Shown here: one piece after another, positions 1-43,960 of the stretch
Numbering within the stretch: the first letter of the stretch is position 1
Layout of the letters: each line of letters starts with the position of its first letter
Source: Eubacterium sp.
GTDB lineage: Bacteria > Bacillota > Clostridia > Oscillospirales > Ruminococcaceae
Assembly (NCBI GenBank): GCA_031271685.1
Contig: JAISVH010000018.1
Location: forward strand, 1-43,960
Reading direction: 5' to 3'
Length of the DNA stretch: 43,960 bases
Notes under the pieces: generated by a model
Databases searched by the model: none
The model's input: only the letters and a program-made list of their open reading frames with translations
Told to the model about the DNA's origin: nothing
Program-made: the position numbers and the translations under genes

Positions 1-3000
1 AAAGGTATAGGTCATATGTCCGATAACGTCAGTCCAGTTGCTGCCGTCTCTGCTAACCTGATATTTGGTGATTTCTGCGCCGCCATTGCTAGATGGCGCT
101 GTCCAGTTAATCGTAGCCTGGTTCACGCCGCCGGTCGCGGTTGCAGTCTCCGGAATGCCGGGAACTGTAGCAGGAGGAGTAACAGTGCCGCCACCGGCTG
201 CATATTCAATTCCAATATAACCTAAATGCTTTTCGCCGCTAGCACCACGGGAAACTGTGTGAGTCCCTGCGGGTAGCTTAACTGTATATACACCATCTGA
301 AGGTATTGCTATCTCGTCGGCAATGGTGCTTATTTTAAATTTTAAACCTGCATTTCCGGTAGCAAAGGCGAGAGTTAATGTCGCTTCATCTTCAAGAGTG
401 AAAGTGACATCCCCTCTGGAGCTTTCCATTTTCATAGGAGTCGTTATATTTTTCCCACCATAGGTCACAGAAGCTCCGGATTTTGCGCTCGGGCTTCCAC
501 CAACTACAAAGAACCCTTCTTTGTCGGTAGAAGTGAATTTTCCGTCGTCACCCATAAAGTAATGCTCTTCAATCATACCCCTAGCTTTATATTCCGGGAT
601 ACTAAAATCAATTATAGAACTTTGTTTACCGTTGTTTTCAACTATCAACCAGACCTTTGTCGCTGCTGAAGGAACGGCCAACTCAAGCGTCTTTTCACTT
701 GTCGTAACAGCGCCGCCGTTGGTGCCGGCTCTAACAGCCGCCTTATCAGGAGTGGCGTCACTTATTAAATAGTACGCGGTACCCGCAACGCTTGAAGTAA
801 ATGTAACCGTCGCAGAGGTTTCGCTAACACGTTTTGCTTCGCCGAGCGTGAGCTTAGGAATGTCCGGGTCTTCCCATTCGGGAATGACAAAGCTAGCCAC
901 ATTGCTTTGCTTTCCGCTTGCCTCGACTATCACATCCACTCTGGCTTCCGTCGCCGGAAGACCGCTAACGCTTAAAGTCGTCGTGCTCGTCGAAACTGCA
1001 CCTGCATTAGTGCCCGCCTTTACTGCAGACTTATCTGGTATAGGGTCGCTAACACCATTGACAATATAGTATGCCGTACCCGCAATACTTGAGGTGAGCT
1101 TGACTGTACCGGTATTTTGACCAGCACGCGCGGCATCTGCCTTAGAGATTTGCGGAAGACTTGGATCTACCCATTCAGGGATAGTAAAAGACACAACGTT
1201 GCTATTAAATCCATTTCCATTGGTGTCTTTATCATTAGAAACTACCACCAAAGCAAAGCTTGTTTCACTTCCGGTAACAGTTAAGTTAACAGTCGCGACA
1301 CTGCTCTCTCCGACAGTTCCGGAAACAGCTTGGCTGTTGTCAATAATCTGAGCTGCCGTCGGCTTTGCTCCAACATAAGATACAATATAATAAGTTCCGG
1401 CTTTGCTTGAAGTAAATTCTAAGCTTGCCGCTTTTTCACCGCTTCTGCTACTTGCGGCGACTTCAACCACCGGCGAACCGACAACTACTCCGCCGGGAAC
1501 AGCTTCAATTTTTAAACCGCCCAGTTTCGCTTCTTTGCTGCTGTTGGCCGACTGTATTCCATATACGCCGGGCGGAACTTCTACGGGACCCGGTTTATCT
1601 TTATCAGCCCAAACTTTGCCATCGCCATCATAGAGTACTGCGCTGTTAGAGCCGGCGCCATCTTTAATGGTGATTTTAGCGGTTCTGTCAAGCCTGAACA
1701 CCACATTCTCGCTTTTTAAGGTCATTATCTTATCTGCGGTTTTAAAGGCCTTAGCCGGGGTAAACGATACGTTATCCTCAGTTATGACAGTTTTGTCAAC
1801 AGCCAAAGTGGCCGGCACCACACCAACGCCGCCGTCAGCCGTTAAATCAAACTCATATGGCAAAGTCACAGGTTTTGACGGAATTTTAGACTCCTCAATA
1901 ATCGGCTTCGATTCCGGAGCGGCCGGAACATCTTTCATAACGCCGCTATATGCCATAACCTCCGCTTTTGCCGTACCCGCGTCCGTAAGGTTAGCTACGT
2001 CTGATTTTTTATTTACGCTGTCATAGTAAAAGATGCTAGGATTTGTATCAAAATTAGGATATGTGTTGTTGCTGGATACCTGTTGTTCTCTTGAAGTCGC
2101 AAGCGTGGCTGTACTGCCGTTTAAACAGTTGAAAAGCACATCGTTATACGATTTCACAACCGAACCGCTAGTAGTTGAATGAGGGCGGTTAACGGTATTG
2201 AACGTATTTGCCTCAGCGAACACGTAAGCATTAGCCCTTGAGTCGATTGTTTGGCTAGACTTAAGGCTTGAGCCGTCATATTCACTCTGGAAATAGTTAT
2301 TATAAATATGTATGTTTGCCTGCCTGACCAAAGGCGTTCTGGAAATTGCGTTGTTCCACCAGTTGTGATGGAAAGTCATGTGAAACTGCAAATTGTCGTC
2401 AGATGCGCCAATAAGGTTAGTTTTTTTGCAGTCCTCAAAATAGTTGTACGAAAGGGTATAATACTGCCCTCTCTTGAAGTCGCAGGAACCATCGCCCTGT
2501 GCCTTGTCCGACTCGGTCGGGTTCGCGCAGTACCCGCCGAAGAAGGTATTGTGATGTATCCATACTCTCTCGATTGGAGCGGTTAATTTTCCTCCGGACA
2601 TTTCGCCCTGTATTCCTACGGCGTCTTCAGGATAATTTTTAAAAGTAAGGTTTCTGATCTCATAGTTTTTACCGCCGTTGGTCTGCTTCGCGGAATGAAA
2701 TAAGGAGATTCCCCAACCATCAATGACAGTATCGACGCCGACACCTTCAATGGTTAGGTTTTTCGCGTCTTTGATAATGGCCATATAGCCGTTATCACCC
2801 TCCGTACCGCCGTTTAAGGTGCTGTTATAGCCGGTCAGCCCATCGTCCGGGGTAAGGGCAACTGTACCTATAAACCTGACTATCAGAGGATGCTGTGATG
2901 TGACCGCCTGCATTAAAGCGAGATTGCCGTTTAAAATCCAACCAATGCCCTTGCCATTAGTGGCGCTCTCAAAGCCGGGTATGGTAACGGTATTCTTGGT

Positions 3001-3531
3001 TGCTTGCGTCACATAAATTATTTTCGCGTTTGCTTTGGGCGTTCCATCGTCGTTATACGCGCCAACGCCTTCGGTGTACTTAAAGTGCGCATACCCGCTA
3101 CGATCGTGCTTATTCGGCGTTGCGTTAAAAGTGGTAGCAGCAGCGGCCTGCTCACCGCCGCTAGTAACCGGCGCTATTTTAATTGTATACTCTGTTCCAC
3201 CTTTAAGACCGAGAATATCCACGCGGTTATTTCGCACAAGCGGACTATCGACCGGCAAAAACGCCGAATCATTTTCTGCTGCTAATTTGTAATAAACGTT
3301 ATAAGATGTTGCTCCTGAAAAAGATTGCCATTCTGCGTAGACGCTTTCGAGCCATCCTCCCGCTTTTATTACCGTTACCTTACCGGTGGCCGCGGAAGGT
3401 GGTATGATCGGAAGAGGAACTTCTCCGTCTTTAAGAGAGCTAGCTCCTGACACCGTGATACCGGTAACAGAAGATAAGCATATTAAGGTCGCCAATAAAA
3501 AAGCCATGACTTTTCGAGAAAAGAATCGCAT
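1..3531 (-). CDS. Secreted PL1-family pectate lyase, multidomain (3' end beyond window)
   Basis: Open on the minus strand from an ATG at 3531 (RBS AAAGGAGTG) to the window edge, at least 1177 codons with no stop seen. An N-terminal signal peptide (about residues 1-30) implies secretion. A fibronectin-III-like domain follows (about 38-130). The parallel beta-helix is at about 150-480. It carries family 1 polysaccharide lyase signatures: WIHHN at 324-328, a GDGSCDF calcium-site segment at 346-352, KKTNLIG at 369-375, HHNWW at 388-392 and RTPLVR at 398-403, whose arginines include the expected catalytic one. Downstream come about three related repeats of roughly 90 residues, each ending near IPEW, then a beta-rich segment and a second FN3 domain at the edge. 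The family cleaves polygalacturonate by calcium-dependent beta-elimination. The missing C-terminus probably holds surface-anchoring or binding modules. The lyase assignment is firm; the function of the repeats is unknown. Confidence 0.9.
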   Translation of the reverse strand, partial: MRFFSRKVMAFLLATLICLSSVTGITVSGASSLKDGEVPLPIIPPSAATGKVTVIKAGGWLESVYAEWQSFSGATSYNVYYKLAAENDSAFLPVDSPLVRNNRVDILGLKGGTEYTIKIAPVTSGGEQAAAATTFNATPNKHDRSGYAHFKYTEGVGAYNDDGTPKANAKIIYVTQATKNTVTIPGFESATNGKGIGWILNGNLALMQAVTSQHPLIVRFIGTVALTPDDGLTGYNSTLNGGTEGDNGYMAIIKDAKNLTIEGVGVDTVIDGWGISLFHSAKQTNGGKNYEIRNLTFKNYPEDAVGIQGEMSGGKLTAPIERVWIHHNTFFGGYCANPTESDKAQGDGSCDFKRGQYYTLSYNYFEDCKKTNLIGASDDNLQFHMTFHHNWWNNAISRTPLVRQANIHIYNNYFQSEYDGSSLKSSQTIDSRANAYVFAEANTFNTVNRPHSTTSGSVVKSYNDVLFNCLNGSTATLATSREQQVSSNNTYPNFDTNPSIFYYDSVNKKSDVANLTDAGTAKAEVMAYSGVMKDVPAAPESKPIIEESKIPSKPVTLPYEFDLTADGGVGVVPATLAVDKTVITEDNVSFTPAKAFKTADKIMTLKSENVVFRLDRTAKITIKDGAGSNSAVLYDGDGKVWADKDKPGPVEVPPGVYGIQSANSSKEAKLGGLKIEAVPGGVVVGSPVVEVAASSRSGEKAASLEFTSSKAGTYYIVSYVGAKPTAAQIIDNSQAVSGTVGESSVATVNLTVTGSETSFALVVVSNDKDTNGNGFNSNVVSFTIPEWVDPSLPQISKADAARAGQNTGTVKLTSSIAGTAYYIVNGVSDPIPDKSAVKAGTNAGAVSTSTTTLSVSGLPATEARVDVIVEASGKQSNVASFVIPEWEDPDIPKLTLGEAKRVSETSATVTFTSSVAGTAYYLISDATPDKAAVRAGTNGGAVTTSEKTLELAVPSAATKVWLIVENNGKQSSIIDFSIPEYKARGMIEEHYFMGDDGKFTSTDKEGFFVVGGSPSAKSGASVTYGGKNITTPMKMESSRGDVTFTLEDEATLTLAFATGNAGLKFKISTIADEIAIPSDGVYTVKLPAGTHTVSRGASGEKHLGYIGIEYAAGGGTVTPPATVPGIPETATATGGVNQATINWTAPSSNGGAEITKYQVSRDGSNWTDVIGHMTYTF

Positions 3532-3567
3532 ATTGAATCACTCCTTTAGAATTGTTGGTATGATTGT

Positions 3568-3601
3568 CCTAATTTATCGACACGAACAACAATAAATTAG
3601 G
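3568..3601 (-). promoter_or_regulatory. Perfect 10-bp inverted repeat in pectate lyase leader
   Basis: CCTAATTTAT and ATAAATTAGG are separated by 14 bases, about 40 bases upstream of the pectate lyase start. It could be a dimeric regulator operator or a leader hairpin. The AT-rich arms and lack of a T-run argue against a terminator. Confidence 0.45.
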
Positions 3602-3732
3602 TAAATTCCATTGATTTTTGAGAGCATTTCATTTGAGGTCATGCGCTTACGAAAACCCGCATTGACAATTGCGTAAAATATGAAATATGATCCTTTTGGC
3701 AATATCCTATAACTTTTAAACATTTTTCAGCG

Positions 3733-3769
3733 TTCAAACATCTGCGGCGGAGCCGCTTTCAGTGTTTTA
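3733..3769 (+). repeat. R1 core (GCGGCGGAGCCGC palindrome)
   Basis: This is a copy of the R1 core: TCAAACATCT, a GC-rich palindrome, then a segment ending GTGTTTT. It lies in the 575-base divergent gap between the lyase and the HxlR gene and is joined on its right to an R6 element. Outside R1, R6, the leader hairpin and the HxlR promoter I see nothing else in this gap. Confidence 0.75.
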
Positions 3770-3776
3770 TAATCTT

Positions 3777-3870
3777 TTAACTTTAAGTTTAATAAATTTA
3801 AAGTTAAACGAGGATTGCGCTGTTTACGAACAGCGCCCGCAACGCGCACGTTGCAAAACCCCTTTAACTT
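3777..3870 (+). repeat. R6 element, copy 1
   Basis: A roughly 90-base sequence that begins with an AT-rich palindrome (TTTAAATTT type) and continues into GC-rich inverted segments around GAACAGCGC and CAACGCG. A second copy, about 85% identical by eye, lies in reverse orientation at 33722-33812. A third, AT-rich part only, is at 21659-21694. Confidence 0.7.
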
Positions 3871-3993
3871 AAAAAATAATTAATATTTTTTAAGTTATAA
3901 TATGTTATAACAAAAAACAAGGCATAAATATAAATTCACTAAAATTTCTTTAGTCGCTTTGTGCGAAAATACCATATTTTTTCCAAATAAGGC

Positions 3994-4022
3994 TTGTTTT
4001 TTAAACAATTCTATGATATAAT
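3994..4022 (+). promoter_or_regulatory. Sigma-A promoter of the HxlR gene
   Basis: TTGTTT (3994-3999), a 17-base spacer and a perfect TATAAT (4017-4022), about 85 bases upstream of the regulator's start. Confidence 0.6.
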
Positions 4023-4106
4023 TATAATATAAAAAAAATAATTTACAAGTACGCAGTATTTTCTTGCAAAGTATCATTACACCAACTTTTTGAATTTGGG
4101 GGTTTT

Positions 4107-4538
4107 ATGGCTGTTATGGAAAACAAAGAAATAATTTTAAAAGAAGAAGCAACTTGTCCATTCCGCTATGCCTTTGATATTGTAGGAGGCAAATGGAAAC
4201 TGCCTATAGTATGCTTGCTAGCCTCAGGAAATCCTGCCAGATATAGCTCTATTAAACGAAGCCTTGGCGACGTGACCAACATGATGTTATCGCAATCGCT
4301 CAAGGAACTTGAAGCGGCGGGCATGATACATAGAGAGCAATATAACGAAGTGCCGCCCAGAGTAGAATATATGCTGACTCAAAAAGGAATCAGTCTCTTA
4401 CCTGTTTTATTTAAATTCGGCGCTTGGGGATCTGAAAACATGCAAAGCAGCACCAAATGTTTTAAGTGTCAGGAATTTTGGTTTCACCCTGATATGGATA
4501 ATCTTGTGTCTCTTCAAGAACCTGTTGAAAACACATAA
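4107..4538 (+). CDS. HxlR-family winged-helix transcriptional regulator
   Basis: A 143-residue protein of normal HxlR length. The N-terminal CPFRYAFDIVGGKWK block (Cys17 onward) is the family hallmark. The cysteine sits where redox- or electrophile-sensing relatives such as YodB, CatR and HypR carry their reactive thiol. The winged helix spans about 25-110 with LKELEAAGMIHREQY as the recognition-helix and wing region. Two further cysteines occur in a CFKC motif near the C-terminus. The RBS is a plain run of G at 4098-4102. Members usually control an adjacent reductase or stress gene. Here the neighbours are the divergent pectate lyase and a DUF6273 protein, so the target is not evident and autoregulation or a distant target is possible. 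Confidence 0.88.
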   Translation: MAVMENKEIILKEEATCPFRYAFDIVGGKWKLPIVCLLASGNPARYSSIKRSLGDVTNMMLSQSLKELEAAGMIHREQYNEVPPRVEYMLTQKGISLLPVLFKFGAWGSENMQSSTKCFKCQEFWFHPDMDNLVSLQEPVENT

Positions 4539-4727
4539 AGTCCGGACAGTTTAAACTTATTGTTTGTGCTGAGTTGTTTAAAAAAATTTTATGGGTTTGT
4601 CACACTTTATTCATTATATTCTTTTTTTCGGCAAAAATCAACACCAAAAGTTCTCGATTTGTGAATAAAATGTTAATTTTTAGTTAACTTTTTAAAAGAG
4701 TATTTTCGGATAAATTTAAAAGTTCCC

Positions 4728-4775
4728 GTTATAGCAGTTTGGCATATAGTCCATAAAAGGTTAAACTGCTATAAC
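4728..4775. repeat. R4 palindromic element, copy 1
   Basis: Perfect 13-bp arms GTTATAGCAGTTT and AAACTGCTATAAC around a 22-base centre. The centre matches R4 copy 2 (8501-8546) in reverse orientation. It joins directly to an R3 element on its right. The rest of the gap 4539-4727 is AT-rich with nothing recognisable. Confidence 0.75.
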
Positions 4776-4776
4776 A

Positions 4777-4856
4777 CATAGCAAAGCGCGGTGCGCCGCC
4801 ATCGGCAGCGAGCGTTTTTATTGGATTCATTGCCATAAAAACCCAATTCGCTATAT
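4777..4856 (-). repeat. R3 long-form element, copy 1
   Basis: Read on the minus strand it starts TATAGCGAATTG and ends in a GCGGCGCACCGCG segment and CTATG. Other long copies are at 28311-28395 and 30805-30887; fold-back short copies are at 21559-21613 and 42072-42131. Confidence 0.65.
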
Positions 4857-4887
4857 AACGCTAAAACAACTCACAAACGCCTTTTTT

Positions 4888-4917
4888 GTGACAATATGCT
4901 CCATTAAATCATATAAT
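4888..4917 (+). promoter_or_regulatory. Likely promoter of the DUF6273 gene
   Basis: GTGACA (4888-4893), an 18-base spacer and TATAAT (4912-4917), ending about 70 bases before the TTG start. The -10 is perfect and the -35 is moderate. Confidence 0.45.
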
Positions 4918-4985
4918 GCAGACGAGGTTTTATATAATAAAGCAACCATTGCCTCAAGAATTATATTTTAAAGGAGATGATATTA

Positions 4986-6650
4986 TTGTCATTGCCAACA
5001 ATTCCGGACGTGCGGGTCGTCTATTCTATCGGCGATTCGATATCTCAAATCCTAACTTCTATTGCTATGGAAGAAATAGGATTAAGCCACATAATCAACT
5101 CAGAAGGCGAAAAACTGCAATATGTTTTGGGGACTCTATCTGGAGCTAAGGGGCTTAACCCCACTATTCCCGAAATATTAGAGGTGAACGAAAGCGTAAA
5201 GGATATGCTTGACACCGTCTCAACAAATCAAATGTTCTTGTTCGCGAAGATGTCTTCAGCGCTTAATGCGTATTTTAAAAACATGAGCGCTTCAAATGAC
5301 GGCGAAGCATGTCCGAATTGCCCAAACAATCCTTCAAGCGTTGTAATAATGACAAATAAAGGTAAAATTCATGGAAGTTATATTTATCTGCCGCAAGGCG
5401 TGGCGGCTGAACTTAGCGCTTTCGTAATAACTAGCGGCGATAAAAAAGTGATTTGGTCGAATACTGATAAGCCCGGGGTTTATTTTTCCTCTAACAATAA
5501 TAAAGCATTCGTAAAAATCGACGCCGATGCCGCAGTCGGTCCCAGCATTATTATAAAGGCAAGCTCCGCCGCCAACGGCGGCAAATATGATGAGAAAACT
5601 GTCATTATTATAAACTCCGGCATTAAGGACGTAGTCATCGGGGGCGATGAAAAACTATACGCAGATTATGGCGACAACACATTTAAGGAAATAAATTCAA
5701 ACGGCACCGTCACTGAAGACTTAATCTGCGGCGGTATAGACAGAACTCCCGGGACTGAAGACGACCGTGATGACGTTATATTATCTGAAAGCGGAGTTAA
5801 ATATTTAGGGCCAAACGCCGACAATTCTTTCCAAAAAGCCGGACCGGACGGTTTGTTAGGAACCGAAGACGACCAATTTATACGAAAGATAAATGAAAAC
5901 GAAAATATAGGACCTTGCAACGAAGCCGAGCATTCGTCTTCCATTAAGGATGTGCCCGATGCCGTGACCGGCAGAATACTCAGCGCAGATAAGGCAGGAG
6001 ACAACTCGGATTGGGTCGAAATAGCGCAAAACGGAGACTTCTCGCTTATAGTACGCAAAAAATATATTAATATCTCAAGCGCGGTAGATAATTATGATAA
6101 ACCTGATTTTCAATATACCGTATTTGGCGTCGATAACAAATACGGTAATTCCACAGTCAGGCAAAAAATAAACAAATGGTTTATGAACGAGGCTTCGGGA
6201 AACGCCGACAACTTGGACCCGAATGCCGCTCTCCGGCGATTCACGGTTAAAAACACCTCTCTTATGTCTCTCGGCATCGGCACGGCAGGAGAAGAAGGCA
6301 AAGAAGACAGCTTCAGCAAACCTTCTGTGGAACTTGCTCCGTCGGGGATTGATGTCGCGTTTGCGTTAAGCTATAGCGAAGCGGCTAATTTCATCTCTAA
6401 GGAATATTCGTGGAACGGCGGCAATAATACAAGCGTTGCGGCTGCGTCAAGCAACTTTATGGAACTCCAAATACCGGATAGTAGCTCTGTCTTTGACAGG
6501 ATTTGGCTGCGCTCGCCCGGAAGCGATGAAAATATGGCATCGGATATTAATCGAAGCGGTAGGGTTTTCCAAACAAAAATTGACGGATCTCTTAATGAAT
6601 TCTGCCTTGTCTGCCCCGCACTATGGGTGATTTCAACGATATTTGAATAG
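4986..6650 (+). CDS. DUF6273-domain protein with LSHIINAEGEK N-terminal domain
   Basis: I place the start at TTG 4986 (554 codons). The ATG at 4977 lies inside the Shine-Dalgarno AAGGAG, and the TTG start aligns with the paralogue at 12442 (both begin M-S-x-P-T). The N-terminal 90 residues hold LTSIAMEEIGLSHIINSEGEK, split as LTSIAMEEIG and LSHIINSEGEK. I recall this helical domain from uncharacterised clostridial and bacillar proteins. The middle is beta-rich with two GTEDD-containing acidic loops that could bind calcium. The C-terminal 180 residues match DUF6273, including RIWLRSPGSDENM near residue 510 and a terminal CPALWV. No signal peptide is visible, so localisation is unclear. The gene is convergent with the recombinase. 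The domain calls are solid but the function is unknown. Confidence 0.75.
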   Translation: MSLPTIPDVRVVYSIGDSISQILTSIAMEEIGLSHIINSEGEKLQYVLGTLSGAKGLNPTIPEILEVNESVKDMLDTVSTNQMFLFAKMSSALNAYFKNMSASNDGEACPNCPNNPSSVVIMTNKGKIHGSYIYLPQGVAAELSAFVITSGDKKVIWSNTDKPGVYFSSNNNKAFVKIDADAAVGPSIIIKASSAANGGKYDEKTVIIINSGIKDVVIGGDEKLYADYGDNTFKEINSNGTVTEDLICGGIDRTPGTEDDRDDVILSESGVKYLGPNADNSFQKAGPDGLLGTEDDQFIRKINENENIGPCNEAEHSSSIKDVPDAVTGRILSADKAGDNSDWVEIAQNGDFSLIVRKKYINISSAVDNYDKPDFQYTVFGVDNKYGNSTVRQKINKWFMNEASGNADNLDPNAALRRFTVKNTSLMSLGIGTAGEEGKEDSFSKPSVELAPSGIDVAFALSYSEAANFISKEYSWNGGNNTSVAAASSNFMELQIPDSSSVFDRIWLRSPGSDENMASDINRSGRVFQTKIDGSLNEFCLVCPALWVISTIFE

Positions 6651-6704
6651 CTATGTTTTAAAACAGCTCAAACGCGCCTGCCGACGCGTAAAACAAGCGC
6701 AACA

Positions 6705-8360
6705 TTAAATTTTATAATCGCGTTCATGTTCATCCATCCTCTGATGTTTGAAAAGGACATACTGATCGGCAAACCTAAAATTGATTTCAACAGACTTGTC
6801 GTTATATACATAAACAGATTCTATCAAATCAAGCGCTAAACTTCTCTTTAATTCCGAAGCGCGCTTATTTTTTTTGAATGATTCAAAATAGGCCGGCATA
6901 TCGCTGGCTGTTTTTACATTATTTGTTATTTCATTTGACAAGCTCTTAATTAGCCTCATTAATTCATTTTGTCTCTTTTCGCATATGTCGCGAATTCTTT
7001 TAAATTGCTCTTCGCTAATACTGCCCTTGATTAGATCATAATATAGCCTGTCACAAACCGCTATTTCGTTTTCAAGCTCTTTTTTTGAAAGCGCAATTTT
7101 TTCCTCAAAATCATCTATGTCAGTTGATTTTCTGGGGGCATCGCTAATTCGTTGCAATAAAAGCTGTATATCATCTAGCTGCAATATTTGAAAATTAACG
7201 GCTTCTAAAACCGCGCTGAATAAAACGTCCTCACGTATAGAGTGAGATTGGCAGAACTGCTTTCCTTTCTCATTGTATGTTCTGCAGGAGTAATATACAT
7301 TGCCCTTAGAAGACTTTCTTGACATTGCTTTTTTGCATTCGCCGCATTTTAGGATTCCGCCTAAAGGATAGATATTACCCAACGTTCCCGCCCTTACGTT
7401 TTGCCCTAATACCCGCTGTGCTCTTTGAAAGGTTTCGTTATCTATAATAGGTTCATGAGTTCCGTCTACTATATACCAATTTTCTTTAGGCCTCTTCCTG
7501 GATTTATGCACTTTATAATTTATGACTTCTTCACGGCCTTGAACCATTTTGCCTAAATAAACTTCATTTGTTAAAATACGGCGTACAGAGCTTGAACTCC
7601 ATAAGCCGTCATTCCCCATGGGATTTTTAAGCTTGATTCCATTTCGATTTTTATATTTTGTCGGGTTGGGGATTTCAAGCGCGTTTAATTTTCTTACAAT
7701 CGCGCCCAAACTCATTAAATCATCAGAATACCACAAAAAAATCTTTTTTACGATCTCCGCTGCCGCTGGATCTATTATTAAAATGTCGTTGTTATCAGGG
7801 CTCTTGTCATATCCAAACGGCGCAAAAGCCCCGATAAACTCTCCTAGTTTACGCTTTAAGTCAAACTTACTTCGAATTTTTATTGATGTGTCATACGCGA
7901 ACTGTTCATTGGTTATCCCCTGAATTTTAACGCTCAGATTCATAGCTGATTGCGGCAGCAAATAACTGTCTACATACTGCAGCGTAGTGCTGATAAAGCG
8001 TATATCATGAAGCGGGAAATATTCTTCAAGATAATAAGTTTGATCGGAAATATTCCTGAACCCGCGAGATAAGTCTGATATTAGCAAACAGTTATACTTT
8101 TTTTCTTTCAATAATTCAATCACTTCATTAAATCCTGTTCTTTTAGTGTCTGTTCCTGTTTCACCGTCGTCATATATGACTTTGTGCTTAGCGATATTTT
8201 CGCCGAGCGCTTTCATATTTTTAATATATAGTTCAAGCTGTTTAATTTGGTTTTCTACGCTTGCGCTTTTTTCACCTTCGGCCTTACCATGATCTTCATC
8301 AGATAATCTGACATATGCGATAATTCTCCACTCTTTTGAATTTTCTAGTTCGTTTTTCAT
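6705..8360 (-). CDS. Large serine recombinase (site-specific integrase/resolvase type)
   Basis: A 551-residue protein from the ATG at 8360, which has GGAGG at the right distance. An ATG at 8447 extends the frame 29 codons into a repeat element and is rejected. The resolvase domain spans about 11-160, with nucleophile Ser20 in AYVRLSDED and conserved GETGTD, LLISDLSRGFRN and LEEYFP blocks. The recombinase domain is at about 190-300 (APFGYDKSPD, WSSSSVRRILTN). A zinc ribbon follows (CGECKK at about 340, then two more cysteines), then a coiled coil and tail. Nothing looks broken. Such enzymes integrate phages and elements or excise sporulation-interrupting elements. No phage genes or att pair are obvious nearby. 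The last codons (HERDYKI) lie within sequence matching the tail of repeat R1, an oddity treated below. Confidence 0.92.
   Translation of the reverse strand: MKNELENSKEWRIIAYVRLSDEDHGKAEGEKSASVENQIKQLELYIKNMKALGENIAKHKVIYDDGETGTDTKRTGFNEVIELLKEKKYNCLLISDLSRGFRNISDQTYYLEEYFPLHDIRFISTTLQYVDSYLLPQSAMNLSVKIQGITNEQFAYDTSIKIRSKFDLKRKLGEFIGAFAPFGYDKSPDNNDILIIDPAAAEIVKKIFLWYSDDLMSLGAIVRKLNALEIPNPTKYKNRNGIKLKNPMGNDGLWSSSSVRRILTNEVYLGKMVQGREEVINYKVHKSRKRPKENWYIVDGTHEPIIDNETFQRAQRVLGQNVRAGTLGNIYPLGGILKCGECKKAMSRKSSKGNVYYSCRTYNEKGKQFCQSHSIREDVLFSAVLEAVNFQILQLDDIQLLLQRISDAPRKSTDIDDFEEKIALSKKELENEIAVCDRLYYDLIKGSISEEQFKRIRDICEKRQNELMRLIKSLSNEITNNVKTASDMPAYFESFKKNKRASELKRSLALDLIESVYVYNDKSVEINFRFADQYVLFKHQRMDEHERDYKI
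6711..6733 (-). repeat. R1 tail-like sequence inside the recombinase 3' end
   Basis: TATAATCGCGTTCATGT matches the R1 tail (TATAACCGCGTTCATGT at 30883) at 16 of 17 positions and encodes the recombinase's final residues. Confidence 0.5.
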
Positions 8361-8385
8361 GACTTCCTCCGTCATTCTATTTTTT

Positions 8386-8456
8386 GGCAATGCCGCACAG
8401 CTCTGGCGTGCAAGGCATGCAGTTGGATTTTTCATCAAACTAGGCAATTTTGCCGC
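8386..8456 (+). repeat. R2 half element, copy 1
   Basis: Begins GGCAATGCCGCACAG and ends GGCAATTTTGCCGCG, the left half of the R2 fold-back. It is the first of four elements chained through 8712 in the 600-base gap between the divergent recombinase and luxR genes. Positions 8713-8961 are AT-rich with only the luxR RBS evident. Confidence 0.75.
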
Positions 8457-8500
8457 GTCTTAAAAACGCATTTAGCGTTTTTAAACTGACCAGCTATAAG
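8455..8500 (+). repeat. R5 half element, copy 1
   Basis: Contains AAACGCATTTAGCGTTT and ends AAACTGACCAGCTATAAG. It closely matches the terminus of the full R5 element at 36668-36827. Confidence 0.65.
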
Positions 8501-8546
8501 TATAGCGGTTTAACTTTTTATTGCCTATTAGTCAAACTGCTATATA
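8501..8546. repeat. R4 palindromic element, copy 2
   Basis: TATAGCGGTTTAAC at the left and AAACTGCTATA at the right, sharing the central TTTTAT-like segment with copy 1. It abuts R5 on the left and R2 on the right through TATA-containing junctions. Confidence 0.7.
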
Positions 8547-8548
8547 GA

Positions 8549-8707
8549 GCGGCACCGCACAATTCCGGCACTCAAAACACGCAGTCAGATTTTTCGTCAA
8601 ATTGAATAATTTAGCTGAACATCAGTTGAAGATTAAGACAAAATTAATACAGTTTGATAGAAACATGCAAATGATTCGTGCGCTCGTTAGTTGTGCGGTG
8701 CTGCCTT
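8549..8707 (+). repeat. R2 fold-back element, copy 2 (divergent)
   Basis: Terminal inverted repeat GCGGCACCGCACAA / TTGTGCGGTGCTGCC encloses about 130 bases related to the R2 copies at 27727 and 32005, including GACAAAATTAA near the centre. Confidence 0.7.
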
Positions 8708-8961
8708 TAATTATAATCTGGTGCACTGTCTGAAATAAGACTGTGCAAATTAAATTTTAGCAATAAAAAATAAGGTGGAATTATGAAATATTGAATCGCG
8801 AAAATCACTGCATTTCTTACAAAGGAATACAACATTAAAGAAATTAATATATTGGTTTTGAGCAAAACATAACAATTCAACTTTTTGGTAAGCTTTTTTG
8901 TAAAACTAGCTTAGATAACAATAAAATTTATTCTATCAATTATCCAAGGGGGGATAATAAG

Positions 8962-11490
8962 ATGCTTGGCAAATCTTTCGAAACCGATAAGAAAGATTAT
9001 TTAATACGCCCACGAATCAGCGCCCTGCTAGCCGATGCAGTGAAAAGCCCGCTCACTATTGTTCAAGCGGGGGCGGGCTGCGGAAAAACTCGCGCCGTAT
9101 TTGAGTTCGCCGATATGTCGGCAATCACCACGGCATGGATGTCTCTTTCTGAATGCGACAATGCCGGCTCACGTTTCTGGACAAAATATACGCAAATGAT
9201 ATCTAAATGGAACGAAGCGTTCGTTGAGCATTGCAGAGATTGCGGATTTCCTGACACGGAGGATAAAATAAACCGTCACCTAACAATGCGCAAACGTTAT
9301 ACGCCTAAACATAAGAGACTGATCGTATTCGATGATATGCACCTGATTAATTGCCCGAATGTGCTTCTCTTTTTAGAACGAGAGCTGCGTACGAATGTTA
9401 AAAACACATCCGTAATATTAATCTGTCGCGAAATGCCGGATATTAATCTGGCAGATCTTAGCCTAAAGGGGCTTATCCCAAACATAACCGAAGAAGACCT
9501 TAACTTCACCGAAAGCGAGCTAGCACAATACCTTCATCAACAGAGCTTGTCCGTAACAAAACAAAACCAACGCGAAATTTTTGAAGATACAAAGGGTTGG
9601 GCGTTCTCGGTCAATCTTGCCGCTCGCTCTTTAATAAAATCGCCTGGCTATAAAGGTTACGTTCGCGACGCAATGAAGAAAAATATATTTAAATTAATGC
9701 AAACAGAAGTTTTTAATAACATTTCTGAAAGATTAAGGCGATTTCTTGCTCGGCTCTCACTAATTGATCATCTTTCCGCCGATCTTATTTCCGAATTAGC
9801 GGGGCAAAACACTGATCTTATATCTGAAATGCAATGCCAAAACGCCTACATACGTTTTGACCGCTATATCAACGCCTATCAGATCCATCATCTGTTTTTA
9901 GACTTTTTACGCTCCAATAAAAATTTACTTACGCAAGAAGAAATAACGGATACTTATATGATTGCCGCCCGATGGTGTTCAATGAACGGCTTCGAAATTG
10001 ACGCGCTGAACTATTTTGAAAAAGTTAGCGATTATAAGTCCATCGTTGCCGCTTTATCCGCGATGCCCGTTCAAATGCCGTATGACATTGCTCTTTGTGC
10101 GGCGGGAATTTTTGAGCGCGCTCCTAATGAACTGGCCGATAAAATTTACTTTTTCGCCGTGATGCATGTTCGGGTCGTTATCCGTTTGGGCCGTTGGCAG
10201 AATGCAGTCACATTAATGCAAAGATATGAGTCAAAGTTTCTGCTTCTACCAGAAGACGACCCTTTCCGGAACCGGACGCTTGGCTCTATTTATTACAGTT
10301 GGGGAAACATTAGCGCGCTCATGGGCACCATAGTCGATCGTTATGACTTTGACTCGCATTACGCAAAAATGGATGAATGCCTAACTAAATCTCCTCTGGC
10401 TTCCGACCAATATTCCGATATGCCCATTGGATTCTGGGCAAGCTTAGCAGGCTCGCCGCGGCAAAACTCACCACAGGAATACATAGAATCGGCGGTCAGA
10501 TCCGTAAATCATATTTCCCACTGTTGGAACGGCTCAACTTTAGGTCTCGATATATTGTGCCGTGGTGAGCTTCTGTATTATCAGGGAGACATGAAAGCGT
10601 CTGAATTGTCTATAACTAACGCTTTAAGGCAAGCGCGGGAAAACAAACTGTTTGAAATCGAATATAAGTCGCTTTTCTATCTGCTTAGACTGGCCCTTTG
10701 GCAGGGAAACCTTAAAAAAGCGGATCAAACTATGAAAGATATGGAATCCAGGCTGGATGAAAAAAGCTATTGCCACAGATTTATTAACCTAGACGCCGCA
10801 TTTGCCTGGTATTTTTGCTCAATTCGTCAGCCGGAAATGATTTCTTCTTGGTTAAAAGAAAAATTTGTGCCTTATAGTCACGCATACTTTGCTGAAAATA
10901 TGGGTAACCAAATCAAAGCGCGTTATTGTTACTTGACAAGAGAATTTCCGTCTTTACTCGCCTATATCGAAGGTGTAAAAAAGCGGGAAGCGATTTTATA
11001 CGGTCGTATAGAAATGCTCGCAATAGAGGCTTGCGTATATTTTCAGATGAAAGAAAGAACCGCAGCACTAAATGCTCTAAAAAAAGCTTATGAAACAGCT
11101 TCTCCCAATGAAATCATAGCTCCTTTTATAGAACTGGGAAAAGATATGCGTTCACTTGTTTGTACCGCCATACGTGAGAAAGATTGCGGAATCCCTGCCG
11201 ATTGGCTGGAAATAATAAAGCGCAAATCGACTACATTCGCAAAACATCAATCAATAATGATTGCCGAGTATAAAAGAACTCGCGGGCACAGCAGCAATAT
11301 AATTTTATCAGAGCGCGAAAAAGAAATTCTGTCTGACCTGTATAATGGGCTTTCTCGCCCTGAAATTTCTGTGAAACACTCATTATCCATAAACACGGTC
11401 AATTCCGTGGCCAACAATATTTTTGATAAACTTGGCGCGCACGGCATAGTAGACGTCGTTAGGATAGCGGCTGAAGAAAGGTTAGTATAG
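8962..11490 (+). CDS. LuxR-family regulator, large ATP-binding MalT-like type
   Basis: An 842-residue protein of the LAL/MalT architecture. An N-terminal STAND-type ATPase has Walker A GAGCGKT at 37-43 and a Walker B-like LIVFDDMH at about 120. A winged-helix region and a long helical-repeat (TPR-like) sensor domain span about 330-760. A C-terminal LuxR helix-turn-helix lies at about 775-842 (LSEREKEILSDLYNG, then SINTVNS). The RBS AAGGGGGG precedes the ATG. In this family inducer binding to the TPR domain drives ATP-dependent oligomerisation and promoter activation. No metabolic operon is adjacent, so the inducer is unknown. The surface-type proteins at 4986 and 12442 are possible targets by position only. 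The TAG stop is followed directly by an R1 repeat. Confidence 0.9.
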   Translation: MLGKSFETDKKDYLIRPRISALLADAVKSPLTIVQAGAGCGKTRAVFEFADMSAITTAWMSLSECDNAGSRFWTKYTQMISKWNEAFVEHCRDCGFPDTEDKINRHLTMRKRYTPKHKRLIVFDDMHLINCPNVLLFLERELRTNVKNTSVILICREMPDINLADLSLKGLIPNITEEDLNFTESELAQYLHQQSLSVTKQNQREIFEDTKGWAFSVNLAARSLIKSPGYKGYVRDAMKKNIFKLMQTEVFNNISERLRRFLARLSLIDHLSADLISELAGQNTDLISEMQCQNAYIRFDRYINAYQIHHLFLDFLRSNKNLLTQEEITDTYMIAARWCSMNGFEIDALNYFEKVSDYKSIVAALSAMPVQMPYDIALCAAGIFERAPNELADKIYFFAVMHVRVVIRLGRWQNAVTLMQRYESKFLLLPEDDPFRNRTLGSIYYSWGNISALMGTIVDRYDFDSHYAKMDECLTKSPLASDQYSDMPIGFWASLAGSPRQNSPQEYIESAVRSVNHISHCWNGSTLGLDILCRGELLYYQGDMKASELSITNALRQARENKLFEIEYKSLFYLLRLALWQGNLKKADQTMKDMESRLDEKSYCHRFINLDAAFAWYFCSIRQPEMISSWLKEKFVPYSHAYFAENMGNQIKARYCYLTREFPSLLAYIEGVKKREAILYGRIEMLAIEACVYFQMKERTAALNALKKAYETASPNEIIAPFIELGKDMRSLVCTAIREKDCGIPADWLEIIKRKSTTFAKHQSIMIAEYKRTRGHSSNIILSEREKEILSDLYNGLSRPEISVKHSLSINTVNSVANNIFDKLGAHGIVDVVRIAAEERLV

Positions 11491-11586
11491 TTATATCCGC
11501 GTTTATGTCCCCCCCTCCTTAGTCGGCGGATTCCATGCTGACTCCTGTAAAAACACCGGAAGCGGCTCCGCCGCAGATGTTTGAAT
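11491..11586 (-). repeat. R1 full element, copy 2
   Basis: On the minus strand: TCAAACATCT, core GCGGCGGAGCCGC, GTGTTTTTAC, then a GGGGGGGACATAAACGCGG tail and ATATAA. The tail end touches the luxR stop codon, and the core end lies 3 bases from the stop of the DUF6870-like ORF. Confidence 0.8.
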
Positions 11587-11588
11587 TA

Positions 11589-11846
11589 TCACTGATTTTT
11601 TATAAAGTGTTCAAACAGCACTTCATCTATAGTTTGTTTTCCTATATGGTTTATTTTTATCTTTATTCCATTAGAGCTTATATACATATACGGACTGCCC
11701 AAACAATCGATAATAGCCTCAAGACGTCTTGATAATGGGAGAGATAAATCAACGTTTCTTAAACAGCTTATATCATTTAAAAGATTGATATCCATTTCTT
11801 TTATGCTAGCTTTTTTAATACTTTCCAAATCATTGCATAACAACAT
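11589..11846 (-). CDS. Small DUF6870-like protein
   Basis: An 85-residue ORF. The central block DINLLNDISCLRNVDLSLP followed by a Pro/Arg-flanked helix, SPYMYISSNGIKIKI and a short tail resembles the DUF6870 pattern (VDI..V..-DI.DV....LP..ER...F..QI.NPY.....V.VK..F). That family is common on clostridial mobile elements; this match is from memory. The start is uncertain: an AAGGA lies 12 bases upstream. It stands alone, enclosed by inverted R1 copies at 11491 and 12122. Function is unknown, and it could be a remnant. Confidence 0.5.
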   Translation of the reverse strand: MLLCNDLESIKKASIKEMDINLLNDISCLRNVDLSLPLSRRLEAIIDCLGSPYMYISSNGIKIKINHIGKQTIDEVLFEHFIKNQ

Positions 11847-11880
11847 AAATAAAGCCGTTCCTTCATTTTTATATTATATC

Positions 11881-12033
11881 ACTCCTGCACTAAACAGCAG
11901 ACATTTTTATTTGTCTATTTTACGTCATACCGCGTTAATTTCTCCTCAAACATCAACGGATATTATTGCCGAAATTACCTTGTCTGACGAAAAATATCAT
12001 TAGTAAAAATTTGACTGCTGTTTAGTGCAGGAG
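11881..12033. repeat. R7 element: 153 bp with perfect 20-bp terminal inverted repeats
   Basis: ACTCCTGCACTAAACAGCAG at 11881-11900 is perfectly inverted at 12014-12033, enclosing an AT-rich centre with no convincing ORF. A related terminus is at 36853-36873. It looks like a miniature inverted-repeat element. Most of 11847-12441 is taken by R7, R1 and the inverted repeat at 12312. Confidence 0.7.
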
Positions 12034-12121
12034 TAATAGATAAGTATAACTATATAATATGAAAACGGCTTATTTATGTTTACTAAAAAATAAAATCACA
12101 GTTTGAGCTTTCTAGGCCAAG

Positions 12122-12216
12122 TTCAAACATCTGCGGCGGCGCCGCTTCCAGTGTTTTAACAAACGCCAACATGGAACCCACCGCCTAAGAGATGGGGGAC
12201 ATAAACGCGGTTATAT
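12122..12216 (+). repeat. R1 full element, copy 3
   Basis: TCAAACATCT, core GCGGCGGCGCCGC (a perfect variant palindrome), GTGTTTTAAC, CCGCCTAAGAG, a GGGGGACATAAACGCGG tail and TTATAT. Orientation is opposite to copy 2, so the two tails face outward from 11491-12216. Confidence 0.8.
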
Positions 12217-12311
12217 CAAATTGCGTTTTTTTGTTTTTGTTTTACGCGCCTGCTGCGCCGAAAGGCCGATACAGTAGACCTTCTTGCAAAAAAATCAAAC
12301 TGCCACATTAC

Positions 12312-12401
12312 GCTTATCACTGATAGAAAGCCTCAAAAATCTGCGCCAAAAGCCATAAATTATAGATTTTGACTTTAATAAGCTTTCTATCAGAGATAAG
12401 C
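12312..12401. repeat. Inverted repeat upstream of the 12442 gene
   Basis: GCTTATCACTGATAGAAAGC (12312-12331) and GCTTTCTATCAGAGATAAGC (12382-12401), 19 of 20 positions complementary, separated by 50 bases. It ends about 40 bases before the next start codon, so it may be a leader structure or a fold-back element. Confidence 0.6.
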
Positions 12402-12441
12402 ATAAAAACTAAAAAAATTATTTTTGAAAGGATGATAATAC

Positions 12442-12933
12442 ATGTCAATGCCAACATTCCCCGAGCCTTCTTCAATATTAAACAGCGAAGAGGCGGTTAA
12501 CGCTATTTTAACATCCATAGCGCTAGAAGAAAGCGCATTAAGTCATATACTAAATGCCGAGGGAGAAAAAATCCAATACGCGCTAAAGCACATAAAGCAT
12601 GAATGCGATTATGATATGGAATTAATTTTAAAAGTCAACGAAAGTGTAGCCTCAACACTTGAGAATATTAATGATATTCAGCTTGTTTTAATAAATAAAT
12701 TAAATAAAGTATTAAAGTATGTGCTGCAAAAGCCTGACGGCAAACAAAAATCCGACGACCATATTAATCAGACGACTCACGGTCACCCTCGCAACGATCG
12801 ATTCTGCATGCGCCGATCACACTTATTACGCAAACCATACGTTTTAAAATCTTTAAATGCAGCAAAATCGGATTTGGAATGCAAATATAACTTATGCACA
12901 AATAAATGCGTTTGCTGTGATATAATCGTTTAG
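12442..12933 (+). CDS. LSHILNAEGEK-domain protein, paralogue of the 4986 N-terminus
   Basis: A 163-residue protein with RBS GAAAGGA. Residues 1-95 align with the N-terminal domain of the 4986 product: the same M-S-x-P-T start, ILTSIALEESALSHILNAEG and then KVNESV. The two genes also share similar sequence around the RBS and start. The C-terminal DUF6273 module is absent. It is replaced by a basic tail ending in a cysteine cluster (C-N-L-C-T-N-K-C-V-C-C). This may be a separate short surface or spore-associated protein or a decayed copy. I cannot assign a function. Confidence 0.65.
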   Translation: MSMPTFPEPSSILNSEEAVNAILTSIALEESALSHILNAEGEKIQYALKHIKHECDYDMELILKVNESVASTLENINDIQLVLINKLNKVLKYVLQKPDGKQKSDDHINQTTHGHPRNDRFCMRRSHLLRKPYVLKSLNAAKSDLECKYNLCTNKCVCCDIIV

Positions 12934-12983
12934 CTTTAAAGTTAAAGGACTATATTAATCCTGCCAAAACGCTCATCGGCATA

Positions 12984-14414
12984 TTATCTTTTTATCCTAA
13001 ACAAAAGCAAAATAGGAAATATCTCTAACCTTCCCAAAAGCATGTCAATACTAAGCACAATTTTTGAAAACCACGAAAAATCCGCATAATTTCCGTTAGG
13101 ACCAATTTTTCCGAATCCAAAACCCACATTGTTGATACTGGAAATAACCGACGACGCGGCGGTTCCCAAATCGACTTTATCCAAACTCAACAAAAGTAAT
13201 GAAGCGGCTATTATAAAAAAATATATTATCACATAACCGCTCACTGCCTTAACAATCGGCATATCGGCAGTCTTTCCGCTTATTTTTATTGCGTCGATCA
13301 AACGCGGATTAAGCGTATACTTTATTTCTTTCGCGGCAGTTTTAAAAAGTAAAATTATACGATATACCTTAAGTCCGCCTCCAGTTGACCCGGCGCACCC
13401 GCCAATAAACATTAAAATCAATATTATACACTGAGAAAATACCGGCCAACTCGTGTAATCCGCCGTTGCTAAGCCTGTCGTCGTTATAGTGGATATAACC
13501 TGAAACGATGCGAACCTGAGCGCTTCGCCCAAGCTTTTATAAAGGCTGAAAATATTTATAGTTACGGCAGCAATTGAAACAAAAATTATCCCTAAATAAG
13601 CTAAAAATTCTTCATTTTTAAAACACTCAGAAAATTTTCTTATTATTAAAAAGAAAAATAAATTAAAATTTATGCCGAAGAGCAGCATAAACACAGAAAT
13701 AACCGTTTCATAATACACGCTGTCATAAGCAGCCATACCCAAGTTTAAATGAAAAAATCCACCGGTGCCCGCGGTTGAAAACGAAGTAAGAACACTGTCA
13801 AAAAACGGCATGCCGCCGCTAAACAAAAGAACAAATTCTATAAGCGTCAATGTAATGTATATACTATATAGAATTCGTATAGAAAGTCGAGTTTTCGACA
13901 CCAGTTTGCCCACATTAGGTCCAGTCATTTCCGCGCGAAGTATATAAATACTCTTGCCGTCGCCCTGCGGTAAAATCGCAAGCACAAACACAAGCACACC
14001 CATTCCGCCTATCCAATGCGCAAAACTGCGCCAAAAAAGCAAACTTTTGCTTAAACTCTCCACATTATTAAGCAGTGTCGCGCCGGTAGCGGTAAACCCT
14101 GATATTGTTTCAAACAAAGCGTCGATTAAATTCGGTATTTTTCCAGAAATATAAAAGGGTAGCGCGCCGCAAAATGACAGGGCAAGCCATACCACCGCCA
14201 CAATAACAAATCCGTCTCGCTCACGCATATTTTTTTCATCCGGTTTTTTAAAGGTCAAAAAAAAGCCCGACAACCACAACAATAAAGCCGGAACTATATA
14301 GCACAGATATTGCCCTTCGTTAAGACAAAACGATATAATAAGCGGAATGCACAGCAAAAATCCCCCTATTTTCATTATCTGTCCGGTCAAAAACGCTATA
14401 ATTTTATAGTTCAT
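12984..14414 (-). CDS. trkH: Trk-type potassium uptake channel subunit TrkH
   Basis: A 476-residue polytopic membrane protein of normal length. It has four M1-P-M2 repeats. The pore-loop glycine motifs visible include TISGFTATGATLL at about 105, FSTAGTGGF at about 210, STITTTGLATADY at about 305 and SSINNVGFGFGKIGPNGNY at about 430. A cytoplasmic HWIGGMGVLVF segment follows the first pore. It forms the K+ pathway and assembles with the TrkA ring encoded just upstream, 10 bases apart, in one transcript. It is convergent with the 12442 gene. Confidence 0.93.
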   Translation of the reverse strand: MNYKIIAFLTGQIMKIGGFLLCIPLIISFCLNEGQYLCYIVPALLLWLSGFFLTFKKPDEKNMRERDGFVIVAVVWLALSFCGALPFYISGKIPNLIDALFETISGFTATGATLLNNVESLSKSLLFWRSFAHWIGGMGVLVFVLAILPQGDGKSIYILRAEMTGPNVGKLVSKTRLSIRILYSIYITLTLIEFVLLFSGGMPFFDSVLTSFSTAGTGGFFHLNLGMAAYDSVYYETVISVFMLLFGINFNLFFFLIIRKFSECFKNEEFLAYLGIIFVSIAAVTINIFSLYKSLGEALRFASFQVISTITTTGLATADYTSWPVFSQCIILILMFIGGCAGSTGGGLKVYRIILLFKTAAKEIKYTLNPRLIDAIKISGKTADMPIVKAVSGYVIIYFFIIAASLLLLSLDKVDLGTAASSVISSINNVGFGFGKIGPNGNYADFSWFSKIVLSIDMLLGRLEIFPILLLFRIKR

Positions 14415-14424
14415 TTTTTAAATC

Positions 14425-15786
14425 CTAAACCTTAAAAATATCATTTAAATCGTTCATAAATTTATTTGTTGACACTACCACAACGCTGTCATGCAGACAC
14501 AGACGGTCGCTTCCGTTAGGGATTATATGCTTATTATTTCGTATTATTGACGCTATAATAGAATTTTTATTAAGCTTCAAGTCCTTAATTGGGACATCGA
14601 CATAATGGGCCTTCTGTCGCACGATAAACTCGATTGCCTCAGCCTTGCCGTCTAACAGCCGATAAAGTGTAAGGATATTGCTCCCTTTAGAATTTTGTCG
14701 CGCACGGACGTATTGCAAAATCATGTCGGCAGTGATATTTTTAGGAGATACGACACTTTCAAGCCCAACATTTTCAGCAATATTTACCGCAGAAACACGA
14801 TTAATTTTTGTAACAACCTTTTTAGTCCCTTTAGATTTTGCGAACAGTGAAGTGATTATATTTTCTTCGTCCATCCCCGTAAGAGTAACGCAAGCATCCA
14901 CAGCGACTATTCCTTCATCCTCGATAAGCTCATAGTTTCCTCCATCACCGTGGATAATATGAGCTTTGGGGAGCGAATCGCTCAAAAAAATACAGCGCTC
15001 CAAGTTTTTCTCAATGATCTTGACCTGCATTCCCATATCCGCGGCGAGCAACTCCGCCAAATAAAAACTTATAGTTCCGCCGCCAATTATCATGACTGAT
15101 TTGATCCTTCCTTTTTCCGAATCAACTGCATGAAAAAATTTTAACAACTCTGAATGCACTGCTGTAAAGTGTATTTTATCCCCTTTGCGTAATATAAAAT
15201 CGCCGTTGGGAATATAAACTTCCCCATCTCTTTGAACCGCGCAAATAAGGACTCTTACGCTTATTTTGTTATAAATCTCTTTAAGAGAGACGTCTTCAAG
15301 TGCGCTCCCTTTTATGATTTTAAATTCAACCATATCAATAAGTCCTCTGCCAAAGGTCTCAATGTCAATAGCCGACGGATATTTTAAAAGACGGGATATT
15401 TCGCGCGCCGCCTGATATTCGGGATTTACCATCATGCTAAGTCCAAGCTCTTCTCTCATAAAAACAAGCTGTTCAGCATATGAGGGATTCCGCACTCTCG
15501 CTATACAATGCCGTGCTTTCATTTTGCGCGCAATAAGGCAACATAAAACATTACGCTCATCAGAATCAGTAGTGGCGATAATGATATCGCACGATGCCAC
15601 TTTAGCTTTTTCCAGAACATCACAACAGGCTCCATCGCCGCAAAGGCCCATAACGTCATGATTCCCGACCACCTCTTCAATCACCTTATTATTTATATCG
15701 ACCACAACAATATTGTGACTCTCTAAACTCAACAGTCTGACAAGTTCCGTGCCCACCTTGCCGCCGCCCACTATAATAATGTTCAT
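14425..15786 (-). CDS. trkA: Trk system potassium uptake regulatory protein TrkA
   Basis: A 453-residue cytoplasmic regulator with duplicated RCK modules. The first Rossmann fold begins at residue 1 with MNIIIVGGGKVGTELVRLL, followed by VVDIN. The second begins near 230 with VMIIGGGTISFYLAELLA and IIEKN. Each is followed by a TrkA-C subdomain, the last at about 370-453. It binds NAD(H) or ATP and gates TrkH. First gene of trkA-trkH. An AAGGAA about 12 bases upstream serves as RBS. Confidence 0.94.
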   Translation of the reverse strand: MNIIIVGGGKVGTELVRLLSLESHNIVVVDINNKVIEEVVGNHDVMGLCGDGACCDVLEKAKVASCDIIIATTDSDERNVLCCLIARKMKARHCIARVRNPSYAEQLVFMREELGLSMMVNPEYQAAREISRLLKYPSAIDIETFGRGLIDMVEFKIIKGSALEDVSLKEIYNKISVRVLICAVQRDGEVYIPNGDFILRKGDKIHFTAVHSELLKFFHAVDSEKGRIKSVMIIGGGTISFYLAELLAADMGMQVKIIEKNLERCIFLSDSLPKAHIIHGDGGNYELIEDEGIVAVDACVTLTGMDEENIITSLFAKSKGTKKVVTKINRVSAVNIAENVGLESVVSPKNITADMILQYVRARQNSKGSNILTLYRLLDGKAEAIEFIVRQKAHYVDVPIKDLKLNKNSIIASIIRNNKHIIPNGSDRLCLHDSVVVVSTNKFMNDLNDIFKV

Positions 15787-15903
15787 TTTAAATTAATTCC
15801 TTTTTTACTTAAACTACAATTAATTAACTATAAAACACCAACTATAAACTCTATCTTTTGATTTGATCTAAAGATGTTTTCTATCAAGAATGAACGCCAT
15901 ATT

Positions 15904-16007
15904 TCAAACATCTGCGGCGGATCCGCTTCCAGTGTTTTAACAAGCGTCAGCGGGGAATTTAAAATCACCCGCCGCCTAAGAGACGGGGGACATGAACGCG
16001 GTTATAG
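15904..16007 (+). repeat. R1 full element, copy 4
   Basis: A clean full copy: TCAAACATCT, core GCGGCGGATCCGC, GTGTTTTAAC, AAGCGTCAGCGGGG, CCGCCTAAGAG, a GGGGGACATGAACGCGG tail and TTATAG. It joins an R2 element directly through TATAGTTAAGG. Confidence 0.85.
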
Positions 16008-16081
16008 TTAAGGCAATACCGCATAGTTCTGGCGTGCAAAGCACACAGTAGGTTTTTCATAAAACTAGGCAATTTTGCCGC
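16008..16081 (+). repeat. R2 half element, copy 3
   Basis: Starts TTAAGGCAATACCGCA and ends GGCAATTTTGCCGC, the left half only. It lies upstream of trkA and downstream of the secreted-protein gene. Confidence 0.8.
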
Positions 16082-16085
16082 TTTT

Positions 16086-16111
16086 AAGGGGACTTTTTCA
16101 AAAGTCCCCTT
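16086..16111. terminator. Short perfect hairpin downstream of the 16138 gene
   Basis: AAGGGGACTTTT and AAAAGTCCCCTT form perfect 12-bp arms separated by 2 bases, so a small loop. It lies 27 bases past the stop. There is no strong T-run on either side, so termination is likely but not classical. Confidence 0.5.
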
Positions 16112-16137
16112 AGTTATTTCCAATGTCCTTTATCAAT

Positions 16138-17724
16138 TTACAGCGATGATCCTGAAGAATCCGCAGAAACACTTCTGCCAACTGTTACCGTAAGCTTTGT
16201 TTTTTTCCCGCTTTGATCGTTTTGGATAATCAAACTTGCTTTTGTGTTCTTATTATTTTTTTGTTTAATTCCGCTTATCCAAACGCCGTTATCGAAATCT
16301 GATTTTGTCAGCTCCTTGAGTGTGTTCGATGTCGCTCCGCTTGAGGTTTTGGAGATACCAATATATTCCGTTGATTTTTCTTCCACAGAAATATTATACG
16401 TGCAATTCTCATCGGCGGCGATTTTAACAGATTTTTTTACAGAAGAGTAACCAACGGGATAAATCACAATCCTGTCGTTCAATTCAACCTCGACAGCTTT
16501 CAGCTTGGATGTTTCACCCCCGTTGGCAGAAGTTTTAAACTCAATAACACGGGAGGATTCTCTAACGTTTATCATAACCTCTGCGGCAAAACCGCCTGCT
16601 TTTGCTTTTTTGTCAATTCCGGCATAAGCCACGGCATAAAAACTACCCGGCTTTTTCCCCGCCGTTACCTTTCCTTTCGAAATTTTGGCTATATCTTTTG
16701 TCCCCGTATCGCTTTTAAGTTTATATTTTTCAAACTTTACTTGTCCTCCGCTTGTTCTCCCCGCCCACTGAGTTGTTTTATTTTTGGTGACGTTATAAAA
16801 GCCGTCGTCATACATGAATAAATTAAGCTGAACCGATTTATTGTCAATCACCGCGCCATTTGCGCGTTTTATCTTGCCACCGCCTATCCAAACATCTAAC
16901 CCACCGTCAGACGACTTGACGTAAGCAGCCGCTCTGTTCGGCGCTTCCGACCAAATTTCGTATCCGCGGGTTAAGTCATCTCCGCCATAATCACTGTCAA
17001 GATCATAAGTGGTGAGCCTGACATATTTGAATGTGCGGGTAAAATCTGAAGTGTCAATAAACGTTCCGCTATTTGATGTTGCATTGCCGCCGTCAAAATC
17101 CATGCTTGTTTGGTAATTAAATTTGCCTGCAACAGTGCCGCCGTCAATTGCATGCATATAGCCCTTGGCAATCACCTCGCCGCCATTAATTTTCAAAGTT
17201 CTGCAGCTCAAGCCTCGCCCGTTGCTGATATCAATATTTGAAGCGACGACCCTCCCGCTATTCACAGTAATGTCACGACCTGAAATAGCGGAATAAAGAG
17301 ATTGATATGACGTGACGATAAGTTCGCCAGAACCTCCTATTACAAGAGAACTGTTCGCTCCGGAAGTTATAACAGGCTGTCGGTTCCCGATTACAGTTTT
17401 AGTAAAATAATTACTGCCTATAAGTGTCATATTTACTTCACAGTTGGCGAGCGCGAACAGAATTGTCATGGGTTCATTGGAGGAAATGTTTACATTATTT
17501 AAAGTTATGTTCACCGTATCCGTTACAGCTTGGTTGATTGCTATATAACTGCTTGTCGTGTTCACTGCGACGGTTCCCGTAATAATATAGTCGCCGCCTT
17601 GAGATATATTTATTGGGCCATCGCTTACATCATATGTCGTTACGGCCGATACAGTTGACTTAATCTGCGGAAGAACGGCCGTAACAAACGAAATAGTCAG
17701 AATAACACCAATTAATTTTTTCAT
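16138..17724 (-). CDS. Secreted beta-rich protein, possible carbohydrate-binding domain
   Basis: A 528-residue protein starting at ATG 17724 behind AAGGTGGG; the ATG six codons upstream lacks spacing to an RBS. A signal peptide covers about 1-27. Residues 30-200 have repeated beta-turn patterns (ISQGGDYIITGTV, ITLNNVNIS, SSLVIGGSGELIV, ITVNSGRVVASN). These resemble right-handed beta-helix proteins of the Cthe_2159 type, which bind cellulose and polygalacturonate. The remainder looks like Ig-like domains. There is no LPXTG or SLH motif, so it is probably released or held through other modules. With the pectate lyase in the same window, a role in pectin binding is plausible but inferred. Confidence 0.6.
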   Translation of the reverse strand: MKKLIGVILTISFVTAVLPQIKSTVSAVTTYDVSDGPINISQGGDYIITGTVAVNTTSSYIAINQAVTDTVNITLNNVNISSNEPMTILFALANCEVNMTLIGSNYFTKTVIGNRQPVITSGANSSLVIGGSGELIVTSYQSLYSAISGRDITVNSGRVVASNIDISNGRGLSCRTLKINGGEVIAKGYMHAIDGGTVAGKFNYQTSMDFDGGNATSNSGTFIDTSDFTRTFKYVRLTTYDLDSDYGGDDLTRGYEIWSEAPNRAAAYVKSSDGGLDVWIGGGKIKRANGAVIDNKSVQLNLFMYDDGFYNVTKNKTTQWAGRTSGGQVKFEKYKLKSDTGTKDIAKISKGKVTAGKKPGSFYAVAYAGIDKKAKAGGFAAEVMINVRESSRVIEFKTSANGGETSKLKAVEVELNDRIVIYPVGYSSVKKSVKIAADENCTYNISVEEKSTEYIGISKTSSGATSNTLKELTKSDFDNGVWISGIKQKNNKNTKASLIIQNDQSGKKTKLTVTVGRSVSADSSGSSL

Positions 17725-17920
17725 AATATACCCACCTTGCATTTCCTCACCTATTAAACCGCAACGAAACGCTTGTTTTTCGGCGATTTAATAGGTCGCA
17801 TCTGTTTCGGTTGTCTGCCGCAGACAGACGAGAAACAGGCGATTTTGAACAGCAAAACTAATCAAACGGCTTTGCCGCAGATGTTTGACCTTAAAAAACT
17901 TACCCTCACGTTTATACATA
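17725..17920 (-). promoter_or_regulatory. Long structured 5' leader of the 16138 gene
   Basis: Transcription from the promoter at 17925-17953 would give a leader of about 190 bases. It contains a long hairpin at 17750-17795 (arms pair at 12 of 13 positions, with an inner CGAAA/TTTCG stem) just before the RBS. A second hairpin at 17802-17838 has CTGTTTC/GAAACAG outer arms and a TGTCTGC/GCAGACA inner stem. An R1 core lies at 17863-17890. I do not recognise a known riboswitch class. Confidence 0.5.
17863..17890 (-). repeat. R1 core fragment in leader
   Basis: Minus strand GGTCAAACATCTGCGGC followed by AAAGCCG, an R1 core lacking the distal segment. Confidence 0.55.
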
Positions 17921-17924
17921 ATAC

Positions 17925-17953
17925 ATTGTAGCATATTTCACATATTTTGTCAA
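17925..17953 (-). promoter_or_regulatory. Sigma-A promoter of the 16138 gene
   Basis: Minus strand TTGACA (17948-17953), a 17-base spacer and TACAAT (17925-17930), a near-consensus promoter. Confidence 0.7.
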
Positions 17954-17995
17954 TATTCTGTAAAAAAATCAACATAAATTTAAAAAATTACCAAT

Positions 17996-18027
17996 TTATA
18001 CAGTTTGACCTTTTATTGCATATTATA
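17996..18027 (+). repeat. R4 partial, copy 3
   Basis: TATACAGTTTGACC, TTTTATTGC and TATTATAGCG follow the order seen in R4 copy 2, but diverged. It lies just downstream of feoB. Confidence 0.4.
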
Positions 18028-18062
18028 GCGTATTCATAAAAACAGCAATGCCCATATTTTTT

Positions 18063-20210
18063 TTAATTTTCGATCTTAATTGGCCTCCTTAAAATCATGA
18101 AAACAAAACCTGCAATCAATAAAAGCGCGACGGCTGTTCCAACGCCAAAAACCCCTACGGAAATAAGCTCGCCAAGTTGATATACGCATAACGATACTAT
18201 ATATGCGAAACCGCACTGATATCCGACAGCTATCCAAAACCATCCGGCATTATTCATCTCTCTCCTGATTGCGCCCATAGCAGCAAAACAGGGAGCGCAT
18301 AGAAGATTGAACAGCAAAAACGAATACGCCGAAATCATCGAAAAGTCAACCGAAAGTGCACCCCAAATTTGGTTTCCGTTTTCAGAAACTTCAGAAAATC
18401 CGAACAAAATACCCAATGTGCTCACAACATTTTCCTTTGCGATCAATCCGGTCAGGGCAGCGATCGATGCTTGCCATCCGCCCCAACCCAAGGGGGCGAA
18501 CAACGGCGCAATAAATGACCCTAACCTTGCCAAAATGCTGTCTGTCATGTCTACCATTCCAAAACCGTTTTCATCAAAGCCGAAATTAGAAGAAACCCAT
18601 ATAAAAATAGTACCCAATAAAACGACCGTGCCCGCTTTTTTAATAAACGACCAACCGCGCTCCCACGTACTCCTCACAACATTTTTAAATGTAGGAATAT
18701 GATAAGCAGGTAGCTCCATAACAAACGGAGAGGTCTCGTTTGAAAACAGCTTTGTCTTTTTTAAGATTACACCGGAACAGATAATCGCCGCAATGCCAAC
18801 AAAATACGCGCTCGGCGCGACCCATGCTGCCCCGCCGAACAACGCGCCGGCAATCAACGCGATAATAGGCAACTTTGCAGAACAGGGAATAAAAGTTGTA
18901 GTCATTATAGTTATCTTGCGGTCACGATCGTTTTCTATAGTACGTGACGCCATAATGCCCGGAACTCCGCATCCGGTGCCGATAAGGATGGGAATGAATG
19001 ATTTGCCCGAAAGCCCAAAGCGGCGAAAAACCCTATCCATAATGAATGATATGCGCGCCATATAGCCGCATCCCTCCAAAAACGCCAAAAATATAAAAAG
19101 AATAATCATCTGTGGAACAAAACCCAACACTGCACCGACTCCAGAAAGAACACCGTCAAGTATAAGACTTTTTAGCCACTCCGCACAATTGACAAATTCA
19201 AGTACCCCCCCCAATAAAGCTGGAACTCCCGGTATCCACATCCCGAAAAAGCTCCACCCTTCACCGAAAAGACCATCGTTTGCCCAATCAGTTGCCGCCG
19301 CTCCAACAGTGCTTACCGAAATAAAATAAACAATAAACATAATCAACGCGAAAATAGGAAGAGCCAACCAACGGTTAGTTACTATTTTGTCGATTTTATC
19401 CGAAACCGATTGACTGCCTATAGATTTAATTTTAATACAATCTTTAATAATCGAATCTATATATTTATAACGTTCCGCTGTAATAATGCTTTCGCCATCG
19501 TCTTCTAAAGCTGCCTCACGCCGCTTTATGTCATCATCTATATGAGATATTTGATCAGCGGTGAGTTGTAGGACTTCGGTTATTAATTTATCACGTTCAA
19601 ACAGCTTAACGGCAAAAAAACGCTGCTGCTCCTGCGGAAGGCCGTGAAGCACAGCTTCTTCAATATGAGCCAATGTGTGCTCTACTCCGCCGGAAAAACA
19701 ATGAAGAGGAACCGTTTTTGCTCCGCTTACAGCATCAATTGCGACTTCCGCCGCTTGCGTTATTCCTTGGCCTTTTAACGCCGAAATTTCAACTACCTTA
19801 CACCCAAGCTCTTTGGCCAGTCGTGAGGTATTGATGTAGCCGCCATTTTTTAAAACCACATCCATCATATTTATTGCTACAACCACGGGGACGCCAAGCT
19901 CAGTAAGCTGAGTAGTCAAAAACAGGCTCCTCTCTAAACTGGTTCCGTCAATTATATTAAGTATGGCATCAGGTCGCTCATTTATTAAAAAGTTTCGCGC
20001 TATTACCTCTTCCGGAGTGTAGGGCGAAAGTGAATAGATTCCCGGCAAATCGACAACCGTCACATCTTTTTGCCCTTTAATCTTTCCTTCTTTTTTTTCA
20101 ACGGTAACACCTGGCCAGTTTCCGACAAACTGGTTTGAACCCGTCAATTCATTAAAAAGTGTTGTCTTGCCGCAGTTTGGGTTGCCCACAAGCGCTATTT
20201 TAGTTGACAT
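18063..20210 (-). CDS. feoB: Ferrous iron transporter FeoB
   Basis: A 715-residue membrane GTPase. The cytoplasmic G domain has G1 GNPNCGKT at 9-16, a G2 region GNWPGVTVEKKEG, G3 DLPG and G4 NMMD, followed by a helical GDI-like region. The C-terminal membrane domain from about 285 contains two gate repeats, including IGTGCGVPGIMASRTI and LLCAPCFAAMGAIRREM with its cysteine pair. It imports Fe2+ under anaerobic conditions. It overlaps feoA by 11 bases and shares its promoter and operators. Confidence 0.96.
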   Translation of the reverse strand: MSTKIALVGNPNCGKTTLFNELTGSNQFVGNWPGVTVEKKEGKIKGQKDVTVVDLPGIYSLSPYTPEEVIARNFLINERPDAILNIIDGTSLERSLFLTTQLTELGVPVVVAINMMDVVLKNGGYINTSRLAKELGCKVVEISALKGQGITQAAEVAIDAVSGAKTVPLHCFSGGVEHTLAHIEEAVLHGLPQEQQRFFAVKLFERDKLITEVLQLTADQISHIDDDIKRREAALEDDGESIITAERYKYIDSIIKDCIKIKSIGSQSVSDKIDKIVTNRWLALPIFALIMFIVYFISVSTVGAAATDWANDGLFGEGWSFFGMWIPGVPALLGGVLEFVNCAEWLKSLILDGVLSGVGAVLGFVPQMIILFIFLAFLEGCGYMARISFIMDRVFRRFGLSGKSFIPILIGTGCGVPGIMASRTIENDRDRKITIMTTTFIPCSAKLPIIALIAGALFGGAAWVAPSAYFVGIAAIICSGVILKKTKLFSNETSPFVMELPAYHIPTFKNVVRSTWERGWSFIKKAGTVVLLGTIFIWVSSNFGFDENGFGMVDMTDSILARLGSFIAPLFAPLGWGGWQASIAALTGLIAKENVVSTLGILFGFSEVSENGNQIWGALSVDFSMISAYSFLLFNLLCAPCFAAMGAIRREMNNAGWFWIAVGYQCGFAYIVSLCVYQLGELISVGVFGVGTAVALLLIAGFVFMILRRPIKIEN

Positions 20211-20448
20211 ATAAATTTCCTTCCTTCTCTTCCACCTCTATCAAACCGGCATCTGCTTTTCGCAAAGAAAGCTCATAGCTGCGAACGTTAATTTCCATCG
20301 GATCACCAAGCGGAGCAACTTTTCTAACATATATTTCCACGCCTTTTGTAATCCCCATCTCCATGATCCGACGTTTAACCGGTCCCTCGCCGCCAATTTT
20401 TATAACCTTTGCTATACCTCCCGGCTTTATATCTTTTAACGTTTGCAT
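20200..20448 (-). CDS. feoA: FeoA, SH3-like partner of FeoB
   Basis: An 82-residue protein of normal length with the FeoA fold pattern: L-x-D-I-K-P-G at the start, then IGGEGPVKRRIMEMGITKG and DPMEINVRSYELSLRKADA. First gene of feoAB, with coding overlap into feoB suggesting translational coupling. RBS AAGGAG. Confidence 0.95.
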   Translation of the reverse strand: MQTLKDIKPGGIAKVIKIGGEGPVKRRIMEMGITKGVEIYVRKVAPLGDPMEINVRSYELSLRKADAGLIEVEEKEGNLYVN

Positions 20449-20494
20449 ATAATACTCCTTATTTATTTATTTTATAACCGATCAGCGCTTTACG

Positions 20495-20510
20495 GTTAGC
20501 ATTGACTAAC
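20495..20510. promoter_or_regulatory. DtxR/MntR-type operator, proximal (feoAB)
   Basis: Palindrome GTTAGCATTGACTAAC with 5-bp arms, lying between the feoA start and the -10-like ATTATA (TATAAT on the minus strand, 20513-20518). The half-site GTTAG/CTAAC matches DtxR-family metalloregulator boxes. Confidence 0.6.
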
Positions 20511-20520
20511 TCATTATATA

Positions 20521-20538
20521 GGTTAGCATAAACTAACC
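20521..20538. promoter_or_regulatory. DtxR/MntR-type operator, distal (feoAB)
   Basis: Palindrome GGTTAGCATAAACTAACC with 6-bp arms GGTTAG/CTAACC, directly upstream of the feoA -10 element. Its centre is 27 bases from that of the proximal box, which suggests cooperative repression by an iron-dependent regulator. Confidence 0.65.
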
Positions 20539-20619
20539 GATTTGTCAAGAGGATATGTTTTTATTTTTTGTAATTCGCACAAAAAAATAATTTAAATTTT
20601 CCTAAAAATTTATTAAATA

Positions 20620-20626
20620 TTCGACA
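20620..20626 (-). promoter_or_regulatory. Possible 0A box upstream of spo0A
   Basis: TGTCGAA on the minus strand, an exact match to the Spo0A binding core, about 40 bases upstream of the spo0A -35. It is a short motif and may be chance. Confidence 0.3.
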
Positions 20627-20666
20627 TCAAATGACATATTTTATGCGAATTCAACAATAAAAGTTC

Positions 20667-20695
20667 TTGAAAATTAGTGTTTTTTATGGTATTAT
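20667..20695 (+). promoter_or_regulatory. Sigma-A promoter of spo0A
   Basis: TTGAAA (20667-20672), 17 bases, TATTAT (20690-20695). The RBS AGGAGG follows near 20723. I did not recognise a sigma-H promoter. Confidence 0.5.
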
Positions 20696-20733
20696 ATTCC
20701 TATATTAAAATTTAAAAATTTCAGGAGGTTAAA

Positions 20734-21555
20734 ATGACGCAAAAGGTAAAAGTTTTAATTGGGGACGACACTATTGAGCAAGGTTTGACCTGGGCGGGAG
20801 TATTCAAGGCAAGAGGAATGTACGCGGTAACAAGACCAAAACAAGGGAAAGTTATTTTGGATTCAGTACTGTCAGACGCGCCGGACGTTCTGATAGTCGA
20901 AGCAAAAATGCCCGAACTTGACGCTGTATCGCTTCTCAACGAGCTCTCTAGACTGAAATCGAATAGCAATGAGCCAGGGTCCGGGGGACTGCCCGTGCCG
21001 TCGCCAATGGTAATAGTGATATCTAACTATGATTCGGCTCATCTTGAACGGGAAATAATGAGCGCCGGGGCAAAATATTATATGGTAAAGCCGTTTGAAC
21101 CGAAAACGCTTGCCGAGCGAGTTCAAAACATTCTGGTATCCGGTCAGGGGATAAAAGACGTTACATACAATGTGCACCACGACCTGCCGGACGACTTAGA
21201 ATATTTGGTTACTGACATAATACACCAAATAGGCATACCTGCACATATTAAAGGTTATCACTATCTACGCAGCGCGATTATTTTATGCGTTGAAGACACC
21301 GAAATGATGAACAGCATAACTAAGTTGTTGTATCCTGAAGTAGCGGACAAGTATTCAACTACACCATCGCGGGTGGAACGCGCGATAAGACATGCAATCG
21401 AGATAGCGTGGGACAGAGGCGACGTAGAGACGCTCAACGGATTTTTCGGATATACGATACATACCGGGCGCGGCAAGCCCACCAATTCAGAGTTTATTGC
21501 GCTTATTTCAGATAAAATAAGGCTTAGGCTTAAGGGAAAGAGTTATACGGTGTAA
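20734..21555 (+). CDS. spo0A: Spo0A-like response regulator with Glu at the phosphorylation site
   Basis: A 273-residue protein of Spo0A length. The C-terminal DNA-binding domain (about 155-273) is unmistakable: GIPAHIKGYHYLRSAI, YSTTPSRVERAIRHAIEIAW and KPTNSEFIALISDK. The receiver keeps the acidic pair Asp11-Asp12 (IGDD), the switch Ser in VIVIS and the Lys in YMVKPF. The phosphoacceptor, Asp56 in Bacillus subtilis, is Glu56 here (codon GAA at 20899-20901, in DVLIVEAKMP). The loop after helix 3 is extended (SNSNEPGSGGLPVPSP). Glu can mimic aspartyl phosphate in some receivers, so the protein may be constitutively active or regulated without a phosphorelay. It sits alone between feoAB and mutS2, not beside spoIVB/recN. 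Confidence 0.95.
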   Translation: MTQKVKVLIGDDTIEQGLTWAGVFKARGMYAVTRPKQGKVILDSVLSDAPDVLIVEAKMPELDAVSLLNELSRLKSNSNEPGSGGLPVPSPMVIVISNYDSAHLEREIMSAGAKYYMVKPFEPKTLAERVQNILVSGQGIKDVTYNVHHDLPDDLEYLVTDIIHQIGIPAHIKGYHYLRSAIILCVEDTEMMNSITKLLYPEVADKYSTTPSRVERAIRHAIEIAWDRGDVETLNGFFGYTIHTGRGKPTNSEFIALISDKIRLRLKGKSYTV

Positions 21556-21558
21556 ATA

Positions 21559-21613
21559 TATAGCAAATTGCGTTTTTATGGGATTTATTCTCATAAAAAC
21601 GCAATTTGCTATA
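21559..21613. terminator. R3 short fold-back; likely bidirectional terminator (spo0A/mutS2)
   Basis: Perfect 22-bp arms TATAGCAAATTGCGTTTTTATG / CATAAAAACGCAATTTGCTATA (given here as arm ends) lie between convergent genes, starting 4 bases after the spo0A stop. The stem has T-runs on either strand. Confidence 0.6.
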
Positions 21614-21658
21614 TTATTCGTTTTTTAGACAAACTTTAAAATGCCCCTCTATACCCGC

Positions 21659-21694
21659 ATTTAACTTTAAATTTACTAAATTTAAAGTTAAATA
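21659..21694. repeat. R6 AT-rich segment, copy 3
   Basis: TTAACTTTAAATTT, ACT, then AAATTTAAAGTTAA, a near-perfect palindrome matching the AT-rich end of R6. Confidence 0.5.
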
Positions 21695-21697
21695 ATT

Positions 21698-21735
21698 ACA
21701 AAACACCGGAAGCGGCTCTGCCGCAAATATTTGAA
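21698..21735 (-). repeat. R1 core, copy abutting mutS2
   Basis: Minus strand TCAAATATTTGCGGC, AGAGCCGCTTCC and GGTGTTTT. Its edge is 1-2 bases from the mutS2 stop codon. Confidence 0.7.
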
Positions 21736-21736
21736 T

Positions 21737-24112
21737 TCATTTAAACTCCACCACTGTGACCCCGGTCTCCCCTTCGCCATAAACGCCGAGGCGATAGCTT
21801 TTTACCTGTTTGTGCCCTCTTAAAAGCTGATGAACAGCCGCCCTAAGCACTCCGGCACCTTTCCCGTGAATTATGGTAACCAAATGGAGCCCGGATAAAA
21901 TACTCGAATCCAAAAACTTATCCACTTCTAATAAAGCCTCGTCAGCACTCCTGCCCCGTATGTCAAGCTCCATTGACGAAGTTTTCTCCACACTGCTTTC
22001 CACCGTAAATTTTGACATCGGTTTATAGTTGAATTTCGTATCGTCTGTTTCTAAAACTAGCTCTAAATTTTTAACATTGGTTTTGGTTTTCATAATGCCG
22101 ACCTGCACAAGGCAGTTTCCCTGCTTATCCGGTTCTTTTACTACTGTTCCTTTTTTTTCTATGTCGGTCAAAAACACGGTGTCATAAAGCTTTATAGAGC
22201 GCGGAAGCTTATACTCCCGCTTTTTCTCATCCACCGGATTCGCTATATCGTGAATTTCATCAAGCTGTTTATTAAAAGCCGATCGGCTCATCCTTACCCT
22301 TTCGGAGAAATCCGACTTGTCCTTTTCGGATTTCAACGCTTCAAGCTCTTCTAGCAGTTTGTCGGCTCTGAATCTGACTTCATTTATAATGCCGAGAGAA
22401 CGGTTCCGAGCGTTTTGCAGTTCGCGTTCCTTATTCTTTTCAAGCGTATCGTAATGTTTTTGCAGTTCTTCTCGCAGCTTTGCCGATTCCCTTTGATTGC
22501 CCAACGCTTCAGATCTCAATTTTTCAAGCTCCTGACGAGCGGCTTCAAGCTCCTCGATAATATTTTCAAACCGCTTGTTTTCCCCAGTTATCAGTTCACC
22601 GGCGCTATCAATGATTTTATCGCTTAACCCCAAGCGTTTTGCGATAGCGAAAGCGTTTGACTTGCCCGGCACGCCAACAATGAGATTATAGGTCGGTTTT
22701 AACGTATTAACGTCAAATTCGCAAGCGGCATTTTCAACTCCTTCGGTTCCTATGGCGTAAAGCTTTACCTCCTGATAATGCGTAGTGGCCATCAGCAGGC
22801 ATCCCTTTCCCTTAATCTCGTCAATAATAGAAACCGCTAGCGCAGCGCCCTCTACCGGATCGGTGCCCGAACCCAACTCATCAAGTAAAACCAAAGTATT
22901 TTTATCCGCAACGGATATTATTTTTATTATATTATTCATATGCGATGAAAATGTAGACAAGCTTTGCTCGATACTTTGCTCATCTCCCAAGTCAGCTAGC
23001 ACTTTTGAGAATATTCCCATTTTACTGCCGCTTTTGACAGGGATCATAAGTCCGCATTGCGCCATCAATATTAAAAGCCCCGCCGTTTTCAAAGCGACTG
23101 TTTTTCCACCGGTATTGGGACCGGTAACCACCATTGAACTATATTTTTCACCCAATGATATGCTCACCGGCACTGCTTTTTCTTTATCTATCAAGGGGTG
23201 TCTCGCTTTTTTAAAATCAATAAGCTGCATGTCAACTATCTCGGGTATCGTCCCCCTCATTTTCGCTCCTAGCAAAGCTTTTGAAAAATATAGCTCCAAC
23301 TCAGTCATTGCGCCTAAGCTTATAAGCAATCTCTCAGAAAAATCGCCGACCCGCGCCGATAGCTCACGCATAATCCTCTCAACTTCTTCTTGCTCCCGCG
23401 ATTTTAGCACTCTTATTTCATTATTGGCTTCCACCACTGCCATCGGCTCAATAAAAAGTGTAGCGCCGCTTTGCGACACATCGTGAACCAATCCGCTTAT
23501 CTCTCCCTTATATTCCTGCTTAACCGGAACCACATACCTTCCATCGCGCATGGTGACAAGCGATTCCTGCAAAAATTTTTGTTTTGAAGCGCTTTTTGTA
23601 ATCCTTTCAAGTTCCTCACGCACCAAACTGCTTTTCCTGATTATTGCTCTTCTGATTCTTGAGAGATCTTGACTTGCGTTGTCTGAAAGCTCTTCCTCAG
23701 AAATTATGGAAATTTCTAAATCCTGCGCCAACGATTTATTTGGAGTGAGCAGCTCAAAATATTGGCTTAAACTGTTTTCAATCCCCTGGCACTGCCCATA
23801 CCAACCGATAAGTCCGCTTATTCCGCGCAATGCCGCCAAAACATCTAAAAGTTCGCGAAGCGACAGCCCGGAGCCGCTGCCGGCACGTTTCGCTATATCA
23901 ACGATATTAACGATATTATAAAATCGAGGCGTTCCGTACTTTGACGACAATTTAAATGCATCGTCAGTTTTTTTCAATTCCTCTATTATTTTATCACGCG
24001 AAGTAAATGGTTCTGTTCCAAATATTTTTTCACGACAGGCAATGCTTATCGCTTCGTTCGCCAACATTTTTAGAATTTTATCAAGCTCTAATTTTTTAAG
24101 GTTGTTGTCCAT
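21737..24112 (-). CDS. mutS2: Endonuclease MutS2 (RqcU)
   Basis: A 791-residue protein. A helical core and clamp precede the MutS-type ATPase with Walker A GPNTGGKT at 331-338, LADLGDEQSIEQSLSTFSSH and LVLLDELGSGTDPVEG. A long coiled coil lies at about 510-610. The C-terminal Smr nuclease domain (about 715-791) has LDIRGRSADEA and HGKGAGVLR. In Firmicutes MutS2 acts at recombination intermediates and at collided ribosomes. Last gene of the phoH-ybeY-dgkA-era-recO-mutS2 run; its start overlaps recO by 17 bases. Confidence 0.96.
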   Translation of the reverse strand: MDNNLKKLELDKILKMLANEAISIACREKIFGTEPFTSRDKIIEELKKTDDAFKLSSKYGTPRFYNIVNIVDIAKRAGSGSGLSLRELLDVLAALRGISGLIGWYGQCQGIENSLSQYFELLTPNKSLAQDLEISIISEEELSDNASQDLSRIRRAIIRKSSLVREELERITKSASKQKFLQESLVTMRDGRYVVPVKQEYKGEISGLVHDVSQSGATLFIEPMAVVEANNEIRVLKSREQEEVERIMRELSARVGDFSERLLISLGAMTELELYFSKALLGAKMRGTIPEIVDMQLIDFKKARHPLIDKEKAVPVSISLGEKYSSMVVTGPNTGGKTVALKTAGLLILMAQCGLMIPVKSGSKMGIFSKVLADLGDEQSIEQSLSTFSSHMNNIIKIISVADKNTLVLLDELGSGTDPVEGAALAVSIIDEIKGKGCLLMATTHYQEVKLYAIGTEGVENAACEFDVNTLKPTYNLIVGVPGKSNAFAIAKRLGLSDKIIDSAGELITGENKRFENIIEELEAARQELEKLRSEALGNQRESAKLREELQKHYDTLEKNKERELQNARNRSLGIINEVRFRADKLLEELEALKSEKDKSDFSERVRMSRSAFNKQLDEIHDIANPVDEKKREYKLPRSIKLYDTVFLTDIEKKGTVVKEPDKQGNCLVQVGIMKTKTNVKNLELVLETDDTKFNYKPMSKFTVESSVEKTSSMELDIRGRSADEALLEVDKFLDSSILSGLHLVTIIHGKGAGVLRAAVHQLLRGHKQVKSYRLGVYGEGETGVTVVEFK

Positions 24113-24884
24113 TCAATATTCCTTTAAAATATTCCAAAGTTTTAAAGCTTTTGTCTATATGCAACAAAAGATATTTTTCAGTTATTTCTGACAGCTCTCC
24201 GATATATTTTTCATTTATATTAAATTTATAAACTTTCTTAAGAACGGAATAAATTATATGTCTCAGGGTATAAACCATGGTTTTATCCATTATAAAAACT
24301 GTATAAGAATATAATTCTCGGTCATTGAAGCAGTCGGCACAATATATATTCCCGCTTTCAGGTAAAAAATACTGGATATCCGCTTCATAACAGGCGCAAG
24401 CCTCACATGCCCTTAAATCCGGCATAAATCCAACCATAGACGAAAGCTTAAGTTCAAAAACCGCCTTGATTTGTTTAAGCGGTATTTTTTTTTGCTCAAG
24501 CTCATAAAGGGTTATCAGCAAAAGGTCTAAAACGCTTTCTCCGTGTGGAGAATATGATTTTACTTCTAGATGTTCCGGGTTGGTATATTTTACCGCTTCA
24601 GCGAAATACACAGCAAGCGACAATGCAAATATGTCGCCGGACAGACGGTGAAAATTATATTTTGGACAGCTGCTGTTTATCGTGCACCGCCCACCAGACA
24701 CACTAAGGCAAAAACCGGAATAAGAAAAAAGTGAAGTCGAGCCGGCATTTTTTGAAGTTATTTTTTTGACCGAATGGGCAAAAACTTCAATAACACCGTA
24801 TTCCGCGGTCAGAACATCAAGATACCGGTTACAGTCGCCAGATTCCCGATGACCTATCACCAGTCCGTCTACTGTAATCAACAT
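24096..24884 (-). CDS. recO: DNA repair protein RecO
   Basis: A 262-residue protein of normal length. The N-terminal OB fold starts with VDGLVIGHRESGDCNRYLDV. The helical domain contains the expected zinc site, with CEAC at about 173 and CADC at about 195. It loads RecA on SSB-coated DNA with RecR in the RecFOR pathway. Located between era and mutS2, the era-recO order being typical of Firmicutes. Confidence 0.94.
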   Translation of the reverse strand: MLITVDGLVIGHRESGDCNRYLDVLTAEYGVIEVFAHSVKKITSKNAGSTSLFSYSGFCLSVSGGRCTINSSCPKYNFHRLSGDIFALSLAVYFAEAVKYTNPEHLEVKSYSPHGESVLDLLLITLYELEQKKIPLKQIKAVFELKLSSMVGFMPDLRACEACACYEADIQYFLPESGNIYCADCFNDRELYSYTVFIMDKTMVYTLRHIIYSVLKKVYKFNINEKYIGELSEITEKYLLLHIDKSFKTLEYFKGILNGQQP

Positions 24885-24914
24885 GACTTATCTCCATTTT
24901 CAAAATCCATGCTT

Positions 24915-25817
24915 CTATTCAGAATTTAACCCCAAATCTAAAATTATAGATTCTCTGTTGCGCCAATCCTCTTTTATCTTGACCCATAAGGTCATATGAA
25001 CTTTACAGCCAAAATAATCTTCTAATTCTTCTCTTGCACGCGAGCCTATTAATTTTAGGACACCGCCATGCTTACCGATTATTATCCCTTTATGCGAAGC
25101 TTTTTCACAAATTATAACAACACCTAAATCAATAATCTGTTTTCCTTTATTTGTAAGGCCTTTATCCATGCTTTCTATCTCAACGGCGATACCGTGCGGG
25201 ATCTCTTCGTGCAAAACATAAAGCAGCTTTTCACGAACTATCTCAGACAGCCAAAATCTCTCAGACTGATTGGTAGACATGTCTTCGCTAAAAAAGAATT
25301 CATCAGATGAAACAGAATATTTTGCCAATATCGGCCATATCGATTCTAAATTTTCTTTTTTTTTCACGCTTATCGGGATTATTTCAGAAAATTCAAAAAA
25401 ATCTTTATATTCGTCTATTGTCTTTAAAATCAGGGTCTTATCCCTTACCAAATCCGTTTTATTAATAAGCAGCATTACATTTTTCCCTGAGAATCCCGCG
25501 ATAAGTTCTTGCTCAATCTGCGAAATTTTTCTGTTTGCTTCGACTAAGAACAATATTGCGTCAACATCAGAATTGCTTGACCTTATCGTTTTTATCATAT
25601 GTTCGGATAATCGGTTGTGAGCCCTGTGCATCCCAGGAGTATCAACAAAAACATATTGGTGGCAGCCTTTTGTTATCACCCCTTTTATACCGGTGCGAGT
25701 AGTTTGGGGCTTATCGCTGACTATAGCTATTTTCTCACCTATGAGAGCGTTTAAAAGCGATGATTTACCAACATTCGCCCTGCCGGTAATAGAAACAAAA
25801 ACACTATTTTTCCCCAT
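24915..25817 (-). CDS. era: GTPase Era
   Basis: A 300-residue protein. The GTPase domain has G1 GRANVGKS at 12-19, G3 DTPG and G4 NKTD. The C-terminal KH domain contains HGIAVEIESM and IIIGKHGGVLKLIGSRAREE, which binds the 3' end of 16S rRNA. It is a 30S assembly factor. RBS AGAGGG lies inside the end of dgkA, which it overlaps by 14 bases. Confidence 0.97.
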   Translation of the reverse strand: MGKNSVFVSITGRANVGKSSLLNALIGEKIAIVSDKPQTTRTGIKGVITKGCHQYVFVDTPGMHRAHNRLSEHMIKTIRSSNSDVDAILFLVEANRKISQIEQELIAGFSGKNVMLLINKTDLVRDKTLILKTIDEYKDFFEFSEIIPISVKKKENLESIWPILAKYSVSSDEFFFSEDMSTNQSERFWLSEIVREKLLYVLHEEIPHGIAVEIESMDKGLTNKGKQIIDLGVVIICEKASHKGIIIGKHGGVLKLIGSRAREELEDYFGCKVHMTLWVKIKEDWRNRESIILDLGLNSE

Positions 25818-26259
25818 TCTTACCCTCTTTAAAAAAAATTATAAATAATCCTAAAATAATTACGAATGCCGCCGCAACAATCAGCTCCAAAATATCCGTC
25901 TTAAACTTTTCTATTATAGTGCTGAACACATTCAAATCCCAAAACAGCATAATGCCGCCCCAAACCGAAAGGGCGGCGACCACCATTACAGCACCAGCAG
26001 CTATATCCTTAGCTATTTTTGCCTTTTCATGATACTCAGGCGATAATATATCAACTACATATTCAACGGCTGTATTTACCATTTCCAATGCAATGACCAA
26101 TCCGCAAAACACTACCAACAGCACATACCTCTGACTTGTCAGTCCATAAAACCTTGCAAAATAAAACACCATAATCATAACGGAAATATGTATGCGCATA
26201 TTCTTTTCGGTTTTGACCGCTTTTCTAATACCGGCCAACGCATGTATAAAACTTTTCAT
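25804..26259 (-). CDS. dgkA: Diacylglycerol/undecaprenol kinase family protein
   Basis: A 151-residue membrane protein with the DgkA pattern: an amphipathic N-terminus (FIHALAGIRKAVKTEKNMRIH), two central helices containing the active-site segment ALEMVNTAVEYVVDILSPEYHEKAKIAKD (split: ALEMVNTAVEYVVDI and KAKIAKDIAAGAV), then a third helix. It has an extra C-terminal transmembrane helix (about 122-142) beyond the usual core. In Firmicutes this family phosphorylates undecaprenol for cell-wall lipid recycling. Overlaps ybeY by 4 bases (ATGA). Confidence 0.92.
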   Translation of the reverse strand: MKSFIHALAGIRKAVKTEKNMRIHISVMIMVFYFARFYGLTSQRYVLLVVFCGLVIALEMVNTAVEYVVDILSPEYHEKAKIAKDIAAGAVMVVAALSVWGGIMLFWDLNVFSTIIEKFKTDILELIVAAAFVIILGLFIIFFKEGKNGEK

Positions 26260-26744
26260 ATTTTCACCTCAAGGCCTAGCCCATTTAAAATTTCCGTTTG
26301 CTTTTTACGCATAATCTTTTCGTCTTTATCCTTTAAGTGATCATATCCCAGCAAATGCAATGTAGAATGTATCATTAAAAAAGCCATTTCCCGCTCGATC
26401 GAATGCCCATATTCTTTCGCCTGTTCCACTGCTTTTTCGACACTTATAACAACATCGCCAAGCATAAAATAGCCGGTTTCAATATTGTGTCCGCCCATTG
26501 GAAATGAGAGCACATCAGTGATTTTATCAATTCCCCTAAAATTTTTATTATAATCTTTAATTTTTTTATTGTCTATTAACAACACAGATATTTCAACATT
26601 TTCAACAAAGTTTTCAACAGTCAAAGTGTAAATAACCCATTTTTTAAGCTTTTTTTTAATTTGTATTGTATTTAAAATGTTTTTATCTCTAATTTCGTTT
26701 CTTAACAAAAGCTTTACCTTCAATTTGATTCTTCCTTTTCTCAT
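26256..26744 (-). CDS. ybeY: Endoribonuclease YbeY (rRNA maturation)
   Basis: Up to 162 residues. The zinc site H-x3-H-x5-H is present as HSTLHLLGYDH near the C-terminus, preceded by the TDVLSFPM motif and GDVVIS. The start is uncertain. The ATG at 26744 has AAAGG only 3 bases away. A TTG at 26723 (codon 8) is well spaced from AAAGGAAG and gives a product closer to family length. Either way the start lies inside the end of phoH. It processes 16S rRNA ends and supports 70S quality control. Confidence 0.94.
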   Translation of the reverse strand: MRKGRIKLKVKLLLRNEIRDKNILNTIQIKKKLKKWVIYTLTVENFVENVEISVLLIDNKKIKDYNKNFRGIDKITDVLSFPMGGHNIETGYFMLGDVVISVEKAVEQAKEYGHSIEREMAFLMIHSTLHLLGYDHLKDKDEKIMRKKQTEILNGLGLEVKI

Positions 26745-27681
26745 AAGCCTTTACGATATCCTGAACTAGCTTATGCCTTACAACGTCACGTTCCGTAAAA
26801 CGGCAAATTTCTATATCTTCAATATTTTTTAACACAGATATAGCTTCTACCAAACCCGATCGCTTGTCCACCAAATCTATTTGAGTGATATCGCCGGTTA
26901 TCACCATTTTGCTGCCGAACCCCAATCGTGTAAGAAACATTTTCATTTGCTCCGGAGTAGAATTTTGAGCTTCATCTAAAATAATAAAGCTATCATCTAG
27001 CGTCCGTCCGCGCATATAAGCAAGCGGGGCAACCTCGATCACCCCCCGGTCTATATTTTTCTGAAAACTTTCAGAACCCATCATATCAAACAGCGCATCA
27101 TAGAGCGGTCTTAAATACGGGTCAACTTTATTTTGCAGATCTCCCGGCAAAAATCCTAGCTTTTCGCCGGCCTCAACCGCAGGGCGAGTTAGTATTATCC
27201 TCTGGATTTCTTTCGCTTTAAAAGCCCTGACGGCCAGCGCAACCGCAAGATAGGTTTTTCCTGTTCCGGCGGGACCGACGCCAAACGTAATGGTAGTTTT
27301 TTTAATGCTGTCAACATATTTTTTTTGTCCGATCGTTTTAGGTTTTATCGGCTTACCGCTGAACGAAACATATATGCAATCGCTTGACAGGCCCTCGACG
27401 CTTTCAAGTCCGCCCCTATCTCCGCCGACAATCTCAGCTATTATATATCGCGTTTCCTCAGGCGTAACCGATTTATTGTTTTCAGCTATCGTTTCCAATC
27501 CTTTTAAAACAGCCGCTGCCTGCTCGACTTGCAACTCGTTGCCCGAAATTTTTATGGCGGTGTCACGAGCTATCACACTTACCGAAAGAGATTTACAGAT
27601 AATATTAAGATTAGAGTCAAGTTGTCCAAACACTGCACCTATATTTTCTATGCTTTTAAATTCTATTATCCTTTCGGTCAT
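26689..27681 (-). CDS. phoH: PhoH-family ATPase
   Basis: A 330-residue protein of the PhoL/PhoH type. A KH-like N-terminal region (about 1-70) precedes the P-loop ATPase with Walker A GPAGTGKT at 136-143, TRPAVEAGEKLGFLPGDL, Walker B FIILDEAQN and LTRLGFGSKMVITGD. RBS GGGAGA. Lead gene of the phoH-ybeY-dgkA-era-recO-mutS2 operon, which links RNA processing, ribosome assembly and repair. A fold-back R2 element begins 45 bases upstream. Confidence 0.95.
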   Translation of the reverse strand: MTERIIEFKSIENIGAVFGQLDSNLNIICKSLSVSVIARDTAIKISGNELQVEQAAAVLKGLETIAENNKSVTPEETRYIIAEIVGGDRGGLESVEGLSSDCIYVSFSGKPIKPKTIGQKKYVDSIKKTTITFGVGPAGTGKTYLAVALAVRAFKAKEIQRIILTRPAVEAGEKLGFLPGDLQNKVDPYLRPLYDALFDMMGSESFQKNIDRGVIEVAPLAYMRGRTLDDSFIILDEAQNSTPEQMKMFLTRLGFGSKMVITGDITQIDLVDKRSGLVEAISVLKNIEDIEICRFTERDVVRHKLVQDIVKAYEKRKNQIEGKAFVKKRN

Positions 27682-27726
27682 TTTTTATCTCCCAATTTGT
27701 GACATTTTCAAGTTAATTTACTATAA

Positions 27727-27906
27727 TTAAGGCAATGCCGCACTGCTCCGGCGTGCAAAACACGCAGTCGAATTTTTCGTCAAACTAGGCAATTTTGCCG
27801 CGAATATCTGTTGATATTTAAGACAAAATTAACGAAGTTTGGCGAAAAATTCGCAAATGATTTGTGCGTCAAGCCGTTAAGCGTGAGTTATGCGTCGTTA
27901 CCTTAA
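27727..27906 (+). repeat. R2 fold-back element, full copy 4
   Basis: About 180 bases. Terminal repeats TTAAGGCAATGCCGCA and (minus strand) TTAAGGTAACGACGCA; interior arms such as TTCGTCAAACTAGGCAATTT pair with GTTTGGCGAA and GACAAAATTAACG. The whole unit can fold into one long imperfect hairpin. No ORF inside. It fills the gap upstream of phoH. Confidence 0.85.
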
Positions 27907-28007
27907 CTATATGTTGAATATTATAACATAAATCTGTTCTAAGCGCAAGCAAAAAATACGGCAATGTATTTTTTAAAGCAATCCGCATATAATAAGCTAA
28001 AATCTTT

Positions 28008-28159
28008 TTCAAACATCTGAGGCAAAGCCGCTTCCGGTTTTTTAACAATCGTTATAGTAAATTAACTTGAAAACAAGCAAAAATAATTTCCACAAAACCG
28101 CCTGTTATTTTGCAGTAAATCCTCTGCCTAAGAGACGGAGGACATAAACGAGGTTATAG
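28008..28159 (+). repeat. R1 full element with internal insertion
   Basis: Core TCAAACATCTGAGGC through GGTTTTTTAAC, then an extra segment with TATAGTAAATTAACTTGAAA, then CTGCCTAAGAG, GGAGGACATAAACGAGG and TTATAG. The internal 20-mer is also found inverted at 27705-27725, just upstream of phoH. Confidence 0.65.
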
Positions 28160-28183
28160 TGTGAAAATATAGGGAGAAAGATT

Positions 28184-28297
28184 ATGTTTTTGGTGATTTT
28201 ATCGCTGCTTTCGGCTTTTTCAGCGCTTATACTGCTAGCGTGCATCTTACAAAGCGGAGATGCGGATAGGCGCTCATCCGAACTAAAAAGAAAATGA
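28184..28297 (+). CDS. 37-residue single-pass membrane peptide
   Basis: ATG at 28184 with RBS AGGGAGA 6 bases upstream and a TGA at 28295. Residues 2-22 are strongly hydrophobic (FLVILSLLSAFSALILLACI). The tail is charged and basic (DADRRSSELKRK). This is the layout of a one-helix membrane peptide with a cytoplasmic tail. It lies between the R1 element ending at 28159 and an R3 element. I do not recognise a family, and the absence of homologue evidence keeps it tentative. Confidence 0.45.
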   Translation: MFLVILSLLSAFSALILLACILQSGDADRRSSELKRK

Positions 28298-28310
28298 CCC
28301 CTATAAACAC

Positions 28311-28395
28311 TGCGGCTTCGCTGCAGTGCGCCAATTTCATCGGCTAACGTAAACATATAATTCACTTCCATGTTTACGCAATTTGCCATATAGAG
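28311..28395 (-). repeat. R3 long-form element, copy 2
   Basis: Minus strand GGCAAATTGCGTAAACATGG through GGCGCACTGCAGCGAAGCC. Closest to the copy at 30805-30887. Confidence 0.7.
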
Positions 28396-28408
28396 GTCGG
28401 ATGCCAAT

Positions 28409-28495
28409 CTTATCTAAAAACCTTGCCTAAAATATGTGTCAAAAGCTTTAGTTTATGGCTTTTGGCACATATTTTAGGCAAGGTTTTTAGATAAG
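28409..28495. terminator. Large hairpin with 38-bp arms between convergent genes
   Basis: Arms 28409-28446 and 28458-28495 pair at 37 of 38 positions around an 11-base loop. They include AACCTTGCCTAAAATATGTG and its complement. It lies downstream of both the 37-codon ORF and nagB, so it may act as a bidirectional terminator. It may equally be a fold-back element. Confidence 0.55.
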
Positions 28496-28509
28496 ATAAG
28501 AATGATTAT

Positions 28510-28641
28510 TTCAAACATCTGCGGCGGAGCCGCTTCCAGTGTTTTATTCTGGTTTAACTTTTAATTTAAATGACTATAGCAAGCGCCAGCTTGGGATAAT
28601 TGCCAACCGCCTAAGAGTTAGGGACATAAATGCGATTATAT
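28510..28641 (+). repeat. R1 full element overlapping the nagB stop
   Basis: TCAAACATCT, core GCGGCGGAGCCGC, GTGTTTTATT, an inserted AT-rich R6-like stretch, CTATAGCAAGCGCCAGC, CCGCCTAAGAG, a GGGACATAAATGCGATTATA tail. The tail's TTA is the nagB stop codon. Confidence 0.75.
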
Positions 28642-29343
28642 TGCCGCAATAACAGTCAGCGCCGGGTGCAGCTGCAAAATCGAAGCCGGAATTTTAGGAG
28701 TGATCGGACCAAATATTGCCCTTTTTAAAATTTCCGCTTTATCCTGTCCATTAACAATAAGCAATATGCGTTTTGCCGCCATTATCGCGCCCATTCCCAA
28801 AGTTATCGCTTTTTTAGGGACTTCGTCTCGCGAGTTAAAAAACCGAGTATTTGCGTCGATAGTCTCGTCAGTCAAATCCACGCAATGGGTGCTCTTTATA
28901 AAAATATCGCTTGGCTCGTTAAATCCTATATGTCCATTATGCCCCAAACCCAAAAGCTGAAGGTCAATACCTCCAAATTCCTCTATCAAACAGTCATAAC
29001 GCTCGCATTCTGAGATAATATCCGTGGCTAATCCATTAGGAACATTTGTTTTTGCTTTATCAATGTTAATTCTGTCAAACAGATGCTTATCCATAAAATA
29101 ACGATAACTTTGATCATTGGCCGGGTCAAGGCCGACATACTCATCAAGATTCACAGATTTTATCGATCTAAAATCAAGCCTCCCATTTTTATGCAGCTCA
29201 CATAGCCGCTCATAAGCTCCAATAGGAGTCGAGCCGGTAGCCAATCCTAAAACGCTGTTCGGAAACATAACAATCTGTGCAGAGATAATATCTGCCGCTC
29301 TATTGCTAAGAGTCTCATAATTTTTTGCATTTATATAAGTCAT
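28636..29343 (-). CDS. nagB: Glucosamine-6-phosphate deaminase
   Basis: A 235-residue protein from ATG 29343, which has GGTGGG upstream; an in-frame ATG at 29388 is rejected for lack of RBS. Conserved blocks are LGLATGSTPIGAYERL, SVNLDEYVGL with catalytic Asp67, LGLGHNGHIGFNEP with His138 and AITLGMGAIMAAKRILL. It converts glucosamine-6-phosphate to fructose-6-phosphate and ammonia. No nagA or transport gene is adjacent. The stop codon is supplied by the tail of an R1 repeat, and the C-terminus (PALTVIAAI) is at normal family length. Confidence 0.94.
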   Translation of the reverse strand: MTYINAKNYETLSNRAADIISAQIVMFPNSVLGLATGSTPIGAYERLCELHKNGRLDFRSIKSVNLDEYVGLDPANDQSYRYFMDKHLFDRINIDKAKTNVPNGLATDIISECERYDCLIEEFGGIDLQLLGLGHNGHIGFNEPSDIFIKSTHCVDLTDETIDANTRFFNSRDEVPKKAITLGMGAIMAAKRILLIVNGQDKAEILKRAIFGPITPKIPASILQLHPALTVIAAI

Positions 29344-29448
29344 AAACCCACCGCCTATCTTATTATTTATCTTTGGAAAAGCAAACATATTTCTAAGTTT
29401 GCCTCTTTTTAAAAAATCCTTAAAAACTTTTAATTATATGAAAAACCA

Positions 29449-30711
29449 TCAATATTTATACTTATCAGAAAAATCGAATGTTGAAAAATAATCTTCAGGC
29501 GTTTCGGCGCGGCGTATTAGTTTGTGACTTCCATCCGTGCACAAAAGGACTTCGGCCGAGCGAAGCTTTCCGTTGTAATTATAACCCATCGAAAAACCAT
29601 GCGCGCCGGTATCATGTATATAGACTAAATCCCCCATATCAATTTTAGGGAGCATGCGGTCAACCGCAAACTTATCATTGTTTTCACAAAGACCTCCGGT
29701 TATGTCATATTTATATACAGGGGGCTCTTTTTCCTTGCCCATGACCGTTATGTGGTGATATGCTCCATATATTGCCGGGCGCATTAAATTCGCCGCACAT
29801 GCATCCAGACCGATATATTCTTTATAAATATGCTTTTCACGGATTGCGGTGGCTATAAGCGCGCCATAAGGAGCTAAAACGAACCTTCCTAGCTCGGTGA
29901 AAATCGCAACGTCATCCATCCCCGCAGGCTTCAATATTTCGTAATATGCCTTTTTAACACGACTTCCTATTTCCATAATGTCATTCGTCTGCTCATTGGG
30001 CCGGTACGGGATCCCAACACCACCGGAAAGGTTGATAAAACTTAAAGATATTCCGGTTTTTTCTTTTATTTCAACCGCCGTCTTAAACATTATTTCGGCG
30101 AGAACCGGATAATAATCATTCGTAAGGGTATTGCTAGCTAAAAATGCGTGCATTCCAAAACGTCTCGCACCTTTTTCCTTTAACAAACGATATCCTTCAA
30201 TTATCTGTTCATAAGTAAATCCATACTTTGCATCTTTTGGGGTATCCATAACGTTTCCGGTTTCAGTTGTCTTAAATTCTCCACCGGGGTTATATCTGCA
30301 TGAAATAGTATCAGGTATGCCGCATAAATTATCCAAAATTTCAATATGGGTAAAATCATCAAGATTTATTATGGCCCCCATCTGTCTGGCAAGCAAAAAA
30401 TCTGCGTCAGGCGTGGCGTTTGAGCTGAACATAATGTCATCACCGCTTGATCCAACCTTTTTAGACATTAAAAGCTCAGTGTAAGACGAACAATCAAAAC
30501 CCGCTTTCTCTTCCATCAAAATTTCCATGATAAAAGGGTTAGGCGTGGCCTTGACCGCAAAATATTCTTTATATCCATGATTCCACGAAAAAGCCTCTCT
30601 TAGTTTTTTAATATTTTTTCTTATTCCTTTTTCGTCATAAATATGAAACGGTGTTGGTATTTCTTTTATAATATCTTCAAGTCTGCTTTTATCGATAAAA
30701 ATCTCTTTCAT
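29449..30711 (-). CDS. lysA: Diaminopimelate decarboxylase
   Basis: A 420-residue fold-III PLP enzyme. Lys54 in YFAVKATPNP is the expected Schiff-base residue. FDCSSYTEL, the glycine-rich LSGGVGIPYRP and TELGRFVLAPYG support PLP and substrate binding. The C-terminal beta domain has DITGGLCENND and the GDLVYIHDTGAHGFSMGYNYN segment, split here as GDLVYIHDTGAH and GFSMGYNYNG. It makes L-lysine from meso-diaminopimelate. Not grouped with other lysine genes. Upstream on the minus strand is TTGACA with a weak -10. Confidence 0.9.
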   Translation of the reverse strand: MKEIFIDKSRLEDIIKEIPTPFHIYDEKGIRKNIKKLREAFSWNHGYKEYFAVKATPNPFIMEILMEEKAGFDCSSYTELLMSKKVGSSGDDIMFSSNATPDADFLLARQMGAIINLDDFTHIEILDNLCGIPDTISCRYNPGGEFKTTETGNVMDTPKDAKYGFTYEQIIEGYRLLKEKGARRFGMHAFLASNTLTNDYYPVLAEIMFKTAVEIKEKTGISLSFINLSGGVGIPYRPNEQTNDIMEIGSRVKKAYYEILKPAGMDDVAIFTELGRFVLAPYGALIATAIREKHIYKEYIGLDACAANLMRPAIYGAYHHITVMGKEKEPPVYKYDITGGLCENNDKFAVDRMLPKIDMGDLVYIHDTGAHGFSMGYNYNGKLRSAEVLLCTDGSHKLIRRAETPEDYFSTFDFSDKYKY

Positions 30712-30804
30712 AATATCTCCTCTTTTTAGAATTCTTGCATAAATGCATTTTGCGCAAAGCTGTCAAAGAACATCTTCGCCGGCGTATATAGCCAATTCAA
30801 ACAT

Positions 30805-30887
30805 TTGCGGGCTTTGACGCAGTGCGCCGCTTTCAGCGGCGAGCGTAAACGTAGAATAAACTTCCATGTTTACGTAATTTGCTATAA
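30805..30887 (-). repeat. R3 long-form element, copy 3
   Basis: Minus strand TATAGCAAATTACGTAAACA through GCGGCGCACTGCGTCAAAGC. Its TATA terminus is shared with the R1 tail palindrome beginning at 30883. Confidence 0.7.
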
Positions 30888-30940
30888 CCGCGTTCATGTC
30901 CCCCTCCTATTAGGCGGCGGGGGACATGAACGCGGTTATA
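30883..30940. repeat. R1 tail-to-tail palindrome (58 bp)
   Basis: Perfect 22-bp inverted repeats starting TATAACCGCGTTCATGTCCC (30883-30904 and 30919-30940) around a 14-base centre that includes TATTAGGCGG. The right end contains the jag stop codon. It is probably also a strong transcription terminator for jag. Confidence 0.85.
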
Positions 30941-31892
30941 ATTCTATCTTTCCATACAGCGACGTGCTTTTTTCAAAATCAAGGCTATCCTGAGAAATTT
31001 CAACCTTACCCTCACTTACTTTTGAGCGTTTATATTCTCTCTCAAAAGATGTTTGAAATCCACTTGACTGCTTATATGAGCCCCCGGAACCATTATTTTC
31101 TCGGCGCGGCTCGCGCCTGGTCTCGCGTCCCTCGCCGCTTCTTTTATACTTAGGGACATTAGCGGATATAACGACCTTTCGAAAGGGTTCGTCGCCTGTG
31201 GACGAACTGTAAACTCCTTCTATTTCTGACACCTTTCCATGAATGATTCTGCGCTCATAAGGATTCATAGGCTCAAGCGTAATTCGCCTTCCCTGCGCCA
31301 AAACCTTTTTAGCGGTGCGGGCAGCAAGCATCTCGAGTGTTTCCGCGCGTTTATCGCGATAACCATTACAATCGACCGAAATACGGCTATATGGCACGCC
31401 TTTGCGGTTATTTGCGAGTATGGCAAGGTACTGTAGCGCATCAAGGGTTTCACCTCGCCGTCCAATAGCTATACCTAATTTTTCACCTACTATATCAAAA
31501 ACAGTTAATTCTTCTTTTTCTATAACATTTATACTGAATCCATCAGCTCCAAGCTCTTTTAATATACCCGTAAGATAACTTATTATAATTTTATGATCTT
31601 CTTTGGAAACTTCCTGCAAAGCAACATCTTTCGCCGTCTCTCTTGCATAATTCTTTGGTTTTTGCGGCATAGGCTCCGCGGAAGCAGTTGTATTTCCTGT
31701 CCGCTTTAATAGCCGATCGCTGACAATTGCGTTTATCTTATACTCCCCCTTAACTCCTCCGAATAGTTTTTTAACCGGCTGTTCAAGTATTTGGGTGTCT
31801 ATATCGTCTTCATTAACTCCTTCTGATGCAAAATATTCATACATTTTATCCTTAGCTTCCTGCAAAGTCTTGCCGTTAAATATTTTTTCCAT
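30936..31892 (-). CDS. jag: Jag/KhpB (EloR)-type RNA-binding protein
   Basis: A 318-residue protein from ATG 31892 with RBS GGAGGG; an ATG five codons upstream is inside the RBS region. Jag-N domain at about 1-50 (FNGKTLQEAKDKMYEYFASE), KH domain at about 125-190 (IGEKLGIAIGRRGETLDALQ, written IGRRGETLDALQYLA), R3H domain at about 200-255 (ITLEPMNPYERRIIH). A basic, low-complexity tail of about 60 residues follows. It works with KhpA in RNA binding linked to cell elongation. Last gene of the rpmH cluster. It is separated from yidC by an R2 insertion, and its stop codon lies in an R1 terminus. Confidence 0.93.
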   Translation of the reverse strand: MEKIFNGKTLQEAKDKMYEYFASEGVNEDDIDTQILEQPVKKLFGGVKGEYKINAIVSDRLLKRTGNTTASAEPMPQKPKNYARETAKDVALQEVSKEDHKIIISYLTGILKELGADGFSINVIEKEELTVFDIVGEKLGIAIGRRGETLDALQYLAILANNRKGVPYSRISVDCNGYRDKRAETLEMLAARTAKKVLAQGRRITLEPMNPYERRIIHGKVSEIEGVYSSSTGDEPFRKVVISANVPKYKRSGEGRETRREPRRENNGSGGSYKQSSGFQTSFEREYKRSKVSEGKVEISQDSLDFEKSTSLYGKIEL

Positions 31893-32004
31893 TTTTCCCT
31901 CCAACACTGTTTCTAATCATTAAAATTACTCTATAGCAAAAGACATCCAAAACGACGCCAAAACTTTAACCCACTAGGTTTTGCAGAGATTTTCAGGGAT
32001 TGTT

Positions 32005-32185
32005 TTAAGTCAATACCGCACAGTCCTGGCGTGCAGAGCACGCAATCGGATTTTTTCGTAAAACTAGGCAATTTTGCCGCGAATATCCGTTGATATTTAA
32101 GACAAAATTAACGAAATTTTGCGAGAAAGACGCAAGCAATTTGTGCGCCAAGCCGTTAAGCGTGAATCGCGCGATGTTGCTTTAA
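32005..32185 (+). repeat. R2 fold-back element, full copy 5
   Basis: TTAAGTCAATACCGCACAG at the left, GGCAATTTTGCCGCGAATAT in the middle, and GCGCGATGTTGCTTTAAA at the right. It closely follows the 27727 copy along its length. It occupies most of the 319-base gap between yidC and jag, which are adjacent in most relatives. Confidence 0.85.
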
Positions 32186-32211
32186 ATATAGATATCATAT
32201 AATAACGCTTT

Positions 32212-33552
32212 TTATTTATCGTCGTCCTCAGCAGGGGCTTCTTCACCATATTTTAGGGCATCTTCCCTGCGTGCATCCTCTAGTTTTTTACGAAAATACT
32301 CTTTCTGATCCTTCGCGCTCATTTCTGAAATGCTTTCGATTTTTACAGTTTCATTGCCCTGATCGTCCACTTCGACGACTTTAGCCACAGTTTGAATTTT
32401 TTCTTCGTTCGCAAGTCTTGCCTGTTCACGAAGTTTATCATTTGGCCAAAATTTTTGTGTTATCAGCGACTGCACAATTCCAAACACATATGAAATACCC
32501 CAATAAAGACCGGCGCCGGCAGGCACGCTAAAACTAATAAACAATGAAAAAAACGGAGTGATATAAAGCATTGCCTTCGCGCCGGGCTGAGAAGGGCCTC
32601 CAACATTATTCTTTTCTTGTATCTTTTGCGCCAAAAGCATTTGTAACATAGAGAAAGCAAATGCCAAAATCGGAATTACTATTAACGGCTCAAACGCTAC
32701 CTTAGGGGTTTGGCTTAAATCAAGACCTAAGAAAATCATATTTTTTTGAAGCCTGTTAAGAATATCCAAATTTTCAGAGTTTATTTTTGCGGTATTGAAA
32801 GCATTCGGAGAATTTTTATAAACCTGAAGGGAATATATTTCCCCCTGAAGTCCGCCATATTTTACAGCAGCCCTGCTTAACTCGTCTTTTACCTGTTTTG
32901 AAAGACGCAAGTTTTTTAAGTTTTTATTATCAAATACTGTTGGATTATTCACGACAGCTCCGCCGTAAAGCTGCCGCTCATCGGCGGTCAGTCCCGTTTT
33001 CGCGGCATACGTCTCTCCTTCACCAATAACAATTTGTGGAAGCGTTTCGCTTATTGTAAGCGCCGAGGAGTCATTAGAACTGTTTACGTATTCCAAAATA
33101 AGCTCAGTGTCTTTAGGGCTGCCCAATATTATAGAGGCATATTCCGTTTCCATGGCAACGCCTTCTATCGCCGCAATACTGTCTTTATCCAAGTGCTCAA
33201 GATGCGTCATGGGCTTATAAACAACATCGATCACACCGAAAAGTATTACCATGATAACTATCATAGGTCCACAGCCACCCATCGGATTGTATCCTTCTTT
33301 TTGAAGTTTTGCCATTTCTTCTTGAAGCTTTGGTTGATTATTCTTATATTTACGCTGAATTTCCTGAACTTTAGGCAAAAAAAGTTGAGAAAACGCCATG
33401 TTCTTTTGCTGTTTAAGATTTAACGGAAAACTGGCGACCTTAACAATAAGTGTAAACAATATTACCGCTACGCCAAAATTTTTTACCAAAAGATAAAGAA
33501 CCCACATAATGTAACCGAGCGGCGTACCAATAACCGAGTATATAAAGTCGAT
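32212..33552 (-). CDS. yidC: Membrane protein insertase YidC/OxaA, probable AUC start
   Basis: The ATG at 33507 begins at the first transmembrane helix (IMWVLYLLVKNFGVA) with no RBS. In frame upstream is DFIYSVIGTPLGYI, which matches the N-terminus of clostridial YidC proteins. It is preceded by a TGA four codons before 33552. GAGGTG (33560-33565) sits 7 bases before codon ATC at 33552, so I place the start there (446 codons). The core has the groove lysine in TLIVKVASFPLNLKQQKN, a cytoplasmic hairpin, five helices and PAGAGLYWGISYVFG. An extracellular insert of about 150 residues follows the second helix. The C-terminus is acidic. It inserts and folds membrane proteins. Part of rpmH-rnpA-yidD-yidC-jag. 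Confidence 0.93.
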   Translation of the reverse strand: MDFIYSVIGTPLGYIMWVLYLLVKNFGVAVILFTLIVKVASFPLNLKQQKNMAFSQLFLPKVQEIQRKYKNNQPKLQEEMAKLQKEGYNPMGGCGPMIVIMVILFGVIDVVYKPMTHLEHLDKDSIAAIEGVAMETEYASIILGSPKDTELILEYVNSSNDSSALTISETLPQIVIGEGETYAAKTGLTADERQLYGGAVVNNPTVFDNKNLKNLRLSKQVKDELSRAAVKYGGLQGEIYSLQVYKNSPNAFNTAKINSENLDILNRLQKNMIFLGLDLSQTPKVAFEPLIVIPILAFAFSMLQMLLAQKIQEKNNVGGPSQPGAKAMLYITPFFSLFISFSVPAGAGLYWGISYVFGIVQSLITQKFWPNDKLREQARLANEEKIQTVAKVVEVDDQGNETVKIESISEMSAKDQKEYFRKKLEDARREDALKYGEEAPAEDDDK

Positions 33553-33559
33553 AAAAAAT

Positions 33560-33565
33560 CACCTC
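33560..33565 (-). promoter_or_regulatory. Shine-Dalgarno GAGGTG that places the yidC start at a non-canonical codon
   Basis: Ideal 7-base spacing to ATC at 33550-33552. No ATG, GTG or TTG occurs in frame between it and 33507. Confidence 0.6.
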
Positions 33566-33629
33566 TTTGCATATATGATAGTATAATAACTTAACTGAAC
33601 AAACTTAAAAATTTCTATACAACAACCAC

Positions 33630-33688
33630 TTATAAACGTGCTTATGTCCCCCCGTCTCTTAGGCGGAGGGGGCCCATGCCGACTATAG
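33630..33688 (-). repeat. R1 tail fragment between yidD and yidC
   Basis: TTATAAACGTGCTTATGTCC, CTCTTAGGCGGAGGGGG and CATGCCGACTATAG, related to copy 2 at 11491-11550. The gap 33566-33875 otherwise holds R6 and another R1 core. Confidence 0.65.
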
Positions 33689-33721
33689 TTAATTAACTTA
33701 GAAAATATCAAGAATAATAGA

Positions 33722-33812
33722 AAGAGGTTCCGCAACGTTCGCGTTGCGAGCGCTGTTCGCAAACGGCGCAACCCTCGTTTAACTTTAAATTTGATAAATT
33801 AAAAGTTCAACG
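33722..33812 (-). repeat. R6 element, copy 2
   Basis: Reverse-oriented match to 3777-3870, including AAATTTAAAGTTAAACGAGG and GAACAGCGC. It is joined to an R1 core on its right, as at the first locus. Confidence 0.75.
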
Positions 33813-33875
33813 ATTCAAACATCTGCGGCGGAGCCGCTTCCAGTGTTTTAACAAGCGTCAGCGGGGGATTAAAAA
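33813..33875 (+). repeat. R1 core truncated at the yidD stop
   Basis: TCAAACATCT, core GCGGCGGAGCCGC, GTGTTTTAACAAGCGTCAGC then GGGG, matching copy 4 until about 33875. The match then breaks off at the yidD stop (TGA, 33876-33878). Confidence 0.75.
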
Positions 33876-34127
33876 TCAATGCTTTTTTAAAAAACGTATT
33901 CTCCACGAAAACTTAGAAGGCACCTCGTCAGGTCCGCCTTTAGAATAAGGATTGCAGCGCATAATGCGCCACAACGACAAATAGCCGCCCTTAACCGCGC
34001 CGAACCGTGTAATCGCGGTAATGGCATACTGCGAACACGATGGCGTAAACCGGCAGGAAGGCGGCAAAATCTTAGACAGAGTCGCTCTGTATAGCTTTAT
34101 TATCCCGACAAAAATATATCTCATCAT
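33876..34127 (-). CDS. yidD: Membrane protein insertion efficiency factor YidD
   Basis: An 83-residue protein of normal size with the signature ILPPSCRFTPSCSQYAITAI, then GGYLSLWRIMRCNPYSKGG and DEVP. An amphipathic N-terminus attaches it to the inner membrane, where it aids YidC-dependent insertion. It lies between rnpA and yidC as usual. The stop coincides with the broken end of an R1 repeat. Confidence 0.95.
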   Translation of the reverse strand: MMRYIFVGIIKLYRATLSKILPPSCRFTPSCSQYAITAITRFGAVKGGYLSLWRIMRCNPYSKGGPDEVPSKFSWRIRFLKKH

Positions 34128-34181
34128 CTTTATAATCTATATCAAAAGCTGTTTTGCAAAATATGTTTTATAACAATTTGC

Positions 34182-34532
34182 CTATAACAAATCAAACAGC
34201 TTTTTTTTCATAAGCGAAAGGACCCTATCAGATTTTATTTCAGGGGTCTGTACCCTTGCGACAAAAACAAAGTCATATCGCCTGTCCGTCTTTTCCCTCA
34301 CTAGCGGCTCAAAATAACGAAAGGCCTCTTTGATAACACGCCGCGCACGATTACGCTTAACCGCGTTTCCGATTTTTTTTGAAGTTATAATACCGCACCG
34401 GTTGGCCCGCCTGCGGCTGAGCAAATAATAACAGACAAAAGCATAAGTTACAACACTTTTCCCTTTTTTAAATAAAAACTGAAATTCACCGTTTTTTTTA
34501 AGAGCAGCATATTTTTTTTTATTATCTGTCAT
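34182..34532 (-). CDS. rnpA: Ribonuclease P protein component
   Basis: A 116-residue basic protein. The RNR motif region is NAVKRNRARRVIKEAFR at about 53-69, preceded by GIITSKKIG. The central cleft residues (FQFLFKKGKS, Y-x-F-V-C-Y) follow the family. It supports tRNA 5' processing with the RNase P RNA. It starts 5 bases after rpmH, the usual arrangement. Confidence 0.95.
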   Translation of the reverse strand: MTDNKKKYAALKKNGEFQFLFKKGKSVVTYAFVCYYLLSRRRANRCGIITSKKIGNAVKRNRARRVIKEAFRYFEPLVREKTDRRYDFVFVARVQTPEIKSDRVLSLMKKKLFDLL

Positions 34533-34537
34533 CTGTT

Positions 34538-34672
34538 TTAATAAGAGAGAGTCTGTCTTCCCTTCGCTCTCCTCCTTGCGAGAACCTTACGCCCATTTTT
34601 TGTCGCCATCCTCTTTCTAAAGCCATGTTCTCTTTTCCTTTGTCTCTTTTTGGGCTGATACGTTCTTTTCAC
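34538..34672 (-). CDS. rpmH: 50S ribosomal protein L34
   Basis: 44 residues from a GTG start at 34672 with RBS AAAGGAGGG. The sequence follows L34 throughout: [20 protein letters not shown], then [18 protein letters not shown]. It is followed directly by rnpA. GTG is the only suitable start and may moderate expression. Confidence 0.96.
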
Positions 34673-34763
34673 AATTATCCCTCCTTTACAAAAATGTTCT
34701 TATTCCGAAACCCGTCCGGCGGATAAACCCCCGGACGAATAAGACTGATAAATCATACAAAAC

Positions 34764-34792
34764 ATTATATACCAAATGCTGAAAAATGTCAA
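34764..34792 (-). promoter_or_regulatory. Consensus sigma-A promoter of rpmH
   Basis: Minus strand TTGACA (34787-34792), 17 bases, TATAAT (34764-34769), perfect in both boxes. The leader of about 85 bases contains a CCGTCCGG/CCGGACG stem at 34710-34736. A leader hairpin could regulate L34 synthesis. Confidence 0.85.
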
Positions 34793-34827
34793 GCTTTTAA
34801 AGAAATATTATCAAAATAAAGAAAAAC

Positions 34828-35439
34828 TTACCTAATAAAACTATACCACTCTCTTTGGTCTTTTTCCGGCAAAGGTATAGAACTGTTTTCTTTAAGTTTC
34901 ATTATGTACGCCATGTTTTTACCAAGTTGACGCAAAATTTGCATTCCTTCAAGATCGTTTTTAGTGTCTCCGCCATTATTTCCAAACACTCCGCTCCAAT
35001 AAGTTGTTGGAACATTGATCATTTCTGCGAACTCTATATAAAAATTTATGCTCTGCAAAGCGCTGGTCGTCCCGGCGCGCCTGGCAGCAACCACCGCAGC
35101 GCAAGGTTTAAGCCTAAAAGCTTTCGACTTAGAAAAAAAAGCTCTGTCTAAAAACGATTTAAGCGTGCCGTTAATTCCCGCATAATATACCGGAGAACCG
35201 ATAATAAGCCCATCGGCTTCGGCCATTTTAGGGGTTATTTCATTTACTTCATCATTGAAAACACATCTTCCGAGTTCACCGCACTTTCCGCAGCCGACAC
35301 AACCCCGTAACGCTAATTTGCCGATATTTATAATTTCTGTCTCAATGTTGTTTTCTTTCAGCACACCCGCTATTGTATTAACAGCATAAGCAGTGTTCCC
35401 GTTTTCGTTAGGACTCGCGTTAATGGCTATTACTTTCAT
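34828..35439 (-). CDS. Iron-sulfur flavoprotein / NAD(P)H-dependent FMN reductase family
   Basis: A 203-residue flavodoxin-like protein. The N-terminal INASPNENGNTAYAV binds FMN phosphate. The GCVGCGKCGELGRCVFNDE segment (about 46-64) has the compact cysteine cluster of iron-sulfur flavoproteins. GSPVYYAGINGTLKSFLDRA continues the fold. Such proteins move electrons between ferredoxin-type donors and oxidants, or detoxify quinones and oxygen species. It begins 18 bases after serA, so it may be cotranscribed with it. Its substrate is unknown. Confidence 0.88.
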   Translation of the reverse strand: MKVIAINASPNENGNTAYAVNTIAGVLKENNIETEIINIGKLALRGCVGCGKCGELGRCVFNDEVNEITPKMAEADGLIIGSPVYYAGINGTLKSFLDRAFFSKSKAFRLKPCAAVVAARRAGTTSALQSINFYIEFAEMINVPTTYWSGVFGNNGGDTKNDLEGMQILRQLGKNMAYIMKLKENSSIPLPEKDQREWYSFIR

Positions 35440-35457
35440 AAACCCACCTCTAAATAC

Positions 35458-36621
35458 TTATCTTATTACCCTAACATTTGCTACTTTATCAACTTGCTCA
35501 ATCAGGCTTGCCAACCCATGCTGATAACCTATAACATCTAGCACCGTGTATGCCCAATCTTTCTTGGATTTACTCTCCATATTTTCAATGTTTACTTTTT
35601 TATCGGCCAACATTTTTGTAATTTGCGTAATAATACCGTCTGAATTGCGATGTATAACACAGATTTTTGCATCACCGGTCATCTGCATTGACAAATTAGG
35701 CAGGTTCACCGAATTTGTAATATTTCCATATTCAAGGTACTCTATTATCTCATTTACCGCCATAATGGCGCAATTATCTTCACTCTCCGGAGAAGAAGCA
35801 CCCAAATGAGGAATAGCGATAACTCCCGGTATCCCGATAAGGGCGTCGGACGGAAAGTCGGTTATATAGCAGGCCATACCATCGCCCCGAAGCGCGTTAA
35901 TAATAGCCTGATCATTAACTAAATCGCCGCGCGCGAAGTTCAAAATCCTTACATTTTTTTTCATAGAAGACAGAGTTTCTTCATTTATCATTTCCTTCGT
36001 TTCGGGAGTCAGCGGCGCATGAAGCGTAATATAATCACACTGCTCAAAAATCTCTTTATATGATTTTGCAAGTTTCATGTTAGAGGGCAACATAACAGCA
36101 CTGCTGACCGATAAAAACGGGTCGAGGCCATACACCTCCATCCCGAGATAAGAAGCCGCAGAAGCAACCATAGCGCCAATGGCCCCAAGGCCAATTACTC
36201 CAAGCTTTTTTCCTTTTATTTCCGGACCAGAAAAATCTGATTTTCCCTTTTCAACCAATGCCGGAACATCGGTTCCCTTACCTTTAAGGGTTTTTGCCCA
36301 CTCTATGGAATCAACAATTTTCCGGCTTGATAAAAATAACGCGGCAATGACTAGCTCCTTAACGGCGTTTGCGTTTGCGCCCGGCGTGTTAAACACAACT
36401 ATCCCACGTTCACTGCATTTATCCACAGGTATATTATTTACCCCCGCACCAGCGCGCGCTATTGCACGTAACCCGCTGCCAAACTCCATATCGTGCATTG
36501 AAGCAGAACGAACCAGAATTGCCTTTGGATTTTTAAAATCATCGGCACAAGCATATTTGCTTTTATCAAAAAGATTCGTTCCGCAGGCTGCTATTTTGTT
36601 TAGCGTAAGTATTTCATACAT
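35458..36621 (-). CDS. serA: D-3-phosphoglycerate dehydrogenase
   Basis: A 387-residue protein. The substrate domain holds RAGAGVNNIPVD with the substrate-binding loop. The NAD fold has LGVIGLGAIGAMVASAA at about 137-153. Catalytic residues fit RGDLVND (Arg), the following Glu/Asp and HLGASSPE (His). A C-terminal ACT domain (about 315-387) suggests serine feedback. It makes 3-phosphohydroxypyruvate for SerC, encoded upstream. serB is not in the window. The serC-serA gap is filled by R2 and R5 elements. Confidence 0.93.
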   Translation of the reverse strand: MYEILTLNKIAACGTNLFDKSKYACADDFKNPKAILVRSASMHDMEFGSGLRAIARAGAGVNNIPVDKCSERGIVVFNTPGANANAVKELVIAALFLSSRKIVDSIEWAKTLKGKGTDVPALVEKGKSDFSGPEIKGKKLGVIGLGAIGAMVASAASYLGMEVYGLDPFLSVSSAVMLPSNMKLAKSYKEIFEQCDYITLHAPLTPETKEMINEETLSSMKKNVRILNFARGDLVNDQAIINALRGDGMACYITDFPSDALIGIPGVIAIPHLGASSPESEDNCAIMAVNEIIEYLEYGNITNSVNLPNLSMQMTGDAKICVIHRNSDGIITQITKMLADKKVNIENMESKSKKDWAYTVLDVIGYQHGLASLIEQVDKVANVRVIR

Positions 36622-36667
36622 AAAATATTATATTCTCCTTTTTGTTGATAAATTCTCGAACCCTATT

Positions 36668-36827
36668 TATAGCTAGTCAGTTTAAATACGCTAAATGCGT
36701 TTTTAAGACGCCGCGTGCCGCCGAATGCGGCCTTACCTTGTCACATAATCTCACGCACCTTAAGGTTGCTGGCGGGCTTTGCCCTCTTTTTAAAAATCCT
36801 TTAGGGCTTTTAAATTGACTGATTATA
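36668..36827. repeat. R5 element, full copy (160 bp)
   Basis: Terminal inverted repeats TATAGCTAGTCAGTTTAAA and TTTAAATTGACTGATTATA, with inner AAATACGCTAAATGCGTTT and GCGGGCTTTGCCC palindromes. The left portion matches 8455-8500. No ORF. Confidence 0.75.
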
Positions 36828-36852
36828 TTTCCAAAATGTCAACATAACCTTG

Positions 36853-36873
36853 CTATTACTCCTGCACCAAACC
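36853..36873 (+). repeat. R7 terminus remnant
   Basis: CTATTACTCCTGCACCAAAC matches the outer end of the R7 element (12014-12037, reverse) with one difference over about 20 bases. Confidence 0.5.
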
Positions 36874-36906
36874 GTAGGCAAAATATTATTTAGGATTTTT
36901 GTTGTC

Positions 36907-37018
36907 AAGCAATACAATTTTAACGCTAATATCCGTTGATATTTAAGGCAAAATTGCCTAGTTTGACAAAAAACCCGACTGCGTGCTTTGCGCACCAGAG
37001 CTGTGCGGTATTGCCTTA
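36907..37018 (-). repeat. R2 element (left two-thirds) overlapping the serC stop
   Basis: Minus strand TTAAGGCAATACCGCACAGC through CTAGGCAATTTTGCC and GATATTAGCGTTAAAATTG. The terminal TTAA provides the serC TAA stop codon. Confidence 0.8.
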
Positions 37019-38095
37019 ATTTTCCTGCTCAAACTCTTTCATAAACTCAACAAGCTTTTCAACGCCTTCTATCGGCATCGCATTATAAATGCTGGCTCTC
37101 ATTCCGCCCACCGAACGATGCCCCTTAAGGTTTATAAAACCTTTGGACTTTGCTTCTTTAATAAATTTTGCATCTAAATCGTCGCTCCCGGTAATAAAAG
37201 GAACATTCATCAGCGAGCGATCTTTCCCCGAAACAGTGGATTTAAACATTTGTGACCCGTCTAGAAAATCATACAGGATTTTCGCTTTTTTCACATTATG
37301 AGCTTTCATTGCCGCCAAGCCGCCCTTAGCCTTTACCCATTCCATTACCAACTTTATCATATATATCGTATAGGTAGGAGGGGTATTAAACATTGAACCC
37401 TCGTCGGCATAGGTCTTATATTGCAGCATAGTTGGCACATTTGAGTCGTCGGTAAATTCCCTTATCAAATCCTCGCGGATAATAACCACCGCAACGCCCG
37501 CAGGACCCATATTTTTTTGCGCTCCCGCATAAAGCGCGCCAAACTTAGAAACGTCTATAGGCTCTGACAGAATGCACGATGAAATATCCGCGACCAACGG
37601 AACATTTCCAGTATCCGGCAGATCGGAATACTTAGTGCCAAAGATAGTATTGTTAAGGCAGATATGGAAATAATCCGCATCATGACTGAAATTTGATTTA
37701 TCAAGATCAGGTATATAAGAAAATGTCTTGTCCTTTGACGATGCAATCTCAACTGCCGTGCCGAAACGTTTTGCCTCTTTAAACGCCTTTGTTGCCCACT
37801 GTCCGGTAATAACAAAATCAGCTTTGCCGTTTTTCATCAGATTCAGCGGAACCATGGCAAATTGCATAGACGCGCCGCCTTGTATAAAAAGGACTTTATA
37901 ATTGTCCGGCACTTCCATAACCTCTCGGATAAGCCTTTCACAGCCGGTGATTATCTGTTCATATTCCTTTGAGCGGTGTGACATCTCCATGACCGACTGT
38001 CCGCTTTCTTCTTGTTCCAACATTTCATCGGCGGCTTTTTTTAAAACTTCTTCCGGCAATATGGCCGGCCCCGCGCTGAAATTATAAACCCTCAT
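37016..38095 (-). CDS. serC: Phosphoserine aminotransferase
   Basis: A 359-residue fold-I PLP enzyme. YNFSAGPAILPEEVL is the SerC N-terminal signature. Lys194 in YAGAQKNMGPAG binds PLP. QGGASMQFAMVP, the GTKYSDLPDTG segment and KGHRSVGGMRASIYNAM near the C-terminus bind cofactor and phosphoserine. It converts 3-phosphohydroxypyruvate and glutamate to phosphoserine. First gene of a serC-serA unit with its own consensus promoter. Its stop codon is in the end of an R2 repeat. Confidence 0.95.
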   Translation of the reverse strand: MRVYNFSAGPAILPEEVLKKAADEMLEQEESGQSVMEMSHRSKEYEQIITGCERLIREVMEVPDNYKVLFIQGGASMQFAMVPLNLMKNGKADFVITGQWATKAFKEAKRFGTAVEIASSKDKTFSYIPDLDKSNFSHDADYFHICLNNTIFGTKYSDLPDTGNVPLVADISSCILSEPIDVSKFGALYAGAQKNMGPAGVAVVIIREDLIREFTDDSNVPTMLQYKTYADEGSMFNTPPTYTIYMIKLVMEWVKAKGGLAAMKAHNVKKAKILYDFLDGSQMFKSTVSGKDRSLMNVPFITGSDDLDAKFIKEAKSKGFINLKGHRSVGGMRASIYNAMPIEGVEKLVEFMKEFEQEN

Positions 38096-38136
38096 TTACT
38101 CAAAACCCTCCTTTTATTTTTCATAGACACAAAAAT

Positions 38137-38165
38137 ATTATACGCCAATTAATAACTATTGTCAA
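38137..38165 (-). promoter_or_regulatory. Consensus sigma-A promoter of serC
   Basis: Minus strand TTGACA (38160-38165), 17 bases, TATAAT (38137-38142), with RBS AAGGAGGG downstream. The leader of about 35 bases leaves no room for a T-box. Confidence 0.85.
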
Positions 38166-38175
38166 GAAAAAAATC

Positions 38176-38856
38176 CTATGATCCCCGACTAATAGCTCCC
38201 CATTCTATCTCTTTTTGTCCGGTGCTTCTTAAAAAATCATTAGTTTTCGAGAAATGACGGCAACCAAAAAAACCGTTATGTGCAGACAATGGGCTTGGGT
38301 GCGCCGCAGTCAGTATCTTATGTATTGGATTGGTGATAAAGGCTGTTTTAGCGCGAGCATTCGCTCCCCACAGAATAAATGCCACCGACGTTTGTTTTTG
38401 GTTTAAAAGCTCTATTACCCGGTCGGTAAGATATTCCCATCCCTTTCCCTTATGACTATTGGCAAATCCTTCGCGCACCGTCAATACGGTGTTCAGCAAT
38501 AACACTCCGCTTTTTGACCAACCAGTCAAATCACCGTGAATCGGTATTAACTGTCCTAAATCATTTTCCAGCTCTTTATATATATTTTGTAGCGAGGGGG
38601 GCGGCTTAACGCCTCTTTTAACCGAAAAGCAAAGACCGTGCGCCTGACCCGGCTCGTGATATGGATCCTGTCCCAATATAACGGCTCGCGTATCTTTATA
38701 AGATGTCAGGCTTAGCGCGTTAAATATGTCTCCCATCTGCGGATGAACCCTAAAGTTTTGATATTCATATTTTAAAAATTCCCGCAAATCAATGTAATAG
38801 CGTCTTTTCCACTCACCGCTTAGCAAATCATCCCAATCGTTCCCAATATTTACCAT
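38176..38856 (-). CDS. ung: Uracil-DNA glycosylase, family 1
   Basis: A 226-residue protein. The water-activating loop GQDPYHEPGQAHG has catalytic Asp64 and His67. The minor-groove loop HPSPLSAHNGFFG carries the second catalytic His, and LLNTVLTVREG is the uracil-recognition strand. It excises uracil from DNA. It starts 7 bases after the zinc-ribbon gene, so a transcript with the zinc-ribbon and OGG1-type genes is likely. Confidence 0.96.
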   Translation of the reverse strand: MVNIGNDWDDLLSGEWKRRYYIDLREFLKYEYQNFRVHPQMGDIFNALSLTSYKDTRAVILGQDPYHEPGQAHGLCFSVKRGVKPPPSLQNIYKELENDLGQLIPIHGDLTGWSKSGVLLLNTVLTVREGFANSHKGKGWEYLTDRVIELLNQKQTSVAFILWGANARAKTAFITNPIHKILTAAHPSPLSAHNGFFGCRHFSKTNDFLRSTGQKEIEWGAISRGS

Positions 38857-38863
38857 AATTTCC

Positions 38864-39529
38864 TCAAATCAAACTTGAGACAACGCCAATAAGAACGCCG
38901 CAGGCGATCGATAAGGCGCCTATTAAAGCCAAACAGATAATAAAAGCGGTTTTACCGAAAAAAACTTTCTCACTGTCCGCCGCCTTCCCCGAAAATCCAA
39001 CAGGGAGATCGGGGTTTGCGGCGCTATTGTTTGGCACATACGAATATGCCGCAACCGTTTTAGAAGCAGCGGGCGTTTCTTGCACCCCAGTTTGATCCTC
39101 TTCATTCAATGACGCGACATCGTAATTAACAGACGGCTCCTGATCTGTTTGATCCGACTCTTGAAACGACCCATTCAATTTAGCTGACTGAACCATGTCC
39201 TGTGCATTATCGGACAAATTATGAATAAATTCCTGGCGGTCTTCGTATGGGGTTTCAATTGTTTCGTCAAATCCGGTTTTCTGGATATCATTTGACAGCT
39301 GTCCGGACACGGGCTCGTGTTCATGATGGCTGGGTGACACGAGCGGAGTTTCTGTCCGGGGTGTATCATAAGTGTCTGCAAGCGGCGACGGCTCACTTTC
39401 GGTAGCGCGATCAATCCCAAATATTATTGATTCAGGAGCCGATTTCACCGGCTCTGTTCTTCTGCTGCCGCAGGAGCGGCAAAAACTATCGCCATCATAC
39501 ATTTTTGCCCCACAATTTACGCAATACAT
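38864..39529 (-). CDS. Zinc-ribbon protein with C-terminal membrane anchor
   Basis: A 221-residue protein. An N-terminal zinc ribbon has CVNCGAKMYDGDSFCRSCG with cysteines at 3, 6, 17 and 20. A long acidic, low-complexity linker rich in Glu, Ser, Thr and Asp follows (about 30-180). One hydrophobic helix lies at about 195-218 (AFIICLALIGALSIACGVLI), so the tail is membrane-embedded and the ribbon cytoplasmic. Common in Clostridia but without a defined role. It lies between two DNA glycosylase genes, which may be coincidental. Confidence 0.75.
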   Translation of the reverse strand: MYCVNCGAKMYDGDSFCRSCGSRRTEPVKSAPESIIFGIDRATESEPSPLADTYDTPRTETPLVSPSHHEHEPVSGQLSNDIQKTGFDETIETPYEDRQEFIHNLSDNAQDMVQSAKLNGSFQESDQTDQEPSVNYDVASLNEEDQTGVQETPAASKTVAAYSYVPNNSAANPDLPVGFSGKAADSEKVFFGKTAFIICLALIGALSIACGVLIGVVSSLI

Positions 39530-39562
39530 AGTTATCCTCCATAAAATAAAAATTCATATATT

Positions 39563-40351
39563 TTAAATGTTTCTAACATATTCAAATAAAAATTGCTGTG
39601 CAATACCGCCATATTCACCGACACATTCAGGTAACCCATCCGGGAAAAAACGCGCAAGCGCCCTTTTTATCCAAACGTCTTTTGGAACAGCCTCGGTCTT
39701 TCCGTAAGCAAACAGTAAAACGCAGTCCGCCACCTTGTCCCCTACTCCTGTGATTTTTATAAGCTCTTTTTTTATGATGTCCGCATCAAAATTAAAAAGC
39801 CTGTCCAGATTTACCTCGCCGTCCGCGACTTTTTTTGCGGCATCGATAATATATCTCGCCCTAAACCCGGCTCTTAACGGAGATAATCCATCCTCTGAGA
39901 TTTTCGCCAAAACATCCGCCGACGGAAACGTATATCCTCTTTCTATTTTATTGCCAAAGTTTTCGCATAATCTTTCTATTATTCCGCTGATTCGCTTGAT
40001 ATTGTTGTTTTGCGAGATAATAAAGCTTATCAGCGTTTCAAAAGGCGGCTGCCGCAGAACCCTTATCCCACTAGCATATTCGCAAGCTTTTCTTAAGATT
40101 TCGTTCTGCGAAAATTGCTTTATCAACTCATCATAATCCGTATGTATGTCAAAATAGTATTCCCAAAAAGATATGTCTCTATCCTCTGCGGGCGTTAGAG
40201 TTATTCCTTTACTCTCTTGCCGGACTTTAAGAGCTTTTCCGTCAACTATTCCGAAAAAAGTTACATCATCAAGTTGTTTCCATCTGAACGCCTGCCCGCA
40301 AAATAATGTCCTAGCGAGACTAAAACCGGGTAGTTTAAAATAAAAATCCAT
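39563..40351 (-). CDS. OGG1-type 8-oxoguanine DNA glycosylase/AP lyase
   Basis: A 262-residue protein. An OGG N-terminal domain (FKLPGFSLARTLFCGQAFRW) precedes the helix-hairpin-helix-GPD core, with ITGVGDKVADC and catalytic Lys206, then AVPKDVWIKR and catalytic Asp225. SQNNNIKRISG lies at the NNN lesion-contact position. It removes 8-oxoguanine and nicks the strand. Clostridial genomes often use this eukaryote-like OGG in place of Fpg. The two-glycosylase cluster with ung points to a base-excision repair unit. Confidence 0.92.
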   Translation of the reverse strand: MDFYFKLPGFSLARTLFCGQAFRWKQLDDVTFFGIVDGKALKVRQESKGITLTPAEDRDISFWEYYFDIHTDYDELIKQFSQNEILRKACEYASGIRVLRQPPFETLISFIISQNNNIKRISGIIERLCENFGNKIERGYTFPSADVLAKISEDGLSPLRAGFRARYIIDAAKKVADGEVNLDRLFNFDADIIKKELIKITGVGDKVADCVLLFAYGKTEAVPKDVWIKRALARFFPDGLPECVGEYGGIAQQFLFEYVRNI

Positions 40352-40384
40352 ATTTTTTTAAAACCCCCTTGATTATTCTCTTAC

Positions 40385-40413
40385 ATTATAATACAATTTT
40401 ATAATAAAAGCAA
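40385..40413 (-). promoter_or_regulatory. Sigma-A promoter of the OGG1-type gene
   Basis: Minus strand TTGCTT (40408-40413), 17 bases, TATAAT (40385-40390), in the 91-base divergent gap shared with the DUF6062 gene. Confidence 0.6.
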
Positions 40414-40442
40414 GAAAATTTAATGAAAAACAGGAGGTACTT

Positions 40443-41138
40443 ATGAGAGAAAGCATTTTAACCATTCCAATAAATGAGGTATTTGAACCAAAAACGGGGT
40501 GCCCCCTCTGCCGAATGCGCGATATCGTTGAGGGACACGTCTGCGAGTATATAATGGGTGCGGCCATGATGGAACCGGACATTCGCTCCGAAACCAATGA
40601 GCTTGGTTTTTGCTTTGATCATTACGAACAACTTTTAAAACAAAACAACCGCCTTTCTCTTGCGCTTATGCTTGATTCATACCTTGAAATTAACAAGGAT
40701 AAATTTTTTTCTTTCAAAAAATCTAATCAAAAAAAACTGTTATTCGGAAAAACAAAAGAATCACCTGCCGATACCTGTTTTGTCTGCTCTAAAACAGACT
40801 GGGGAATACGTCACATGTGCGAAACTATTTTTAATTTATTTAAAAGCGAATCAGAATTTAAGGCCCTGTTTTATGCGCAAGAATATTTTTGTCTGCCGCA
40901 CTACCGATTTCTGTTGGAAATAAGCGAAGCGTCGCTCAATAAAAACGATTTTTTAGAATTTAACGCCGCGCTCAATGAAGTAACGCGAAGATATATAATA
41001 TCACTGAATTCCGATGTTCATGATTTTTGCCAAAGCTTCGATTATCGCAACGCCGGTAAGCTCCGTCAGGACGGCATGGAACGGATAAAAAACTCGGTAC
41101 ACCGAGCTATAGAATTTTTAACGGGCCGAAAGGCATAG
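40443..41138 (+). CDS. DUF6062-family protein
   Basis: A 231-residue protein with strong RBS CAGGAGG. It fits DUF6062: the N-terminal TIPINEVFEPKTGCPLCRM with Cys20 and Cys23, MGAAMMEPDIRSETNELGFC, a second CFVCSKTDW pair and a FCLPHY motif. The paired Cys-x2-Cys and C-x3-H sites suggest one or two metal-binding sites in a helical protein. No activity is known for the family. Divergent from the OGG1-type gene. Confidence 0.88.
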   Translation: MRESILTIPINEVFEPKTGCPLCRMRDIVEGHVCEYIMGAAMMEPDIRSETNELGFCFDHYEQLLKQNNRLSLALMLDSYLEINKDKFFSFKKSNQKKLLFGKTKESPADTCFVCSKTDWGIRHMCETIFNLFKSESEFKALFYAQEYFCLPHYRFLLEISEASLNKNDFLEFNAALNEVTRRYIISLNSDVHDFCQSFDYRNAGKLRQDGMERIKNSVHRAIEFLTGRKA

Positions 41139-41437
41139 ATAGCTAGCAAAAATCATCTGCTTATATATTAAACTTTTTATAAAAACAGACGAAATAAAAT
41201 ATATGAAATAAAACGTCTCCACTCCATGATTAAGGTAGAGTATAATATGAAATTGACCGTGTTTCACTGCTTGACCCTTATATTAAACCTCAACGAAATT
41301 AACCGAGCGGATTTGCCGCGAAGAGAATTAGTTTCATTGCGGTTTAATATCAAGTATAGGTCAGCCGTAAAAGCGGATTTGGTTTAAAAAATTGCAGAAT
41401 TCACCAATCTGCGCAACTATAGTAAAGGAGCAGTCAT
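41139..41437. other. Intergenic region with a long imperfect hairpin
   Basis: A 299-base gap. At about 41271-41366, TTATATTAAACCTCAACGAA is inverted as TTCATTGCGGTTTAATATCAA (here split: TTCATTGCGG, TTTAATATCAA), with outer TTGACC/GGTCAG. The hairpin precedes the 41438 gene by about 70 bases. A TATAAT lies at 41241-41246 without a good -35. I see no ORF. Confidence 0.5.
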
Positions 41438-42013
41438 ATGAGAGTAATTGATATGGCACGAATGCAGAATTATGACGTAAAAAAACTATTAGGCGCGAAT
41501 TCTTCTGACAGCCAACCAGAATCCGCAGAGAAATCACAGCTTTTTGAAAGCAGGTATAATCCGGTTAACACATCTTTTTCCGCGCCGAATTGGAATCAGA
41601 TTCCAACCAAAAGTAAGCCTAAAATATCCGATGAAGAATTTGAAAACGCGATAAGGGAGTTAGCAAGAAAAGAAGCCTCTCAAGGGATACTTGCAGGCAC
41701 AGACGCACAAATTAAATTATGCCGTGAATACGTTTCGGTGGTTTCCCCTGACAGGAAAGCGATTTATAACGAAAGCATGGCAAAGACAGGCGGAAAAATG
41801 AATAGCACATATTCTTTTTTTGATAAACTTGGAAATAAGTCTTTTCATTATAACAAGAGTGCCGGAATGTGGTTTTGGCAAGGAACCTCCGCCGAAAAAG
41901 CGCGCAAAGCGCAATTTACGGACATCTATACACAAGCATATCAAGAATATGAAGCGGAACACGGCAAAGTTATCGGAACTCCGCGGGTAAAGCAGTTTAA
42001 TATTTATGGCTGA
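41438..42013 (+). CDS. Conserved-looking hypothetical protein
   Basis: A 191-residue protein with RBS AAAGGAG and a sound start. I do not recognise it. The N-terminal 60 residues are polar and Ser/Asn/Pro-rich, likely disordered. The rest is mixed and charged, with KISDEEFENAIRELARKEAS and YNKSAGMWFWQGTSAEKARK as the most distinctive stretches. It ends GTPRVKQFNIYG. No signal peptide, membrane helix or metal site is visible. A structured leader precedes it and an R3 terminator-like palindrome follows, so it is probably a single-gene transcript. Confidence 0.7.
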   Translation: MRVIDMARMQNYDVKKLLGANSSDSQPESAEKSQLFESRYNPVNTSFSAPNWNQIPTKSKPKISDEEFENAIRELARKEASQGILAGTDAQIKLCREYVSVVSPDRKAIYNESMAKTGGKMNSTYSFFDKLGNKSFHYNKSAGMWFWQGTSAEKARKAQFTDIYTQAYQEYEAEHGKVIGTPRVKQFNIYG

Positions 42014-42033
42014 CGCTTAAAAATCCGCAAATA

Positions 42034-42066
42034 GTGTCAACCATCTGCGACGGAGTCTCTCTCGGT
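42034..42066 (+). repeat. Degenerate R1 core
   Basis: CAACCATCTGCGACGG through CTCGGTGTTTTAAC, diverged from the usual core. It begins about 20 bases after the 41438 stop and is joined to an R3 palindrome on its right. Confidence 0.5.
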
Positions 42067-42071
42067 GTTTT

Positions 42072-42131
42072 AACTATAGCAAATTGCGTTTTTATGGAAT
42101 GAATTCCATAAAAACGCAATTTGCTATAGTT
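42072..42131. terminator. R3 short fold-back; likely bidirectional terminator
   Basis: Perfect 29-bp arms beginning AACTATAGCAAATTGCGTTT separated by 2 bases, between the convergent 41438 gene and rnfB. It shares its arms with 21559-21613. Confidence 0.65.
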
Positions 42132-42143
42132 TTCTAAAGATAT

Positions 42144-42956
42144 CTATGCCGGACAAATCTCAAAGGTATGTATGCATTTTTTAGGGCAGGACTCGGCGCA
42201 AATCCCGCAATTTGTGCATTTTTCGCTGTCTATAACCGCAATATTATTTATTACGTGTATCGAATCAGAAGGGCATTTTTTCTCGCAAATCTTGCAGGCG
42301 ATACATCCGTTTTTACAAGAAGACGCCGTTGTCTTTCCGGCATCAAGAGAAGAACAGACAACGTTTACCGACCTGGATATTTTTCTAAGCGTTATTAAAT
42401 TATTTGGACATTTTTTAACGCAAAGCTGACAAGCTACGCATTTGCCCATATCAACTGCGGCTACTCCGTTAACTATGCTTATGGCGTCATAGACACAAAC
42501 TTCTTTGCAGTCGCCCAATCCGGCGCAACCAAACCGACAGCTGCTAGTGCCGTTATAGTATTTTGTTACGGCTACGCAACTCGGAGTTCCGTTATAAGCG
42601 TATTTTGCTGAGGTAGCATCGCAGTTTCCGTTGCAATGGACAAAAGCCACCTCTTTTTCAACCGCTACCGCAGCAATGCCCAGCACAGCCGATATTCCCT
42701 TAACGGTCTTTTCTCCGCCGGGTTTACAAAAAGTTGCCGGGGATTCCCTCGAGGCGACTGATTTTGCGTAACCTTCACAGCCAGAAAACCCGCAAGCTCC
42801 GCAATTTATCCCGGGAAGCTCCGCTAAAACGGCATCTACCATCTCGTCGTTTTTAACAGAGAGCACCTTTGACGCAACAGTAAGTATAACCCCGGAAACA
42901 ACGCCCATTATCACAAATGATAAAATTGGCAAGATATATTGTTGTAGTATTTCCAT
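42144..42956 (-). CDS. rnfB: Rnf complex subunit RnfB
   Basis: A 270-residue protein from ATG 42956 with AAGGAG; an in-frame ATG at 43016 is inside rnfA and is rejected. One N-terminal membrane helix, then the Fe-S domain GINCGACGFSGCEGYA at about 48-63. Later cysteine clusters include CRFGCAGLGDC, CVACQLCVKKCP, CIACKICEKKCP and CTNCGICAESCP, so about five clusters. It passes electrons from ferredoxin into the Rnf complex, which pumps Na+ or H+ while reducing NAD+. Last gene of the standard rnfCDGEAB order. Confidence 0.95.
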   Translation of the reverse strand: MEILQQYILPILSFVIMGVVSGVILTVASKVLSVKNDEMVDAVLAELPGINCGACGFSGCEGYAKSVASRESPATFCKPGGEKTVKGISAVLGIAAVAVEKEVAFVHCNGNCDATSAKYAYNGTPSCVAVTKYYNGTSSCRFGCAGLGDCKEVCVYDAISIVNGVAAVDMGKCVACQLCVKKCPNNLITLRKISRSVNVVCSSLDAGKTTASSCKNGCIACKICEKKCPSDSIHVINNIAVIDSEKCTNCGICAESCPKKCIHTFEICPA

Positions 42957-42975
42957 ATTTATAGTCTCCTTAAAA

Positions 42976-43575
42976 TTATCCGAATATGCCGTCAACCAAC
43001 CCGCCGAATCCCACAAAGGAAAGCGAGACTATAGATGCCGCAATAAGAGTAATCGGCGTACCGCTCAACGCTTTTGGCACGTTGCAGCGCTCAAGCCTGC
43101 TCCTTACTCCCGAAAATATGATCAAAACCATCATAAATCCGAGACCGGCACAAAAAGCATTTACAATAGCCTCTAAAAAATTGTATCCGTTATCAATATT
43201 AAGAAGAGTTACCCCCAATACGGCGCAATTAGTGGTGATGAGAGGCAGGTATACGCCCAAGGCTTCATAAAGAGGCGGCATATGGCGTTTAAGAGCCATC
43301 TCTACTATTTGCACAAAAAGTGCGATTATAAGGATAAACGCTATTGTATTCATATACTCGATGTTAAAAGGAACTAGAACCAAATGATAAACCGGATAGG
43401 TAGCAATAGTTGCGAATACCATTACAAATATTACCGCAGCCCCCATACCTATTGAGCTGGAAGTCTTTTTAGAAACACCTAAAAACGGACAGATCCCCAA
43501 AAATTTGGAAAGCACAAAATTTTCGGTTAAAACGCCGGTTATTAGTATGATAATCAGGTTTTTCGCAAGCTCCAT
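42976..43575 (-). CDS. rnfA: Rnf complex subunit RnfA
   Basis: A 199-residue, six-helix protein. The conserved VLTENFVLSKFLGICPFLGVS near the N-terminus (split: VLTENFVLSKF, LGICPFLGVS) and LPLITTNCAVLGVTLL at about 115 include the two membrane cysteines that hold the intramembrane [2Fe-2S] cluster with RnfE. GLGFMMVLIIFSGVRSRLE is typical. It overlaps the rnfE stop by one base (TAATG) and is followed by rnfB. Confidence 0.96.
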   Translation of the reverse strand: MELAKNLIIILITGVLTENFVLSKFLGICPFLGVSKKTSSSIGMGAAVIFVMVFATIATYPVYHLVLVPFNIEYMNTIAFILIIALFVQIVEMALKRHMPPLYEALGVYLPLITTNCAVLGVTLLNIDNGYNFLEAIVNAFCAGLGFMMVLIIFSGVRSRLERCNVPKALSGTPITLIAASIVSLSFVGFGGLVDGIFG

Positions 43576-43960
43576 TATTTATCAGCCTCCCTTTCCTCAT
43601 TTGCGCCGCCCTTACAGATATCTCGGCTGGGGCAACCGCTGCAGCCGATCTCCCTAACCGGTCTGTTCGCCAATCGGTTTACAACAGCAATAATAATACC
43701 CAGAGTAAAAAAACCGCCCGCCGGAAGTATAAACAAAACCATAGGCTCAATATTTATCTGCTCAATCGGAAGTTTCATGCCAAACCATGAGCCGGAACCA
43801 AAAATCTCACGAATTGAGCCAACTATGAGCAGCGCCACAGTAAAACCCAACCCCATGCCCAGACCGTCCAGCATTGATGCGATTGGCTTGTTTTTGTTAG
43901 CGAACGCTTCCGCTCTTCCCAAAATTATACAGTTAACGGTAATCAGACTTAAAAACAGTC
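43575..43960 (-). CDS. rnfE: Rnf complex subunit RnfE (N-terminus beyond window)
   Basis: The C-terminal 128 codons of RnfE, open to the window edge. The frame continues upstream of the ATG at 43922 as LITVNCIILGRAEAFANKN, the conserved RnfE/NqrD cluster-binding helix. It is followed by MLDGLGMGLGFTVALLIVGSIRE (split: MLDGLGMGLGFTV and GSIREIFGSG). The C-terminus carries an extra CSGCPSRDIC motif with three cysteines. It forms the symmetric membrane core with RnfA. Confidence 0.93.
   Translation of the reverse strand, partial: LFLSLITVNCIILGRAEAFANKNKPIASMLDGLGMGLGFTVALLIVGSIREIFGSGSWFGMKLPIEQINIEPMVLFILPAGGFFTLGIIIAVVNRLANRPVREIGCSGCPSRDICKGGANEEREADK

Follow-up and report, generated by a model that had tools for sequence, protein, structure and literature searches.

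A Spo0A homolog with glutamate in place of the phospho-accepting aspartate, a state that recurs across its order and is coupled to residue 119

In the stretch of Eubacterium sp. DNA analyzed here (43,960 nucleotides, hereafter the window), spo0A encodes a response regulator that is by sequence a member of the Spo0A family and that carries glutamate instead of Asp56, the residue by which the phosphorylation-controlled class is defined. Across relatives, Glu56 is a clade-wide, repeatedly evolved state that is coupled to residue 119. Most likely, aspartate phosphorylation no longer gates this Spo0A, and with moderate confidence we regard the protein as a working Spo0A whose receiver is not switched in this way, control having moved to its amount or to another input. 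In Bacilli and Clostridia alike, the literature presents Spo0A phosphorylation as the key switch into sporulation (Galperin 2012, PMC3533761; Mehdizadeh Gohari 2024, PMC11210211). The gene and the parts of its product lie in the window as follows.

20734..21555, forward strand: spo0A, open reading frame of 273 amino acids, Spo0A-family response regulator with Glu56
20752..21126, forward strand: receiver domain, residues 7-131 (Pfam Response_reg, 43.0 bits)
20764..20769, forward strand: acidic pair Asp11-Asp12 (alignment)
20899..20901, forward strand: codon 56, GAA (Glu), at the phospho-acceptor position (sequence, alignment)
20950..21003, forward strand: lengthened loop after helix 3, approximate place (alignment, 30 residues)
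21022..21024, forward strand: switch Ser97 (alignment)
21088..21090, forward strand: Lys119, conserved, coupled to residue 56 across relatives (alignment, tree tests)
21208..21519, forward strand: Spo0A_C DNA-binding domain, residues 159-262 (Pfam, 151.9 bits; PDB chains 1fc3 and 1lq1)

The first-pass annotation, made from the sequence alone, had described a Glu codon at position 56, a classic Spo0A DNA-binding domain, a retained Asp11-Asp12 pair, switch Ser and Lys, and an extended loop after helix 3, and all of these hold. The protein passes the TIGR02875 model (243.5 bits; equivalog cut-off, 200), and its domain order in Pfam is Response_reg (43.0 bits) followed by Spo0A_C (151.9 bits). Codon 56, within the motif DVLIVEAKMP, is GAA; in the alignment D11, D12, S97, and K119 are kept, and the Asp at 56 is the canonical receiver feature that is missing. 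The loop after helix 3 measures 30 residues as an aligned stretch, compared with a median of 18 or 19 in each of the six groups compared; it is common to the second Spo0A copy of the same genome (29 residues), and the nearest relative (L012) is without it (19 residues). The protein shares with canonical Spo0A (Bacillus/Clostridium type, TIGR02875) its domain order, DNA-binding domain, acidic pair, and Lys, as well as the sporulation gene set of its genome, whereas it differs in having no phospho-acceptor Asp, a receiver that matches only 47.5% of the columns invariant in the phylum, and the long loop.

Of 66 phylum-invariant columns in the DNA-binding domain, the window protein matches 88%, compared with 47.5% of 40 in the receiver; the same receiver erosion (48% of phylum-invariant columns) is seen across the whole order, where the DNA-binding domain is not eroded. 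When five features are taken as canonical (the two acids, Asp56, Thr/Ser97, and Lys119), the full set is present in 83 of 181 proteins from the rest of the order and in 2 of 61 from the genus, compared with 30/30 in a phylum sample and 27/30 in a class sample, both of which favor canonical proteins because high scorers were chosen (30 of 54 genomes for the phylum; the best-scoring 30 of 40 genomes with a match for the class).

The glutamate is not an error, since the second copy and the nearest relative share it. The second spo0A copy of the window's genome (L273, positions 6150-6968 of the 7.3 kb contig C46 of G000) encodes a protein 85.7% identical to that of the window; a gene near it was taken by eye to be thrS-like. 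This copy may be a paralog or the gene of a co-binned strain. Among the matches listed, the nearest relative in another genome (L012, from Oscillospiraceae bacterium isolate Th196P3bin43) is 78% identical. The first-pass annotation had pointed to a second canonical Spo0A, or to an Asp codon in sister sequences, as evidence that would speak against its reading: a second copy was indeed found, yet it too has Glu56, and neither it nor the nearest relative has an Asp codon at this position. The window's genome (93% complete) yielded no third match to Spo0A_C. Comparison of the two copies gives dN/dS of ~0.10/1.17 for the receiver and ~0.04/0.58 for the DNA-binding domain, and these low values indicate that purifying selection maintains both. 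The calculation was attempted on eight pairs; dS was too large in three of them for the receiver or for both domains and in two further pairs for the DNA-binding domain only. With 152 contigs and 93% completeness, the genome assembly is fragmented, which leaves some room for a sequencing or assembly artifact or for a gene in decay in a lineage that does not sporulate; however, the glutamate in the second copy and in relatives rules out the artifact, and with purifying selection and sporulation genes present as well, we find this whole explanation hardly credible.

As for those sporulation genes, the survey covered a core set only, by gene presence, and found spoIIAA-spoIIAB-sigF, sigG, spoIIE, and spoIVA in the window's genome. 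SpoIIAB, SigG (PRK08215), and SpoIVA score above curated cut-offs; SpoIIAA, SigF, and SpoIIE fall below them, although SpoIIE is full-length and the SpoIIAA and SigF genes sit in the expected operon despite their scores. Among the 71 genomes of the genus, SpoIVA is over its cut-off in 53, SpoIIE has a match in 60, and a sigma-F/G-type match is found in 67. We also counted by residue-56 state in the 54 genus genomes with an over-cut-off Spo0A. SpoIVA is over its cut-off in 26/31 Glu56 genomes, 13/15 Asp56-Arg119 genomes, 3/3 Asp56-Lys119 genomes, and 5/5 genomes without an acidic residue at this site; the corresponding counts for a SpoIIE match are 28/31, 15/15, 1/3, and 5/5, and sigma-F/G-type genes occur in all five acid-less genomes. 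Repurposing of Spo0A in a non-sporulating lineage, one of the options raised by the first-pass annotation, is therefore disfavored: SpoIVA, SpoIIE, and sigma-F/G genes are retained across most of the genus, and the sporulation genes are present both here and in most of its Glu56 genomes.

For the wider comparison we aligned 243 non-redundant Spo0As, none shorter than 200 residues; they were taken from the genus (71 genomes), from 297 sampled genomes of the order, and from 80 named relatives. The order set consisted of the 80 relatives nearest to the window (the best 80 of at least 582 confirmed) together with 30 best-scoring, 60 chosen, and 30 low-scoring genomes. From 272 loci, nine without a match at E 1e-30 (L144-L152) and three with proteins shorter than 200 residues were set aside, and identical sequences were merged. 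Second copies are among the 61 genus sequences, which represent 54 genomes. The tree was built from 242 Spo0As (one truncated protein was omitted) with columns 56 and 119 excluded.

With residue 56 mapped on this alignment of orthologs, as the first-pass annotation had proposed, Glu is found in 62 of the 242 order Spo0As; the others have Asp (164), Asn (7), a gap (6), or Ser (3), so that the residue is acidic in 226. Changes between Asp and Glu number at least 24 on the tree by the Fitch criterion and 21-24 on 12 bootstrap trees. In one reconstruction of 24 changes, 15 run from Asp to Glu and nine from Glu to Asp, and these nine imply that Asp is still acceptable at position 56. Each Asp/Glu codon change needs a single base only; the genus codons are GAA (21), GAG (13), GAC (12), and GAT (7). 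In five genus genomes (G036, G063, G064, G065, and G069) the acidic site is lost, and residue 119 is Arg there. Three members of this acid-less subclade (G036, G064, and G065) carry second, strongly degenerate Spo0A copies (L141, L142, and L143); the two tested, L142 and L143, retain Spo0A_C at 132 and 117 bits in Pfam. Outside the order, two genomes from another order of the class have a Spo0A with Glu56 in the motif VTELLLPTL (L396 and L397), which indicates that the change arose elsewhere too.

Position 119 is one of the five textbook active-site positions of receivers. In the 69-tip clade around the genus, Lys119 is found in 39/40 Glu56 proteins and Arg119 in 16/21 Asp56 proteins; outside the genus the pairing is looser (of 181 proteins, 128 are Asp-Lys, 22 Glu-Lys, 14 Asp-Arg, and 5 Glu-Arg). 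A model in which the two residues depend on each other is preferred over independence with a likelihood ratio (LR) of 18.1 in the clade and 13.3 on the whole tree (4 d.f.). The clade value was reached in none of 74 simulations under independence (largest, 7.8), and on 12 bootstrap trees it ranged from 13.6 to 18.0. Thus, the coupling survives correction for relatedness, in a test that is post hoc because the pair was first noticed in the same data. In an open branch-by-branch scan of position 56 against the other receiver columns, 119 ranked fourth (p=0.0076), and no receiver column passed multiple testing.

These distributions bear on the main rival to our reading, namely that the receiver ceased to be phosphorylated long ago in the order, Asp or Glu at 56 being a near-neutral structural choice within an inert or ligand-binding dimerization module and Glu56 no phosphomimic. 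Changes in both directions (15 Asp to Glu, nine Glu to Asp), the occurrence of Asn, Ser, and gaps together with a whole subclade devoid of an acidic residue, and the order-wide erosion of receiver but not DNA-binding columns (48% of phylum-invariant receiver columns remaining) would all be consistent with such relaxed constraint. On the other hand, 226 of 242 proteins keep an acidic residue at the site, and around the genus Glu56 does not vary freely but goes with Lys119. We consider this explanation unlikely, though not to be dismissed lightly; it shares with the reading we prefer the rejection of a standard kinase switch and differs from it on whether Glu56 actively holds the dimer form.

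The same substitution is known from other response regulators. In 1993, Klose reportedly described an Asp-to-Glu phosphomimetic form of the response regulator NtrC. Compared with NtrC-type phosphomimetic mutants, the substitution and the site here are the same, but the state is natural, clade-wide, and coupled to residue 119. Going by its residues, the window protein also falls within the definition of aspartate-less receivers (ALRs), of which ChxR (Glu) and RitR (Asn) are given as examples (Maule 2015, PMC4395418). In the survey reported there, Glu is the commonest replacement of Asp (26%). As described for ALR domains such as ChxR and RitR, the Asp is replaced while the first acidic residue and Lys-Pro are kept; in contrast, the second acidic residue, acidic in only 29% of the survey, is kept in the window Spo0A, and the ALR state here recurs in a master developmental regulator (PMC4395418). 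A natural Glu56 Spo0A was not found described in a literature search that covered titles and abstract openings together with passages of PMC4395418, PMC3533761, and PMC11210211; the search lay mainly outside the subscription literature and is no proof of absence.

In clostridia, orphan kinases are thought to act on Spo0A without an intervening relay (PMC3533761, PMC11210211). From 25 HATPase_c matches in the window's genome we examined 12 HisKA/HATPase-type kinases, of which nine are hybrid and three adjoin a response regulator. Orphans therefore number 0/12 here; they number 0/12 in a second Glu56 genome (G068), 0/8 in G064, which has no acidic site, 1/12 in G001 (Asp56-Arg119), and 0/10 (G080) and 2/9 (G029, one of the two at a contig end) in Asp56-Lys119 genomes. 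Since an Asp56-Lys119 genome also has none among ten, orphan counts fail to separate the states. HisKA matches per genome do not separate them either: medians are 15 for Glu56 (n=31), 12 for Asp-Arg (n=15), 11 for Asp-Lys (n=3), and 10 for no acid (n=5), and the comparison of Glu56 with Asp56 gives p=0.14, with kinases not fewer in Glu56 genomes. Kinase loss is thus rejected as a signature of Glu56, and kinase input may persist. The orphan-kinase survey that the first-pass annotation proposed thus does not discriminate, with none among 12 here and none among ten in G080. Its proposal that a Glu56 Spo0A would need no phosphorelay, extended here to kinases in general, is the likeliest inference and agrees with the wider pattern of recurrence.

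Among the remaining HATPase_c matches are three AgrC-like GHKL kinases. Two adjoin LytTR genes (on contigs C129 and C10), and no regulator was found in the 2.7 kb locus of the third (C146); likewise, none was found near a HATPase protein on C58. The other matches were taken by eye for CheA, GyrB/ParE, MutL, HtpG, SpoIIAB, and the like. The C10 locus (L305) is of the agr type: the genes for AgrB, the AgrC-like GHKL kinase, and the LytTR regulator are adjacent. It is a possible quorum-sensing input. Seven genomes (G004, G012, G009, G006, G013, G016, and G045) encode a divergent Spo0A-like regulator (L144-L150), for which the two proteins tested (L144 and L150) match Spo0A_C at 57-62 bits in Pfam; the receiver has Asp in six of the seven read and Glu in L149. 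One of these genomes, G045 (98% complete), carries the divergent gene L150 and no over-cut-off Spo0A. This regulator was not found in the window's genome.

The sequences that flank spo0A offer a candidate for control by amount.

20620..20636, reverse strand: two TGTC boxes 10 bp apart, a possible autoregulatory site, one with the 0A-box core TGTCGAA (20620-20626)
20667..20695, forward strand: promoter-like TTGAAA-N17-TATTAT, recognizable also upstream of the second copy and in the relative G007
21563..21609, forward strand: terminator-like stem-loop after spo0A (sequence scan)

The tandem TGTC boxes end ~30 bp upstream of the -35-like element and would fit autoregulation by a DNA-binding dimer; in the relative G007, two perfect TTTGTCGAA boxes, also 10 bp apart, lie upstream of spo0A. 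Promoter-like and terminator-like sites in the region are near chance in number (6 versus 4.2 expected and 2 versus 1.2 expected, respectively). Within 200 bp upstream of spo0A, the Glu56 loci of the genus have nine TGTCGAA sites in 7/34 loci, where first-order Markov resampling gives 0.68 expected; 27/34 have none in this interval. Asp56 loci of the genus have the core in 3/19 (0.42 expected), and other loci in 3/8 (0.22 expected). Over the whole window, 0A boxes are not enriched (53 versus 44.4 expected; TGTCGAA, 3 versus 5.3 expected). Only the count restricted to the promoter region is suggestive. Upstream of spoIIE and spoIIAA in the window's genome, there are only 0A boxes with one mismatch.

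The upstream, divergent neighbors of spo0A are a small gene that we take by eye to be feoA and then feoB; mutS2 lies downstream and is convergent. The other window genes have no match in the eight stretches compared, seven of which contain spo0A. Two of these stretches, G008 and G016, have a gene run in common that includes spoIVA, and G016 and G009 have two genes in common. Scans of the window for tRNAs and Rfam families gave no matches. Elsewhere in the window, two proteins (4977-6650 and 12442-12933), neither of which has a Pfam match at 0.001 or an NCBIfam match at 1e-5, share the N-terminal motif ILTSIA-EE--LSHI-N-EGEK-QY and are 39% identical over 93 residues. One of them adjoins the gene for a large serine recombinase (6705-8447; PHROG 95, integrase), possibly a trace of a mobile element. 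At 1-3531, the window encodes a pectate lyase with the carbohydrate-binding module CBM77, which would fit a plant-fiber diet.

How might such a receiver work? A histidine kinase is not expected to transfer phosphate to Glu56. Instead, Glu56 probably pairs with Lys119 as phospho-Asp normally does, and the pair would hold the receiver in, or near, its dimerizing form; Asp56-Arg119 may achieve the same in a second way, the longer side chain then coming from the opposite residue of the pair. Control would then rest on the amount of Spo0A, for which the tandem 0A-like boxes upstream of its own promoter are a candidate site, or on another input to the receiver. Constitutive activity, another option of the first-pass annotation, is possible. 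Replacement of Asp by Glu alone is reported to be insufficient for it in Spo0A (Maule 2015, PMC4395418, citing Green 1991), so other changes in the window receiver would have to contribute. The same report could be read to mean that Glu56 locks the receiver OFF, Spo0A then being a repressor or active only at large amounts or with a partner protein (PMC4395418). However, most Glu56 genomes keep sporulation genes and both copies here are under purifying selection, and we regard a locked-OFF receiver as improbable. Still less likely, in our view, is that phosphorylation control persists through a different residue or through another, Asp-bearing Spo0A-like protein: some relatives do have the divergent regulator with an Asp receiver (L144-L148 and L150), and many kinases of the window's genome are hybrid (9 of the 12 examined), but the only two Spo0A_C matches in that genome (93% complete) both have Glu56.

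Extending our preferred reading, a working Spo0A that is not switched by aspartate phosphorylation, to the genus as a whole is more tentative. Here, the sporulation decision may have been disconnected from Asp phosphorylation of Spo0A, with Glu56-Lys119 and Asp56-Arg119 pairs replacing the phospho-Asp-Lys pair, one subclade discarding the site altogether, and entry being set by Spo0A amount or by a ligand; we hold this as plausible, somewhat short of an even call.

A clade with core sporulation genes but without the phosphorylation site would break the rule that Spo0A acts through its phosphorylation. In these bacteria, most of which are from the gut and carry core spore genes, the Spo0A phospho-site has been lost repeatedly, so the sporulation decision may be controlled otherwise, which would bear on sporulation entry in the gut relatives of Ruminococcus. 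Such a clade would also supply, for comparison, naturally occurring forms of a single master regulator in which the site is phosphomimetic-like, altered, or deleted.
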